DNA from: a bacterium
Lineage (GTDB): Bacteria > Actinomycetota > Acidimicrobiia > Acidimicrobiales > Bin134
DNA: 64,000 bases
Assembly: GCA_026705465.1 (NCBI GenBank)
Contig: JAPPAP010000040.1
Location: forward strand, 62,001-126,000
Direction of reading: 5' to 3'
Part shown: positions 1 to 64,000 of the stretch, one piece after another
Layout: the number at the start of each line of letters is the position of its first letter
How positions within the stretch are numbered: the stretch's first letter is position 1
Translations under genes and position numbers: made by a program
Notes under the pieces: generated by a model
Seen by the model: only the letters and a program-made list of their open reading frames with translations
What the model was told of the DNA's origin: nothing
Database searches by the model: none

Positions 1-1161
1 CACGAACCCGAAGCGGCGGGCGTCGTAGCTGCGGACATTCACCTCGGTCTCGCCATGCACCATCCACCGGGCCAGTTCCCGCCCCAGTCCGGGTCCGTCG
101 GCGATTCCCACCTGTACCCCTGCCATCATCCAGAAGTTGGGGATGCCCGAGGGGCCCAACAGGGGCTCGCCGTCGGGGGTGTGCGCGATGGCCCCTCGAA
201 TGGCCCTCTTGATGCCCAAAGGCTCCAGCACCGGGACCCGCTCAAAGGCGCGGGCCAGCCAGAATCCGATTCGGTCGTAGTCGGCAGGGAAGAGGGGGTT
301 TTCCAGCGACCAGTCGGGTCCGTCGGGCCAAGCGGTCTCGGTATCTCGCTGCTCGTAGATGCCGATGAGCCCCGCCATCTGCTCTTGGCGCACATAGCCC
401 GACACATAGTCATCGCGCACCACGGGCAGTTCGTGTTCGAGGTCGGCGAATTCGGGCACTGTGTCGGTAACCAGATAGGTGTGCAGGGCGTTGGCCATGG
501 GCGCTGACAGGCCCACCATTCCGGCCACTCGGTGGGCGTAGCAGCCCGCCGCGTTGACCACGTGCTCGGCCCGGACGGTTCCCTGCTCGGTGACCACCTC
601 GAACGTCCCGTCGGCCCGTCGGCTGATGTCGATCACCCGATTGCTGCGGCTGATCTGCGCTCCTCGGCCGCGGGCCACCGCCACCATGGCGTTCACCGCC
701 CCGGTGGGATCCACGTGCCCGTCGTCGGGGGTCCACACTGCGCCGATCACCGACTCGACGTCGTAGAACGGATGGCGCTTGGCCATGAAGTCGCGATCCA
801 CCCACTCCATGTGGTTGCCCACGTACTCGGCCACCCCCAACTGGCCCTTGAGCCAGTCCACCTCGATGGGCTCGTAGGCCACCCGGAAGCTCCCGCTGCG
901 ATGCCACGACGGGGCGGTGCCGCTCTCAGCCTCGAGTGACCCATAGAGCTCGCAGCCGTATTTGCGGAGGTAGGCCAGGGTATAACTGGAAACCGAGTGC
1001 GTTATCTGGCCGGCGGCGTGCCATGTGGAGCCCGAGGTCAGCTCGCCCTTCTCCACCAACAAGGTGTCGGTCCAGCCCTCGTGGGCTAGGTGGTACAGCA
1101 GGCTGGCGCCGCAGATCCCACCGCCCACAATCACCACCTGGGCTGAGTCAGGCACCGCCAT
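1..1161 (-). CDS. FAD-dependent dimethylglycine/sarcosine dehydrogenase-like oxidoreductase (3' end outside window)
   Basis: Likely oxidises a secondary or tertiary amine such as dimethylglycine or sarcosine, using covalently bound FAD. The reading frame is open from an ATG at 1161 to base 1, 387 codons with no stop, so the C-terminus is missing. Residues 8-18 carry the dinucleotide-binding motif VVIVGGGICG. Residues 43-50 read SGSTWHAA, the segment that in dimethylglycine and sarcosine dehydrogenases contains the histidine (here H48) that attaches FAD. The GIADGPGLGRELARW stretch near the visible end fits the end of the DAO domain; in complete family members a folate-binding GCV_T-like domain follows, which would lie outside the window. 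The gene diverges from the HisC-like gene and faces a neighbourhood with a choline/betaine-monooxygenase-like Rieske protein, which supports amine demethylation. Exact substrate is inferred; other DAO amine oxidases are possible. Confidence 0.85.
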   Translation of the reverse strand, partial: MAVPDSAQVVIVGGGICGASLLYHLAHEGWTDTLLVEKGELTSGSTWHAAGQITHSVSSYTLAYLRKYGCELYGSLEAESGTAPSWHRSGSFRVAYEPIEVDWLKGQLGVAEYVGNHMEWVDRDFMAKRHPFYDVESVIGAVWTPDDGHVDPTGAVNAMVAVARGRGAQISRSNRVIDISRRADGTFEVVTEQGTVRAEHVVNAAGCYAHRVAGMVGLSAPMANALHTYLVTDTVPEFADLEHELPVVRDDYVSGYVRQEQMAGLIGIYEQRDTETAWPDGPDWSLENPLFPADYDRIGFWLARAFERVPVLEPLGIKRAIRGAIAHTPDGEPLLGPSGIPNFWMMAGVQVGIADGPGLGRELARWMVHGETEVNVRSYDARRFGFV

Positions 1162-1169
1162 TGGGCAGA

Positions 1170-1175
1170 ATTGTA
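1170..1175 (-). promoter_or_regulatory. Candidate -10 element for the DAO-family gene
   Basis: On the minus strand TACAAT lies 8 bases upstream of the ATG at 1161, matching the actinobacterial TANNNT pattern. The 50-base interval to the divergent gene at 1212 must hold promoters for both directions. No convincing -35 was found, so a leaderless or near-leaderless transcript is likely. Confidence 0.4.
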
Positions 1176-1211
1176 GAGTCTCGATACTTCTAGTACTCCA
1201 AGAGAGGCCCC

Positions 1212-2324
1212 ATGTTTCACGCCCATCCCGGCCTGAAAAATCCCGAGTACTACGTGCCTGGATTGGCGAGCGAGTATGTGGCCCAGCGCTACGGCATTGC
1301 CCCGGGCGATATCGCCAAGCTGGGCTCAGCAGAGAACCCCTACGGCGTCTCCCCCAAGGCAAAGACTGCCGTTGCCGACGCTCTCGACCGCCTCCACCTC
1401 TATCCGTCGTGGACCGCCGAGCCCCTGCGGGAAAAGATCGCCGACACCTACGGATATGAGCCCGACCAGGTGGTGTGCGGCGCGGGGGAGACCGAGATCA
1501 TCTCGCTGCTCATCCGGGCATTCTGCGAGCCCGGCGGAAAGATCTTGATGCCGGGTCCCTGCTTTCCCATTTACCACCTCTTTGCCGAGGCGGAGGGACG
1601 CATCCCTATCTTGGCCCACGAAGCCACCCATCGGCCCGCCATGGCGCTGGACCCCGAGGCCTACACCGCCGCCATCGACCACGACACCCGAATCGTGTTC
1701 ATCACCAATCCGCACAGCCCATCGGGCACCTGGCTGGACGAGGCCGACGTGCGCCGCCTCATCGAGGCCGCCCCCCAGGCGTTGGTGGTGCTGGACGAGG
1801 CCTATGTCCACTACTCCGACACCCCCGGCTACATCCGCCTGGCCAGGGAGTACGAGCACCTCATCGTGCTGCGCACCTTCTCGAAGGCCTACGGGCTGGC
1901 CGGGTTGCGGATCGGCTTTGGTGTGGCCGCCCGGCCGATCATCGACGCCCTCTTGGCCGTCAAGCCCACCTGGAACATGGGCCAGCTCCAGATCGCCGCC
2001 GGCGTCGCCGCCCTCGACGACAACGAGCACGTGGCCCGCACCGTGTCCACCATCGTTGAGGCCCGCCACCACGTACAAGGGCGCCTCGGGGAGTTGGACC
2101 GATTCCGCATGGTGCCCGGCAGCCGCTCCAACTTCTTCTTGGTGGAGATTCTCGACCCCGACACCGACTCCACCGAGGTGTTCAACGGCCTGCTCGAGCG
2201 GGGGGTGATTGTGAAAGACGGCGCGGTGTCGTGGCGGGGCCTCGACGACCGCTTCCTGCGCTGCGACGTGAACTTCACCGAGCGCATGGACCGCCTTGTT
2301 GACGCGCTAGCCGAAATGGGCTGA
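1212..2324 (+). CDS. PLP-dependent class I/II aminotransferase, HisC-like
   Basis: Predicted aminotransferase of fold type I, 370 residues, the usual length of histidinol-phosphate aminotransferase. SAENPYG at 39-45 is the N-terminal substrate/phosphate loop, D195 and Y198 in VVLDEAYV contact the PLP ring, and K225 in RTFSKAYGLAG is the Schiff-base lysine. An arginine in SRSNFFLVEI near the C-terminus fits the carboxylate-binding position. The ATG start is supported by AAGAGAGG about 5 bases upstream. It is followed after 7 bases by a Rieske oxygenase, so it is probably part of a catabolic operon rather than histidine biosynthesis; no other his gene is present. HisC-like enzymes are often promiscuous, and the true amino donor cannot be read from sequence. 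Confidence 0.85.
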   Translation: MFHAHPGLKNPEYYVPGLASEYVAQRYGIAPGDIAKLGSAENPYGVSPKAKTAVADALDRLHLYPSWTAEPLREKIADTYGYEPDQVVCGAGETEIISLLIRAFCEPGGKILMPGPCFPIYHLFAEAEGRIPILAHEATHRPAMALDPEAYTAAIDHDTRIVFITNPHSPSGTWLDEADVRRLIEAAPQALVVLDEAYVHYSDTPGYIRLAREYEHLIVLRTFSKAYGLAGLRIGFGVAARPIIDALLAVKPTWNMGQLQIAAGVAALDDNEHVARTVSTIVEARHHVQGRLGELDRFRMVPGSRSNFFLVEILDPDTDSTEVFNGLLERGVIVKDGAVSWRGLDDRFLRCDVNFTERMDRLVDALAEMG

Positions 2325-2331
2325 GATAGCC

Positions 2332-3405
2332 ATGGTGACGAGGGTGGGTTCTCGACACAATGGCCTAGATGGTCGCTACTACACCGACCCGGATGTGTTC
2401 GCCCATGAACTCGACCACATCTTCGCCCGCACCTGGCAGCTCGTCGGCCACGTCTCGCAAGTGGCCTCGCCGGGGCAGGTGTTCACGGCTCCGGTGGGCG
2501 ACGAGAGTGTGCTGGTGGTCAACCACGATGGGGCAGTACGAGGCTTCTACAACGTGTGCCAGCACCGCGGCCATCGGCTGATAGCAAGCGATTTCGCCGA
2601 GCTGTCGGCCATCACCTGTCCCTATCACGCTTGGACCTACGACCTCGGCGGGCGGCTCCTCACCGCCCGCGGCGAAAACGTGGGCGAGCTTTGCGTGCCC
2701 CCGGTTCGTCTCGACACCATGGCCGGATTCCTGTTCGCCAACCTCGATCCCGATGCGATTCCGCTCGAAGACACCGTTCCCGATATCGAGTCCGAGCTGT
2801 TGGCCATAGCCCCTGATGCCGACCAGCGGGTGCTGTCGTCCCGGCGCACCCAGCTGATCAACGCCAACTGGAAGATAGCGGTGGAGAACTACAACGAGTG
2901 CTACCACTGCCCCAACGTCCACAAGAGCTTCACCACCAATACGGTCAATCCTGGGAGCTATCGCATCGCCCTTCGAGGATTCACCATCCACCACACCGCG
3001 CAGGGGGCGCCCCCAAAGCCCTCCGGCGCCACCGGCCATGGCGAGGTGGGCGAGTATGGCGCCTTCTATACCTGGCCGGTGTCCTCCATCCAGTGCTATC
3101 CCGGCCGGGAGCTCAACACGTTCCGCTGGGTGCCCCTAGCCGTCGACCAGACCATGCTCATCCGAGAATGGTGGCTCGACCGGGGCGACCTCACCCCCGA
3201 ACAGCGGGAGGTGATCGAATTGGACTGGACCACCACCGTGGTGGAGGACTTGAGCATTATGGAGTCGGTGCAGAAGGGCGCGGCCAGCCGCGGCTACCGG
3301 CCCGGCCCCTTGATCGTGAATCCCAGCGGAGTGGCCGACGTCCACTCCGAGAACACCGTCGCCCATCTCCAACGGCTGCTGCTGGACGCGCTGGATGGCC
3401 CCTGA
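2332..3405 (+). CDS. Rieske non-haem iron oxygenase, choline/glycine-betaine monooxygenase-like alpha subunit
   Basis: Aromatic-ring-hydroxylase-type oxygenase of 357 residues. The Rieske cluster ligands are C76, H78 (CQHRGH), C96 and H99 (CPYHAW). The mononuclear iron site is visible in NYNECYHCPNVH (H192, H197), with a later acidic ligand in VVEDLSIMESVQ. The compact length, the NYNECYHCPNVHKSF segment and the C-terminal SVQKGAASRGY resemble choline monooxygenase and the GbcA-type oxygenase that N-demethylates glycine betaine. With the divergent dimethylglycine dehydrogenase-like gene this suggests stepwise demethylation of a quaternary amine. No reductase partner gene is nearby, so electrons must come from a reductase encoded elsewhere. 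Its last 11 bases overlap the next gene, indicating translational coupling. Confidence 0.85.
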   Translation: MVTRVGSRHNGLDGRYYTDPDVFAHELDHIFARTWQLVGHVSQVASPGQVFTAPVGDESVLVVNHDGAVRGFYNVCQHRGHRLIASDFAELSAITCPYHAWTYDLGGRLLTARGENVGELCVPPVRLDTMAGFLFANLDPDAIPLEDTVPDIESELLAIAPDADQRVLSSRRTQLINANWKIAVENYNECYHCPNVHKSFTTNTVNPGSYRIALRGFTIHHTAQGAPPKPSGATGHGEVGEYGAFYTWPVSSIQCYPGRELNTFRWVPLAVDQTMLIREWWLDRGDLTPEQREVIELDWTTTVVEDLSIMESVQKGAASRGYRPGPLIVNPSGVADVHSENTVAHLQRLLLDALDGP

Positions 3406-4792
3406 CAACCAAACGCCCTCCCGCCGTTTAGCCGACTACCTAGCCGGACTGTCAGGCAAGGTCGAGGATCGACTTCTGCACCGGGCCGCCGATGCCCTGG
3501 TCGACACCGTGGGGTGCATCATTCAGGGAGCGGGCCAGCCTTGGTCGCAGGCGGCCATTGATCATGCGCTGGCCACCGGCGGTGATGGAACGGCCACCGT
3601 GATCGGCGTTGCCCACGGCCCCGGTTCGCACACGACCCCGGCCATGGCCGCCTTCGCCAACGGCTCCTCGGCCCATGGGTTCGAACTCGACGATGTGCAT
3701 GAAGAGGCCATCAGCCATCCGGGAGCGGTGGTGGTGCCGGCCGCCTTGGCGCTGGCCGAAGACCGGGGGGCGACGAACCTCGATCTGCTCGAAGCCATCC
3801 TGATCGGCTACGAGGCTATGGGCCGAGCTGGTACCGCCGTCGGTCCGGCGGCCCACATGTTGGCCGGGTTCCATCCGACCTCGATGTCGGGGGTGTTCGG
3901 CTCGGCTGCGGCCGCGGGACGCCTGCTGGGATTCGACGGCCAAACCATGAACCATGCCTTCGGCATCGCCGTCTCGCTGGCCTCGGGCACCATGGAGTTC
4001 GCCTCCTCCGGGGGGATGGCCAAACGAATCCATGCCGGGCGAGCAGCCGAGGCCGGGCTGCTGGCTGCCTCCCTCGCCGCCCGGGGAGTAGAGGGCGCCG
4101 ACGACGGGCTAGCCGGGCGCTACGGCTTCTGTCGGGTATTCGGCGTCGAACCCGAGCTCGATCGGCTGACCGACGGGTTGGGCACCCGCTGGATGATCGA
4201 CGAGATCACGGTCAAGCCCTATGCGGCGTGCAGCGACATCCACCCGCTGATTCAAGCCACCGCTGAACTTCAGGCCGAGCACGGCTTCGACCCAGCCCAG
4301 GTCATCCGGATCGAAGCCGACTGTCCCACCAAGGCGGCCACCCAGAACAGCATGGACGGCACCACATCGGTCATGGCCGCGCAGTACTCAGCGCCTTTCA
4401 ACATCGCGGCCGCCCTCCTGGCCGACCCCCGCGACCCGGCCACCTATCGGCCGGAGCGGATTGCACACCCCGCGCTGGCCGAGCTTCAGGCCAAGGTGGC
4501 TCCGCTCCAGGCGGCCCCGGAGTTCGACCGCACTTACGCCTGGAAGATGGGGGGCAGAGTGCGGGTGTTCACCACTGGCGGAGAGGTATTTGAGCGGACC
4601 GTTCACGGCCAGAAGGGCTCCATGCACGACCCTCTGAGCCGACCGGAGCTCGATGCCAAGTTCGAACGCCTAGTGGACGGCTTGGCTCCTGTAGGCACCG
4701 CCGACGCCATTCGACAAGCGCTATTCGATCGCCATCAGCCCGCCTCCAGGCTGTTGAGCAACAGTGGCGGCGGGCCGACCCACACCGGGTGA
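3395..4792 (+). CDS. MmgE/PrpD family protein (2-methylcitrate dehydratase-like)
   Basis: Member of the MmgE/PrpD superfamily (465 residues), which includes 2-methylcitrate dehydratase, iminodisuccinate epimerase and cis-aconitate decarboxylase. The N-terminal helical domain shows the family pattern ANGSSAHGFELDDVHEEAISHPGAVVVPAALALAE, split here by positions about 88-124, and MAKRIHAGRAAEAGLLAA near 208. The second domain has KPYAACSDIHPLIQA, including the conserved lysine-proline-tyrosine. The ATG lies inside the end of the Rieske gene (11-base overlap). No prpC, prpB or prpD operon partners are present, so methylcitrate cycling is not implied. Family members commonly dehydrate or isomerise a di- or tricarboxylic acid; substrate unknown. 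Confidence 0.85.
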   Translation: MAPDNQTPSRRLADYLAGLSGKVEDRLLHRAADALVDTVGCIIQGAGQPWSQAAIDHALATGGDGTATVIGVAHGPGSHTTPAMAAFANGSSAHGFELDDVHEEAISHPGAVVVPAALALAEDRGATNLDLLEAILIGYEAMGRAGTAVGPAAHMLAGFHPTSMSGVFGSAAAAGRLLGFDGQTMNHAFGIAVSLASGTMEFASSGGMAKRIHAGRAAEAGLLAASLAARGVEGADDGLAGRYGFCRVFGVEPELDRLTDGLGTRWMIDEITVKPYAACSDIHPLIQATAELQAEHGFDPAQVIRIEADCPTKAATQNSMDGTTSVMAAQYSAPFNIAAALLADPRDPATYRPERIAHPALAELQAKVAPLQAAPEFDRTYAWKMGGRVRVFTTGGEVFERTVHGQKGSMHDPLSRPELDAKFERLVDGLAPVGTADAIRQALFDRHQPASRLLSNSGGGPTHTG

Positions 4793-4843
4793 TCGCCGTT
4801 CGGGCAAGCTTCTTGATGCCTGTCGTGTGCCACGATTGACGCC

Positions 4844-6193
4844 ATGGTCGACATCGCCACAACCGACGAGGCCGAAATTCTGGGCACCGCCGTCACTGCC
4901 TCGGGCCTCGCCGCCGATGCCCCGGTGAAGATCCCCGTCCAGCGCTACCTTTCCTCCGAATTCGCCGAACTGGAGTACGAGCGCATGTGGCCCAAGGTGT
5001 GGCACGTGGCCTGCACAGTCGACCACATCGCCAACCCCGGCGACTGGTTCGAGCATCGCCTCGGCAAGTACTCGATCATTCTGGTTCGAGGAGAAGACGG
5101 CGTGCTCCGGGGCTTCCAGAACGTCTGCCGCCACCGGGGCAACTCCATCTGCCAGGGCTCGGGCACCGGCATCACCGAGCTGCGCTGCCCCTACCACCGC
5201 TGGGCCTGGGACCTCACCGGCCGACTCCGCGAGATCCCCTCCCGCCGGGGCTTCGGCCCCATCAGCAACGACGACCTCCCCTTGGTCCCGGTACAGGTGG
5301 ACACCTGGGCCCGCCTGGTGTTCGTGAACCTCGACCTCGAGGCCGAGCCGCTGGCCGACTGGCTGGAGGGCATCCCCGACGACATCGCCTGGGCCAACCT
5401 CGACGAGTTCCGGGGCACCTACTCCACCGCCACTCCGGTGAACTGCAACTGGAAGGTGGTCAACGAGGGCTTCTCCGAGACCTACCACGTGCAGGGGCTG
5501 CACCGAGAGATGCTGGCCAGTATCAACGACGTCAACTCCCCCCAGCGCATCTGGGACCGCCACGGCGTGTCCTACCAGCCCTACGGCGTGCCCAGCCCCC
5601 GCCTGGGCCGCAACGTCGACGATCAGACGGTGTGGGAGTCGTTCGTGGTCACCCAGGGCGGCCGCATGGGGCCGGAGTACGGCGAGCCCGGCAGTCCTGT
5701 CCCCGAGGTGCCCGACGGCCAGACCCTCCAAGACGTGATCGCCCAGAAGATCAGAGACCACCAGGCCACCGTGGGCGTCGACCTGTCGGGCTACGACACC
5801 GCCCAGATCACCCACCTCAGCCAATACAACCTCTTTCCCAACACCACTGTGCTGATCAGCGCCGACATCTTCACCGTGTTGACGGCCCGGCCCGGCCCCA
5901 ACCCCGATGAGGGCGAGTTGGCCACCATCCACCTCAGCAGAATGCCATCGGCCGACGCCCCGGCCTCCTCGCCGGTGCATGTCACGGTGCCCATGGACCA
6001 GGCCGACTTCGGGTTCGTGCTCAACCAGGACTTCAGCGTCATCCGCACCATGCAGAAGGGCCTCCACCAGCCCGGCTTCACCCACGTGTGGCTCTCGGGC
6101 GAGGAGTGCCGCATCATCAACATGCACCGCCAGCTTGAGCGCTACCTGGGCCTCGAGCCCGGCGGCTGGGTGCCCGCTGACCAGGCCCGGTGA
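4844..6193 (+). CDS. Rieske (2Fe-2S) ring-hydroxylating oxygenase alpha subunit
   Basis: Second Rieske oxygenase in this run, 449 residues, longer and clearly distinct from the one at 2332. Rieske ligands are C95 and H97 in CRHRGN, and C115 and H118 in CPYHRW. The catalytic iron motif NEGFSETYHVQGLH supplies H215 and H220, and the acidic third ligand is probably in NQDFSVIRTMQKGL. Length and layout resemble terminal oxygenases acting on aromatic or alicyclic acids. Neither a beta subunit nor a reductase lies nearby, so it is probably an alpha-only oxygenase. The stop overlaps the next gene's GTG by 4 bases (GTGA). Substrate not determinable. Confidence 0.85.
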   Translation: MVDIATTDEAEILGTAVTASGLAADAPVKIPVQRYLSSEFAELEYERMWPKVWHVACTVDHIANPGDWFEHRLGKYSIILVRGEDGVLRGFQNVCRHRGNSICQGSGTGITELRCPYHRWAWDLTGRLREIPSRRGFGPISNDDLPLVPVQVDTWARLVFVNLDLEAEPLADWLEGIPDDIAWANLDEFRGTYSTATPVNCNWKVVNEGFSETYHVQGLHREMLASINDVNSPQRIWDRHGVSYQPYGVPSPRLGRNVDDQTVWESFVVTQGGRMGPEYGEPGSPVPEVPDGQTLQDVIAQKIRDHQATVGVDLSGYDTAQITHLSQYNLFPNTTVLISADIFTVLTARPGPNPDEGELATIHLSRMPSADAPASSPVHVTVPMDQADFGFVLNQDFSVIRTMQKGLHQPGFTHVWLSGEECRIINMHRQLERYLGLEPGGWVPADQAR

Positions 6194-7272
6194 GCCTGCC
6201 CGAACATCCCGAGGCCATCACCCCCGACTGGCTCACCGAGAACCTGGCCGAGCGTTATCCCGGCACGGTGGTCACCGCCGTGGAGGTGCTGGCCATCCAC
6301 GCCGGCACCAACGCTAACGCCCGCCTCGGCCTCATCTACCGGGGCGACACCGACTTGCCCGCCACCATGTTCGCCAAGCTCCCGCCGCTCGACCCCGACC
6401 GCCGAGCCCAGATCAACCAAACCGGCATGGGCCGTCGAGAGGCGCTGTTCTACCAGCGCCTGGCCCACCGCGTGCCCATGCAAACGCTCACCCCTTATGT
6501 GGCCGCCTTCGACCCCGACTCCGGTGCGTTCGTGCTGCTGCTGGAAGACCTGGACAACTCAGCCAAGTCCCTGCCCGACTACAGCACAGGGGTTCCGGTG
6601 GCCTACGCCGCTGAGGCCATGGACCACTTCGCCGAGCTCCACGCCCGCTACGAGGATCCCGAACGCCGGTCCGCCGAGGCCGACTGGGTGCCGCTGGCCA
6701 ACAAGGGCAGCGACTACGGCGCCCGCCTGCTGCGCTATGGGCTCGACAACCATCGCGACAAGCTCACCGACGCCTTCGCCGAGATCGCCGAGCTCTACAT
6801 CGGCCACACCACCGAGCTCCACCAGGCATGGGCCGCAGGCCCCATCGGCGGCCCCGCCACCGTGCTCCAGGGCGACGGCCACATCGGCAACCTGTTCGTG
6901 ACCGAGGCCGGCGGGCCGGGCTTTCTGGACTGGGGCCTCATCAACGTGGGCGCCCCTCTGCGCGACGTGAGCTACTTCCTCAACATGTCCATGGCTCCTG
7001 AAGACCGCCTCGCCCACGACAAAACCCTCATCCAGCGCTACCTCGACGCCCGCATCCAGCACGGCGCCCAGTCCATCGCCTTCGACGAGGCCTGGCTGGC
7101 CCACCGCATCCACGCCGCCTACACCGTCCCCGCCAGCTGCCAGGTGGTCACCTTCCCCGAAGACGCCTCCCCCGGTCGCCAGGCCTTCGCCGCTGCTTTC
7201 CTGGCCCGCTCCGAAGCTGCGCTGGCCGACCTCAACCCCCGCCCCGCCCTCCGCGACGCCGTGGGCCTCTAA
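6190..7272 (+). CDS. APH/ecdysteroid-kinase-like phosphotransferase
   Basis: Aminoglycoside-phosphotransferase-fold small-molecule kinase, 360 residues. The catalytic loop is QGDGHIGNLF (about 236-245), a variant of HxDxxxxN with Q in place of the first H, and the metal-binding DxG-like element is FLDWGLINVG. The N-terminal TEVLAIHAGTNANARLGLIY-type segment corresponds to the nucleotide-binding lobe. The GTG start overlaps the preceding TGA by 4 bases, so it is translationally coupled to the Rieske gene. Relatives include CHK/EcKinase proteins and the kinase halves of ACAD10/11, which phosphorylate hydroxyls on lipids or hydroxyacyl-CoAs. Antibiotic resistance is unlikely in this context. Confidence 0.75.
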   Translation: MSLPEHPEAITPDWLTENLAERYPGTVVTAVEVLAIHAGTNANARLGLIYRGDTDLPATMFAKLPPLDPDRRAQINQTGMGRREALFYQRLAHRVPMQTLTPYVAAFDPDSGAFVLLLEDLDNSAKSLPDYSTGVPVAYAAEAMDHFAELHARYEDPERRSAEADWVPLANKGSDYGARLLRYGLDNHRDKLTDAFAEIAELYIGHTTELHQAWAAGPIGGPATVLQGDGHIGNLFVTEAGGPGFLDWGLINVGAPLRDVSYFLNMSMAPEDRLAHDKTLIQRYLDARIQHGAQSIAFDEAWLAHRIHAAYTVPASCQVVTFPEDASPGRQAFAAAFLARSEAALADLNPRPALRDAVGL

Positions 7273-7279
7273 CTCGCCG

Positions 7280-7285
7280 TACCAT
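7280..7285 (+). promoter_or_regulatory. Candidate leaderless -10 (TACCAT) for the amidohydrolase at 7292
   Basis: TACCAT lies 6 bases upstream of the ATG, the spacing expected when transcription begins at the start codon. There is no Shine-Dalgarno sequence between the element and the ATG. Internal to a same-strand gene run, so it may be a secondary promoter. Confidence 0.35.
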
Positions 7286-7291
7286 GGACCC

Positions 7292-8644
7292 ATGGCTCTG
7301 GCCCAGGTTGAGCAGCACCCAGACCTGCCGTTTCTCATCAACGATGCCGACAACCACTTCGTGGAGCCCCGCGACCTGTATGTGAACTACGTCGACCCCA
7401 AGTGGCGGCACAAGGCGGTCACCTTCGAGGCCGACGAGCAGGGCCGCTGGGTGGGGGTGTTCGGGGGGCGGCCGTCCCGTCTCAACCAGGCGGTGGCCCT
7501 GGTGGCTTCCGACGACGAGGCTGCGGCTGAAGTGGCTGCCCGCGCCGTGCCCACTGCGGGCGACGAGAACCAGATGAAGGCCGGCCAGTCCAACATCCAC
7601 TCCCCGGGGATGACGCTGTCCCGGCTCAACCCCTACCGCAACCTCTCCATGGAGGAGCGCGTCGAGCTGATCGCCTACTTCCGGGATCAGGAGGAGTCGT
7701 GGGGCAACCGCGATCTGCGCTTGGCCCTCATGGACAGCCAGGGCATCGGGGCCGCTCTTATGTTCCCCAACCAAGTCCTGTCGCTGGAGTACGAGTTCGC
7801 CGACGACGTCGACGGCATCTACGCCAACACCCGGGCCTACAACCGCTGGATCAACGAGGAGATCGGCTGGGGCTACCTGGATCGCCTATTCCTGCCCGCC
7901 TATGTGTCGCTGGCCGACCCCGACGAAGCCGCCGCCGAGGTCGAGCTAGTGCTCGACCAAGGTGCCACCGTCATCCAGATCATCAGCGGCCACGCCCACG
8001 GCGGTCGTCACGACCCCCGGGGCGGCCGCTCCATGGCCGACCCGATCTACGACGGCTTCTGGGCCCGTATCAATGAGGCCGAGGCCCGAGTGGTAACCCA
8101 TCTGGGGGCCACCGACTACCAGAAGAACGGGGCCGATTGGAGCGAGGACCCCGAGGTCGGGCTGGGCGACTTCGACGCCCTCCAATGGGTTCTCTACTGG
8201 GGCGATCGCCCCGCCATGGAGACGGTGGCCGCCATGGTGCTGCACAACCTCTTCGGCCGCTTCCCCAACGTCAAGGTGTGCCTGTCGGAACAGGGCACGG
8301 TGTGGCTGCCCTACATCCTCCGCAAGATGGACCACGCCTTTCTCATGGGCCGAGGGGCCAAGTGGGGGCCGAAGCTCGACCGCCGGCCCAGCGATATCTT
8401 CCGCGACCATTTCATCGTGGCCCCATTTCCCGAGGAGAACGTGGCCCGGGTGGTGGATGCGGTGGGCATCGAGCCCATCGTGTTCGGCTCCGACTTCCCC
8501 CACAGCGAGGGGCTGCCCTTCCCCGCCCTCTACGCCACCACCCAGCTCAAGGGCATGAGCGACGCCGACATCAAGACCATCATGTGCGACAACCTGGCCC
8601 GGTTCCTCAACATCGAACCGGTGACCGTTGCCGCAGGGAGCTAG
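7292..8644 (+). CDS. Amidohydrolase family 2 (ACMSD-like) metal-dependent hydrolase
   Basis: TIM-barrel metal-dependent hydrolase of the amidohydrolase_2 family, 450 residues. The N-terminal NDADNHFVEP (from about 17) provides the HxH-like metal element of strand 1. VTHLGA in the middle supplies a metal histidine, and VFGSDFPHSEG near the C-terminus carries the catalytic aspartate. Relatives hydrolyse or decarboxylate ring carboxylates or amides. It is larger than the two paralogues at 8648 and 37575 because of an inserted stretch around residues 45-110. The ATG at 7292 is chosen because the upstream ATG at 7284 is out of frame. It closes the plus-strand run that began at 1212. Substrate unknown. 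Confidence 0.8.
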   Translation: MALAQVEQHPDLPFLINDADNHFVEPRDLYVNYVDPKWRHKAVTFEADEQGRWVGVFGGRPSRLNQAVALVASDDEAAAEVAARAVPTAGDENQMKAGQSNIHSPGMTLSRLNPYRNLSMEERVELIAYFRDQEESWGNRDLRLALMDSQGIGAALMFPNQVLSLEYEFADDVDGIYANTRAYNRWINEEIGWGYLDRLFLPAYVSLADPDEAAAEVELVLDQGATVIQIISGHAHGGRHDPRGGRSMADPIYDGFWARINEAEARVVTHLGATDYQKNGADWSEDPEVGLGDFDALQWVLYWGDRPAMETVAAMVLHNLFGRFPNVKVCLSEQGTVWLPYILRKMDHAFLMGRGAKWGPKLDRRPSDIFRDHFIVAPFPEENVARVVDAVGIEPIVFGSDFPHSEGLPFPALYATTQLKGMSDADIKTIMCDNLARFLNIEPVTVAAGS

Positions 8645-8647
8645 GCC

Positions 8648-16459: not shown

Positions 16460-17383
16460 GTGTCTGCTCCGCCTGTTTCCTACGCTTGGGCGCCCTGGTG
16501 GACTGCCGAACAGCTCCGCAGCTTTCTGAGCCATGTGAAGAGCGTCGTCCAAGCCCGATACGGCGAATTCACAATCGATGAAGCCGAGGGAACCGTGACC
16601 ATCGAGAAGATGGACTGTGTGCTGGGCCTGTCCAACCTGGCCCAGACCTGCCGAGTGGCCGAGCCCGGTGATTGGCGGGTCATCATCTACAACCACGTTG
16701 CCCGGCTCGACGACTTCTCTCCCGGTCTCTTGGCTGAGCGCCTGGCGGACTACGAGAAGCTCCAACCCGACTTGAGGGTCAGGGTCGTCGGCCAACAGCA
16801 TCTGAGCTATATCGACTCGGTGTGCGATCCCCTGCCGCTGGGCCTCTCCGCTTGTCTGTGCGTTGACCTAGACGGCGCCTCCTGCCCGGTCGATCGCAGC
16901 TACTTCAACGACTGGGGTGTCGATCAAGGCGAAGTGATGGCGATTGCGCTGGCCAGCACCCTGCTGGACGAGCCCCTTGCCGCTCTGGAGGGGAGCGATT
17001 TACCCGGCAATTTCCAGATTCTCACTGGCGACTCCCTGTTCGTATCCGGGCACCTGCTCGACTTCGGCCGCACCGTTCCCGATATCGGCCCCATGGGCGC
17101 GGTGGTGACCGTCCCGACGGCCCAAACGGTCATGGTCTGTCCCGTGGAATTGAACGAGCAGTTTGTGAGCGACTCGGCCACCATGCTGGCTGCCAGCTAC
17201 ATCCGCTACCTGGCCGGCCCCAACTCAGTCAGCCCCAACGCCTTGTGGTGGCGCCCCGACCATCCGCTGGATGGATTCGCCCGCCTCGACAACCAAGCCT
17301 TCGAGCTCGTCGCCCCCGAACCCCTCCGATCCCAACTCTGGGAAACCCTCAAGACCAAAACCCAAAACCAAAAGGACGAGTGA
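16460..17383 (+). CDS. Uncharacterised protein, weakly DUF1444-like
   Basis: 307 residues, no recognised catalytic motif, no signal peptide and no membrane segment. The GTG start has an excellent ribosome-binding site 3-12 bases upstream. A segment with YFNDWGVDQGEVMAIALASTL (about 155-175, split across the middle) followed by a GDSLFVSGHLLDFG strand resembles the layout of DUF1444 proteins, in which a W-G-V segment precedes an A-x-x-N-L helix. This is a fold-level impression, not an identification. The lysine- and glutamine-rich C-terminus (KTKTQNQKDE) runs into the repeat array: the first copy of GACGAGTGAGCG contains its stop codon. Function unknown. Confidence 0.65.
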   Translation: MSAPPVSYAWAPWWTAEQLRSFLSHVKSVVQARYGEFTIDEAEGTVTIEKMDCVLGLSNLAQTCRVAEPGDWRVIIYNHVARLDDFSPGLLAERLADYEKLQPDLRVRVVGQQHLSYIDSVCDPLPLGLSACLCVDLDGASCPVDRSYFNDWGVDQGEVMAIALASTLLDEPLAALEGSDLPGNFQILTGDSLFVSGHLLDFGRTVPDIGPMGAVVTVPTAQTVMVCPVELNEQFVSDSATMLAASYIRYLAGPNSVSPNALWWRPDHPLDGFARLDNQAFELVAPEPLRSQLWETLKTKTQNQKDE

Positions 17384-17626
17384 GCGAGGGATGGGGAGTT
17401 GGCAGGCTGGGGGGTGGCCCGGCTCAAACCAAGAAGACGAGTGAGCGACTTGCGGGGGTAGGTGGGGCGGCGGGCACCAAATCGGGTTGTGGTGGGGGGT
17501 GGCGCCGGAGGCCAATCAAAAGACGAGTGAGCGACCGTAAGTAGGCAGGCTGGGGGGTGGCCCGGCTCAAACCAAGAAGACGAGTGAGCGGACACGGGTA
17601 GGTGTGCGGGGGGTGGCGCCGGAGGC
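17375..17626. repeat. Array of partial repeat units
   Basis: The first part of the only gene-free stretch above 300 bases (17384-17764). The 12-mer GACGAGTGAGCG occurs four times (17375, 17436, 17522, 17579). A 47-base unit ending in it is repeated without change at 17401-17447 and 17544-17590. The 19-mer GGGGGGTGGCGCCGGAGGC occurs at 17494 and 17608, alternating with GGGGGGTGGCCCGGCTCA at 17409 and 17552; the latter also occurs in the hairpin copy at 11972. Most units are left arms of the hairpin element without the right arm. Spacing of 57-86 bases is too irregular for CRISPR. The 12-mer overlaps the end of the preceding gene, so the array may have grown from its 3' end. Confidence 0.8.
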
Positions 17627-17686
17627 GGACCTGGCGCACGCGAAGCACGCCAGGCCGCCGTCAGGCGACAGGACCCGCCGCACACC
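17601..17686. repeat. Structured interspersed repeat, full hairpin copy 2
   Basis: Second complete copy of the element seen at 11964. Outer stem GGTGTGCGG (17601-17609) pairs with CCGCACACC (17678-17686); GGG pairs with CCC (17674-17676), CGCC (17617-17620) with GGCG (17664-17667), GGCGG (17624-17628) with CCGCC (17655-17659), and CCTGGCG (17630-17636) with CGCCAGG (17648-17654). Relative to copy 1 both arms have changed but remain complementary, while ACAGGACCCGCC is conserved on the right. The rest of the gap to 17764 (17687-17764) holds only the P450 promoter and ribosome-binding region. Confidence 0.8.
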
Positions 17687-17764
17687 GGGAGCAAGTAACA
17701 CTTAGGGCTGCTCATAGCCATTCTGCCAATATGTTCCTGTCAGCAAAGCGCGGGGGAGCAGCGT

Positions 17765-19066
17765 ATGACCATCACAGACACCAGTGCACTGTCGCTCGAC
17801 GAGATCGACATTCACTCCACCGATCTGTACAGCGACCGCGGCTACCCATGGGCCGCATGGGACTTGCTGCGGGCCGAAGCCCCAGTGCACTGGTACGAGC
17901 GTCCCGACATCGAGCCGTTCTGGGCCATCACCCGCCACGAGGACATCCACTGGGTGTCGTCCAACGACAAGCTGTTCATCAACGGCGGCCCCCGCCTTCG
18001 CCTGGCCTCCATCGAAGACGACAAGGGCATGTGGGAGCGCCGAGAACGGCGACTCACCGAACTGGGATGGGACCTGGACGAGCCCATGGACATGGTGTTC
18101 TTGGACCGGCCCCGCCACACCCGGTTCCGCCTGCTCACCGCCCGGCGCTTCACCCCCCGGGCCATGCGAGAGCACGAGGATCACCTGGCCCAGTACGCCG
18201 CCCGGTTCACCGGCGAATTCGTGGAGGTATTGGAGCGCGACGGCGAGGCCGACTTGGTGCTGGACTACGCGGTCAAGCTGCCCCTGGCCACCATCTGCGA
18301 TCTCATGGGCCTGGACATCGAGGACTGGTCGAAGGTCCATAAGTTCACCGAGATGGGGTTCAACGACGAGGAGCACATGCGCTGGGCCGAGCCGGGCGAG
18401 ACCTACGACGACATGAGATTCCGGATGGGCAAGGACTTCAGCGCCTATATCGGCACGATCATCGACGACTGCCAGGCCGAGCCCCGCGACGACCTCACCG
18501 GCGCGGTGGTCCAGGGCGAGGTCGACGGCTGCCCGCTCAACACCCAGCAGCTCACCGGCTATATCACCCTGCTGCTGGGGGCAGGAAACGAGACCACCCG
18601 CAACGCCACCACCTCGGGTGTGACCGCCCTGCTCCAGAACCGCGACCAGATCGACCGCCTTCTGGCCGATGAGTCGCTGATCGAGCCGGCGGTGGAGGAG
18701 ATCTTGCGGTGGACTTCCCCGGTCATCCAGTTCGCCCGCACCGCCACCGCCGACGTGGAGCGCCACGGCCAAATCATCAGAGAGGGCGACACCGTGGGCG
18801 TGTTCTACCCGTCGGCCAACCGGGATGATGCGGTGTTCGACGATCCCTACCACTTCGACGTGGGTCGCAATCCCAACCACCACATGGCCTTCGGCCATGG
18901 CGTCCACTTCTGTTTGGGTGCCAACCTGGCCCGCTGGGAGCTTCGAGCCATGCTCAAAGCCATCCTCCCCGTCCTGCCCCGCTTAGAGCTGGTCGACGAG
19001 CCCGAGCGCCACGGCCACCTCCACCTCGGGGCTGTCAAGCACCAACGCGTCCGCCTGGTGGGGTAG
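17765..19066 (+). CDS. Cytochrome P450
   Basis: 433-residue soluble bacterial P450. The haem-binding loop FGHGVHFCLGANLARWELR (376-394) places the axial cysteine at C383. The I-helix oxygen-activation motif is LLLGAGNETTRN, and EEILRWTSP is the K-helix ExxR. Layout resembles the CYP125/142-like and related actinobacterial families that oxidise terpenoid or steroid side chains, but this is not decisive. The ATG is preceded by GGGGGAGCAG. It is followed by a D-aminoacylase-type gene 43 bases later. No ferredoxin or reductase is adjacent; the only ferredoxin in the window is at 46502. Confidence 0.9.
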   Translation: MTITDTSALSLDEIDIHSTDLYSDRGYPWAAWDLLRAEAPVHWYERPDIEPFWAITRHEDIHWVSSNDKLFINGGPRLRLASIEDDKGMWERRERRLTELGWDLDEPMDMVFLDRPRHTRFRLLTARRFTPRAMREHEDHLAQYAARFTGEFVEVLERDGEADLVLDYAVKLPLATICDLMGLDIEDWSKVHKFTEMGFNDEEHMRWAEPGETYDDMRFRMGKDFSAYIGTIIDDCQAEPRDDLTGAVVQGEVDGCPLNTQQLTGYITLLLGAGNETTRNATTSGVTALLQNRDQIDRLLADESLIEPAVEEILRWTSPVIQFARTATADVERHGQIIREGDTVGVFYPSANRDDAVFDDPYHFDVGRNPNHHMAFGHGVHFCLGANLARWELRAMLKAILPVLPRLELVDEPERHGHLHLGAVKHQRVRLVG

Positions 19067-19096
19067 CGCCCTGTCGCCGGGAATCAACGACAGCGG

Positions 19097-19102
19097 TACT
19101 GT
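19097..19102 (+). promoter_or_regulatory. Candidate leaderless -10 (TACTGT) for the amidohydrolase at 19110
   Basis: TACTGT lies 7 bases upstream of the ATG; the intervening CAAGGGC could also serve as a weak ribosome-binding site. Supports separate transcription from the P450 upstream. Confidence 0.35.
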
Positions 19103-19109
19103 CAAGGGC

Positions 19110-20795
19110 ATGGACGGTTTGTTGATCCGAGGCGGGACGGTGGTGGACGGCACGGGGGCGCCGGCCCGACGCGCTGACGTGCGGGTGCGGGGGCGGACCA
19201 TCGCCGAGGTGGGTCTTGGGTTGGTGTCCGACGGTGAGGAGGAACTGGATGCAACCGGTGCTCTGGTGACCCCCGGCATCATCGAGACCCACACCCATCT
19301 CGACGGGGCCATGTGGTGGGATCCCTCCTTCGATCCGCTGCCCAGCTATGGGGTCACCACCACCGTGTTCGGGAACTGCGGGATGTCTATGGCACCGCTG
19401 GTTGGTCCCCAGCGCGACGAAGTGGTGGATCTGTTTTGCTTCCTAGAAGACCTCCCGCTAGTCGCCTTCGAGGAGGATGTCCCCTGGACATGGGCCACCT
19501 GGCCCGAATACCGGACCGCGCTCGAAGCGCAGCCCACTGCGGCCAACATCGCCGGCTATGTCGGCCACATCAGCTTGCGCACCTTTGTGATGGGGGACGC
19601 CGCTTGGGAGCGTCCCGCCACCCCAGCCGAGCGCACCGCCATGGCCCAAGCACTGGACGAGGCATTGGCTGCTGGAGCCCTGGGCCTTTCCACCAACGGA
19701 TTCGACCTCGACCGCACCCTGCGGCTGGTTCCCAGCCGTCATGCTGCCGACGACGAATACGCCGCGCTGTTCGATGTGCTGGCCGCACACCCCGGCACCA
19801 CCTTCCAGGCCATCACTCGGTTCAATGAGCCCGAGCACAATTTCGACGACGTACAGAGATTCGCCGATCTCGCCCGACCCCGCGGCATTCGAGGGCAGTG
19901 GACGGCCATTCCCGCTATGGCCAATGAGGCCGATTATCGGGCCGACACGCTGGCGTTCGACCGCCGCCTTCGAGACCAAGGAGTGGACTTTTGGCCCACG
20001 ATGGGCACCCGACCGCTCGACCTGTATTTCAACTTTGAGAAGGCGCTGACCTTCCAGCGGGTCCCGGCCTGGAATGACCTGGTCAATGGTCCTCCTGAGA
20101 ACAAGATGACTCTCTTGGCCGACCCCGCTTGGCGGGATCAGGCCCGATCCGACTGGGACAACCGCAAGAAGTCCCGCCGGGCCAGGGTCGACCACCCCCA
20201 CACGCTTGTCTTCGCCCTGTCAGAAACTGGCGTCGGCCCCTTGGGCATCTCGCTCGCTGAACACGCGGCCAACACCGGCCAACATGTATCCGATGCTCTG
20301 GCATCCTGGCTGTTGGACAATGGCATCGGCTCATCGCTGCGAGCGCTTCCCGACGTCCACGACGAACCTGCTTTGGCCGAGGTGATCCGCTCGCCCCACA
20401 CCCTCACCAACGTGAACGACAGCGGAGCCCACCTCCAGCTGTTCTGCGGTGCCGGCCAAAGCACCCACCTACTTACCCACTACCACCGCGACACTGGGCT
20501 CTTGTCGCTCGAAGAGGCGGTTCACGTGCTCACCGGTCGGACCGCAGGCTTCTTCGGATTGACTGACCGGGGAGTGGTCGCCCCGGGCATGGCTGCTGAT
20601 GTGGCGGTGTTCGATTTGGACGAGATCTCACTAGGACAAGAGGTGAAGGTGCGGGACGTGCCCGGCGGTTCGTGGCGGTTCAGCCGGGAGCCAGGCGGCT
20701 TTCGGGCCACTATCGCTAACGGTATGCCTACCTACTGGCATGGCAAGCCCACCGATGCGCTTCCCGGCACGCTGATCGGCCCCAGGGGTGCGTAA
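19110..20795 (+). CDS. D-aminoacylase-type amidohydrolase
   Basis: 561-residue amidohydrolase, paralogue of the gene at 12086. It opens with LIRGGTVVDGTGAPARRADV and shows ETHTHLDGAMWWDP as the first metal site (about 58-71), FGNCGMSMAP as the cysteine loop (about 88-97) and VNDSGAHLQLFC (about 434) for the catalytic aspartate, slightly changed from the usual SDAGAH. Predicted to cleave an amide or cyclic imide. Family members in this branch act on N-acyl-D-amino acids, but context (P450 upstream, SDR downstream) suggests a xenobiotic- or lipid-type pathway. Substrate not assigned. Confidence 0.85.
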   Translation: MDGLLIRGGTVVDGTGAPARRADVRVRGRTIAEVGLGLVSDGEEELDATGALVTPGIIETHTHLDGAMWWDPSFDPLPSYGVTTTVFGNCGMSMAPLVGPQRDEVVDLFCFLEDLPLVAFEEDVPWTWATWPEYRTALEAQPTAANIAGYVGHISLRTFVMGDAAWERPATPAERTAMAQALDEALAAGALGLSTNGFDLDRTLRLVPSRHAADDEYAALFDVLAAHPGTTFQAITRFNEPEHNFDDVQRFADLARPRGIRGQWTAIPAMANEADYRADTLAFDRRLRDQGVDFWPTMGTRPLDLYFNFEKALTFQRVPAWNDLVNGPPENKMTLLADPAWRDQARSDWDNRKKSRRARVDHPHTLVFALSETGVGPLGISLAEHAANTGQHVSDALASWLLDNGIGSSLRALPDVHDEPALAEVIRSPHTLTNVNDSGAHLQLFCGAGQSTHLLTHYHRDTGLLSLEEAVHVLTGRTAGFFGLTDRGVVAPGMAADVAVFDLDEISLGQEVKVRDVPGGSWRFSREPGGFRATIANGMPTYWHGKPTDALPGTLIGPRGA

Positions 20796-20852
20796 AGCCC
20801 CGTTCCTCACCCTACGATTCGCCTGACCCGAGAAGAGAGCGAGGCAACACCG

Positions 20853-21623
20853 ATGGGACGACTAGAAGGCAGGGTGGCGTGGGTCACCGGGGCGGCTTCG
20901 GGCATTGGCCTGGCCTCCGCGGAACGGTTCGCCGAGGAAGGGGCCGTGGTGATCGGCTCCGACATCGCCGAAAGCGATGGCTGGAAGGCCGTGGAAGAAA
21001 CGGCCCCCGCGTCCAGCTTCCATCTGGTCGATGTTCGCGACGCCGACGCCCAAGAGGAGCTGGTGAGCCAGATCATCCAAGACCACGGACGGCTCGACGT
21101 GTTGGTCACCGCGGCCGGGGTCGCCGGCGGCGGGCAGGTTCACACCCTCGATGTCGAGGAGTGGGACCGGGTGCAGGACATCAACCTCAAGGGCACCATG
21201 CTTTCGTGCCGGGCCGCCCTCAAGCCCATGGTGGAGGCCCGCTCGGGGAGCATCATCACCATCGCCAGCGTGGAGGGGCTCGAGGGATGCGAGGGAGGCA
21301 GCACCTACAACGCCTCCAAGGGTGGGGTGATCCTGCTCACCAAGAACATCGCCAACGATTACGGCCCGGCCAACATCCGGGCCAATGCCATCTGCCCCGG
21401 CTTCATCGACACCCCCATGTTCCAGTCGGTTATCCCCCATCTCGGGCCCATCGCCGACAGCATCCGCGACCAGCACAAGCTCAAGCGCTGGGGGCTCCCC
21501 TCGGAGATCGCCGGAGCCGCTTTCTTCTTGGCCTCCGACGACTCTTCGTTCGTCACCGGCGTCGCCCTCCCCGTCGACGGCGGCTACACCGCCGGCCACG
21601 CCCACGGCCTAACCAGCATCTAG
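20853..21623 (+). CDS. Short-chain dehydrogenase/reductase (SDR)
   Basis: 256-residue classical SDR that interconverts an alcohol and ketone using NAD(P). VTGAASGIGLASAERF (11-26) is the TGxxxGIG cofactor motif. D34-type acidic residue in GSDIAES suggests NAD preference. INLKGTM is the structural NxxG region, IASVEG gives the catalytic serine, and YNASKGG gives Y and K. AGAGAGCGAGG upstream provides a ribosome-binding site, and TACGAT (20813-20818) is a possible -10. Convergent with the DUF35 gene downstream. Could oxidise a hydroxyacid, sugar or sterol; not determinable. Confidence 0.9.
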   Translation: MGRLEGRVAWVTGAASGIGLASAERFAEEGAVVIGSDIAESDGWKAVEETAPASSFHLVDVRDADAQEELVSQIIQDHGRLDVLVTAAGVAGGGQVHTLDVEEWDRVQDINLKGTMLSCRAALKPMVEARSGSIITIASVEGLEGCEGGSTYNASKGGVILLTKNIANDYGPANIRANAICPGFIDTPMFQSVIPHLGPIADSIRDQHKLKRWGLPSEIAGAAFFLASDDSSFVTGVALPVDGGYTAGHAHGLTSI

Positions 21624-21640
21624 CGGTCGGGCTCCGTCCC

Positions 21641-22057
21641 TCAGGAAGGGCGGAACTTGATGAGGGTGATCTTGTCGGTGACGTCCTCGAACACGGCCTC
21701 CACGGCTAGGCCGCAGGCGATGTCGTCGTTGTCGATGCTGACCAGGTTGGAGTACACCATCGGCCCCTCCTCCAACTCAACCAGCACCACGTTGTAGGGC
21801 AGCTCCGGCTCGAAGGATGGGATGTAGGGCTGCCTCATGATTGTGAAGCCCCACACCGTGCCCCGGCCCGACGCCTCGGTCCACCCCCGGTCGAACGACA
21901 GGCACGCCGGACAGGAGGCATAGGGAGGGAACCACACGTGTCCGCAGGCCCGGCACTCAGGCAGCACAAAGCGGTGCTGGCGGGCGGCGGCCCAGAACTC
22001 TCGATCCTCGTGGGTCACCGTGGGCAGCGGCTTGGCGTATCCCGCTTCGCCGCTCAC
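21641..22057 (-). CDS. DUF35 OB-fold/zinc-ribbon protein (ChsH2-like)
   Basis: 138-residue acyl-CoA-associated DUF35 protein. The zinc ribbon has C35, C38 (CRACG) and C49, C52 (CPAC), followed by the OB-fold with RGTVWGFTIMRQPY. I place the start at GTG 22057, which overlaps the stop of the thiolase-like gene by 4 bases (GTGA); a longer upstream extension would overlap that gene by more than 130 bases and has unlike composition. Such proteins pair with thiolase-like partners: in steroid side-chain degradation the DUF35 part of ChsH2 binds the Ltp2 retro-aldolase. Here the overlap strongly suggests a complex with the upstream gene product. Confidence 0.85.
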   Translation of the reverse strand: MSGEAGYAKPLPTVTHEDREFWAAARQHRFVLPECRACGHVWFPPYASCPACLSFDRGWTEASGRGTVWGFTIMRQPYIPSFEPELPYNVVLVELEEGPMVYSNLVSIDNDDIACGLAVEAVFEDVTDKITLIKFRPS

Positions 22058-23202
22058 AGCAGCCCGTCCCGGCACAGCAGCGACGCCCCCGGCAAGGCTG
22101 ACAGGCACCAGTACAGCGACCAGTCGCAGTCGGGCACCTGGCGCTCCCCAGCCTGGCCCCGCAGTTGGCGCACCGCCTCGGCGTGCTGGTTCCACCCTTG
22201 GAGGTACGACTCGCTCAGCATCCCCCCACTGGTGTTAATTGGCAGCTCCCCGCCGAGGGCGATGCGGCCGTTCTGCACCCACTCCAAACCCTGACCCTGG
22301 GGGGCGAAGCCGAATCCCTCCAGCCCCCACAGCACCGACACGCTGAAGTTGTCGTACACCTGGAGGCAGTCGATGTCGTCAGTGGTTACCCCCAGCGGAT
22401 CGAACAGGTCGGCCTTCATCGACCGGCAGGCCTCGTCCCAGAACCCCAGGTCTACGTACCACTCTCGGAAGTTGGCCCGTCCCGCGGTGCCGGCGATCAG
22501 CACCGGGGGATGGGCCAGATCCCGGGCCCGCTCGGCGGTGGTTACCACGTAGGCCACCGCCCCGTCGTTGATCAAGCAATAGTCGAACAGGCGCAGCGGC
22601 TGGGCGATGTAGCGGGCGGCCAGGTAGTCGTCGATGGCCATCTCCTGTTGCATGATGGCCCCCGGAGTCATTCGGGCATGCGAGCGGATGGCCACAGGAA
22701 TGGCGCCGAGCTGCTCCTCGGTGCCCCCGTACTCGGCCTGGTAGCGGGTGAAGGCCAGCGAGTACTGCGCCCCCGGCGAGGCCATGCCGTAGATGGTGTC
22801 ATACAGCAGCCCCTGGCCCTGGGCCCCGAACTTGACGCCTTGAGAGCGGAACACCACCGAGTTGAACAGCACCACGTAATCGGCCAATCCGTGGTGTACC
22901 GCGGTGGCGGCGTGCATCAGGGCCATGGCGCACATGCGCCCGGCCCCCGGGTAGTCCACCACGAAGCGAACGTCGGTCAGCCCGGTGCGATAGGCCACCG
23001 GCTCATAGTGCGGCAGCCCTCCAGTGATAAGCCCGTCGATCTGCGATTTCTCCAACCCGGCATCGGCAATGGCCGCGGCGATGGCCTCGGTGGCCAGCGA
23101 CTCGCCGGTGCGCTCCGGATCGGTCGAGCGATACAACTGGGCAAAGTCGGTGCTTCCGATCCCGACGATGGCCGTCTTGCCGGCAAACTCCCGATCGCTC
23201 AT
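22054..23202 (-). CDS. Thiolase-like protein (lipid-transfer-protein/Ltp2-like retro-aldolase)
   Basis: 382-residue thiolase-fold protein, beginning with KTAIVGIGSTDFAQLYRSTD, typical of the SCP-x/Ltp2 group. In that group thiolase active-site residues are partly replaced and tyrosines carry out retro-aldol cleavage of beta-hydroxyacyl-CoA side chains. The C-terminal half has PINTSGGMLSESYLQGWNQ, equivalent to the conserved thiolase GG loop. The partner DUF35 gene overlaps by 4 bases. The pair most likely cleaves or condenses an acyl-CoA, possibly from a branched or steroid side chain. Other steroid-ring genes (kstD, hsaC) are not visible here. A thiolase rather than aldolase role cannot be excluded. 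Confidence 0.85.
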   Translation of the reverse strand: MSDREFAGKTAIVGIGSTDFAQLYRSTDPERTGESLATEAIAAAIADAGLEKSQIDGLITGGLPHYEPVAYRTGLTDVRFVVDYPGAGRMCAMALMHAATAVHHGLADYVVLFNSVVFRSQGVKFGAQGQGLLYDTIYGMASPGAQYSLAFTRYQAEYGGTEEQLGAIPVAIRSHARMTPGAIMQQEMAIDDYLAARYIAQPLRLFDYCLINDGAVAYVVTTAERARDLAHPPVLIAGTAGRANFREWYVDLGFWDEACRSMKADLFDPLGVTTDDIDCLQVYDNFSVSVLWGLEGFGFAPQGQGLEWVQNGRIALGGELPINTSGGMLSESYLQGWNQHAEAVRQLRGQAGERQVPDCDWSLYWCLSALPGASLLCRDGLL

Positions 23203-23272
23203 CGCCCAGCGACACTAGTGACGTTGCGACCGCTCAGCCCCTATCGTCAGAGCCCGAGCAAAGGCGGTGTCG

Positions 23273-23830
23273 ATGAAGATCAATCCCGACAACTCTTGGC
23301 GTCTGGTAGCCGAACGGCTGGAAGCCGAAACCGACCCTCGCCGGCGCCATGTGCTGGAGCTGGTGCTCGACCACATGAAACGCGAGCTCCGACTCGATAT
23401 CGAGGGAGTGATCGACACCCTCAGCGACAAGCCCCAATACAAGATCTGGCCCAACGCCGACGATCCCGTCGCCAGCCCTGGAGGCTCGAAAGACGCCATC
23501 CGCGACCTCTACGACCGTGCCCTGGTGCAAACCGGCGCCCACCGCTGGGAGCTCGACCTCGACCGGGTGATCGTCGACGACCACGCGGTGTTCACCGAGG
23601 GGGTCATGCGCATGGCCTACCCCGGCCGCACGCTCCAGGCCATGGGCATCGAAGTGCCCGACGCCGACTCCTACTACCTGTCTCAAGTCCGCATGGGAAT
23701 CGTGTGGCCCATCGACTCCGACGACCCCGAAGCCCGGCTGTCGGGCGAGGAGGTGTACGCCGAGGGTGATCGCTTCGAAGGGATCGCCGACCGCCCCATC
23801 AGCCTCGACGAGATCGCTCCCTTGGAGTGA
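23273..23830 (+). CDS. NTF2/SnoaL-like fold protein, paralogue A
   Basis: 185-residue protein of unknown function; secondary-structure pattern (N-terminal helices, then a curved sheet with WELDLDRVIVDDHAVFTEG) suggests the NTF2-like/SnoaL fold used by polyketide cyclases and small isomerases. About three quarters of its residues match the next gene by eye. I choose ATG 23273 because AAAGGCG at 23260-23266 is repeated at the same spacing before the paralogue; the GTG at 23267 is an alternative. No signal peptide. Divergent from the thiolase gene. Confidence 0.75.
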   Translation: MKINPDNSWRLVAERLEAETDPRRRHVLELVLDHMKRELRLDIEGVIDTLSDKPQYKIWPNADDPVASPGGSKDAIRDLYDRALVQTGAHRWELDLDRVIVDDHAVFTEGVMRMAYPGRTLQAMGIEVPDADSYYLSQVRMGIVWPIDSDDPEARLSGEEVYAEGDRFEGIADRPISLDEIAPLE

Positions 23831-23884
23831 GCCGAGGCTCGACCGTTAGCCTCTAGGTCGAAGCCGGAGTGAAAGGCGATTTCG

Positions 23885-24454
23885 ATGAAGATGAATCCGA
23901 ACAAGACGTGGCGTCTGGTGGAAGAGCGGCTGGAAGCCGAGACCGACCCTCGCCGGCGCCATGTGCTGGGGCTGGTGCTGGACCACATGAAGTGCGAGGC
24001 CCAGGCCGACATCGAAGGAGTGGTGGCCACCCTCAGCGAGAAGCCCCAGTACATCATCTGGTCGAACCCCGACGATCCCATCGCCAGCCCCGGCGGTGAT
24101 CGCGACGCCATCCGGGGCTTCTACGACCGCAGCATCGTGCAGACCGGCGCCCACCGGCTGGAGTTCGACTGCGACCGGGTCATCGTCGACGACGATGCAG
24201 TGTTCACCGAGGGCGTTATGAGCATGGCCTATCCCGGCCGCACGCTCCAGGCCATGGGCATCGACGTGCCCGACGTCGACTCCTATTACATCGCCCAGTC
24301 CCGCATGGGCATCGTGTGGCCGGTCGACCTCGACGACCCCGAGGCCCGTTTGCGGGGCGAAGAGGTCTACTCCGCCAAGGATGCCTTCGAAGGTGTCGCC
24401 GACCGCCCCATCAGCCTCGAAGAAATCGTCCCCCTGGAACTCGCCGCCGTCTGA
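23885..24454 (+). CDS. NTF2/SnoaL-like fold protein, paralogue B
   Basis: 189 residues, tandem paralogue of the preceding gene, 54 bases downstream. Shared blocks include EAETDPRRRHVL, IVQTGAHR, RVIVDDDAVFTEGVM and MAYPGRTLQAMGI. Differences cluster in the loop around residue 40 and the C-terminus (extra LAAV). The AAAGGCG ribosome-binding sequence is conserved. The pair may form a heteromer or act on related substrates. Convergent with the aldolase gene, with 3 bases between stops. Confidence 0.75.
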   Translation: MKMNPNKTWRLVEERLEAETDPRRRHVLGLVLDHMKCEAQADIEGVVATLSEKPQYIIWSNPDDPIASPGGDRDAIRGFYDRSIVQTGAHRLEFDCDRVIVDDDAVFTEGVMSMAYPGRTLQAMGIDVPDVDSYYIAQSRMGIVWPVDLDDPEARLRGEEVYSAKDAFEGVADRPISLEEIVPLELAAV

Positions 24455-24457
24455 GCG

Positions 24458-25123
24458 CTACGAGGCCGACCAGGTTTCGCTGCGGAGATAGGTGTAGACG
24501 CCTTCGAAGTCGGAGCGGGCTTTGTCGGGCAAGTCCACGACGTCACCGAGGCGGCTGGCGCCCCACACGATGCGGGCGGTGTGCTCGGCCACCAGGGCGG
24601 CGTGCAGGGCGTGGTCGGGCGACTCGCCGATGCACAGCATCCCGTGGTTGGCCATCAGCACCGCTGAGCGGTCGGCCAGGTGGCGCACCACCTCTTCGCC
24701 TAACTCCTCGGAGCCGGTGGTCCGATAGTCGGTCACCGCCACGTCTCCGCCCAGATACACGATGACCTCCTCGATCACCGCAGGGATGCTCTGGTGGGCC
24801 ACCGCGAACATCGAGGCGTGAATCGGATGGCAGTGCACCACCCCGCCTACCTCGGGGAAGGCGCGATAGCAGGCCAGGTGCATGGCCTTCTCGGTGGACG
24901 GCCGCGACGTGCCCTCCAGCAGGTTCCCGTCCAGGTCCACCGCGGCCAGGTTGTCAATGCTCACCTGGTCGTAGGGCAGCGACGACGGCGTCAACCAGAT
25001 CATCCCGTTGTCGGCCCGTCCCGACACGTTTCCCGCGGTGCCCACCACCAGCCCCGCGTTGTCCATGGCCTGAGCTGCCGCCACCACTTGGGCTCGAATG
25101 TCGGCGTTGTCGGTCATCGCCAT
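24458..25123 (-). CDS. Class II aldolase/adducin family protein (L-fuculose-phosphate aldolase-like)
   Basis: 221-residue zinc-dependent aldolase. STEKAMHLACYRAFPEVG carries the catalytic-base glutamate position, VVHCHPIHASMF supplies two zinc histidines, and MANHGMLCIG a third. N-terminal GTAGNVSGRADNG is the phosphate-binding loop of the family. It overlaps the end of the upstream dehydrogenase by 10 bases, so the two form an operon. Likely splits a sugar phosphate or sugar-acid phosphate into a 3-carbon and a small aldehyde; could instead be a decarboxylase-type relative. The FGGY kinase across the divergent promoter may supply the phosphorylated substrate. Confidence 0.85.
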   Translation of the reverse strand: MAMTDNADIRAQVVAAAQAMDNAGLVVGTAGNVSGRADNGMIWLTPSSLPYDQVSIDNLAAVDLDGNLLEGTSRPSTEKAMHLACYRAFPEVGGVVHCHPIHASMFAVAHQSIPAVIEEVIVYLGGDVAVTDYRTTGSEELGEEVVRHLADRSAVLMANHGMLCIGESPDHALHAALVAEHTARIVWGASRLGDVVDLPDKARSDFEGVYTYLRSETWSAS

Positions 25124-26085
25124 ACCTCCGGGTTGGCCAGGCGGTGGGGGCGCTCCCCGGCCAGCAGCCGGCAGATGTCCTCCACCACCATGTCAGTCTG
25201 GTTGACCTCGGTGTCGTAGGTTGCGCCGCCGATGTGCGGCGTCAGCACCACGTTGTCGAGCTTGGTCAGCGGATGGTCGGGCGGGAGGATCTCCCCCTGC
25301 ACATGGTCGAGGCCCGCGCCCCCCAAATGTCCCGAGGCCAAAGCCTCGACCAAAGCGTCGGTGTCGTGCAGTGCAGCCCGGGCGGTGTTCAGGTAAATGG
25401 TTCCCGGCCGCATGGCCGCGAACTGCTCAGCGCCGATCATCCCCGCTGTCTCCGGTATGGCTGGAGCATGCATCGACACCACGTCGGCGGTCGCCAGCAG
25501 CTCGTCCAGGTCGGAGTCGGCGTCGGGCTGATAGGGGTCGTAGGCGATCACCTTCATCCCCAAGCCCTCGAAGCGCCACATGGCCGCTCGTCCGACCGCG
25601 CCCAGCCCCACCAACCCCACTGTGCGGCCCGCCACCTGCCAGGCCCGATAACGCTGGTAGGGGATGGTCTCGGCAAACACCGTGCCCGCCCGCATGTCCC
25701 GGTCGCCCATAATCAGATGGCGGTTGACAGCAAGCATCAGCGCCACCGCCATCTCGGCCACCCCGTCGGCGTTGCGCCCTGGGGCGTGCAGCACCGGGAT
25801 GCCCGCCGCGGTGGCCTCGTCCACATCCACGTTGGTGGGGTCACCCCGGGTGGAGGCCACCACCCGCAGCGGCTGCTCGAACACTGGTCCCCGACACTCG
25901 TCGGCCTCGCACACCAGAAGATCGGCTGACACCTCCGCCAACCGGGCGGCCAGGTCATCGGCGCTGTACAGCCGGATGGGCTGGTATTCGATCCAAGGAT
26001 CGAACTCCACGTCGGCCACATCCCGCAGCCGGTCCAAGCCCGGTCCCCTCAGCGGGGCAGTGACCAGCGCTCTCGGTTTGCTCAC
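25114..26085 (-). CDS. D-isomer-specific 2-hydroxyacid dehydrogenase
   Basis: 323-residue NAD-dependent dehydrogenase of the D-2-hydroxyacid group. GLVGLGAVGRAAMWRFE contains the GxGxxG motif; the catalytic triad is the arginine in NTARAALHD, a glutamate near DHVQGEILPPDHP and the histidine of VVLTPHIGGATYDTE. I use GTG 26085: it gives the usual family N-terminus SKPRALVTAPLRG and has TACGCT 6 bases upstream, whereas the open frame continues 57 codons further into the neighbouring promoter with composition unlike the family. Couples with the class II aldolase in a small sugar-acid operon. Confidence 0.85.
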   Translation of the reverse strand: MSKPRALVTAPLRGPGLDRLRDVADVEFDPWIEYQPIRLYSADDLAARLAEVSADLLVCEADECRGPVFEQPLRVVASTRGDPTNVDVDEATAAGIPVLHAPGRNADGVAEMAVALMLAVNRHLIMGDRDMRAGTVFAETIPYQRYRAWQVAGRTVGLVGLGAVGRAAMWRFEGLGMKVIAYDPYQPDADSDLDELLATADVVSMHAPAIPETAGMIGAEQFAAMRPGTIYLNTARAALHDTDALVEALASGHLGGAGLDHVQGEILPPDHPLTKLDNVVLTPHIGGATYDTEVNQTDMVVEDICRLLAGERPHRLANPEVWR

Positions 26086-26103
26086 GCCACAAGCGTAGGG
26101 TTG
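26086..26103. promoter_or_regulatory. Compact divergent promoter
   Basis: Only 18 bases separate the minus GTG (26085) from the plus ATG (26104). TACGCT on the minus strand (26092-26097) is 6 bases from GTG; TAGGGT on the plus strand (26096-26101) precedes the ATG at 26104 by 2 bases and the ATG at 26110 by 8. The overlap of the two elements suggests mutually exclusive promoter use. Confidence 0.35.
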
Positions 26104-27417
26104 ATGGCTATGGATGAGGCAGTCCAGGTGACGGTGGGCATCGACATCGGCACTACCTCGGTGAAGGCAGTGGCCGTAGACGCCGACGGCGAAGTGCGCG
26201 CCCGCACCCGCATCCCTCACGCTGTGAATGCCCCCTCTCCCGCGGTGCTCGAACACGATGCCACCGCGGTGTGGGGCACCAGTGTGGTCGAGGCCTGCGA
26301 CGCCGTTTCGGCCGGGAACCGAGTGGCGGGCATCGGCCTGGCCGCCATGGTCCCGTCGCTAGCTGCGGTCGACGTCGACGGGAAAGCGATCTCACCGGGC
26401 ATCCTGTACGGCGACCACCGGGGCCACCATCCCGACGGCGAGTTTGTCGGGTTCCTGCGGTCATTGGAGCAGGCCGTGCCCGACGCCCACGCCTACTGGC
26501 CCGCCCAGGCGGTGGCCAGCCAGGCCCTCTGCGGCGTCGCCGCCATCGACGCGATCACCGCTATGACCTGCCTGCCCGTCTTCGGTGCCGACGGCTGGGA
26601 CGCCCAATGGTGCGATCCCGCGAAACTTCCCCAACTGGCCATGGACTCCGCCCCCGTCGGGCATCGGGAAGATATCCCAGTTGCTGCGGGCACGGTGGAT
26701 GCGCTGGCCGAGCAACTCGTTGCCGGAGCCGACTCTCCCGGTGACGTGCTGGTGATCTGCGGCACCACCCTCATTACTTGGGCGGTGTGCGAGGGGTGGC
26801 CCGAAGCCGAGGGGCTTTGGACCATCCCCCATCTCCAACCCGGCCTGTCCGCCATCGGCGGGCCGAGCAACGCCGGCGGCCTATTCCTGGAGCGGGTCCG
26901 AACCCTCACCGGCGACCCGGTCGCCGAGCCGTCCCACCCTGACCGCCTGCCGTTGTGGGTGCCCTATATCCGGGGCGAGCGCACCCCCCTCCACGACCCC
27001 AATCTGCGGGCTGCGCTAGTCGGCCTCGACGTCGGCCACGGCCCCTCCGATGTGCTGGCCGCGGCCTACGAGGCCGCCGGATTCGTCGTCCGCCACCATC
27101 TGAATGTGGCCGGCGCAACTCCCGAGCGCATCGTGGCCGTCGGCGGAGGAACCCACGTTGAACGCTGGATGCAGGCCCTGGCCGACGCCACCAGCTTGCC
27201 GGTGGACGTCACCGCCGTACCCGAAGGGGCAGCGAGGGGAGCGGCATGGATGGCCCGGGTCACCGCTGGGTTGGAAGCCAGCGACCTGGCCGGCGCCCGT
27301 CGCTGGGCCCGCACCGGCCATCGGGTCGAGCCCCGACCCGAATGGGCCGAAGCCTGCGACCGCCGTTATCCCCAATGGCGTGCCGCTTGCGATCAGGAGA
27401 GCGAGGCTGCACAGTAG
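26104..27417 (+). CDS. FGGY-family carbohydrate kinase
   Basis: 437-residue kinase (from ATG 26104; ATG 26110 is an alternative). VTVGIDIGTTSVKAVAVD at the N-terminus is the phosphate-1 motif. Near the C-terminus AVGGGTHVERWMQALAD is the family GGG(x)xS-like adenosine motif, and GERTPLHDP is the conserved sugar-site segment with the ERTP signature of xylulokinases. Shorter than typical xylulokinase (about 480-500), the middle being compact. Probably phosphorylates a sugar or sugar acid for the divergently encoded aldolase. It leads the tight plus-strand gene run that ends at 39865. Confidence 0.85.
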   Translation: MAMDEAVQVTVGIDIGTTSVKAVAVDADGEVRARTRIPHAVNAPSPAVLEHDATAVWGTSVVEACDAVSAGNRVAGIGLAAMVPSLAAVDVDGKAISPGILYGDHRGHHPDGEFVGFLRSLEQAVPDAHAYWPAQAVASQALCGVAAIDAITAMTCLPVFGADGWDAQWCDPAKLPQLAMDSAPVGHREDIPVAAGTVDALAEQLVAGADSPGDVLVICGTTLITWAVCEGWPEAEGLWTIPHLQPGLSAIGGPSNAGGLFLERVRTLTGDPVAEPSHPDRLPLWVPYIRGERTPLHDPNLRAALVGLDVGHGPSDVLAAAYEAAGFVVRHHLNVAGATPERIVAVGGGTHVERWMQALADATSLPVDVTAVPEGAARGAAWMARVTAGLEASDLAGARRWARTGHRVEPRPEWAEACDRRYPQWRAACDQESEAAQ

Positions 27418-27440
27418 GGCGCGCACAAAAGAGGAGATCC

Positions 27441-28370
27441 ATGAAGTTCGCAGTGACGTTTCCGATGGTGGCCCACCCGTGGGACCAGAAGCTGATCACC
27501 AAGCAGGGCGTGGTGGATTTCGCCCGCACCGCCGAGGAGTCCGGATTCGACGGACTGGGATTCACCGACCATCCCGCTCCCACCGACCGCTGGCTCAATG
27601 CCGGCGGCCACGACGCGGTGGATCCGTTCGCCGCCCTGGCCTTCTGCGCCGCCATCACTGATCGCATCAAGCTGATTCCCAACATCGTGGTGGTGCCCTA
27701 TCGGAACCCGTTCATCATGGCCAAGGCCATCGCCACCATCGACGCCTTCTCCGGCGGTCGGTTCATCTTCGCCACCGGCTCCGGCTACCTCAAGGGCGAG
27801 TTCAAGGCCCTCGGCGTGGACTTCAACAACCGCAACCAGATCTTCGACGAGGCCCTCGAAGCAATGATCGGCATCTGGACCACCGACGATTTCGCCTACG
27901 AGGGCAGCAATTTCACCGCCCTGGGCCAAACCGCCAACCCCAAGCCGGTCCAGAAACCCCATCCCCCCATCTGGATCGGCGGCAATTCCAAGCGAGCCCG
28001 CCGCCGGGTGGCCACCGTGGCCAACGGGTGGACCCCGTTTCCCGCCCCCCGAGTGTTGGCCACCACCGCCAGGACCCCGCCGCTGGAGACCTTGGACGAC
28101 TTGGCGGCCCTGCTCGACGAGCTGTGGACCTACGTGGACGAGGCCGGCCGCGATCCGGCCGACATCGACATCAGCTATCTGAACCACGTCGGCGGCCGAC
28201 CGGCCGACGCCGACTTCGATGCCGTCGCCCACATTGCCGGGCTGGCCGATCTGGAAGCGCTGGGGGTGACGTGGATCACCGTCAACCTCCCCGGCGACGA
28301 CATCGAAGCCACCCTCGACACCATGCGCCGCTACGGCGAAACGGTCATCGCTCCTTCGCGAGCCTCGTAG
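27441..28370 (+). CDS. LLM-class F420-dependent oxidoreductase
   Basis: 309-residue luciferase-like TIM-barrel oxidoreductase, probably F420-dependent. KFAVTFPMVAHPWDQKL opens the barrel, GLGFTDHP and PNIVVVPYRNPFIMAKA (about 85-100) are F420-binding regions, and PPIWIGGNSKRARRRVA is the conserved C-terminal block. ATG 27441 is chosen for the GAGGAG ribosome-binding site; the open frame extends upstream into the kinase gene in a different composition. It stops immediately before the next ATG (no gap). Likely reduces or oxidises an intermediate of the same pathway. F420 use supports an actinobacterial host. Confidence 0.85.
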   Translation: MKFAVTFPMVAHPWDQKLITKQGVVDFARTAEESGFDGLGFTDHPAPTDRWLNAGGHDAVDPFAALAFCAAITDRIKLIPNIVVVPYRNPFIMAKAIATIDAFSGGRFIFATGSGYLKGEFKALGVDFNNRNQIFDEALEAMIGIWTTDDFAYEGSNFTALGQTANPKPVQKPHPPIWIGGNSKRARRRVATVANGWTPFPAPRVLATTARTPPLETLDDLAALLDELWTYVDEAGRDPADIDISYLNHVGGRPADADFDAVAHIAGLADLEALGVTWITVNLPGDDIEATLDTMRRYGETVIAPSRAS

Positions 28371-30026
28371 ATGCCAAACACCGCCAAGCCCGGCCCCGGC
28401 ACCCAACCGGTCGACTTCCCCCCATACGAGCCGACCATCCCCCAGATGATCCGGGCGTTCACCGACGCCTTCGGGCAACGGGAGTTCGCCGTGCTCGACG
28501 ACCAGCGGATGACCTACGCCGACGCCGACACCGCCTCCGCGGCGATAGCCAAGGGTCTGCTGGCTATCGGAGTCGGCAAGGGCACCCGGGTGGGACTGCT
28601 TGCTCCCAACAGCCCCAACTGGATCGCGGCCTGGCTGGCCATTGGACGCATAGGCGCCCTCGGGGTTCTGCTTAACACCTATTACAAGCCAAGAGAACTC
28701 GACTGGGTACTGCGCCACGCCGACGTCCAGGTACTGCTCAGCGTTTCCCGCCATCTCAACCACGACTACCTGGCCCGCCTCGAGGAGATCGCCGCCCCCG
28801 GTGATGACCCGGTGATCCAAGCCCCGTCGCACCCGTTCCTGCGCTCGGTGTGGGTCTGGGGGCAGTCCGACCGGCCTTGGGCCGGTTCGATCGACGACCT
28901 GCGGGCGGCAGGAGAGGCCGTCAGCGACGATCTGCTGGCTGCGGCGGAGGCCGAGGTGGTCCCCGCCGACGAGTTCGCCATGATCTACACCTCGGGAAGC
29001 ACGGCCGCGCCCAAGGGAGCGGTCCATACCCAGGGTGCAGTCGTTCGCCACGCCTACAACCTGTGGCCGTTCCGGGATCTGGTGGCCGACGACCGCATTT
29101 ATACGCCCATGCCCCTGTTCTGGGTGGGGGGCATGTCGTTCATGCTGGTGGCGGTAATCCATGCCGGTGCCTGCATGGTGTTCGAGGAGCGGTTCGAGCC
29201 TGGAGAAACCCTGGCTCTCATCGAGCGGGAGAGGGTAACCACGGTCTCAGGCTGGCCCCACATGGCCAAGCTGCTCACCGAGCACCCCGACTTTGCCAAA
29301 CGCGACTTGTCGTCGGTCCGCGGCGGCAGCCTCTATGCCCTCCTGCCTCCCGAAGAGCAGATCGAGGATCCCGAGCTGCGGGTCAACTCATTGGGCATGA
29401 CCGAGACGCTCGGACCCCACACTCTGGGCGTGATGGGAGACGAATTGCCCGATGAGAAGCGGGGATCCTTCGGATGGTCGGTGCCCGGGGTCGAGCACAA
29501 GATCGTCGATCCGGTGACCGGCCTCGAATGCCCCACTGGCCAGCGGGGCGAGGTGTGGATGCGGGGCTATTCCCTGATGGTCGGCCTATACAAGGTGGAG
29601 CGAGCCGATGCCTTCACCCCCGATGGCTGGTACCGCACCGGCGACAGCGGCTACTTCGACGACGACGGCCACTTCTACTTCACCGGCCGTATGGGCGATC
29701 TCATCAAGTCGTCGGGCATGAACATCGCTCCCCGAGAAATCGAGCTGGTGCTGGAGGAACTCGACGAGGTCTTGAACGCCTTTGTGTGCGGTGTTCCGCA
29801 TCCCGACCGGCTCGAAGACGTGGCTGCAGCGGTGGTCGTGCGGCCGGAACAGCCGCTCACCGCAGAAGAGCTCAGGGCTTACACCGCCGATCGGGTGGCG
29901 TCCTACAAAGTTCCCCGCCACGTCGCCGTGTTCAACACCCCCGACGAGCTGCCTTGGCTCGATTCGGGCAAGATCGACCTGATGGGTGTGAAGCGGCTTC
30001 TCAGCGAGCGCTTCGCCGACCACTGA
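28371..30026 (+). CDS. AMP-dependent acyl-CoA synthetase
   Basis: 551-residue ANL ligase that activates a carboxylic acid as acyl-AMP then acyl-CoA. MIYTSGSTAAPKGAVHTQG (204-222) is the P-loop-like motif A3, LGMTETLGP the A5 region, WYRTGDSGYFDDDGHFYFTG A7/A8, and WLDSGKID the C-terminal catalytic lysine. N-terminal domain complete. Start ATG directly follows the previous stop. Chain-length preference not readable; the pocket is not typical of acetyl-CoA synthetase. It is in the same operon as a second ligase. Confidence 0.9.
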   Translation: MPNTAKPGPGTQPVDFPPYEPTIPQMIRAFTDAFGQREFAVLDDQRMTYADADTASAAIAKGLLAIGVGKGTRVGLLAPNSPNWIAAWLAIGRIGALGVLLNTYYKPRELDWVLRHADVQVLLSVSRHLNHDYLARLEEIAAPGDDPVIQAPSHPFLRSVWVWGQSDRPWAGSIDDLRAAGEAVSDDLLAAAEAEVVPADEFAMIYTSGSTAAPKGAVHTQGAVVRHAYNLWPFRDLVADDRIYTPMPLFWVGGMSFMLVAVIHAGACMVFEERFEPGETLALIERERVTTVSGWPHMAKLLTEHPDFAKRDLSSVRGGSLYALLPPEEQIEDPELRVNSLGMTETLGPHTLGVMGDELPDEKRGSFGWSVPGVEHKIVDPVTGLECPTGQRGEVWMRGYSLMVGLYKVERADAFTPDGWYRTGDSGYFDDDGHFYFTGRMGDLIKSSGMNIAPREIELVLEELDEVLNAFVCGVPHPDRLEDVAAAVVVRPEQPLTAEELRAYTADRVASYKVPRHVAVFNTPDELPWLDSGKIDLMGVKRLLSERFADH

Positions 30027-30030
30027 GGCG

Positions 30031-31398
30031 ATGATCCACGAGCTGCTCACCGTCGTACCCCCGCGGGACGACTTCATCGTGGCCGGTGATCGACGCCTTT
30101 CTACCGAGGAAGTGGTCGCCTGGTCGGCCGAGGCCGCCGCCACTCTGGAACCAGGCCAGCCCACCGCCTTCCAGCTGCCCACCGGCCCAGAGGGGGTGGT
30201 GGCCTATCGGGCCTGTTGGCAGGCCGGCGCGGTGCCGGTCCCGCTGCTCCACGCCGACGGGGGCCGCCAAAAGGAGCATGCCTTCAGCCTCTTGGGCATC
30301 GACCGTCTATTCGACCCCGCTTCTATTCGCCCCTCGGGCGATGCGTCCCGCCGCTCGCTGGTCCAGGTCAACCCTGACGACCGGGCCCTTGTCATGTTCA
30401 CCTCCGGTTCCTCCGGAGTCCCCAAGGGGGTCGTACACACCCAGGCTGCCATTGCCTACAAGGTCCGCCAGTACATCCAGATCAGCGGCCTCACTGCTGA
30501 CGACACCGTGCTGTTTCCCGCCTCCCTGGCCCATGTGGCCGGCCTCCTGCACGGAGTGCTCATCCCCGGCGCGATCCCCATGAAAACCGTGCTCATGGCC
30601 CGCTGGGATCCCGGCGAAGCCCTGCGGCTCATCGAACAAGAGCAGGCCACCTACATAATCGGCCCGCCCACCTTCTTCAACGACCTCATGTCCCATCCCG
30701 ACTTCAGCCCCAGCCGGGTTGCCACCATCCGCTTCCTTTCCATCGGCGGCTCCAGCGTGACCCCCGCATTTGTGCATCGGGCCCGAGAGGCCTTCGACTG
30801 CATCGTCAAGCGAGCCTACGGCTCCACCGAAGCCCCGACTGTCACCACCTGCACCAACGAAGACGACCCTGAGCGCATGGCCAACACCGACGGCCGCGCT
30901 TTCGCCCCCACCCAGATCAGGGTCGACGAGCACGGCGAGATCCAGATACACGGCCCTGAGGTGACCGTTGGCTATCTCGATCCCGCCCACACCGCGGCCG
31001 CCTTTACCGAAGACGGCTGGTTCCGCACCGGCGACCTAGGCCACATCGATGAAGAAGGCTGGCTCACCGTGATTGGACGACTGGGCCACAAGATCATCCG
31101 GGGAGGGGAGAACATCGATGCCATCGAGGTGGAGGCCATCCTCGAGGCCCATCCGGCGGTGAGCCAGGCTGTGGCGCTGGGCGAGCCTGACGAGCGCCTC
31201 GGCGAGCGGGTGGCCGCCTTTGTGGTGGCCGACGGCCCGTTCGACTTAGAGGAGTGCCGTCGCTGGTTCGCCGAGTCTGGGGCGGCCCGCTTCATGACCC
31301 CTGAGCGCATCATCGCAATGGACGATATGCCCACGATGGCCTCCGGGAAGCCTGACACCACCGAGCTGGCTCGGTTGTTGGAAGACTCCACTGGGTAA
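30031..31398 (+). CDS. AMP-dependent ligase, compact second copy
   Basis: 455-residue ANL ligase with a shortened N-terminal domain (about 100 residues less than the neighbour). MFTSGSSGVPKGVVHTQ is motif A3, AYGSTEAPT A5, WFRTGDLGHIDEEGWLTVIGR A7/A8 (split at the start of the hinge), and MASGKPDTTEL the catalytic lysine. Gap of 4 bases from the previous ligase. Two different ligases in one operon suggest two acids, for example the parent acid and a product of ring or chain cleavage. An acyl-AMP ligase without CoA transfer is possible. Confidence 0.85.
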   Translation: MIHELLTVVPPRDDFIVAGDRRLSTEEVVAWSAEAAATLEPGQPTAFQLPTGPEGVVAYRACWQAGAVPVPLLHADGGRQKEHAFSLLGIDRLFDPASIRPSGDASRRSLVQVNPDDRALVMFTSGSSGVPKGVVHTQAAIAYKVRQYIQISGLTADDTVLFPASLAHVAGLLHGVLIPGAIPMKTVLMARWDPGEALRLIEQEQATYIIGPPTFFNDLMSHPDFSPSRVATIRFLSIGGSSVTPAFVHRAREAFDCIVKRAYGSTEAPTVTTCTNEDDPERMANTDGRAFAPTQIRVDEHGEIQIHGPEVTVGYLDPAHTAAAFTEDGWFRTGDLGHIDEEGWLTVIGRLGHKIIRGGENIDAIEVEAILEAHPAVSQAVALGEPDERLGERVAAFVVADGPFDLEECRRWFAESGAARFMTPERIIAMDDMPTMASGKPDTTELARLLEDSTG

Positions 31399-31401
31399 AC
31401 T
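31396..31401 (+). promoter_or_regulatory. Candidate internal leaderless -10 (TAAACT) for the DtxR-type regulator
   Basis: TAAACT begins at the TAA stop of the ligase gene and lies 7 bases before the GTG at 31409, with no ribosome-binding site in between. This could give the regulator separate, leaderless expression inside the operon. Confidence 0.45.
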
Positions 31402-31408
31402 TTCAGTC

Positions 31409-32080
31409 GTGCCCCAATACCAGACCCCCGAATGGCACCCGGCCTTCGAGGAATATTGCGAGACCATCTTCGAGCTGGCCGAAGACGACGTCGACGTCAT
31501 CCAGGCCCGAGTGGCCGAGCGTCTCGAAGTGTCCCGTCCCGCGGTCTCCGAGATGATCCACCGGATGGAGGCCGAGGGCCTGGTCACCCTCAAGGGCCGG
31601 TCCATCGAGCTGTCCCCCGACGGGATGGACCTAGCCGAGCGGGTAGTGCGCCGCCACCGCTTGGCCGAGGTGTTCCTCACCCAGGTGCTGGGCCTGTCTT
31701 GGGCCGACGCCCACGCCGAGGCCGGCAAATGGGAGCACGTCATCTCTCCCTTGGTGGAGCAGGCCATGATGCGGGTACTCGACGACCCCACCACCTGTCC
31801 CCACGGCAATCCCATTCCCGGATCCGCCTACCAAGCCCCCCCAACCAAGGCGCTCGCCAAGATCGAAGTGGGCCAGCGGTTCGTGGTTACCCGCATCACC
31901 GAGGAGCTGGAGTTCACCGAGGGGCTGCTCGACTACCTGGAGAACGCCTCGGTGGTCCCCGGTGCCGAGGGGGTCATCACCGCCTCGTCGCCCGACGGCA
32001 CCACCACGGTGGAGATCGACGGCAACCACGTCGGCATCGGCGGCTTCGCCAGCCAGCGCATCCTGGTCACCGCCGCCTAA
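31409..32080 (+). CDS. DtxR/IdeR-type metal-dependent transcriptional regulator with altered metal site
   Basis: 223-residue regulator with N-terminal winged helix (ARVAERLEVSRPAVSEMIHRM, about 33-53), dimerisation domain and a C-terminal SH3/FeoA-like domain (about 150-223). Ancillary metal ligands H83, E87 (RRHRLAE) and H102 (AHAEA) are kept, as are E109 and H110 (KWEH). The primary-site positions equivalent to DtxR M10 and C102 are E15 (FEEYCETI) and G106 (AHAEAGKWEH). The normal iron site is therefore changed, and the protein may sense manganese, another metal or none. It sits between ligase and acyl-CoA dehydrogenase genes, so it may control this catabolic operon instead of siderophore genes. 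Confidence 0.85.
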   Translation: MPQYQTPEWHPAFEEYCETIFELAEDDVDVIQARVAERLEVSRPAVSEMIHRMEAEGLVTLKGRSIELSPDGMDLAERVVRRHRLAEVFLTQVLGLSWADAHAEAGKWEHVISPLVEQAMMRVLDDPTTCPHGNPIPGSAYQAPPTKALAKIEVGQRFVVTRITEELEFTEGLLDYLENASVVPGAEGVITASSPDGTTTVEIDGNHVGIGGFASQRILVTAA

Positions 32081-32086
32081 GTAGAT

Positions 32087-33268
32087 GTGGACCTAGCCCC
32101 CACACCGGAGCAAGAGGCGTTCCGACACGAATGCCGCCAGTGGCTTCAGGAGAACCTCCCCTGGGAGTACGGCCAAGGCCTGCCGCCGCTGTTCGACGAT
32201 CTAGCTGAAGAGGTCGCCTTCCTGCGCAAGTGGCAGGCCGCCCTGGCTGATGCCCGCCTCGTCGGCGTTTCCTGGCCGGTCGAGTTCGGCGGGCGGGACG
32301 CCGGTCGTCTGCACCACTACATCGTCCAGGAGGAGCTAGCCCGGGCCCGGGCCCCCGAGCTGGTCGGCCGCTTGGGCGTGAACCTGATCGGCCCCACCCT
32401 CCTGGCCCACGGCACCGCCGAGCAGAAGCAGCGCTGGCTTCCCTCGATCCTCCCCGCCGAGCAGCTCTTCTGCCAGCTGTTCAGTGAGCCCGATGCCGGC
32501 AGCGACCTGGCGTCGCTGTCCACCCGAGCCGTTCCCACCGATGGAGGATGGCGGCTCAGCGGCCAGAAGGTGTGGACTTCCTATGCCCAGTTCGCCGACT
32601 GGGGTCTGTGCCTGGCCCGTTCCCACCCCGATGAGCCCAAGCACCGGGGCATCACCGCCTTCATGGTCGACATGCACGCCGACGGGGTGGACATCCACCC
32701 CCTGCGCCAGATGACCGACGAGTCCGACTTCAACGAGGTCTTCCTCAACGAGGTGTTCGTGGCCGACGACCAGGTCATCGGTGAGCCCGGCAACGGCTGG
32801 CGGGTGTCGCAGTCCACCCTCGGTGTGGAGCGGGGCACCAACCCCCGCCAGCTGGTCATCCACCTCCAGCTCCTCGAAGAGCTGTTCCGCCTGGCCGCCG
32901 ACTCCGGCCGCAACAGCGACCCCGTGGTCCGCCAGGCCCTGGCTCGCTCTTACATCGAGGTCCGCCTGTTCCAGCTCCAGAACTGGCGGGTGCTCTCCCG
33001 GTTGGCCAACGGCCAAGACCACGGCCCGGAGTCGGCCACCGCCAAGCTGTTCTGGAGCGAGATGAGCCAACGACTGCACCGCACCGCCATGGATGTGCTG
33101 GGTCCTGCTGCTTGCTTGTGGCGGGGCGACCCCCACAACCCCGGCGAGGGTCGCTGGCAGCGGTCATGGCTGTACTATCAAGCTGCGACGATTTTCGCCG
33201 GAACCAGCGAAATCCAGCGGAACATCATCGGGGAGAGGACTCTGGGCTTGCCCCGAGAGCCGCGATAG
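32087..33268 (+). CDS. Acyl-CoA dehydrogenase
   Basis: 393-residue FAD-dependent acyl-CoA dehydrogenase. LFSEPDAGSDLASLSTRA (about 124-141) is the first signature, WTSYAQFADWGLCLART-like strand follows, and ATIFAGTSEIQRNIIGERTLGLPR the C-terminal signature. The position that holds the catalytic glutamate in medium-chain type enzymes (YEGTSQIQ) is alanine here (FAGTSEIQ), as in some heteromeric actinobacterial FadE subunits or enzymes whose base lies elsewhere. GTG start at 32087; the overlapping ATG is out of frame. Followed by an enoyl-CoA hydratase 8 bases later, giving two beta-oxidation steps. Confidence 0.85.
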   Translation: MDLAPTPEQEAFRHECRQWLQENLPWEYGQGLPPLFDDLAEEVAFLRKWQAALADARLVGVSWPVEFGGRDAGRLHHYIVQEELARARAPELVGRLGVNLIGPTLLAHGTAEQKQRWLPSILPAEQLFCQLFSEPDAGSDLASLSTRAVPTDGGWRLSGQKVWTSYAQFADWGLCLARSHPDEPKHRGITAFMVDMHADGVDIHPLRQMTDESDFNEVFLNEVFVADDQVIGEPGNGWRVSQSTLGVERGTNPRQLVIHLQLLEELFRLAADSGRNSDPVVRQALARSYIEVRLFQLQNWRVLSRLANGQDHGPESATAKLFWSEMSQRLHRTAMDVLGPAACLWRGDPHNPGEGRWQRSWLYYQAATIFAGTSEIQRNIIGERTLGLPREPR

Positions 33269-33276
33269 GAGCACCT

Positions 33277-34110
33277 ATGAGCACCGATTTCGACACCATC
33301 GAGTACAGCGTCGATGAGGCCGTGGCCACCATCACCTTGAATCGGCCCGATGTGGCCAACGCCCAGGACACCCAGCTCATCGACGAGCTCGATGCCGCCT
33401 TCGACCTGGCCGAGGCCGACGACGAGGTGCGGGTGGTGGTGATGGCTGCCAACGGGCGCCACTTCTCCGCCGGCCACGACCTCAAGGCGCTGGTGGGCGA
33501 CGTGGAGCCCGACAAATGGCGGCTCATGCGCGACACCCCCGAGGGCAAGTTCCATCACGAGAAGACCATGTACTTCGACCGCTGTCTGCGCATTCGCGAC
33601 TTCCCCAAGCCCACCATCGCCGCCGTCCACGGCAAATGCATCGCCGCGGGGGTGATGTTGGCCTGCATGTGCGATCTGATCGTGGCCTCCGACGATGCCT
33701 CCTTCCAGAACCCGGTGCTGCGCATGACCGGCGCCGCGGTGGAGATCCTCATCGAGCCGTGGGAGATGCCGCCCCGCAAGGCCAAGGAGTTCCTGCTCAC
33801 TGCCCAGACCATCTCCGCCGCCGACGCCGAGCGCCTGGGCATGGTCAATCGGGTGGTGCCGCGTGACGAGTTGGCCGCCTCCGTCCAGGAGATGGCGGAG
33901 GCCATCGCCCTGGTCCCTCCGGCCACCGCCGCGGTGGTGAAGCGGTCCATCAACAAGACCCTGGAGTTCATGGGCCAGAGGGACTCCTGGGATTACCACT
34001 TCATGGTCCACCACTGGATGCACAACACCGACACCGCCTTGGGGGCCTTAGACCGGCGCATGCAGAAGTCCTCGATGTCCGAAGTCTTCGCCGAGCACCG
34101 CGATAGCTAG
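33277..34110 (+). CDS. Enoyl-CoA hydratase/isomerase family protein
   Basis: 277-residue crotonase-fold enzyme. RHFSAGHDLKAL (about 61-72) forms the first oxyanion-hole strand and GKCIAAGVMLACMCDLIVASD the second with the CoA-binding GG-like turn. MRDTPEGKFHHEKTMYFD is an insertion before it. ATG 33277 has TAGGAGC 5 bases upstream and removes an overlap with the dehydrogenase. The usual catalytic glutamates of hydratase are not clear, so an isomerase or hydrolase role is possible. Confidence 0.85.
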   Translation: MSTDFDTIEYSVDEAVATITLNRPDVANAQDTQLIDELDAAFDLAEADDEVRVVVMAANGRHFSAGHDLKALVGDVEPDKWRLMRDTPEGKFHHEKTMYFDRCLRIRDFPKPTIAAVHGKCIAAGVMLACMCDLIVASDDASFQNPVLRMTGAAVEILIEPWEMPPRKAKEFLLTAQTISAADAERLGMVNRVVPRDELAASVQEMAEAIALVPPATAAVVKRSINKTLEFMGQRDSWDYHFMVHHWMHNTDTALGALDRRMQKSSMSEVFAEHRDS

Positions 34111-34149
34111 GCCACTAAGGCCTCAGCACCGCGATGTCCGAGTACGCCG

Positions 34150-35376
34150 ATGCGTAAGCCGCTGGCCGGAGTCCGAGTGCTCGATGTGGGCACCCGGATC
34201 GCCGCTCCGTTCTGCGCCGGCCTCCTCGGCGAGCAGGGTGCCGAGGTGATCAAGATCGAACAACCCGGCGCCGGCGATCCCCTCCGCACCCTCGGCCCCT
34301 ACGCCAAACCCGGCCAAAACGAAGGTGAGGGGGAGGGGAGCGATCACCCCTACTCGTTGTTCTGGGCCGTGGAGGGCCGGGGCCGAAAATCGGTCACCCT
34401 CGATTTGCGCCAACCCCGGGGCCAAGAGCTGTTTCGGCAACTGGCCTCCCACACCGACGTACTGTGCGAGAACTTCCGTCCCGGCACTCTGGAGCGCTGG
34501 AACATCCACCCTGGAGCGTTGCCTCGCCGCTTGGTCACCGTGCGCATTAGCGGATACGGCCAGGACGGCCCCAAGTCGCTGCTCCCCGGCCTCGACCGCA
34601 ACGGCGTGGCCTACGGCGGACTGCTTCACCTCACCGGCGAGCCCGACCGCTCCCCCGTGCGCCCCGGCGTCACTGTTGCCGACTACCTCACCGGGGTGTT
34701 CGCCGCCCAGGCTGCCACCGCTTTGTTGTATGACCGGGACATCGGCGGTAGCGGGGAGGGTGGGGTGATCGACGCCTACCTGTACGGCTCGGTGCTGCGC
34801 ATCATGGAGTGGACCCACGCCGCCTACCACAACCTCGGCCTGGTGCGAAACCGCGTCGGCAACCGGGTCGACCACTCGGCTCCGATCAACAACTATCCCA
34901 GCCGTGACGGCCGCTGGGTGTGCATCACCGCGGCCACGCAGGCCAATTTCGCCCGCCTATGCACTGCCATGGACCGACCCGAGCTGATAGAGGATCCCAA
35001 ATTCGCCACCGCCAACGCCCGAGTCGCCAACGGCGGCGAGATCAACCAGATCGTGAGCGATTGGACCGCCCTGCTCGATGCCGCCGACATCGAAGCCCGC
35101 TGCGTGGCTCACGATGTGCCTGCGGCCACCGCCTACGACGCCGCCGACATCGCCAACGATCCCCATGTCATCGCCCGCGGTGACCTCGTTGCCATCGACG
35201 ACCCGGTGGTCGGCCCCCTACGCCAGCAAGCTCCCTACCCCCGCTTTGACGGCCAGCCGCCTCCCGTCCCCACCGGCGCCCCCCGAGTCGGCCAGCACAC
35301 CGACGAAGTGCTCACCGAGTTGTGCAACCTCAAGCCCGACGAGTTGGCCTCCCTGCGAGCCGACGGCATCATCTGA
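34150..35376 (+). CDS. CaiB/BaiF family CoA-transferase (class III)
   Basis: 408-residue class III CoA-transferase that moves CoA between acids through aspartyl-CoA chemistry. LAGVRVLDVGTRIAAPFCAGLLGEQGAEVIKIE opens the fold (split here), and the catalytic aspartate is probably D178 in GVTVADYLTGVFAAQ. VRISGYGQDGP is the conserved active-site strand. A second member lies at 47871. In this operon it could move CoA from a thioester to the entering acid in place of ATP-dependent activation. Confidence 0.9.
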   Translation: MRKPLAGVRVLDVGTRIAAPFCAGLLGEQGAEVIKIEQPGAGDPLRTLGPYAKPGQNEGEGEGSDHPYSLFWAVEGRGRKSVTLDLRQPRGQELFRQLASHTDVLCENFRPGTLERWNIHPGALPRRLVTVRISGYGQDGPKSLLPGLDRNGVAYGGLLHLTGEPDRSPVRPGVTVADYLTGVFAAQAATALLYDRDIGGSGEGGVIDAYLYGSVLRIMEWTHAAYHNLGLVRNRVGNRVDHSAPINNYPSRDGRWVCITAATQANFARLCTAMDRPELIEDPKFATANARVANGGEINQIVSDWTALLDAADIEARCVAHDVPAATAYDAADIANDPHVIARGDLVAIDDPVVGPLRQQAPYPRFDGQPPPVPTGAPRVGQHTDEVLTELCNLKPDELASLRADGII

Positions 35377-35378
35377 CC

Positions 35379-36602
35379 ATGCCTGCTACCGCTGATGCCC
35401 CGGCGCTGGAGCTCGACGTGGGACGGCTGCGGCGGCATCGCTACGCCAAACTGCAATTCCAGATGGCCGCCGACGGCCTCGACGCCCTGGTGCTGCTCCA
35501 CGGCCCCCATGTGGCCTACGCCACCGACTGCCTCCCCAAAGGGGCCGACGCCACCCACGCCTCGGCCAATCGCCCTGTGGCTGTGGTCGTCGCCGACCAT
35601 CCTCAGCCCTGCCTGCTGGGTGGCGACCCCGACGGCCTCCCTGTGGATCACCATCCCGCTGTCTGGCCCGACATCGACGAGGGTGCCGCCGACCTCGGCG
35701 CCCAGCTCGACGCAATCCTCGGCCAACATGCCCGTGGCGGACGCGTCGGCATCGACCTCATGACCGGGGCCATGCGCCGAACCGGCGTGCTGTCGGCCGC
35801 GGAGATCGCCGATGCCGCCAACACCATGGCCGCGGTCAAGCTCCGCAAGACGGTCGACGAGCTGGCCTGCATCCACCAGGCCCAATCCCGCACCAACCGG
35901 GCCATGGCCTCGGTGTACGAAACCCTGGTCCCCGGCGTGCGCCGCAGCGAGCTGGCCGCCGTGTTCCTCCGCCGCCTCCGGGAAGAGGGCATCGACGCCA
36001 ACATGATCGACGTTATCTTCCAGCCCATGGCTCGGCGCATGGCCGACGGCCCCCGCACCACCACTGGCCACCTTGCTTTCCCCACCTGGTCGGGCGATCC
36101 CGTCTACGCCGAGGACGACCTCATCTGGGTGGACTCCGGCAGCGACTACCACGGCTACGCCTCCGACTTTGGCCGCACCTGGACGGTCGGCCGCCCGCCC
36201 ACTCCCGCTGAGCAGCGCTGCTTCGAGCGGTGGCTGGCGGTCATGGACGCGGCCTACGGCGCCATTGCCCCTGGCGCCACCTTCGCCGAGGTGTGCGCTG
36301 CGGCCACCGCTGCTGACGCCCCCTACCGAACCGACGGCGACCGCCCGTGGATGCCGCACTTCTACCTCGTTCACGGGGTGGGCATCGAGAGCGCCGAGAT
36401 GCCCTTCTTGGGCACCGACAACGGCCCCGACTTCGACGCCGCCCACACTCTGGAGCCCGGCATGGTGTTGGTGCTGGAGCCCGCCATTTGGGAAGACGGC
36501 ACCGGCGGCTACCGGGCCGAAGAGATTGTGGCCGTTACCGAGGACGGCTGGATTCCTCTGGGCGGCGGCTACCCCTACGATCCCTTCGAGGTGCCTCGAT
36601 GA
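35379..36602 (+). CDS. M24 family metallopeptidase / Xaa-Pro dipeptidase-like
   Basis: 407-residue pita-bread protein with N-terminal creatinase-like domain. All five metal ligands are present: two aspartates in WVDSGSDYHGYASDFGRTW, histidine in LVHGVGIES, and glutamates in VLVLEPAIWE and RAEEIVAVTEDG. This predicts a true dimetal hydrolase, peptidase or creatinase-like amidine/amide hydrolase. ATG 35379 lies 2 bases after the preceding stop. A degenerate relative is encoded directly downstream. Aminopeptidase P-type activity is possible but the operon suggests a small-molecule substrate. Confidence 0.85.
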   Translation: MPATADAPALELDVGRLRRHRYAKLQFQMAADGLDALVLLHGPHVAYATDCLPKGADATHASANRPVAVVVADHPQPCLLGGDPDGLPVDHHPAVWPDIDEGAADLGAQLDAILGQHARGGRVGIDLMTGAMRRTGVLSAAEIADAANTMAAVKLRKTVDELACIHQAQSRTNRAMASVYETLVPGVRRSELAAVFLRRLREEGIDANMIDVIFQPMARRMADGPRTTTGHLAFPTWSGDPVYAEDDLIWVDSGSDYHGYASDFGRTWTVGRPPTPAEQRCFERWLAVMDAAYGAIAPGATFAEVCAAATAADAPYRTDGDRPWMPHFYLVHGVGIESAEMPFLGTDNGPDFDAAHTLEPGMVLVLEPAIWEDGTGGYRAEEIVAVTEDGWIPLGGGYPYDPFEVPR

Positions 36603-36636
36603 CTCATCGCCCTTCGACCCACATCGAGGTGCCGAG

Positions 36637-37578
36637 ATGAGCCTGCACCTCCAGCGTCGGGCCCGTGCCGTCGACTCCCTGGCCGCCGCCGGCATCGACA
36701 TGCTGGTCGCCGGTCGCCAAGACCACATCAACTACGTCACCGGCGCCCACCAGCTCTGGACCGCTGGCACCCGTCCGTTCGGACCGGTCTGCACCCTCAA
36801 TACCGCCACCGGCGAGATCTTCCTGCTGTCCACCTGGGACGAGGGCGTCCCCAGCGACATCGATCTCGACCACCTCCAGGGCATCACCTGGAACGGGGGG
36901 ATCATCTACCAGCGCCTGGCCGCCAACCCGGGGATGGCCACCGCCCGGAGAGTGGGGGTCGACGCCTGGTCGCCGGGCATGGCTGGCCTGATCAGCGCGG
37001 TCGCTCCCGAAGCCGAGATCGTTGCCGTCGACGACATCTTGTTGCGAGCCCGTCGCACCAAGCTGCCCTCCGAGGTCGACGCCATCCGGGCCGCCTGCGC
37101 CGTGGCCGCCGAAGCCGTGGCCGCCGCCCTCGCCCATCCCGGCACCGATGCCCAGCGTCTGGCCGCCGGGGTGGAGGTCATGGCCCTGGCCGGATCGTCC
37201 ACCCCCGCCGCCGAGCCCCGAGTCGAGGGCCCCATGGTCGATTTCAGCTGCATCCGCTCCCACTACGAGGGCGGCCTGGGCCGCACCGCCAGTGGCGCCC
37301 CGCCCGCCTCCCGGCCCCACGCCGCCCTGATCGCCGCCTGCGTTCCCGGTGCCACCGGCCAAGACCTCCGCCGAGCCGCCCCCGACGGCGATTGGCTGGT
37401 GCGAGGAAGCGGCATGGGCTTCGAGCCCCCGGTGATCAACCACCGCTACGGCGCCAGCGAGATCCTCGAGGCCCACATGGTGCTCAGCGTGAGCGCGGGC
37501 ACCGGCGAGGAATATGCTCGCGACACGGTTCTCGTCACCGAATCAACACCCGAAATCCTCTCCCCGGAGGAGCCATGA
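36637..37578 (+). CDS. Degenerate M24-like protein (metal ligands lost)
   Basis: 313-residue relative of the preceding M24 protein. The N-terminal domain is intact (HLQRRARAVDSLAAAGIDML, INYVTGAHQL). In the catalytic half the second aspartate of the first motif is glycine (SHYEGGLGRTA), the histidine motif reads VRGSGMGFEPP, and the glutamates are absent (VLSVSAGTGEEYARDTVLV). The chain is also about 90 residues shorter. It is unlikely to bind two metals, so it could be a structural partner of the intact enzyme or bind a ligand. ATG 36637 has GAGGTGCCGAG upstream. The stop overlaps the next gene by 4 bases. The frame itself is intact, so not called a pseudogene. Confidence 0.8.
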   Translation: MSLHLQRRARAVDSLAAAGIDMLVAGRQDHINYVTGAHQLWTAGTRPFGPVCTLNTATGEIFLLSTWDEGVPSDIDLDHLQGITWNGGIIYQRLAANPGMATARRVGVDAWSPGMAGLISAVAPEAEIVAVDDILLRARRTKLPSEVDAIRAACAVAAEAVAAALAHPGTDAQRLAAGVEVMALAGSSTPAAEPRVEGPMVDFSCIRSHYEGGLGRTASGAPPASRPHAALIAACVPGATGQDLRRAAPDGDWLVRGSGMGFEPPVINHRYGASEILEAHMVLSVSAGTGEEYARDTVLVTESTPEILSPEEP

Positions 37579-38759
37579 CCCTCGACTACGACGCCTACGA
37601 CGCCGACAACCACCTCTACGAGCCCATCGACGCCTTCACCCGCCACCTTCCTGAGCGATACCGCACCGCCATCCGCTATGTGGACATCGAGGGTCGCACC
37701 AAGATCGCCATCAACAACAAGATCAGTGAGTACATCCCCAATCCCACCTTCGAGGTGGTGGCCGCTCCCGGCGCCTGGGAGGATTACCACCGGGGCAACA
37801 ACCCCGATGGCAAGACCCTGCGGGACTTCACCGGCAAGCCCATCCGCTGCCTGCCCGCCTTCCGCAACCCCGAAGACCGCGTCAAGCTGCTCGACGAACA
37901 GGGGGTGTACGCCACCCTGCTGTTCCCCACTCTGGCCTCGCTGCTCGAAGAGCGGATGAAGGACGACATCAACCTCACCCACGCCGCCATCTCGGCTTTC
38001 AACCGCTGGATGCTCGAAGAGTGGACGTTCAACTACCACGACCGCATCTTCCCCACCCCGATCATCACCCTGCCCGACCCCCGCCGGGCCATCGAGGAGC
38101 TGGAGTGGGCCGTGGACAACGGCGCCCGGGCTGTGCTGATTCGTCCCGCCCCGGTGCCCGGCGTGCGGGGGTCGCGCTCCATGGGCCTGCCCGAGTTCGA
38201 CGATTTCTGGAATGTGGTGGAGCAAACCGGGATCCTGGTCACCTGCCATGCCTCCGACTCCGGCTACGACGATCGGGCCAGCGCCTGGGAGGGCGGCCGC
38301 GACGAATTCCTGCCGTTCAAGCCCGCCGCCTTCCGCACGGTCATCAGCCATGGCCGGCCCATCTTCGACACCATCGCGGCGATGATCTGCCACGGGCTGT
38401 TCGAGCGCCATCCCAGCGTGCGGGTGGCCTGCATTGAGAACGGCTCCACCTGGGTGGCCCCGCTCATCGAGGAGCTGGCCATCACCTACGGGAAGATGCC
38501 CCAGGAGTTCGCCGAAGACCCGGTGGAGACCTTCCGACGCCACATCTCGATCAGCCCGTTCTACGAGGAGGACATCTCCGGACTCATCGATAACATCGGC
38601 ATCGACCGGGTGCTGTTCGGCTCCGACTTCCCCCATCCCGAGGGCCTCGGCACGCCCCTCGACTTCATCAAGGAAGTGGAAGACCAAAGCCCCGAAGGCC
38701 AGCGCAAGGTCATGTCGGAAAACCTCAAAGAGCTCCTCACCCTTCGCCCTGCCGCATGA
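37575..38759 (+). CDS. Amidohydrolase family 2 metal-dependent hydrolase
   Basis: 394-residue paralogue of the gene at 8648. YDADNHLYEP (about 6-15) is the first metal site, TCHASDSGYDD about 222 an internal one, and VLFGSDFPHPEGLG the catalytic aspartate region. ISEYIPNPTFEVV, RWMLEEWTFNYHDRIFPTP and ARAVLIRPAPVPGVRG are nearly the same in the two. ATG 37575 overlaps the previous TGA by 4 bases and has GGAGGAG upstream. Predicted hydrolysis or decarboxylation of a pathway intermediate. Confidence 0.9.
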   Translation: MTLDYDAYDADNHLYEPIDAFTRHLPERYRTAIRYVDIEGRTKIAINNKISEYIPNPTFEVVAAPGAWEDYHRGNNPDGKTLRDFTGKPIRCLPAFRNPEDRVKLLDEQGVYATLLFPTLASLLEERMKDDINLTHAAISAFNRWMLEEWTFNYHDRIFPTPIITLPDPRRAIEELEWAVDNGARAVLIRPAPVPGVRGSRSMGLPEFDDFWNVVEQTGILVTCHASDSGYDDRASAWEGGRDEFLPFKPAAFRTVISHGRPIFDTIAAMICHGLFERHPSVRVACIENGSTWVAPLIEELAITYGKMPQEFAEDPVETFRRHISISPFYEEDISGLIDNIGIDRVLFGSDFPHPEGLGTPLDFIKEVEDQSPEGQRKVMSENLKELLTLRPAA

Positions 38760-39865
38760 GCGAGCAAACCGAGTCAGCCACGGATTCGAGCGTCTTCTCG
38801 CGCACCGACACCGACGAAGCATCCGAAGCCGAGCGCACCAAGGGCCTGATCGAACCGGTCGCGCTGGGGGAGTGGATGGACAACCAGGGCCTTCCCGGCC
38901 AAGGCGAGCCCATCACCAGCCGGTTCATCTCCGGCGGCGCCTCCAACGAGATCTTCGAGATCTGCCGGGGCGAGCACCGCTGGGCCCTGCGCCGTCCGCC
39001 CCGCAAGGTCCCCGACGGGCGCAACGAGACCATGATGCGGGAGTACCGCATCCTGTCGGCTCTGGCCGACACCGACGTCCCCCATGCCCGAGCGGCGGGC
39101 GGCACCGACGACACCAGCATCATTGGGGCGGCGTTCTACCTCATGGACTTCATCGACGGCTGGTCGCCCATCAGCGAGCCCGGCTGGCCCGAGCCGTTTG
39201 GCTCCGACATGGACGCCCGCCCCGGCCTGGCCTACGAGCTGGTGGATGCCATTGCCCGGCTGTCCAAGGTCGACTGGCAGGCCAACGGCTTGGAGGGGCT
39301 CGGCCGTCCCGACGGCTTCCACGAGCGCCAGGTCGATCGCTGGTACGCCCACCTCAACCGGTTCAAGTTCCGCGACATCCCCGGCCTCGACGAAGCCGGC
39401 GACTGGCTTCGGGGCCGCACGCCCCGCAGCTACACGCCCGGCATCATGCACGGCGACTACCAGTTCGCCAACGTGATGTTCCACCACGGCGCCCCCGCCC
39501 GGATGGCCGCCGTCGTCGACTGGGAGATGGGCACCGTGGGTGACCCGCTGCTCGACTTGGCCTGGGTGGTGATGAACTGGCCCGAAGACGAGGACGGTCG
39601 CCCTTCAGTGGGCTACGTCGACTACGACGGCCTGCCCTTCCGCGACGACCTGCTGGAGCGCTACGCCACCATGTCGGGCCGCGACGTCGACGAGATCGAC
39701 TACTACGTGATCCTGGCCCGATTCAAGCTGGCCATCGTGCTGGAGGGCGGCTACGCCCGCTTCGTGGCCGGCGGCGCCGACAACCCCCGCATGGAAGCCT
39801 TCGGCCGCGTCGTCCTCGACCTGGCCCGCGACGCCGCCGCCCTCGCCCAAACCACCAACCTCTAG
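38756..39865 (+). CDS. APH-like kinase, ACAD10/11 kinase-domain type
   Basis: 369-residue phosphotransferase with the APH fold. It begins with a polar, acidic 35-residue extension (SEQTESATDSSVFSRTD). SGGASNEIFEICRG is the nucleotide loop, LRRPPRKVPDG carries the conserved lysine region, GIMHGDYQFANVMF the catalytic HGDxxxxN and VVDWEMGTVGDPLLDLAWV the metal-binding D. These blocks are close to the kinase domain of ACAD10/11 and LvaA, which phosphorylate 4-hydroxyacyl-CoA. A matching ACAD is encoded at 41211. ATGA overlap with the amidohydrolase. Last gene of the long operon. Confidence 0.85.
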   Translation: MSEQTESATDSSVFSRTDTDEASEAERTKGLIEPVALGEWMDNQGLPGQGEPITSRFISGGASNEIFEICRGEHRWALRRPPRKVPDGRNETMMREYRILSALADTDVPHARAAGGTDDTSIIGAAFYLMDFIDGWSPISEPGWPEPFGSDMDARPGLAYELVDAIARLSKVDWQANGLEGLGRPDGFHERQVDRWYAHLNRFKFRDIPGLDEAGDWLRGRTPRSYTPGIMHGDYQFANVMFHHGAPARMAAVVDWEMGTVGDPLLDLAWVVMNWPEDEDGRPSVGYVDYDGLPFRDDLLERYATMSGRDVDEIDYYVILARFKLAIVLEGGYARFVAGGADNPRMEAFGRVVLDLARDAAALAQTTNL

Positions 39866-39884
39866 CGCCCGCCCGATTAGGGCC

Positions 39885-41168
39885 TTAGACGTCCCACACC
39901 ACCGAGAGGGTGGCGGGGGCGCGGAAGGCGAGGCCAGCGATGTTGGGCGGCTCGGCGTCGAGGTCGAGGCGCAGACCGGGGAGACGGTCGAGCAGGTGCT
40001 CCAGCACCGCTCGCATCTCCATACGGGCCAAGTGGATTCCCAAGCACAGGTGGGGCCCGGTGGCGAAGGCTATGTGCGATTTCGGCTGCCGGAAAATGTC
40101 GAACACCTCCGGGTCATCCCAGCGGGAAGGGTCGTGGTTGGCCGATCCCAGGGAGGTGTTCACTGCCGTCCCGGCTCGAACCTCGATGCCGTCCACCACT
40201 GCGTCGGCTGTCGCGGTGCGGGAAATGCCGGTCAGGGGCGCCTCCCACCGCAGCGCCTCCTCTACCGCGGCGGTCACCAGCGACCGGTCGGCCCGCACCG
40301 CGTCGAACTGGTCGGGATTCGAGAGCAGCCCCACCATCATGTTGCTGGCCGCCCGGTAGGTGGTCTCCGCCCCTGCCGGTAGCAGCAATCGGCAGAAGGC
40401 GATGATCTCGTCGTTGGTGAGCCGCTGGCCGTCCAGTTCGGCGTGAGCCAGCAGGCTGATCAGGTCCTCTTGGGGCCCAGTCCGCCGATCCTCCACCACC
40501 GGCTCCAGGTAGTCGTACAGCCATTGCGACGCCGCGAACCCCCGCTCGATCTGAGAGGCCATGTTGGTGATCTCCACCGCCCGGCGGTAGAAGGCGGGCA
40601 GATCAGACTCCGGCAGCCCCAGCGCGATGGCGATCACGTGTACCGGGAACACGAACATCAGCTCGTGTACCAGATCGGCCCGCCCCCGGCTCACAAAAGC
40701 GTCGATGTAGTGGTCCAGCACCGGGTTCACGATCTCGTGCTCCCACCGCTCCATCTCCCGGCGGGTGAACGCCTGCTGGATCAGCTTGCGGTACTGCCCG
40801 TGCTCGGGCTCGTCCATCTCCAAGATGGTGTGGCCCATTACCAGCCCCATCGATTCGGCGTAGCCCGCCGATGAGAACGTGGCCCCGTCCCGCAGCACCG
40901 CCTCCACCCCGTCGTACGAAAGCACGTTCACGATGTCCCGATCGCCGGCCATCAGATCGCTCACGCTCACCGCCCCCAGCATCTGCGACACGCTGCCCCG
41001 GTGAACCGGGCACTGGGCCAGCAGCTCGGTGTACACGTCGTAGGGGTTGATGGAGTGCTCGGCCCCCTGGGCTTGGTCGAAGGCGTCAAACGGGTCGTAC
41101 CCTTCGTCACCGGGTTCGGGGGCTCGGGCGGCCGCTAAAATTTCGCCCGGAGTCATCTCGAACTTCAT
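39885..41168 (-). CDS. Cytochrome P450
   Basis: 427-residue P450, minus strand, convergent with the kinase and divergent from the ACAD. Haem loop FATGPHLCLGIHLARMEMR (368-386) with C375. I-helix LLLPAGAETTYRAASN, K-helix EEALRWEAP. GLVMGHTILEMDEPEHGQYR is the B-C/C-helix region. I place the start at ATG 41168; the open frame continues far upstream but only opposite the ACAD gene. TACAGT lies 8 bases upstream of the ATG. Likely oxidises a fatty or cyclic acid that the adjoining kinase/ACAD genes then process. No redox partner adjacent. Confidence 0.9.
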   Translation of the reverse strand: MKFEMTPGEILAAARAPEPGDEGYDPFDAFDQAQGAEHSINPYDVYTELLAQCPVHRGSVSQMLGAVSVSDLMAGDRDIVNVLSYDGVEAVLRDGATFSSAGYAESMGLVMGHTILEMDEPEHGQYRKLIQQAFTRREMERWEHEIVNPVLDHYIDAFVSRGRADLVHELMFVFPVHVIAIALGLPESDLPAFYRRAVEITNMASQIERGFAASQWLYDYLEPVVEDRRTGPQEDLISLLAHAELDGQRLTNDEIIAFCRLLLPAGAETTYRAASNMMVGLLSNPDQFDAVRADRSLVTAAVEEALRWEAPLTGISRTATADAVVDGIEVRAGTAVNTSLGSANHDPSRWDDPEVFDIFRQPKSHIAFATGPHLCLGIHLARMEMRAVLEHLLDRLPGLRLDLDAEPPNIAGLAFRAPATLSVVWDV

Positions 41169-41210
41169 ATTGAAACACTGTAAATCCAACCCAGAGAGTG
41201 CGGTAGTGCC
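41169..41210. promoter_or_regulatory. Divergent promoter between P450 and ACAD
   Basis: 42 bases with the decamer TATTGAAACA (41169-41178), also present upstream of the gene at 16460. TACAGT on the minus strand is 8 bases from the P450 ATG. On the plus side AGAGAGTGCGG provides a weak ribosome-binding site for 41211. Confidence 0.35.
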
Positions 41211-42518
41211 ATGGCCATCGATTTTTCTGTCGAGCCCGAATTCCAAGAGAAGCTCGACTGGATGGACACCTTCGTCACTGAGGAGATCGAGCCCATCGAC
41301 CTCTACTTCCGGGGCGAGGTCAACCCCTTCGACCGCACCAACGAGACGGCCGACGCCCTGATCCGACCGCTCCAGAAGCAGGTGCAGGACAAGGGCCTGT
41401 GGGCTTGCCACATGGGTCCCCACCTGGGCGGGCTCGGCTACGGCCAGGTGAAGCTGGCCCTGATGAACGAGATCCTGGGCCGAGCGCTGTGGGCCCAGGT
41501 CGTGTTCGGCTGCCAGGCCCCCGACTCCGGCAACGCCGAGATCATCGCCCATTACGGCACCGACGAGCAGAAGGAGCTGTACCTCCAGCCGCTGCTCGAC
41601 AACAAGATCTCCTCCACCTACGCCATGACCGAGCCCCAGGGCGGCTCCGACCCCAACTACTTCACCTGCCGGGCCCACCGCGACGGCGACGAGTGGGTCA
41701 TCAACGGCGAGAAGTGGTTTGCCTCCAACTTCAAGTACGCCAGGTTCATGATCGTCATGCTCATCACCAACCCCGACGTGTCGGTGTACCGGGGCTCGTC
41801 GATGATGCTGGTGCCCACCGACACCCCCGGCATCGAGGTGGTGGCCAACGTCGGCCTCGGCACTGAGGATCTGGAAGACGGCGACCACGCCTATCTCCGG
41901 TTCAACGACGTGCGGGTGCCGGCCGAGAATCTGCTGGGCGACGAGGGATCGGGCTTCAAGATCGCCCAGACCCGCCTGGGCGGCGGCCGGGTCCATCACG
42001 GCATGCGCTCGGTGGGGGTGGCCCAGCGGGCCCTCGACATGATGTGCGAGCGGGTGCTGTCCCGAGAGACCAAGGGCTCGCTCATCGGCGAGAAGCAGTC
42101 CATCCAGCACTGGATCGCCGACTCCTGGATCCAGATCCAGCAATTCCGCCTCCAGGTCCTCCACTGCGCCTGGCTGATCGACAACGAGGGCGACTACGCC
42201 AAGGTCCGCCAGCACATCGCCGGCGTCAAGGTGGCCACCCCCAAGGTGCTGATCGACGTGGTGTACCGGGCCATGCACGCCCACGGCTCACTCGGCGTGT
42301 CCAACCTCATGCCCCTCACCTCTATGTGGATGAGTGGCCCGGTTATGGGCATCGCCGACGGCCCCACCGAGGTCCACAAAGACACCATCGCCAAGCAGAT
42401 CCTCAAGAGCTATAAGCCCTCCGAGGGCCTGTTCCCCTCTATGCACCTCCCCACCCGCATCGCCAACGCCCGCGCCCACATCGAATCCCGCATAGAGCAT
42501 GAGATTGCGAATCTCTAA
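41211..42518 (+). CDS. Acyl-CoA dehydrogenase, ACAD10/11-like
   Basis: 435-residue acyl-CoA dehydrogenase of the ACAD10/11/FadE36-like branch. YAMTEPQGGSDPNYF (about 141-155) is the first signature. The C-terminal SGPVMGIADGPTEVHKDTIAKQ replaces the usual YEGTSQIQ-type segment with DGPTEVH, characteristic of ACAD10/11 and LvaC, which act on phosphorylated 4-hydroxyacyl-CoA. The matching APH-type kinase gene ends 1.35 kb upstream, with a P450 between. A strong hairpin follows the stop. Ordinary alpha,beta-dehydrogenation remains possible. Confidence 0.9.
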   Translation: MAIDFSVEPEFQEKLDWMDTFVTEEIEPIDLYFRGEVNPFDRTNETADALIRPLQKQVQDKGLWACHMGPHLGGLGYGQVKLALMNEILGRALWAQVVFGCQAPDSGNAEIIAHYGTDEQKELYLQPLLDNKISSTYAMTEPQGGSDPNYFTCRAHRDGDEWVINGEKWFASNFKYARFMIVMLITNPDVSVYRGSSMMLVPTDTPGIEVVANVGLGTEDLEDGDHAYLRFNDVRVPAENLLGDEGSGFKIAQTRLGGGRVHHGMRSVGVAQRALDMMCERVLSRETKGSLIGEKQSIQHWIADSWIQIQQFRLQVLHCAWLIDNEGDYAKVRQHIAGVKVATPKVLIDVVYRAMHAHGSLGVSNLMPLTSMWMSGPVMGIADGPTEVHKDTIAKQILKSYKPSEGLFPSMHLPTRIANARAHIESRIEHEIANL

Positions 42519-42571
42519 GCCCCAAAAAGACGTTTCAATCTGACACGTACAGGGGATACAGTGAGAGGTGA

Positions 42572-42630
42572 AGCCGGGGTGGGGGCCAGAGCGGACGAAT
42601 GCTGTTTTACCCCACCCCGGCTCCATTTTG
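42572..42630 (+). terminator. Hairpin terminator after the ACAD gene
   Basis: AGCCGGGGTGGGG (42572-42584) pairs perfectly over 13 bases with CCCCACCCCGGCT (42610-42622), loop of 25 bases, followed by CCATTTTG. It lies about 55 bases after the ACAD stop. The T-tract is short, but the stem is the strongest in this part of the window. Confidence 0.6.
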
Positions 42631-42651
42631 ATCTTACCTGGATAATATGAG

Positions 42652-42679
42652 AATAGATTGAAATTCTCTGAAATCTATT
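42652..42679. repeat. AT-rich inverted repeat at the end of the DUF454 gene
   Basis: AATAGATT (42652-42659) and AATCTATT (42672-42679) are perfect complements around a 12-base loop and overlap the stop codon of the minus-strand gene. The surrounding 42620-42680 stretch is much more AT-rich than the rest. Could be a weak bidirectional terminator. Confidence 0.45.
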
Positions 42680-43127
42680 TTGAGTCAGGTCTCGATGTGG
42701 GGACTCGCCCAAAGATGTACGCCAACCCCACTATTCCTAACCCAATCACCACACCCCGCCACGTCCACGAACTGAGAAACAGCCCCGCACTCAACCCCAC
42801 CGCCACCACGATCATGGCCCCGGCAATCACCTTCGCCCGCCACGGCATGCCCAAACCAGATCGATAGTCGGCCACCAGTTTCCCAACCCCCGGCAGGTTC
42901 AACACCCACCGTTCCATGCGCTCGCTCGACCGGGAGAACGCGGCCGCGGCCATGATGAAAAAGATCGTGGCCGGCAGACCGGGAACGATTACCCCGAGGG
43001 CCCCCAACCCGACACACAACAGCCCTCCCAGAATCCACAAACCTCGCACCAGCGGGTTGCTGGCCACTTTGGAGTGGCTAAGAGCGGCGGAATCGCCGGA
43101 CTCAGCCGGCGAGCTCGATGATGTCAC
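42675..43127 (-). CDS. DUF454 (YbaN-like) inner-membrane protein
   Basis: 150-residue membrane protein. After a polar 25-residue N-terminus, VRGLWILGGLLCVGLGALGVIVPGLPATIFFIMAAAAFSRSSERMERW (split, about 27-74) is the DUF454 signature: two membrane segments joined by PGLP and the AFSRSSER loop. Two more hydrophobic segments (about 100-140) follow. Function of the family is unknown. Starts within the end of the next upstream gene (26-base overlap), so both are co-expressed. Confidence 0.8.
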   Translation of the reverse strand: MTSSSSPAESGDSAALSHSKVASNPLVRGLWILGGLLCVGLGALGVIVPGLPATIFFIMAAAAFSRSSERMERWVLNLPGVGKLVADYRSGLGMPWRAKVIAGAMIVVAVGLSAGLFLSSWTWRGVVIGLGIVGLAYIFGRVPTSRPDSK

Positions 43128-43431
43128 TGACAGTTAGGTAGCACAGCAACCCGATCACCAGAACGTTGACTGTGCTCACCGGCCACTTCAGCCGGTGGTC
43201 GGCCCGCCAGAACCGTCGGATGCTCAACCCATTGAACACGATGGCCACCAGTCCGATGGGCAGGCTTATGGCCGGTCCCACCGATTCGGCCACCCCCAGC
43301 ACCGGCAGCAAAAACGGAAGTACCAGATAAGTCAGCAGGCACCGAGTTCCCGACACCACCATCGATTGGCTGAACCGGCGCTCGGCCGTGTTGGGCGCCT
43401 CGACTTGGGCCGGAGCGGTGTCAACGGTCAT
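43102..43431 (-). CDS. Small membrane protein of unknown function
   Basis: 109 residues with a 20-residue polar N-terminus, then hydrophobic segments around 28-45, 52-68 and 87-105 (ISLPIGLVAIVFNGLSI, VSTVNVLVIGLLCYLTV). No family recognised. Overlaps the DUF454 gene start by 26 bases. Divergent from the propeller lipoprotein gene at 43504 with a 72-base gap. Confidence 0.65.
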   Translation of the reverse strand: MTVDTAPAQVEAPNTAERRFSQSMVVSGTRCLLTYLVLPFLLPVLGVAESVGPAISLPIGLVAIVFNGLSIRRFWRADHRLKWPVSTVNVLVIGLLCYLTVSDIIELAG

Positions 43432-43503
43432 TCGCCCTCAGTCTCCCACTCCCTGTCGGTCTCCGTCTCACTGAATGGCGGGATTCATTAGCATCGACCA
43501 ACC

Positions 43504-46455
43504 ATGACCCTGCTACCGCGGCTCGCCGCCATTCTGCTCGCCTCGGCCCTTGTCGCTGCCGCCTGCGGAGGCGACGACGACCAGCCCGCGGGCCCCACCC
43601 CAGCCCCCACCCCGGCCGCTACCGCCGAGCCCGACCCGACGGCAGCCCCCACTCCAGCCCCGACAGCCCAACCCGATACCGCTCCCACCGGCCCCACCTG
43701 CGACTGGCCGATGTGGGGCCACGGCATCGACCGCACTTTCTCCTACCCCTGCGATAGCGGCATCAGCCCCGACACCGCCGGCGACCTGCGCCGCATCTGG
43801 TACTTCAACACCAGCGACGTGGTCACTGCCGCCCCAGTGGTGGTGAATGGCGTGCTCTATGTGGGCGATTGGGCCGGGCGGTTCTACGCCCTCGACGCCG
43901 CCGACGGCACCGAGATCTGGCACTTCGACGCCGAGTACCACGACAACGTGTACGCCGGGCAGATCACCTCTTCGGCCTCTTACACGCTCATCGACGGCAT
44001 CCCCGCGGTGGTGTTCAACGCCGGACGCACCATCCACGCCCTGAACGCCAGCGACGGCACCGTGATCTGGACCCACGCCCGCGGCGAGCCCGGCTGGCCC
44101 ACCGAGTTCGAGACCACCCCCATCGTGGCGGACAACCGGGTGATCGCCACCTTCGACACCCACAACGCCCCGCTTCCCGCCGGGGTGGTGGCCGTCGACC
44201 TGTCCACCGGTGAAGAGCTCTGGTACTTCGACCTCGAAGGCGGCAGCCACCACGGCTGCGGGGGCGTGTGGGGCTCGCCTTCGGTCGACCTTGAGCGTCG
44301 GCTCATGTTCGCGGGCAGCGCCAACTGCCCCACCTCCCCCGACGGGTGGGGCCCCTACACCGAGGCCCTGTTCGCGGTGAACATCGACACCGGCGAGCCG
44401 GCCTGGAGCTTCCAGCCCCACCCGCCCAACAACGACGACTCCGACTTCTCCGGCGCCCCGGTGCTGTTCACCGCCAACGGCCAAGACTTGGTCGGCCTCG
44501 GCAACAAAGACGCCGTGTTCTACGCGGTGAACCGCGACACCGGCGAGTTGGTGTGGTCCACCCGGGCCACCGCCGACAACGTGATCCGCCCCAATTTCTC
44601 CAGCGGCGGGTTTATCGGCCCCGCCGCCTACGCCGACGGGATCATCGCCGGCGGCACCGGGGTGGCCGACTGCCCCTGCATGCACGCCTTCGATGCCGCC
44701 ACCGGCGACATCGTCTGGCAACAGCACGCCGTCGGCCCCACGTACTCGCCCACCACTGAGGTGAACGGGGTGGTGTTCGTGGGCTCGCTCGACTTCACCC
44801 TGCGGGCCCTGCGCCTCGACGACGGCGAGGTGCTGTGGTCCGACGAGCTCACCGGGCTCATCTCTGGGGGAGTGGCCATCGTCGGCGACGACATGTGGGC
44901 GGTGGCCGGCTTCCGCGAGCCCGGATCAGCCGGCCCATCGGAGACCTCAGGGGTGTTCCGCTACACCATCGCCCCCGACGTGGAGGCCGCCGAGCAAACC
45001 GCGCCCGAAGAAGAGCCCGAGCCCGAAGCCGGCCAGGTCCGCCTGGTGGGGGCGTCGGGCCGCTGCATCGACGCCCCCTGCGACGTCGGCTTCGACTTCA
45101 AGACCCCGCCGCCGGGCACCGACCCCAAGCTCACCCTGTCGATCCAAACCGACCCCTTCGAGCTCACCGTCACCTCCAGCGGGCTGGGCGATCCCGCCGC
45201 TTGGCTCCGAGAGGGGAGCGACGCCGCCGCAGTGGGGGCCTCGGCCTATGGCGTGCTGGTGTCTGAGCGCGACGACCGTCCCTCGGGCGGCTACCTGTGC
45301 GTGCTCGAAGAAGACGGCGGCTGCATTGCCCGCACTGTGCCCCGCCCCGGTGCCTCCTACAACCGCATCAGCCTGCTGGCCCTCAACGACACCACCACCA
45401 TTCCCGGCCCCGCTGACGGATTCGACCGCCTGGTGGCCAGCATCGGCTTCAACCCGCCGTTGCAAACCGAGCCCCTCGACCCGCCCACCTATCTGGTGTT
45501 CAGCCCCCAGGGCAACAACCTGGTGGTGTACGGCGACAACGGTGGCGTCCAGCGCCTCATTACCAACGCCCGTGAGGATCCCAACGGCCGAGACATCAAC
45601 GGCCAGGTGTGCTTCACCGGCGACGGCCGGTTCATCGCCGGCGAGGACACCGGTCAGCCCGAGATCCCCGCCGGGTTCGGCATCTTCCAGCTCGAAGGCA
45701 GCACCCTGGGCATCCTCACCGCGACCCAGATCGGCAAGCTCACTCCCGACTTCGAGGATGCCGACAGCCAGCCCGAGCCCTACGGCTGCGCCTTCCTTCC
45801 CGATGGGCTGCTGCTCACCACCGATGTGGGCAATCAGTCGTCCGGACCGGGCACTGGCCAGCTCACCGTGTGGTTCCCGCCCTATGACGATGCCCGCTGT
45901 GTGGTGGCCGACGACATCGCCACCGCCCAGCAACTGGCAGTGGACGGAAACGGTGTTCTGGTGGCCTCGGCTCGCCCCCCCACCACCGGGATCTGGCGTT
46001 ACGCCAACCTGCCCCAAAGCGAGCAGGAGTGCGACCCCGCGGCAGTCACCGCCGAGCTGTTCATCGCTCCCGGTGACGGCCTTGGCCTCACCAGCGGTAT
46101 CGCAGCCGACGGCCGAGGCGGTTGGTACGTGTCCGATGTCGTCACCGGCCATATCAACCAGTACGACGGCGACGGCACCTATGTCCGCACCGTGCTGGCG
46201 CCACCCCCTGGCGAGGGCCTGGGTACCGAGCCCATCAGCACCGGATCCCCGCTGGGCGTCGCCGTGGGCCTCGACGGCACCCTGTACTACGCCGACTTGG
46301 CCCTGGCCCTAAACGACAGAGGTATCGGCCCCGCAGGTGGCCAAGGCACCGTCCGGCGCATCCGCTTCGACGCCGACGACCAGCCCCTGCCGCCGGAGAC
46401 CATCGACTACGGCCTCAACTTCCCCGACGGCCTCGGCGTTCTCCCCATCCCATGA
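43504..46455 (+). CDS. Two-propeller lipoprotein with N-terminal PQQ-like beta-propeller
   Basis: 983-residue secreted lipoprotein. Signal peptide of 20 residues, lipid cysteine C21 in VAAACGG, then a Pro/Thr/Ala-rich linker (about 28-65). Residues about 66-490 form a PQQ-type eight-bladed propeller with repeated WxxD/LDAxDGTEIW, LNASDGTVIW, VDLSTGEELW, VNRDTGELVW and FDAATGDIVW blades. After a Glu/Pro linker a second domain (about 515-980) has SMP-30/NHL-like strands (DGLLLTTDVGN, SGIAADGRGGWYVSDV, LGVAVGLDGTLYYADL). It could be a periplasm-side dehydrogenase, but PQQ-binding residues cannot be confirmed, and it may be a binding scaffold. Next genes are a ferredoxin and P450. Confidence 0.75.
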   Translation: MTLLPRLAAILLASALVAAACGGDDDQPAGPTPAPTPAATAEPDPTAAPTPAPTAQPDTAPTGPTCDWPMWGHGIDRTFSYPCDSGISPDTAGDLRRIWYFNTSDVVTAAPVVVNGVLYVGDWAGRFYALDAADGTEIWHFDAEYHDNVYAGQITSSASYTLIDGIPAVVFNAGRTIHALNASDGTVIWTHARGEPGWPTEFETTPIVADNRVIATFDTHNAPLPAGVVAVDLSTGEELWYFDLEGGSHHGCGGVWGSPSVDLERRLMFAGSANCPTSPDGWGPYTEALFAVNIDTGEPAWSFQPHPPNNDDSDFSGAPVLFTANGQDLVGLGNKDAVFYAVNRDTGELVWSTRATADNVIRPNFSSGGFIGPAAYADGIIAGGTGVADCPCMHAFDAATGDIVWQQHAVGPTYSPTTEVNGVVFVGSLDFTLRALRLDDGEVLWSDELTGLISGGVAIVGDDMWAVAGFREPGSAGPSETSGVFRYTIAPDVEAAEQTAPEEEPEPEAGQVRLVGASGRCIDAPCDVGFDFKTPPPGTDPKLTLSIQTDPFELTVTSSGLGDPAAWLREGSDAAAVGASAYGVLVSERDDRPSGGYLCVLEEDGGCIARTVPRPGASYNRISLLALNDTTTIPGPADGFDRLVASIGFNPPLQTEPLDPPTYLVFSPQGNNLVVYGDNGGVQRLITNAREDPNGRDINGQVCFTGDGRFIAGEDTGQPEIPAGFGIFQLEGSTLGILTATQIGKLTPDFEDADSQPEPYGCAFLPDGLLLTTDVGNQSSGPGTGQLTVWFPPYDDARCVVADDIATAQQLAVDGNGVLVASARPPTTGIWRYANLPQSEQECDPAAVTAELFIAPGDGLGLTSGIAADGRGGWYVSDVVTGHINQYDGDGTYVRTVLAPPPGEGLGTEPISTGSPLGVAVGLDGTLYYADLALALNDRGIGPAGGQGTVRRIRFDADDQPLPPETIDYGLNFPDGLGVLPIP

Positions 46456-46501
46456 GCGCCACGATGAGCCGTACCGGCCGCTTGGCCTACCATTCCCGCT
46501 G

Positions 46502-46702
46502 ATGCGAATAAAGGTTGACACCGAGCTCTGCCAGGGTCACGGGCGCTGCTACATGCTGGCCCCCGACCTGTTCGACGCCGACGACGACGGCTACTGCGAG
46601 CCCACCGACGAGCGCCAAGTGGCCCCCGAGCTGGCCGACCAGGCCCGCAGGGCGCTCATGAACTGCCCCGAAAACGCCATCATCCTGATTGAGGAGACCT
46701 GA
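46502..46702 (+). CDS. 3Fe-4S ferredoxin (P450-type)
   Basis: 66-residue ferredoxin that carries electrons to the P450 encoded next. Ligands are C10 (CQGHGRC), C16 and C55-P56 (MNCPENAI). The second position of the usual CxxC is H13, typical of 3Fe-4S ferredoxins that serve actinobacterial P450s such as FdxE. The ATG at 46502 gives the canonical length; the longer frame upstream runs into the lipoprotein gene. Stop and next start share one base (TGATG), so it is translationally coupled to the P450. It is the only ferredoxin in the window. Confidence 0.9.
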   Translation: MRIKVDTELCQGHGRCYMLAPDLFDADDDGYCEPTDERQVAPELADQARRALMNCPENAIILIEET

Positions 46703-47874
46703 TGACCGACGACAAGAAATACTCGCTCGAACCCCCCGAGGTGGCCCGCAATCCCCACGGCACCTATCGGGAGATTCGAGACAACGCCCCGGTAACCGAG
46801 CTGGCCGGCCGAGGCCAGTCCGGAGCCGTCACCCTGAGTCGCCACGAGGACGTGATGCGGGCCTTCCAGACCCCCGAGGTGTTCTCCTCCGACCCCGGCG
46901 CCGTCGACATCGGCAACGTCCGCCCCCTGGTGCCCCTCCAGATCGACCCGCCCCACCACCGCAAGCACCGCAAGGCGCTCGACCCGCTGTTCGCCCCCAA
47001 GCAGATGGCCAAGCACGAGCCCCGGGTGCGGGAGCTGATCCGCGAGCTCATCGACAAGGTGGCCGATCAGGGCCACTGCAACTTCCACCAAGACATCGCC
47101 GAGCCCATGCCCTCCACCATCTTCTTGGAGCTGCTGGGCCTGCCGGTCAGCCGGGTGGATGAGTTCCTGGCCCTCAAGGACGGCATTATCCGCCCGCCGG
47201 CCCGCTCCATGGAAGAGCGCCGGGAGAAGGTGAAGGCCACTGGTCAGAAGATCTACGCCGCCCTCGAAGAGGTGGTGGAGGCCCGCATGGCCGAGCGCCA
47301 AGACGATTTCTTGTCCACCCTCATCGACGCCGAGGTCGAGGGCCAGCCCCTCAGCCGCGACGATGTGGTCGATATCGGGTACCTGTTCTTCTTGGCCGGG
47401 CTCGACACCGTGTCGGCCTCACTGGAGTGCATGGTGGCGTTCCTGGCCCAAAACCCCGGCCACCGCCAACAGCTGGTGGACGACCCGTCGTTGATCCCCC
47501 ACGCGGTGGAGGAGATGCTCCGCTACGAGAGCCCGGTGGCCAGCTCGGCCCGCCTCACCGCCGTCGACACCGAGGTCAACGGCTGTCCCATCTCGGCGGG
47601 CACCCGTATCCACCTGTTGATCGGCTCGGCCAACACCGACGAGCGGGCCTGGCCCACGCCCGACCAGGTGGATTTCGACCGCGAGTCTAAAAAGCACATC
47701 GCCTTCGGTGCTGGCGTCCACCGCTGCCTGGGGTCCCACCTTGCCCGTATGGAGCTCCGGGTGGCCCTCGAGGAGTGGCACGCCCGGGTGCCCCACTACC
47801 GCCTGGCCGACGGCGTCGAGTTGCAGTTCAGCCAGGGCATCCGCCAGATCGACAACCTGGAGCTGGTCTGGTGA
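46702..47874 (+). CDS. Cytochrome P450 coupled to ferredoxin
   Basis: 390-residue P450, directly coupled to the 3Fe-4S ferredoxin. Haem loop FGAGVHRCLGSHLARMELR (335-353), C342. I-helix LFFLAGLDTVSASLE, with AGLDT as the oxygen-activating motif; K-helix EEMLRYESP. PHHRKHRKALDPLFAPKQM is the C-helix region. Ferredoxin-P450 gene order resembles that of mycobacterial FdxE-CYP143. Followed by a CoA-transferase (4-base GTGA overlap), so the hydroxylated substrate is probably a carboxylic acid or CoA ester. Reductase not in window. Confidence 0.9.
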   Translation: MTDDKKYSLEPPEVARNPHGTYREIRDNAPVTELAGRGQSGAVTLSRHEDVMRAFQTPEVFSSDPGAVDIGNVRPLVPLQIDPPHHRKHRKALDPLFAPKQMAKHEPRVRELIRELIDKVADQGHCNFHQDIAEPMPSTIFLELLGLPVSRVDEFLALKDGIIRPPARSMEERREKVKATGQKIYAALEEVVEARMAERQDDFLSTLIDAEVEGQPLSRDDVVDIGYLFFLAGLDTVSASLECMVAFLAQNPGHRQQLVDDPSLIPHAVEEMLRYESPVASSARLTAVDTEVNGCPISAGTRIHLLIGSANTDERAWPTPDQVDFDRESKKHIAFGAGVHRCLGSHLARMELRVALEEWHARVPHYRLADGVELQFSQGIRQIDNLELVW

Positions 47875-49112
47875 GCGAGAACGCCGCGCCGCCCAGCCGC
47901 CCCCTCGAGGGCATCCGCGTGGTCGAGGTCGCGAGTTGGATGTTCATCCCCTCCGGCGGCTCGGTGCTGGTCGACTGGGGGGCCGACGTCATCAAGGTGG
48001 AGCACCCGGTCACCGGAGATCCCCAGCGGGGCCTCATCACCTCGGGGCTCGTCCCCGGCGGCGCCGGCGGCGTCAACTTCATGATCGAGCAGCCCAATCG
48101 GGGCAAGCGCTCCATCGGCTTGAATCTGGCCCATCCCGACGGCCGGGAGATGCTGCTCAAGCTGGTGGAGACCGCCGATGTATTCCTCACCAACTACATG
48201 CCCCCGGTGCGCCGCAAACTCCGCATCGACACCGAAGACCTGCGGGAGCGCAACCCCCAGATCATCATCGCCCGGGGCTCCGGCCAAGGTCCTCACGGTC
48301 CCGACGCCGAGAAGGGCGGCTACGACGGCGCGTCGTTCTGGGCCCGAGGCGGTATGGGCGCCACCCTGCCGGCCCGTCCCGACGGCTGGCCCATGAGCCA
48401 GCCCGCCCCCGCCTTCGGCGACGTGATGGGGGGCATGGCCACCGCCGGGGCCATCGCCGCCGCCCTCTATCAACGGGCTGCCACCGGCGAGCCGTCGATC
48501 ATCGACGTGTCGCTCTTGGCCACCGCCATGTGGCAGCTCTCCCCCTTGGTGATCGCGGCCAAGCTCTTCGGCATGGACCGTCTCCCGGCCGGTGACCGCA
48601 CCAAAATGGTCAACCCCGTGGTGAACGCCTACCGCACCTCCGACGACCGCTATCTCAGCTTCATCCTGCTCCAGGCCGACAAGCACTGGGCCCAGCTCTG
48701 CGAGTGCATCGGCCGCCCCGAGTTGGCCACCGACCCCAAGTTCATCGACATGGCTGCCCGGGCCGAGAACAACGAGGAGTGCATCGCCATCCTCGACGAG
48801 GTGTTCGAATCCCAGCCCCTGTCGTACTGGAAGGAGGCCTTGGCCGACTTCAAGGGGGTGTGGGTGCCGTTCCAGACCCTCAACGAGCTCTACGAAGATC
48901 CCCAGGTCGTCGCCAACGGCTATCTCCCGGCCATGACCACCGGCAACGGCCAAGAGGTGCAACTGGTGGCCAACCCGGCCATGTTCAACGAGCAGCCGGT
49001 CACCGTCGACCGGGCCCCCGAGCACGGCGAGCACACCGAAACCCTGCTTCTCGGAGCTGGAGTCCCCTGGGACGACATCGCCGCCATGAAGGAGTCGGGG
49101 GCAATCCTCTAG
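47871..49112 (+). CDS. CaiB/BaiF family CoA-transferase (class III)
   Basis: 413-residue class III CoA-transferase. Start GTG 47871 overlaps the P450 stop by 4 bases. LEGIRVVEVASWMF and GADVIKVEHPVTGD are the N-terminal Rossmann-like blocks, ARGSGQGPHGP the active-site strand, and D184 in PAFGDVMGGMATAGA the probable catalytic aspartate. Closes the ferredoxin-P450 operon; a clean Rho-independent terminator follows. Predicted to activate or regenerate the acid modified by the P450. Confidence 0.9.
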   Translation: MSENAAPPSRPLEGIRVVEVASWMFIPSGGSVLVDWGADVIKVEHPVTGDPQRGLITSGLVPGGAGGVNFMIEQPNRGKRSIGLNLAHPDGREMLLKLVETADVFLTNYMPPVRRKLRIDTEDLRERNPQIIIARGSGQGPHGPDAEKGGYDGASFWARGGMGATLPARPDGWPMSQPAPAFGDVMGGMATAGAIAAALYQRAATGEPSIIDVSLLATAMWQLSPLVIAAKLFGMDRLPAGDRTKMVNPVVNAYRTSDDRYLSFILLQADKHWAQLCECIGRPELATDPKFIDMAARAENNEECIAILDEVFESQPLSYWKEALADFKGVWVPFQTLNELYEDPQVVANGYLPAMTTGNGQEVQLVANPAMFNEQPVTVDRAPEHGEHTETLLLGAGVPWDDIAAMKESGAIL

Positions 49113-49115
49113 CGC

Positions 49116-49134
49116 GGCGGCTTCGCCGCCTTTT
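49116..49134 (+). terminator. Rho-independent terminator of the ferredoxin-P450-CoA-transferase operon
   Basis: GGCGGC (49116-49121) pairs with GCCGCC (49125-49130) around the loop TTC, then TTTT (49131-49134), just after the stop at 49112. The same sequence gives no T-tract on the minus strand, so it is not a terminator for the methyltransferase gene. Confidence 0.8.
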
Positions 49135-49146
49135 GCGGGTTGCTCG

Positions 49147-50190
49147 CTACTCCGTCTCGGGCTTGCGGGCCAAAAAGCAGTACAGCGGCGTGAAGATCCC
49201 GGTCTTGCCGCCGGCCACATAGGCCTTGGCCGTCTCATCGAGCAGCTCCACAACATCGGCCGAAGCCTTCGGGATGATCCTCAGCCCCTGGGCCAGTTTC
49301 GATGCCCCGTGCATCACCTTTCGGCTCAGCGGAATCCGGTGCAAGTCGCTGCCCCGTGTGCCTTTCCCGGTCTCCATGGGCATATACCACGGTGTCGACA
49401 ATTCCTCGTCCACCACGCCTCGGTCCCGCCCCTCGATGATCTGGAATCCCGCCTTTTCGAGCGCACGATCCACCTCGCTCGTCGTGGCGATGTCCTTGAG
49501 TGCGATGCCGTGCCTCAGATCCCGCTTCATGGCCTGGTGCTCATCGTTGTGGGGGTCGAACTTGTCGGTCATGCACATTTCCTGGCCCCAAAACAGGGCG
49601 CCGGGCTTCAACACGCGGTAGATCTCGACGAACGCGCCGGCCTTGTCTGGGGCATGACACGTGGATTCGATGGCGTAGGCCCGGTCGAACGTGTTGTCGG
49701 CCACCGCGCCCATGTCCATAAAGCTGCACGCGAGGTAATCCACCATGTGGTCGATCCCCGCCTTGGCGTTCAACGCCTTCGTCCTCTCCAGCTGCACTTC
49801 GCTGTTGTTGACTCCCGTCACCCGCACACCGGCTTCAGCTACCACCCGGCGCATCGGTCCTCCGATGCCGCAGCCCACGTCCACCACGTTCATGCCCTCG
49901 CGCAGATCCAGCTTGTCGATCATCAGCCGCTGATGCCGGATCTTGGAGTCCTCCAGGGTCTCTCGGGGCGACAGGGGAGCGAAGTGCAGGGATTCGCCCC
50001 AACCGAACACCATGAACTCGCTGCAAAGGTTGTAGTACTCCTGAACGGTTTCGGCGTGGTTGTAGGCGCTGGTGTCGGTGTTCTCGGCCTGCGCCCGGTC
50101 AGTCCATCCTTCGAAGTGCTGCACCCGACGGGCCACGTTCGATCCGCGGTACGCAGCCTTCAGCCTGGTGGGCAGTTTGTGGAGTTGCAT
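49147..50190 (-). CDS. Sterol C-24 methyltransferase (ERG6/SMT)-like protein
   Basis: 347-residue SAM methyltransferase whose motif order matches eukaryotic sterol 24-C-methyltransferase along the whole chain. FGWGESLHFAP (62-72) is the sterol-binding region I, VVDVGCGIGGPMR (102-114) the SAM site, YAIESTCHAPDKAG (172-185) the family signature, EIYRVLKPG (189-197), and WYMPMET (268-274). The C-terminal GGKTGIFTPLYCFLARKPE matches the Sterol_MT_C domain end. It is the last gene of a minus-strand operon (hydrolase, DUF1761, SMT). No squalene or oxidosqualene cyclase, or CYP51 is present here, so the acceptor may be an acquired sterol. Other possibility: methylation of a related isoprenoid. Start ATG 50190, ribosome-binding site GAAGGC. 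Confidence 0.88.
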   Translation of the reverse strand: MQLHKLPTRLKAAYRGSNVARRVQHFEGWTDRAQAENTDTSAYNHAETVQEYYNLCSEFMVFGWGESLHFAPLSPRETLEDSKIRHQRLMIDKLDLREGMNVVDVGCGIGGPMRRVVAEAGVRVTGVNNSEVQLERTKALNAKAGIDHMVDYLACSFMDMGAVADNTFDRAYAIESTCHAPDKAGAFVEIYRVLKPGALFWGQEMCMTDKFDPHNDEHQAMKRDLRHGIALKDIATTSEVDRALEKAGFQIIEGRDRGVVDEELSTPWYMPMETGKGTRGSDLHRIPLSRKVMHGASKLAQGLRIIPKASADVVELLDETAKAYVAGGKTGIFTPLYCFLARKPETE

Positions 50191-50233
50191 GAAGGGCCTT
50201 CACGGTAACTGAGGTGAACCGGTCTTTCGCCAA

Positions 50234-50659
50234 TCAATTCCATACCGCCAGGACAAGCCCAATCACGGCGTACGAGATCAACGGGTAACCGAAGTTGATC
50301 GCCAACAGTTTCACGCTGCGCCCTTCGAACGCATAGTTCACGCCGTGCGATGTCAACACGAACCCCACCGCGGCCAGCACCCCGAGCCCGAGCCCTTCGC
50401 CTGCGTTGGTGGCTTCCATGCCCTGCACCAACAGCGCCAAGCCCAGGGTGAACACGATGGCCAGCACAATGGCAATCACATACGGGTACCACTGCCGAGG
50501 CGTCCCCTTCATGGCCTCGATGTCCTCGGTGGTCATCCCGGTCTCGGCCATCCACGGCTTGGCCAAGGTGCCGTACCAGAAGGCGCCGAGCAGTTGGTTG
50601 AACACCACGGCGACCAAGATCGCCAGGTAGTTCAGATCGCCGAAATCGATGTTGTCCAT
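50234..50659 (-). CDS. DUF1761 family membrane protein
   Basis: 141-residue four-helix membrane protein. NYLAILVAVVFNQLLGAFWYGTLAKPWM (about 9-36, split) is the typical DUF1761 N-terminus, followed by a loop and hydrophobic segments at about 58-78, 88-107 and 122-140. Family function unknown. It lies 14 bases after the hydrolase and 43 bases before the methyltransferase, probably in one operon. The ATG has CACAAT 6 bases upstream. Confidence 0.8.
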   Translation of the reverse strand: MDNIDFGDLNYLAILVAVVFNQLLGAFWYGTLAKPWMAETGMTTEDIEAMKGTPRQWYPYVIAIVLAIVFTLGLALLVQGMEATNAGEGLGLGVLAAVGFVLTSHGVNYAFEGRSVKLLAINFGYPLISYAVIGLVLAVWN

Positions 50660-50673
50660 GCCCCCATTGTGCC

Positions 50674-51510
50674 TCAGCCGTCGAACAGAGCGGCGGCGAT
50701 GGAGGCGGCGATGCGGGGCGGGTCCTGGAAGGGGCCGAAGTGGGTCAGATCGTCGAAGCGCACCAGCGTGGCGTTGGGCAGTTGCTCGGCGATGAGCGGC
50801 GCCGCCATGGCCGGCGGGTCGGCGTCGGTGCCCACTACCACCGTCACCGCGGCAGCCACTTCACCCAGCCGGTCGAACGCCGATCGGTCCGGGTTCTCGA
50901 AGATGGTGGCCTCCACCTCGCGGGGGCACTTCATGGTCACTGTGCCGTCGCCCCGCTCTCGAAAGCCGTGGTCCACGTAGGCCCGCAGCACCTCGGGGTC
51001 CAACAGGCTGAACGGGGGCCGGGACCCGTACCGGTCATATGCCGCTTGGCGCGACTCGAAGATCTCCTTGCGCATTCGGGCGATGTCGCCCAGCGCCTTG
51101 ACCCCGTCGCGGGGCAGGCTGAACGCCGGAATGGTCACCGGCTCGAACATCCAGGCCCGATCAAAGGTCCCCGGCCGGGCTATCTCGGCCTTCAGGATCG
51201 ACGCCCCGCCCAGCGAGTGACCCGCCGCCAGCCGAGGCGTGGGATCGATAGCGTCCACGGCGGCCAGCACATCGTCGGCCATTCCGTCCCAGTGGTAGTC
51301 CTCATCCGGCCCCGACACGCTGTCGCCGTGGCCCCGGAAATCCAGCGCCCAGCAGCGGGCCACCGACGTCAGCTCGCGGGCCACCGACTGCCACATCTGA
51401 CCGCAGAACCCGTTGGCGTGGGTCAACAGCACCGACGGCCCTTCGCCGCCCAAGTCGTGCAACGCCACCCGAGCCCCCCTGGTCGAGGCAATCAGCCGGG
51501 GCTCGCTCAT
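50674..51510 (-). CDS. Alpha/beta hydrolase
   Basis: 278-residue alpha/beta hydrolase. LTHANGFCGQMW forms the oxyanion-hole region, AGHSLGG (96-102) holds the nucleophile S99, and LTHFGPFQDP near the C-terminus the catalytic histidine. Start ATG 51510 is chosen; the open frame runs upstream with composition unlike a hydrolase and toward the divergent hydratase gene. A lipase/esterase or C-C bond hydrolase are both possible. First gene of the operon with DUF1761 and the SMT-like gene. Confidence 0.85.
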   Translation of the reverse strand: MSEPRLIASTRGARVALHDLGGEGPSVLLTHANGFCGQMWQSVARELTSVARCWALDFRGHGDSVSGPDEDYHWDGMADDVLAAVDAIDPTPRLAAGHSLGGASILKAEIARPGTFDRAWMFEPVTIPAFSLPRDGVKALGDIARMRKEIFESRQAAYDRYGSRPPFSLLDPEVLRAYVDHGFRERGDGTVTMKCPREVEATIFENPDRSAFDRLGEVAAAVTVVVGTDADPPAMAAPLIAEQLPNATLVRFDDLTHFGPFQDPPRIAASIAAALFDG

Positions 51511-51574
51511 GGCCGAAAAACCGGGGCCGCTGCGGTGAGAGCAAACATCGGCCCGCAGGTTACGGTTGGCGGCC

Positions 51575-52402
51575 ATGAGCGACAACATCGTCCTGATCGA
51601 CAACCCCCGCCCCCATGTCCGGCGCGTCACCATGAACCGTCCCGAGAAGCGCAACAGCCTCATCCACCCGCTGCGGGGGGCTGTTCTCGACGCGCTGCAC
51701 GAGGCCGACCAAGACGACGACGTCAAGGTCAGCATCGTCTGCGGCGCTGGCCCTTCGTTCTCCGCTGGCTACGACCTCAGCGGGGGCAACGAGGGCTATG
51801 AGCTGCCCTTCTACACCCCCGGCGGCGAGGGCCAGTGGCCCCGCCACGTGACCGAGGGCTGGATGAGCATCTGGGACCTGGCCAAGCCGGTCATCGCCCA
51901 GGTCCACGGCTACTGCCTGGCCGGGGGCAGCGAGCTGGCCACCGGCTGCGATCTGGTCTACATGGCCGAGGACGCCAAGATGGGCTATCCCGCCGTTCGC
52001 TTCGGCGTGCCCGACATGCACTTCCACGCCTGGTTCATGGGCATGCGCAAGGCCATGGAGATGATGCTCACCGGCGACTACGTGAGCGGTCTGGAAGCCG
52101 TAGAGCGGGGCTGGGCCAACGCCGCCTACCCCGAGGACGAGTTGGAAGACGCCGTGCTCGACATCGCCGAGCGCATTGCCCAAGTGCCCGCCGAACTGCT
52201 CCAGATGAACAAGCGGGTGGTCCACCGCCAGATGGAGCACATGGGCATGCGGGCCGGAATTCGGGCCGGCACCGAGCTGTGCGCCCTGGGCACCCACACC
52301 CAGGCCATGGCCGACTTCGTGGGCTCCATCAAGAAAAAGGGCCTCACCACCACCCTGTCCGAGCGCGACTCCAAGTTCGGCGACTACCGCACCAGCCACT
52401 GA
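51575..52402 (+). CDS. Enoyl-CoA hydratase/isomerase family protein
   Basis: 275-residue crotonase-fold enzyme. SFSAGYDLSGG (about 67-77) and GYCLAGGSELATGCDLVYMAED (split, about 114-134) form the oxyanion hole. A TTG three codons upstream is possible but ATG 51575 is preferred; TACGGT (51561-51566) is 8 bases upstream. Divergent from the alpha/beta hydrolase (64-base gap). The insertion PFYTPGGEGQWPRHVTEGW precedes the second motif. Precise reaction unknown. Downstream of it a Liv-type importer begins. Confidence 0.85.
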   Translation: MSDNIVLIDNPRPHVRRVTMNRPEKRNSLIHPLRGAVLDALHEADQDDDVKVSIVCGAGPSFSAGYDLSGGNEGYELPFYTPGGEGQWPRHVTEGWMSIWDLAKPVIAQVHGYCLAGGSELATGCDLVYMAEDAKMGYPAVRFGVPDMHFHAWFMGMRKAMEMMLTGDYVSGLEAVERGWANAAYPEDELEDAVLDIAERIAQVPAELLQMNKRVVHRQMEHMGMRAGIRAGTELCALGTHTQAMADFVGSIKKKGLTTTLSERDSKFGDYRTSH

Positions 52403-52466
52403 CCGCTCTTCCTGACTCTGTCGAGTTGGGCTAGTTTGAGCGGGACAAACGTCAAGGGGGACCGTG

Positions 52467-53927
52467 ATGACTGCTCGTTGGTGGAAGCTGATTCTTGCTG
52501 CGCTGGCCGCGCTGGCCCTGGTGGCCACGGCCTGCGGCAACGCCGGGAACGACGACGAAGGGGGCGCACCCGCTGCCACTGCCGCCCCCGCTCCTGAGGA
52601 GGCGCCCGATGACGAGCCCGCGCCCGCACCGGAGGAAACTGACGACGAGCCCGCCCCCGAGCCCGAAGCTGAACCCGAGCCCGAGGAGCCCAAAGAGCCC
52701 GAGCACCGCCACACCTTTGTGCCCATCTCCGGCGTCCCCGGCGTGAACGACGACGAGATCAAGGTCACCTCCATCGTCACCATCAGCAACAACATGCTGG
52801 GCACCAACATCGCGGCCTACAACGACGGCATCGAGGCCTACTTCAACTTCATCAACGACACCGGCGGCATCTACGGCCGCGAGCTGGTGTTGGCCAACAA
52901 GCGCGACGACCAGCTGTTCGCCAACCAAGCCGAATCGCTGGCCATGGTGGAGGAGGACGACTCGCTCGCCGCCTTTGTGGCCACGCTGCTGTTCTTCGGG
53001 GCCGACACCCTCAACGACGCTGGAATACCCACCTTCGGCTGGAACATCCACAACGAGTTCGCCGACCGGTGGAACATCGTCGGCAATATCGCCCCCAGTT
53101 GCATCGGCTGCATCCACCAGCTGTTCCCCTGGGTCGCTCATCAGGTGGGGGCCACCAAGGTCGGGATCTTCGGCTACGGCAACAGCGAGAACTCCAAAGT
53201 CTGCGCCGAGGGCACCCGCGACTCCATTGAGCACTACAGCGCTGAGGCTGGCGGCATGACGGTGGAGTTCTTCGACACCTCTATCGAATTCGGCTTAGCC
53301 GGCGGCGTTGCTCCCCAGGTCTCGGAGATGAAGGACAAAGGCGTCGATTTCATCTTCACCTGCCTCGACCTCAACGGCATGCGCACCATCGCCCAAGAGC
53401 TGGTCAAGCAGGACCACCGCGACCAGGTCACCATGTACCACCCCAACACCTACAACCATGACTTCGTGGCCGCCAACGCCGATCTGTTCGAGGGCGATCT
53501 GGTGTTCACCCAGTTCGTGCCATTTGAAGCCGAAATCGACAGCGAGCTCCAGCGGAGGTTCTTCGAGTACACCGCCGACCTCAAGCTCGAAGAGCAGACC
53601 ATCGTCGGCTGGCTCAACGCCCACCTCTTCTACGACGGACTCCTAGCTGCCGGCCCCGAGTTCGACCGGGCCTCCCTGATGGAGGCGGTGCGCTCGTTTG
53701 AGGACTACAGCCACGACGGCCTTACCAACCCCATCGACTGGAACCGCCAGATCGCGCTGCCCAACGACAATCCAGACGCCGACTACGAGTACCGCTGCGT
53801 GAACGCCGTCCAGATTGTGGACGGCGCTTTCGTCCAGTGGACCGGTGAGCCCGGCAAGCCGTGGATGTGCTGGGAGGTTGTCCGCACAGACTGGCACGAG
53901 CCCGAAGCCCTCACCTTTGTGAACTGA
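52467..53927 (+). CDS. Branched-chain amino acid-type ABC transporter, substrate-binding lipoprotein
   Basis: 486-residue extracellular solute-binding protein (Peripla_BP_6/LivJ-like). Lipid cysteine C23 (LVATACGN) follows a basic N-terminus. A Pro/Glu/Asp-rich linker extends from about 30 to 75. DEIKVTSIVTISNNMLGTNI begins the ligand-binding domain. ATG 52467 is preferred to the GTG at 52464 because AAGGGGG lies at a suitable distance. It heads a five-gene unit with fused permease and two ATPases. Ligands of this family range from amino acids to aromatic acids and amides; not deducible here. Confidence 0.9.
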   Translation: MTARWWKLILAALAALALVATACGNAGNDDEGGAPAATAAPAPEEAPDDEPAPAPEETDDEPAPEPEAEPEPEEPKEPEHRHTFVPISGVPGVNDDEIKVTSIVTISNNMLGTNIAAYNDGIEAYFNFINDTGGIYGRELVLANKRDDQLFANQAESLAMVEEDDSLAAFVATLLFFGADTLNDAGIPTFGWNIHNEFADRWNIVGNIAPSCIGCIHQLFPWVAHQVGATKVGIFGYGNSENSKVCAEGTRDSIEHYSAEAGGMTVEFFDTSIEFGLAGGVAPQVSEMKDKGVDFIFTCLDLNGMRTIAQELVKQDHRDQVTMYHPNTYNHDFVAANADLFEGDLVFTQFVPFEAEIDSELQRRFFEYTADLKLEEQTIVGWLNAHLFYDGLLAAGPEFDRASLMEAVRSFEDYSHDGLTNPIDWNRQIALPNDNPDADYEYRCVNAVQIVDGAFVQWTGEPGKPWMCWEVVRTDWHEPEALTFVN

Positions 53928-53958
53928 CACGGTCTGCTGAGCAGAGGCTGAGCCGACG

Positions 53959-56013
53959 ATGACCGCCAGCGTCCTGGCCGCCGGGGTCCTGGAGGAAACC
54001 ATCCGGGCCTTCTTCCAGGGCCTGCCCATCGGCGCGGGGTTCGCCCTGGTGGCCATGAGCTTCGTGCTCACCTACAAGACCTCCGGCGTGTTCAATCTGG
54101 CCTTTGGGGCTCAGGCCTTCATCAGCGCCGCCACTTACTACGAGCTTCACGTGCGGCGCGACTGGTCCATTTGGTTGGCGGTGCTGGTCGCCGTGGTGCT
54201 GGTGGCCCCGGTGCTCGGCCTGCTGCTGGAGCGGCTGATCTTCCGCCATGTCCACGCCGCCTCCGCGGTGGCCAAGCTGGTGATCTCGCTCGGCCTTCTG
54301 GTGGCGTTGCCCGAGTTGTTCAAGCTCATTGTCGACTACAACCGCGAGCAGCCCTTCGGGGCGGTGGGCATCATTCCCGACGGCACCACCGTGTACCGGC
54401 TGTTCGGCCGGTACCCCGTCACCCGCGACGAGATCGCCGCCTTCGTCATCGTGGTGGCCGCCTCGCTGGCCCTGGCCGCCCTGTTCCGCTACACCCGCTT
54501 GGGCTTGCGCATCCGGGCGGTGGTGCAGAGCCCCCGGATGACCGAGCTCAACGGGGTCAACGCTGACTGGGTGTCGTCGGGCTCGTGGATGCTCTCCAGC
54601 TTCTTTGCCGGTCTGGCCGGCGTGCTGCTGGTGCCCACCACGTCATCGCTGGGCACGGTGCTGGAGCCGACCGGGTTCTTCCCCATTGTGATCTCCGCGC
54701 TGGCCGCCGCTGCGTTGGGCCGCCTGGTCAGCCTTCCCGCCGCCCTCCTTGGCGGCTTGGCCCTGGGGGTGGTCACCACCCAGATGCGCACCCACGTGCC
54801 TCGAGACAACGTCATCTTGGCCGAGTTGCAGGGACCGGCGCTGCCCTACGTGATGCTGTTCGCCATCATCGTGTTCTGGCCCGCCATCCGCCGCCAGGTC
54901 GCTGGGGCCGACCCCCTATTGGGGGTATCCCCGCCCCCGCCCGCGCTAGCTGCCACCAGCCGCAGCCGGGGCATGACCATCTACACCCGGGTCATGGCCT
55001 TGGCCTTCTTCACCGCGGTGGGCATCTGGACCTTCGGCTACGCCAACAACTTCTGGATATCCCGTATCACCCATTCGGTGATCTTCTCGATCATCTTCTT
55101 GTCGATCGTGGTGTTCACCGGCCTCGGGGGCCAGATCGCGTTGTGCCAGGTGACCTTCGCCGCCATCGGCGCGTTCGGGGCCATGCAGTTCGCCCAGCGC
55201 TGGGATGTATCGGTGATCGTGGGCATGCTGGCCGGCGCGGCCATCGCCGCCGCGGTGGGGGCAGTGCTCAGCATTCCGGTCATGCGCCTGGGCGGCATCT
55301 GGCTGGCCATCGCCACCTTGGCCTTCGCGCTTTTCTTCCACGACGTATTGGTGAAGTACGACTGGGTGGGCGGCTCCTTGTTCCACGGCCGCGGCGTTCC
55401 CCGCCCCGAGTTCTTCGGCGTCGACTTCTCCAGCCGAGAGAACTTCCTCATCTTGTGCATCGCTGTCTTGGTGCTGGTGGGCGTGCTGGTGATTCTCATC
55501 CGCGAGAGCAGCACCGGCATGGCCCTACGAGCGCTGCGGGGCTCGGAGACCGCGGCCGAGTCCATCGGGGTGATCTCCTGGCGGTCCCGGGTCATCGTGT
55601 TCTCGGTGTCGGCCGGCATCGCCGCCATCGGCGGGGGACTATTGGCCATGGAGGAGAAGCTGGTGGGATACGAGTCCAATTACGACCCCCAGACCGGACT
55701 GTTCTGGCTGGTGATCGTGGTGGTGCTCGGGGCCCGCACCGTGGAGGGCGGCATCCAGGCCGGTGTCGCCTTCGTCATCTTCCCCGAGCTGGTGCTCGAC
55801 CGCTGGCTGGGGCTCCACGGGGCGTGGCGGTATGTGCTGTTCGGCTTCGCCGCCATCTCCTTTGCCCGCCATCCCGAGGGCCTGCTCGAGCACGGCAAAC
55901 GCCGATCGCAGGCCATGATGCAGCGCATGTTCGCCCGTCGCCAACCGGCGATGGCCGCAGCCACCACGGGGCCAGCAGTACCCACCGCGGCCGACCCGGA
56001 AGGTGAGCCATGA
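53959..56013 (+). CDS. Fused LivH-LivM ABC permease
   Basis: 684 residues combining both permease subunits that are normally separate. Residues about 10-310 are LivH-like (ALVAMSFVLTYKTSGVFNLAFGAQA, TRLGLRIRAVVQSP). A proline-rich linker at about 325-340 (PPPPALAATSRSRG) leads to a LivM-like half (about 345-650; GLGGQIALCQVTFAAIGAF, ESSTGMALRALRGSETAAES). Around sixteen membrane segments. The frame is intact, so the fusion is real rather than a sequencing join, though the second importer in this window keeps separate genes. Stop overlaps livG by 4 bases. Confidence 0.9.
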   Translation: MTASVLAAGVLEETIRAFFQGLPIGAGFALVAMSFVLTYKTSGVFNLAFGAQAFISAATYYELHVRRDWSIWLAVLVAVVLVAPVLGLLLERLIFRHVHAASAVAKLVISLGLLVALPELFKLIVDYNREQPFGAVGIIPDGTTVYRLFGRYPVTRDEIAAFVIVVAASLALAALFRYTRLGLRIRAVVQSPRMTELNGVNADWVSSGSWMLSSFFAGLAGVLLVPTTSSLGTVLEPTGFFPIVISALAAAALGRLVSLPAALLGGLALGVVTTQMRTHVPRDNVILAELQGPALPYVMLFAIIVFWPAIRRQVAGADPLLGVSPPPPALAATSRSRGMTIYTRVMALAFFTAVGIWTFGYANNFWISRITHSVIFSIIFLSIVVFTGLGGQIALCQVTFAAIGAFGAMQFAQRWDVSVIVGMLAGAAIAAAVGAVLSIPVMRLGGIWLAIATLAFALFFHDVLVKYDWVGGSLFHGRGVPRPEFFGVDFSSRENFLILCIAVLVLVGVLVILIRESSTGMALRALRGSETAAESIGVISWRSRVIVFSVSAGIAAIGGGLLAMEEKLVGYESNYDPQTGLFWLVIVVVLGARTVEGGIQAGVAFVIFPELVLDRWLGLHGAWRYVLFGFAAISFARHPEGLLEHGKRRSQAMMQRMFARRQPAMAAATTGPAVPTAADPEGEP

Positions 56014-56780
56014 GCCTGCTAGTGGCCGACGGCATCACCAAGCGGTTCGCGGGTATCACCGCCCTCGACGACGTACATGTCGCGGTCGAAGAAGGGGAGC
56101 GGGTGGGCCTGATCGGTCCTAATGGTGCGGGCAAGACCACCTTGTTCAACTGCCTGCTGGGCCTGCTTCGCCCCGACGCCGGATCGGTGAGCTTCGACGG
56201 CCAAGACATCACCGGCCTGCCCGTCTACCGTCGGGCCCGTCTCGGCATCGGTCGCACCTTCCAGCGGGTGGAGCTGTTCAGCGGGTCGTCGGTGCGCGAT
56301 CACCTGTTATTCGCCCACCGCATCCGCAGCGGCACCGGAGCCCTATGGAAAGACCTGATCGGCCTGGGCCTGCCCAAGTCCGCCGAGATCGAGCGGTGCG
56401 ACGCCCTTCTGGAAAGCCTTGGCTTGGGCGGGATGGGCGACGAGCCCATCGAGGCTCTCAGCTTGGGCCAGAGCCGGTTGGTGGAGGTGGCCCGGGCGCT
56501 GATGACCCAGCCCCGGGTGGTGCTGCTGGATGAGCCCTCCTCGGGCCTCGACCGGGCCGAGACCAACGCACTGGCCGACACCCTGGCTCGCATCCAGTCC
56601 GAACAGGGCTTCGGCATGCTGCTGGTGGAGCACGATGTGGAACTGGTGGCCTCGTTCACCGAGCGCACCTACGTGCTCGACTTCGGGAAGCTCATCACCC
56701 ACGGCCCCACCCCCGACGTGATGCGCGATGACCAAGTGCGGGCCGCTTACCTGGGCGACTTTGTGGCAGGCACATCATGA
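56010..56780 (+). CDS. livG: Branched-chain amino acid-type ABC transporter ATPase (LivG)
   Basis: 256-residue ATPase. Walker A GPNGAGKTT (36-44), signature LSLGQSRLVEVARAL, Walker B VVLLDEPSSGLD, and the H-loop EHDVELV. IGRTFQRVELF is typical of LivG. ATG overlaps the permease TGA (ATGA). Energises the fused permease together with LivF. Confidence 0.9.
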   Translation: MSLLVADGITKRFAGITALDDVHVAVEEGERVGLIGPNGAGKTTLFNCLLGLLRPDAGSVSFDGQDITGLPVYRRARLGIGRTFQRVELFSGSSVRDHLLFAHRIRSGTGALWKDLIGLGLPKSAEIERCDALLESLGLGGMGDEPIEALSLGQSRLVEVARALMTQPRVVLLDEPSSGLDRAETNALADTLARIQSEQGFGMLLVEHDVELVASFTERTYVLDFGKLITHGPTPDVMRDDQVRAAYLGDFVAGTS

Positions 56781-57577
56781 GCGACGCTTTAGAGCCCACC
56801 GCTGCCCCCACCGCCGCTGAGTCCCCTGCTGGCGCCACCGTGGCTGCCCCCGCACCGCTGGTGATCCCCGTGTTGGAGCTGCGCCATGTCAACGCCGCCT
56901 ACGGACCGTTCCGAGCCCTGTTCGACGTGTCGCTCACGGTGGGGGAGGGCGAGACCGTGGCGCTTTTGGGCCGCAACGGTGCGGGCAAGACCACCGTGGC
57001 CCGGGTGGCCAGCGGTCTGGTGGAGCCCACCGCGGGCGAGGTGATGGTCGACGGCAACGACTTCACCAAGGCGCGGGCCCACCGCTACGCCAAGGCCGGG
57101 GTGGTCCACGTGCCCGAGGGTCGGGCCGTGTTCTCCGACTTCACGGTGGAGGAGAACCTCACCCTGGCCTTCTCCCGCACTCACGACCGCTCCGGGGTGC
57201 GCGACGCCCTCAGTCGGGCCTTCGACCTGTTTCCTCCCATCGCCCAGCGCCGCCGTCAGATCGCTGGCACCCTCTCCGGCGGCGAGCAGCGCATGCTGGC
57301 CATGGCCCGGGTGCTGGTGGAGACCCCCCGCCTGCTCATCGCCGACGAGCTCTCGCTGGGCTTGGCTCCCATCGTCACCGACGATGTCTACGCCGTGCTG
57401 GCCCGAATCCGCGAGGCCGGCACCTCGTTGCTCATTGTGGAGCAGCACATGAGCCATGCCTTGGCCCTGTGCGACCGGGCCATCCTCCTCGACCACGGCG
57501 CCATCACCTGGCAGGGCCCGTCTGCCGAGGCCGCCGACACCCTGGCCGCCACGCTGTTTGATACCGGCGGCGAATAG
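56777..57577 (+). CDS. livF: Branched-chain amino acid-type ABC transporter ATPase (LivF)
   Basis: 266-residue ATPase with an unusual 30-residue Ala/Pro/Thr-rich N-terminal extension before the ABC domain. Walker A GRNGAGKTT, signature LSGGEQRMLAMARVL, Walker B LLIADELSLGL, with the final residue of the Walker B glutamate present. VPEGRAVFSDFTVEENL is the LivF-type Q-loop region. ATGA overlap with livG. A P450 gene follows 14 bases downstream on the same strand. Confidence 0.9.
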   Translation: MSDALEPTAAPTAAESPAGATVAAPAPLVIPVLELRHVNAAYGPFRALFDVSLTVGEGETVALLGRNGAGKTTVARVASGLVEPTAGEVMVDGNDFTKARAHRYAKAGVVHVPEGRAVFSDFTVEENLTLAFSRTHDRSGVRDALSRAFDLFPPIAQRRRQIAGTLSGGEQRMLAMARVLVETPRLLIADELSLGLAPIVTDDVYAVLARIREAGTSLLIVEQHMSHALALCDRAILLDHGAITWQGPSAEAADTLAATLFDTGGE

Positions 57578-57591
57578 TCAATACTGGGGCC

Positions 57592-58794
57592 ATGGTGCAG
57601 ACCAACGCCGTTGAGTTCGATCCGTTCAGCCGGGACTTCTTCGACGATCCCTACGATACCTACGCCGACCTGCGGGAATACGCCCCCTGCTATTACAGCG
57701 AGCAGTACGACTTCTACGCCCTGAGCCGCTTCGACGACGTGGTGGCCGCTCACCGCGACTACGCCACCTTCAGCTCCACCCACGGCCAGACCTATGAGCA
57801 GCTTTCGTCGGGCGAGCCCGCCGACATGGGGTCGATCATCTCGATGGACCCGCCCGAGCACACCCGCTACCGGGCACTGGTGTCCCGCTCGTTCACCCCC
57901 CTCTCCATCGGCAAATACGAGGACCTGGTGCGCGACATCATCAGCGGCTATCTCGACCCGCTCATGGGCCGGCGCCAGTTCGACATCCTCGAGGAGTTCG
58001 CCGCCCCGTTCCCCGTTGAGATCATCTCCACCATCTTGGGCGTGCCCGCCGAAGACCGACAGCAGATCAGGCATTGGACCGACGAGATGCTCCACCGCGA
58101 GGAGGGCTCGGCCATGGGCAGCCAGACCGCCGCCGAAGCGGGCATGGCCCAGGGCATGTACCTGTACCAACTCGTGCAGAAGAAGCGGGAAGAGCCGGCA
58201 AACGACATGCTGTGCGAGTTGATCGAGGCCGAGGTAGAGACCGAAGACGGAGCCACCACCCACCTCGACGACGCCGAGATCGCCGGGTTCGGCACGCTGT
58301 TGGCCGCCGCCGGATCGGAGACGGTCACCAAGCTGGTGGGCAACGCCGTGGTGTTGTTCGGCCGCTACCCCGACCAATGGGCCAAGGTGCTCGACGACCC
58401 CGGCGTCCTTCCCAACGCCGTGGAGGAGATCCTCCGCTACTGGGCGCCTTCGCAGTACCAGGGCCGCTACTCCATGGTCGACTCCGAATGGCACGGGGTG
58501 ACCATCCCCAAGCACAAGCCGGTGTTTTTGATCACCGGGGCGGCCAACCGGGATCCCCGCCGCTACGACGATCCCGACCGCTTCGACATCACCCGTGAGC
58601 CGGGTCTCGCCGTGGGCCTGGGCCACGGCCTCCACGTATGCCTGGGCGCGGCCCTGGCCCGGTTGGAGAGCCGGGTGGCCATCGAGGAGATCGCCCGTCG
58701 CTGGCCCGCCTTCGAGGTGAACGAGGATGGCCTGCGCCGGGTGCAGATGTCGAACGTGGCCGGCTACTCGTCGGTGCCGATCACCGTCTCCTAG
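57592..58794 (+). CDS. Cytochrome P450 downstream of the Liv importer
   Basis: 400-residue P450. Haem loop LGHGLHVCLGAALARLESR (343-361), C350; I-helix LLAAAGSETVTKL; K-helix EEILRYWAP. AATACT lies 6 bases before the ATG, so it may also have its own leaderless promoter. Proximity to livF (14 bases) suggests that the imported compound is a substrate. No redox partner adjacent. Confidence 0.9.
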   Translation: MVQTNAVEFDPFSRDFFDDPYDTYADLREYAPCYYSEQYDFYALSRFDDVVAAHRDYATFSSTHGQTYEQLSSGEPADMGSIISMDPPEHTRYRALVSRSFTPLSIGKYEDLVRDIISGYLDPLMGRRQFDILEEFAAPFPVEIISTILGVPAEDRQQIRHWTDEMLHREEGSAMGSQTAAEAGMAQGMYLYQLVQKKREEPANDMLCELIEAEVETEDGATTHLDDAEIAGFGTLLAAAGSETVTKLVGNAVVLFGRYPDQWAKVLDDPGVLPNAVEEILRYWAPSQYQGRYSMVDSEWHGVTIPKHKPVFLITGAANRDPRRYDDPDRFDITREPGLAVGLGHGLHVCLGAALARLESRVAIEEIARRWPAFEVNEDGLRRVQMSNVAGYSSVPITVS

Positions 58795-58799
58795 CCGAC

Positions 58800-58841
58800 A
58801 AACAAAACGACCCCCGCCCAGCTGCCGCCGGACGGGGGTCG
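58800..58841 (-). terminator. Terminator between the two importers
   Basis: CGACCCCCG (58808-58816) pairs with CGGGGGTCG (58833-58841). On the minus strand the hairpin is followed by TTTTGTTTG, a Rho-independent terminator for the binding-protein gene ending at 58857. On the plus strand it can stop transcription of the P450 as well, but without a good T-tract. Confidence 0.75.
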
Positions 58842-58856
58842 CCTCGATTCAGTCGG

Positions 58857-60347
58857 CTAGTTGCCGAACGTGCCGGTCTCGCCCTCGAAGGAGATCACGT
58901 CGCTGACGGGCACGTAGCGGGCGCCGTCGGCGTCCACCACCAGCTCTTCCATGCGACCGGCTTCCACCATGTAGGAGTCGTTGGCTCCGTCCATGCGCCG
59001 CGGGGAATTGCCCAGCGCGCCCCGAGAGTCGAAGTCCATCTGCCACATGGCCCGCATCAGGTTGGTCCGGTTGATGCCGCCGTCCATGCTGGCCGCGTCC
59101 AGCAGCACCTCGTGCAGCACTTCGCCGAAGATGTAGCCCAAGGCGTGGGAGGCGGCTTCGGGATCGATGCCCTGTCCCTCCAGCGCGCTGCGCACGAACT
59201 GCACCCATTCGTCGTCGGCCAGCGAGGCGTCAGACACGTCCTTTTGGGTGTTCACCATGCGGACCCCGTTGGCCAGCGGCCCGATGGGCACCCAGAACAA
59301 AGCAATGCTCTGGCACCCGTTGGCTACCAGCATCATCGGATCCCACGGGAGGCTGGCCACGGTGGCCACCGCCTGCGGGCAGAAGGCCCCAGAAGAGGCC
59401 ACCACCAGCACGTCGGCGTTGCTGGCCGCCAAATTGATCACGTCAGCGCCCACCGAGTCGGCCTGAGGATCGTGCTTGATCTCATCCACCACATCGATCC
59501 CGTGTTCGGCCGCGCATTCGTTGAAGGCCACCCGCCATGCTTCTCCGGCGTCGTTGCCCAGCGCCAGAACGGCGGCTGTCGCGCCCGAGCCGATCTCGTC
59601 GGCGATGTGCTGGCACCACACTCGGGACTCGGTCTCATACGACATCAGCGCGCCGGTGGTCCATGGGTAGTTCGTGGGGTCGCCCCACTCGGGCAGACCG
59701 GTCAGGTTGAACAGCTGCGGGATGCAGTTCTCGTTCAACAAGTCGTGGACGGCCAGGTTGTTGGGGCTGCCCAGGATCCCGGCGAATCCCAGCAGGTTCT
59801 CGACGTCGATCATCTCCTCCACGTTGGTTACCGTGCGGGCCGGCACATAGCCGTCGTCCCGGGCCACCATCACCACGTTGCGGCCCTCGATTGGCCCGAC
59901 CGCGTCGAAGTAGAGCCCGACGCCGTCGGCGATGGTGCCGAATCCGGCCAGTGCGCCCGACCGGGGCAAGCTGCTGCCGAAGCGGATCTCGGTGTCGGTT
60001 ACGCCGGCGTAGTTGTCCCATTCATCGGGGCACTCGCCGATGTCGATCACCGCGCCGCCGCCCAACTCCACGATGTTGGGATCAGAGGGCTCCTCCGGCT
60101 CGGGAGCGGGCTCGCCCTCGTCCTCCGGCTCGGGAGCGGGGGCGGGCTCATCCTCGTCCTCCGGTTCGGGAGCGGGGGCGGGCTCATCCTCGTCCTCTGG
60201 TGCTGGCGCAGGCTCATCGGGCTCGTCGGCCGGAGCCGCGGGTGCCGGTTCGCTCCCCGGCGCGTCATCGTCGTCGTTGCCGCACGCGCTGGCTACCAAC
60301 GCGAATACAACGAACAGCCCGAACAAGGTTCGCAGGAGTTTCGACAT
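58857..60347 (-). CDS. Branched-chain amino acid-type ABC transporter, substrate-binding lipoprotein (second system)
   Basis: 496-residue solute-binding lipoprotein. Lipid cysteine C22 (LVASACGND) and then an unusually long acidic linker, about residues 30-88, made of EPAPAPEPEDED-like 12-residue repeats. The ligand-binding domain begins about residue 95 (IVELGGGAVIDIGECPDEW). GFAGILGSPNNLAVHDLLNENCIPQLFNLTG is a Peripla_BP_6 region (split). AGAAGGGA gives a good ribosome-binding site. Last gene of the minus-strand importer operon, 96 bases after livM. Ligand unknown. Confidence 0.9.
   Translation of the reverse strand: MSKLLRTLFGLFVVFALVASACGNDDDDAPGSEPAPAAPADEPDEPAPAPEDEDEPAPAPEPEDEDEPAPAPEPEDEGEPAPEPEEPSDPNIVELGGGAVIDIGECPDEWDNYAGVTDTEIRFGSSLPRSGALAGFGTIADGVGLYFDAVGPIEGRNVVMVARDDGYVPARTVTNVEEMIDVENLLGFAGILGSPNNLAVHDLLNENCIPQLFNLTGLPEWGDPTNYPWTTGALMSYETESRVWCQHIADEIGSGATAAVLALGNDAGEAWRVAFNECAAEHGIDVVDEIKHDPQADSVGADVINLAASNADVLVVASSGAFCPQAVATVASLPWDPMMLVANGCQSIALFWVPIGPLANGVRMVNTQKDVSDASLADDEWVQFVRSALEGQGIDPEAASHALGYIFGEVLHEVLLDAASMDGGINRTNLMRAMWQMDFDSRGALGNSPRRMDGANDSYMVEAGRMEELVVDADGARYVPVSDVISFEGETGTFGN
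60091..60219. repeat. 36-base tandem repeat encoding the acidic linker
   Basis: Two nearly matching 36-base units (60121-60156, 60157-60192), with a shortened unit before (60091-60120) and a degenerate one after (60193-60219). Each encodes 12 residues of the Glu/Asp/Pro/Ala linker in the binding lipoprotein. Unit number could vary between strains without breaking the frame. Confidence 0.8.
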
Positions 60348-60443
60348 TGAAGAATCCCTTCTGAGATTGGCTTCGAATCAGAAGCAGTCCCGTAACCCTA
60401 CGCGGGCCAAGTGACAATTGACACCCGTACAGCCCCGAAGAAT
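60348..60443 (-). promoter_or_regulatory. Gap between livM and the binding-protein gene
   Basis: 96 bases between same-strand genes. It holds the AGAAGGGA ribosome-binding site of the lipoprotein gene. The length suggests a separate promoter or a processing site that raises binding-protein expression, but no convincing -10/-35 pair was found. Confidence 0.25.
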
Positions 60444-61595
60444 TCAACCTCCCGGCGGCTGCGGTGCCACCGGCATGAGCCGGCCCTTGAGGCGACGGAA
60501 CCCGTGGGCCGCCCCGCCCGGCAACGCGAAGATGATGATGATCAACAGGCCGCCCAAGATGGCAGTGCCATACGGCCCCTCCAGGGCCACGTCGGTGCCC
60601 GGCAGGGTCTGGGTCTGGCTCGACCAGTGGGGCACGAACTGGATGGCCAAGCCGCCCACCACCGCCCCGTGCAAAGTGCCCGAGCCCCCCACGATCAGTC
60701 CCACGATCAGCAGAATGGCCATGGAGAAGCCGAACTCGTCCGGCCCCACGAACCCCGAGTGCATGGCCAGCATGGTCCCGGCCACCCCGCCCACCGCCGC
60801 GCTGATGCCGAGGCTCAGCGTCTTGTAGGTGGCCAGGTTCACACCGTTGGCCGCCGCTCCCAGTGGGTTGTCCCGAATCGCCACCAAGGCCCGCCCCACT
60901 CGTCCGGCCAGAATGTTGCGCACCAGCCAGAAGCACACCAACGCCATGATCACCAGCAAGAAGTACTTGTACACCGCTTCCTCCTGGCGGCCGGTCAGCC
61001 CGTCGGGCACCCGAGAACCCACCCCCGGGATGGCGTGCAGCCACTCGGTGATCTTCTCAATGGGCGCCCATGTCGGTGCCTCCAGGTCGCTGTCGATCAG
61101 CAGCCCATTGCTGCCCCCGGTGCGGTCGGCCACGTTGTCGAGGCGGATGATCGACGGGAACACCGCGGCCACCGCAAAGGTCAACAGCCCCAAATACAGC
61201 CCTTGGATGCGCAGCGCGGGCAGTCCGAACAGCACTCCGAACACGAACAGCCCCGGCACCACCACCCCGAGCGTGGCCAGATACGACCAATGAAACTCAT
61301 TTACCAGCACGGCGGTGAGATACGCCCCCGAGCCCACGAAGAAGCTGTGGCCCAGCGAGAGCTGTCCGCTGTAGCCGGTGGCGATGTTCAACCCCAAAAT
61401 CGCCACCATAAAAGCGATGGCCTGGCTGAGATTGCCCAGCCCGAACGTGTAGCGGTTGCCAAATATCGTCGGGCTGTAGGTGTCGGCGATCAAAAACGGA
61501 ACCAGCGCCACCACCAGGGCGAACAGCACCCATCCGATGATTTGGCGCCGCCGGTGCTGGCGGCTGCCTTCGGCCACCACGCCCATCGCCCTCAT
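60444..61595 (-). CDS. livM: Branched-chain amino acid-type ABC permease (LivM)
   Basis: 383-residue permease with about ten membrane segments. FGNRYTFGLGNLSQAIAFMVAILGLNIATGYSGQLSLGHSFFV (split, about 45-85) is the LivM signature; NILAGRVGRALVAIRDNPLGA is the cytoplasmic EAA-like coupling loop. I prefer ATG 61595 because AAGGA lies 7 bases upstream; a TTG at 61622 is an alternative giving nine more residues. Follows livH by 37 bases. Confidence 0.85.
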   Translation of the reverse strand: MRAMGVVAEGSRQHRRRQIIGWVLFALVVALVPFLIADTYSPTIFGNRYTFGLGNLSQAIAFMVAILGLNIATGYSGQLSLGHSFFVGSGAYLTAVLVNEFHWSYLATLGVVVPGLFVFGVLFGLPALRIQGLYLGLLTFAVAAVFPSIIRLDNVADRTGGSNGLLIDSDLEAPTWAPIEKITEWLHAIPGVGSRVPDGLTGRQEEAVYKYFLLVIMALVCFWLVRNILAGRVGRALVAIRDNPLGAAANGVNLATYKTLSLGISAAVGGVAGTMLAMHSGFVGPDEFGFSMAILLIVGLIVGGSGTLHGAVVGGLAIQFVPHWSSQTQTLPGTDVALEGPYGTAILGGLLIIIIFALPGGAAHGFRRLKGRLMPVAPQPPGG

Positions 61596-61632
61596 GCCGG
61601 CATCCTTGCGCCCGAAGTCCAATGCACCCGCG

Positions 61633-62574
61633 TCATACCCGTTCCACCCGGGTCGATCCGAACAGGCCGGTGGGCCGCACCAGAAGCACTACCAAGATCA
61701 CCGCTACCGCGGTGGCCAGCGCCAGCTCGCTCAAGTCCAAGAACGTCACCAGCAGGTTGCGGGCCAGCCCCACCACCAACCCGCCGATCACCGCGCCCAC
61801 CATGGAGTCGAGCCCGCCCAACGCGGCGGCGGCCAGCGAGAAGATCAGCACCCGCAGCATGATCGAGGGCTCCAGCAGCAGATCGGGCACCACCAGCGCC
61901 CCGCCCAAGGTGCCGATGGCCGCGGCCAGGGCCCACCCGAACCCCAGGGTCGGCCCCACTCGGATGCCCACCAGCCGAGCCGACTCCAGATTCGACGACA
62001 CCGCCCGAAACGCCAGCCCCACCTTGGTGCGCGACAACAGCAGATACAGCAGCCCCACCACCGCGAACACCGTGCCCAGGTTGCCGATGGTGCGCCAGGT
62101 GAGCTGGGCGATGCCCCACTCGATGGGCGCCCCGCTGGGGAACATGCTGGGCAGGCTGCGGGTGCGGAACCCCCACACGATCCCCACCGCCGAGTCGATA
62201 ATCAACAGCAGCCCCAAGGTCACAATGACAAGGGGCAGTACGTGGTCGGGCGGGAACGGCCGGATGAACACCCGCTCCACGAGCATCGCCACTGCCGAGC
62301 TGGCCACCATGGCGCACACCACCGCCACCGCCACCGGCAGGCCCTGCTCCACGCTGAAGATGTAGGCCAAATACACCCCCAGTAGCGCCAGCGAGCCCTG
62401 GGCGAAGTTGATGAACCCGGTGGACTTGTAGATCATCACCAGCGCCAGCGCCACCGACGCATAGGTGGCCCCGTCGCTCAGTCCGCGGAAGAACTGGGCC
62501 AGCCACAGCTCCCCGTCCGAGAGCTTGTCCAGCGTGATGTCGAACACCCCGAGAACAGAGGCCAAAACACCCAT
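61633..62574 (-). CDS. livH: Branched-chain amino acid-type ABC permease (LivH)
   Basis: 313-residue permease with eight or so membrane segments. GLSDGATYASVALALVMIYKSTGFINFAQGSLALLG (about 30-65, split) is the LivH signature and KVGLAFRAVSSNLESARLVGI the EAA-like loop. It starts 2 bases after the livF stop, so it is translationally coupled. Partner of LivM. Confidence 0.9.
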   Translation of the reverse strand: MGVLASVLGVFDITLDKLSDGELWLAQFFRGLSDGATYASVALALVMIYKSTGFINFAQGSLALLGVYLAYIFSVEQGLPVAVAVVCAMVASSAVAMLVERVFIRPFPPDHVLPLVIVTLGLLLIIDSAVGIVWGFRTRSLPSMFPSGAPIEWGIAQLTWRTIGNLGTVFAVVGLLYLLLSRTKVGLAFRAVSSNLESARLVGIRVGPTLGFGWALAAAIGTLGGALVVPDLLLEPSIMLRVLIFSLAAAALGGLDSMVGAVIGGLVVGLARNLLVTFLDLSELALATAVAVILVVLLVRPTGLFGSTRVERV

Positions 62575-62576
62575 CG

Positions 62577-63290
62577 CTAATACCCCAGATACGCCCGGCG
62601 GACGTTGTCATCGGCGGCCAGCTCGTCGGCGGGGCCCGACAGCGCCACCTCCCCGGCTTCCAGCACATAGGCCACATCGGCCACCCCCAGCGCCAGGCTG
62701 GCGTTCTGCTCCACCACCAGCATGGTGGTGCCCGCATCGGCGTTGATGGCGGTGAGCTGTTCGAACAGCGACCGGGTGATCATCGGCGCCAACCCCAGCG
62801 ACGGCTCGTCCAACAGCAGAAGCGATGGCCGCAGCATGAGGGCCCGGGCGATGGCCAGCATCTGCTGCTCGCCCCCGCTCAGGCTGCCGGCCGTCTGCCC
62901 CCGCCGCTCGCCCAGCACCGGGAAGGTCTCGTACCACCGGTCTGCGTCGGCCCGCACCTCAGGGTCGGAGCGCACGAATGCCCCGGCCATCAGGTTCTCC
63001 TCCACGCTCAGCTCGGGGAACGTCCCCCGCCCCTGGGGCACATGGGCCACTCCCCGGCGCACGATGTCGGCGGTGCGCTGCCCGGCCAGCTCGTCGCCAG
63101 CCAGCTTGATCGACCCCTCGGTGGACACCATGGCGCACAGCGCCCGCAGCGTGGTGGTCTTGCCCGCCCCGTTAGCCCCCAAAATCACCGCGATCTGGCC
63201 CTCGGCTACCGAGAAGTCGATGCCGTGCAGCACCTGGATGTCGCCGTAGGCCGCCTTCAGCCCCTGCACCTCGAGATAGGGGGCGCTCAT
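62577..63290 (-). CDS. livF: Branched-chain amino acid-type ABC transporter ATPase (LivF, second system)
   Basis: 237-residue ATPase. Walker A GANGAGKTTT, Q-loop region VPQGRGTFPELSVEENL, signature LSGGEQQMLAIARAL, Walker B LLLLDEPSLGL, H-loop VVEQNASLAL. Start ATG 63290 overlaps the livG stop by 4 bases (ATGA). The open frame extends well upstream of this ATG but only as a shadow of livG. Confidence 0.9.
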   Translation of the reverse strand: MSAPYLEVQGLKAAYGDIQVLHGIDFSVAEGQIAVILGANGAGKTTTLRALCAMVSTEGSIKLAGDELAGQRTADIVRRGVAHVPQGRGTFPELSVEENLMAGAFVRSDPEVRADADRWYETFPVLGERRGQTAGSLSGGEQQMLAIARALMLRPSLLLLDEPSLGLAPMITRSLFEQLTAINADAGTTMLVVEQNASLALGVADVAYVLEAGEVALSGPADELAADDNVRRAYLGY

Positions 63291-64000
63291 TGCTCGGCTC
63301 CCAGGTAGGCCTCCACCACTGCGGGGTCGTTTTGCACTTCGGCGGGGGAGCCCTCGGCGATCTTGGCCCCGAAGTCCAGCACCACCACCTTGTCGGACAC
63401 TCCCATCACCATCCCCATGTGGTGCTCCACCAACAGCAGCGTCAGCGAGTGCCGCTGGGCCAGTGCCACCAGCAGGTCGGCCAGCTCGCCCACCTCGGTT
63501 TGGGTCAATCCGGTGGCCGGCTCGTCCAGCAGCAGCAGCCGGGGCCGACTGGTCAGCGCCCGGGCCAGCTCCACCCGCTTCAACGTGCCGAACGGGAGTC
63601 CGGCCGCGGGGTGAAAGGCCACATCGGTCAGCGACAGCTCTTCCAGCGCCTCCCACGCCGTCTGCGTCAGCTCGGCCTCCTCCCGGCTCGAGCCCCACCG
63701 CAGCGCGGCCCGCAGCGCTCCGATGTTGGAGCGGTGGTGGGCGCCCACCATCACGTTCTGAAGCACGGTCATGCCCGGCCACAACGCCAGGTTCTGGAAG
63801 GTGCGGCCAATGCCCAATCCGCTGATGGCGTGGGCCGGGCGGGCCAGCAGGTCGGCCCCGTCGAAGCCCACCGCCCCCTCCTGGGCGTCGTACACCCGGC
63901 TGACCACGTTGAACAGGGTGGTCTTGCCCGCTCCGTTGGGCCCGATCAAACCGCAGATGCTGCCCTCGTCCACGGTGAACGACAGGTCCCGCAGTGCGGT
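63287..64000 (-). CDS. livG: Branched-chain amino acid-type ABC transporter ATPase (LivG, 5' end outside window)
   Basis: 238 codons visible; the frame is open through base 64000 (TALRDLSFTVDEGSICG upstream of the Walker A), so the true start lies beyond the edge. Walker A GPNGAGKTT, GIGRTFQNLALWPGMTVLQNVMVG (split) typical of LivG, signature LPFGTLKRVELARAL, Walker B LLLLDEPATGL, H-loop VEHHMGMV. First of the visible genes of the minus-strand importer livG-livF-livH-livM-binding protein. Confidence 0.9.
   Translation of the reverse strand, partial: TALRDLSFTVDEGSICGLIGPNGAGKTTLFNVVSRVYDAQEGAVGFDGADLLARPAHAISGLGIGRTFQNLALWPGMTVLQNVMVGAHHRSNIGALRAALRWGSSREEAELTQTAWEALEELSLTDVAFHPAAGLPFGTLKRVELARALTSRPRLLLLDEPATGLTQTEVGELADLLVALAQRHSLTLLLVEHHMGMVMGVSDKVVVLDFGAKIAEGSPAEVQNDPAVVEAYLGAEQ

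Follow-up and report, generated by a model that had tools for sequence, protein, structure and literature searches.

The window analysed here, a 64,000-nucleotide stretch of an Acidimicrobiia genome, encodes a full-length homologue of the sterol methyltransferases (SMT/ERG6) whose side-chain pocket is altered in the same way across a whole subfamily of bacterial relatives. We consider it probable that this enzyme alkylates the side chain of a scavenged sterol with altered specificity, and that it does so within a horizontally exchanged tailoring module. That a sponge symbiont should carry a bacterial SMT is in itself already known: Brown et al. 2023 counted 7966 metagenomic SMT homologues (thresholds of 30% identity and E 1e-50) and assayed 24 SMTs of bacterial or metagenomic origin, ten of which came from sponge symbionts; 20 of the 24 alkylated the sterols offered and three gave 24-isopropyl sterols (PMC10070321). 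With so many homologues and 20 active enzymes on record, the initial annotation's remark that few bacterial SMTs have been described is out of date. Our literature search found no description of the variant subfamily and its invariant pocket substitutions, of its module or of its tight co-occurrence with partner genes, and to our knowledge no member has been assayed.

The gene lies on the minus strand (49147..50190; 347 aa from ATG), and the motifs that the initial annotation had read in this ORF are all present at the residues it gave: FGWGESLHF at residues 62-70, an intact SAM-binding motif (residues 102-112, VVDVGCGIGGP; 49855..49887, minus strand), Region III with its catalytic Glu kept (residues 172-181, YAIESTCHAP; 49648..49677, minus strand), WYMPMET at residues 268-274 and the C-terminus IFTPLYCFLARKPE. 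Its reading as an SMT homologue with a Sterol_MT_C end also stands. In Pfam the protein matches a full-length methyltransferase domain, Methyltransf_11, at 64 bits, and Sterol_MT_C (residues 288-345, 49156..49329, minus strand) at 60 bits against a cut-off of 21.7. An NCBIfam search returned sub-threshold matches only. By BLASTP it is 39% identical to Arabidopsis SMT1 over 340 aa, 34% to yeast Erg6p over 335 aa (E = 2e-67) and 33% to Arabidopsis SMT2, all three aligning end to end and without oddities. The sequence thus confirms a full-length SMT/ERG6 homologue, which we assign to a variant (D) subfamily. Compared with its nearest orthologue, at 87% identity, the gene shows dN of 0.06-0.07 and dS of 0.32-0.51, and is under purifying selection (dN/dS about 0.12-0.22). 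Together with 80 orthologues at 63-87% identity, this ratio shows that the ORF is not a chance one.

These orthologues are the best 80 of 127 relatives that were confirmed when 84,980 species genomes were scanned. The carrier MAGs bear the names Chloroflexota/SAR202/Dehalococcoidia, Dadabacteria, Acidimicrobiia, Gemmatimonadota, Acidobacteriota, Alpha- and Gammaproteobacteria and Truepera, and between them cover at least six phyla; judging from the names of the MAG series, most carriers are apparently sponge symbionts. Among them the nearest, the 87% orthologue, belongs to an Acidimicrobiia MAG, a kinship that bears out the actinobacterial host proposed earlier. A maximum-likelihood tree with 75 rows gathers the variant subfamily into one clade (100/100) on a long stem within the SMT set, the family to which the initial annotation had assigned the protein. 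That set is split at 99/98 from three outgroup rows (RebM, MitM and another methyltransferase). The program flagged long branches, and given these the exact attachment point of the clade is tentative. Phyla interleave within the variant clade, with 12 changes for 6 phyla over 35 labelled rows, and include well-supported pairs of Gammaproteobacteria and Gemmatimonadota, a pattern which suggests that the gene has probably moved horizontally. Seven Acidimicrobiia loci (L044, L045, L047, L051, L053, L072 and L073) share a second conserved context for the variant SMT, with OsmC-like and flavin monooxygenase-like proteins downstream and, in most, cytochrome oxidase genes upstream. The variant SMT of genome G091, and the LkcE-like flavoenzymes of G144 and G159 (a partner described below), match open frames with one in-frame TAG, which is probably a terminal stop or an assembly effect.

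The subfamily departs from ERG6 in Region I (residues 60-70, MVFGWGESLHF; 49981..50013, minus strand), the sterol side-chain and cation site, which steers the SMT reaction (PMC5711494). In ERG6 numbering the window protein carries Y81M, E82V and F89L here, and Met at codon 205 (49576..49578, minus strand) in place of Trp225. Across the aligned subfamily, Tyr81 is replaced by Met, Phe89 by Leu and Trp225 by Met in all 92 members, and Glu82 by Val in 83 of the 92. The Tyr81, Phe89 and Trp225 sites are aromatic in 25/25 canonical-type bacterial SMTs and in the three eukaryotic references. The SAM-site residues and the ERG6 residues H90, D125, E195, E209 and E224 are unchanged in 92/92. The initial annotation had overlooked these changes at catalytic side-chain positions. 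Its interpretation is partly supported, and its proposal of C-24 methylation is one of the weaker parts: the SAM site and acidic residues are kept, but the side-chain aromatics are replaced throughout the subfamily, and C-24 is an unproven site of methylation. Classic C-24 activity should not be assumed, because Tyr81, Phe89 and Trp225 are replaced in every member. On the strength of the intact SAM and acidic residues, the replaced side-chain residues and the Botryococcus homologues that act on linear triterpenes, the variant enzyme is predicted to be active, and its substrate or regiochemistry may differ from that of a textbook SMT.

It is possible, although we do not favour it, that the protein is an ordinary sterol C-24 methyltransferase that, in spite of its substitutions, methylates desmosterol-like delta-24 sterols in the standard way. 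Full-length identity of 34-39% to Erg6p and plant SMT1 and the intact SAM site would fit such an enzyme; the protein passes the homologue thresholds of Brown et al., and 20 of the 24 enzymes they tested alkylated the sterols offered (PMC10070321). Against this, three sites that are aromatic in all other aligned SMTs are aliphatic in 92/92, in part within the very region that steers the reaction, and many carriers have a separate canonical SMT. The host genome is among these: a second SMT (C29:48545-49561), also missed by the initial annotation, is 49% identical to plant SMT1 and carries the FYEYGWG motif in its canonical form. A canonical-type SMT is likewise present in 23 of 50 other variant-SMT carriers. 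In four genomes of the same genus (G008, G010, G012 and G014; loci L100, L101, L102 and L105), canonical-type SMTs occur as tandem pairs with about 66% and 85% identity to this host paralogue, and no cyclase homologue was found in the stretches read around them.

The host's sterol supply bears on what the variant enzyme might act upon. The host genome (3.11 Mb, 95.7% complete) has no match to squalene epoxidase (PF08491) and no oxidosqualene cyclase, its sole SHC/OSC-family protein being a cyclase with the DDTAE hopene-cyclase motif; it thus lacks both hallmarks of a de novo sterol producer. This fits the earlier suggestion of an acquired sterol, and the host's variant SMT probably acts on one. 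In the 50 other carriers, epoxidase matches were strong in 5, marginal in 3 and absent in 42. Since no convincing epoxidase was found in 45 of the 50, most carriers apparently cannot make sterols and would depend on an outside supply. The five strong matches lie in open frames of 1116-1191 aa, a size that fits epoxidase-cyclase fusions, which Brown et al. 2023 mention (PMC10070321).

The initial annotation had found the P450s and CoA-transferases of the window compatible with sterol handling. This argument we set aside, as only two close relatives have the flanking CoA-transferase and the nearest P450 next to the gene, and the window neighbours are weak evidence for sterol handling. Immediately upstream on the minus strand are a DUF1761 membrane protein gene (50234..50659; 43 nt from the methyltransferase) and, after a 14 nt gap, an alpha/beta hydrolase gene (50674..51735), both of which could be co-transcribed with the methyltransferase. 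Of the two, the hydrolase alone persists beside an orthologue, that of the 87% relative; DUF1761 is not conserved beside orthologues and is absent even there. Elsewhere in the window, 6190-7272 (plus strand) encodes an Ecdysteroid-kinase-like family protein (EcKL, 44.9 bits, cut-off 22).

The meaningful partners are instead on another contig of the host, C40. At about 96.4-100.9 kb of this contig a Rieske oxygenase (62% identity), a flavoenzyme (80%) and a P450 with an N-terminal GPP34 (GOLPH3-like) domain (61%) are adjacent. Homologues of these recur around the variant SMT itself: in the 80 orthologue loci we count the GPP34-P450 in 49, mostly convergent, a KshA-type Rieske oxygenase in 42, an LkcE-like flavoenzyme in 29, and in 9 an ERG4/ERG24 protein that matches Delta14-sterol reductase best in the PDB. 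In 38 loci an MMPL transporter with similarity to Patched/SSD proteins precedes the SMT gene immediately, in the same orientation. KshA is the first PDB match of the Rieske protein and no sterol desaturase is among its PDB matches; its class may be that of KshA, DAF-36/Neverland or SdmA. The GPP34-P450 (L093:9855-11882, on host contig C40; L002:11083-13275) keeps the fusion in 47 long members, with a heme motif YGLGTHrCLG and an I-helix of about ASvYLGDafsF instead of the usual AGxxT; a literature search on this fusion in sponges found no relevant paper among those listed. The flavoenzyme (LkcE/fatty-acid-isomerase-like; L093:8433-9821, on host contig C40) is 71-80% identical across phyla and is more conserved across them than the methyltransferase.

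Co-occurrence in whole genomes agrees with these neighbourhoods. Of 119 Dehalococcoidia genomes that were drawn evenly, 7 have the variant SMT and 9 have any SMT. The flavoenzyme is found in 7/7 variant-SMT carriers vs 1/112 others (Fisher p = 1e-10, phylogeny ignored), and the lone other genome with it carries a canonical-type SMT. The GPP34-P450 is found in 9/9 SMT carriers vs 1/110 others (Fisher p = 1e-12, phylogeny again ignored), including the two genomes whose SMTs are canonical only. Across 22 genomes of the host's genus, 11 have both the flavoenzyme and an SMT of any kind, 7 have neither and 4 have one alone (p = 0.007). The link to the variant subfamily specifically is not significant there (p = 0.33); in this genus the flavoenzyme goes with SMTs in general, not with the variant subfamily in particular.

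These partners also weigh on a serious rival, which we nonetheless judge unlikely: that the enzyme methylates the terminal isoprene of a linear triterpenoid or other isoprenoid, such as squalene, a carotenoid or a quinone tail. The three TMTs of Botryococcus braunii (TMT-1/2/3) are SMT homologues with variant sterol-binding domains that methylate squalene or botryococcene (PMC3533583), and the host, which has a hopene cyclase and no sterol pathway, makes squalene for hopanoids. By curated models no partner gene is sterol-specific in itself, which counts against the favoured reading. Speaking for a sterol are the KshA-type Rieske, the Patched/SSD-like transporter and, in nine loci, the ERG4/ERG24 sterol reductase, as well as the company that the GPP34-P450 keeps with canonical SMTs in two Dehalococcoidia genomes. 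Our appraisals of the favoured reading, of ordinary C-24 methylation and of the linear substrate are not mutually exclusive, as modest shifts in C-24 chemistry fall within the first. That the protein is a non-SMT small-molecule or lipid methyltransferase (CFA-like, RebM-like or tocopherol-like) mislabelled through its SAM motifs can hardly be right: RebM, MitM and AtmM are its best PDB matches in sequence and fold (AlphaFold model, mean pLDDT 83), but these are uninformative because no Erg6-type SMT is in the PDB match list, and both the Sterol_MT_C domain and the 99/98 grouping with SMTs, in a tree with no gamma-TMT rows, speak against it.

Under the favoured reading, alkylation of a scavenged sterol with altered specificity, the substrate would most likely be a sterol obtained from the sponge host or from neighbours that make sterols. 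The RND/MMPL protein may move this sterol, the Rieske and P450 enzymes may oxidise its nucleus or side chain, and the flavoenzyme may shift or introduce a double bond. The SAM-dependent C-methyltransferase would then attack a side-chain alkene, as ordinary SMTs do. With Tyr81, Phe89 and Trp225 lost, the cation would be held differently, and because of this the methylation probably departs, in position, number or chain length, from the conversion of desmosterol to 24-methylenecholesterol. Taken together, these genes would form a sterol-tailoring module that sponge symbionts exchange horizontally. A bolder version of this reading, in which the subfamily performs a sterol side-chain alkylation that has no known enzyme (for example at C-26, of the aplysterol or 26-methylstigmastane type) inside a mobile module for remodelling host sterols, seems to us improbable.

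Known systems resemble this one in part. Like the SMTs of Brown et al. 2023, the variant enzyme is bacterial, apparently sponge-associated and full length with a C-terminal domain, and some of those enzymes act with no host sterol pathway, their Chlamydiae SMT coming from a genome that lacks one (PMC10070321). The assays on those SMTs used desmosterol and 24-methylenecholesterol, and the accompanying gene clusters were of the erg/sdm kind; the main text of that paper does not mention the partner cassette of the variant SMT. With eukaryotic SMT1/ERG6 and SMT2 the variant shares its fold, SAM motif, order of Regions I-IV, Sterol_MT_C domain and acidic residues; it differs in having Met, Leu and Met at Tyr81, Phe89 and Trp225, and mostly Val at Glu82. 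The Botryococcus TMTs can be likened to it by description, as SMT homologues with a variant sterol-binding domain, but they are eukaryotic and act on squalene or botryococcene. Kelly et al. 2022 described clustered steroid genes and enriched ERG6 homologues among the symbionts of Ircinia (PMC9531527); there, too, sponge symbionts of many phyla and horizontal transfer are involved. The Ircinia clusters are, however, ERG24-CYP51-LSS clusters for de novo synthesis, whereas the variant-SMT cassette has no cyclase and comprises the MMPL, GPP34-P450, KshA-like Rieske and flavoenzyme genes.

Overall, the oxidation and transport genes that travel with the variant SMT look like a sterol-tailoring kit, and an unstudied GPP34-P450 fusion is tied to sterol methylation through co-occurrence. 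With its wide distribution, its changed side-chain site and its defined partners, the SMT subfamily is a concrete and cheap target for assays. Which enzymes make the unusual side chains of sponge sterols, such as 24-isopropyl and 26-methyl ones, matters for the oldest animal biomarkers that have been proposed, and we know of no enzyme for C-26 methylation. If the variant subfamily did perform such an unprecedented alkylation, part of the 'sponge' sterane signal would have been written by bacteria that do not synthesize sterols.
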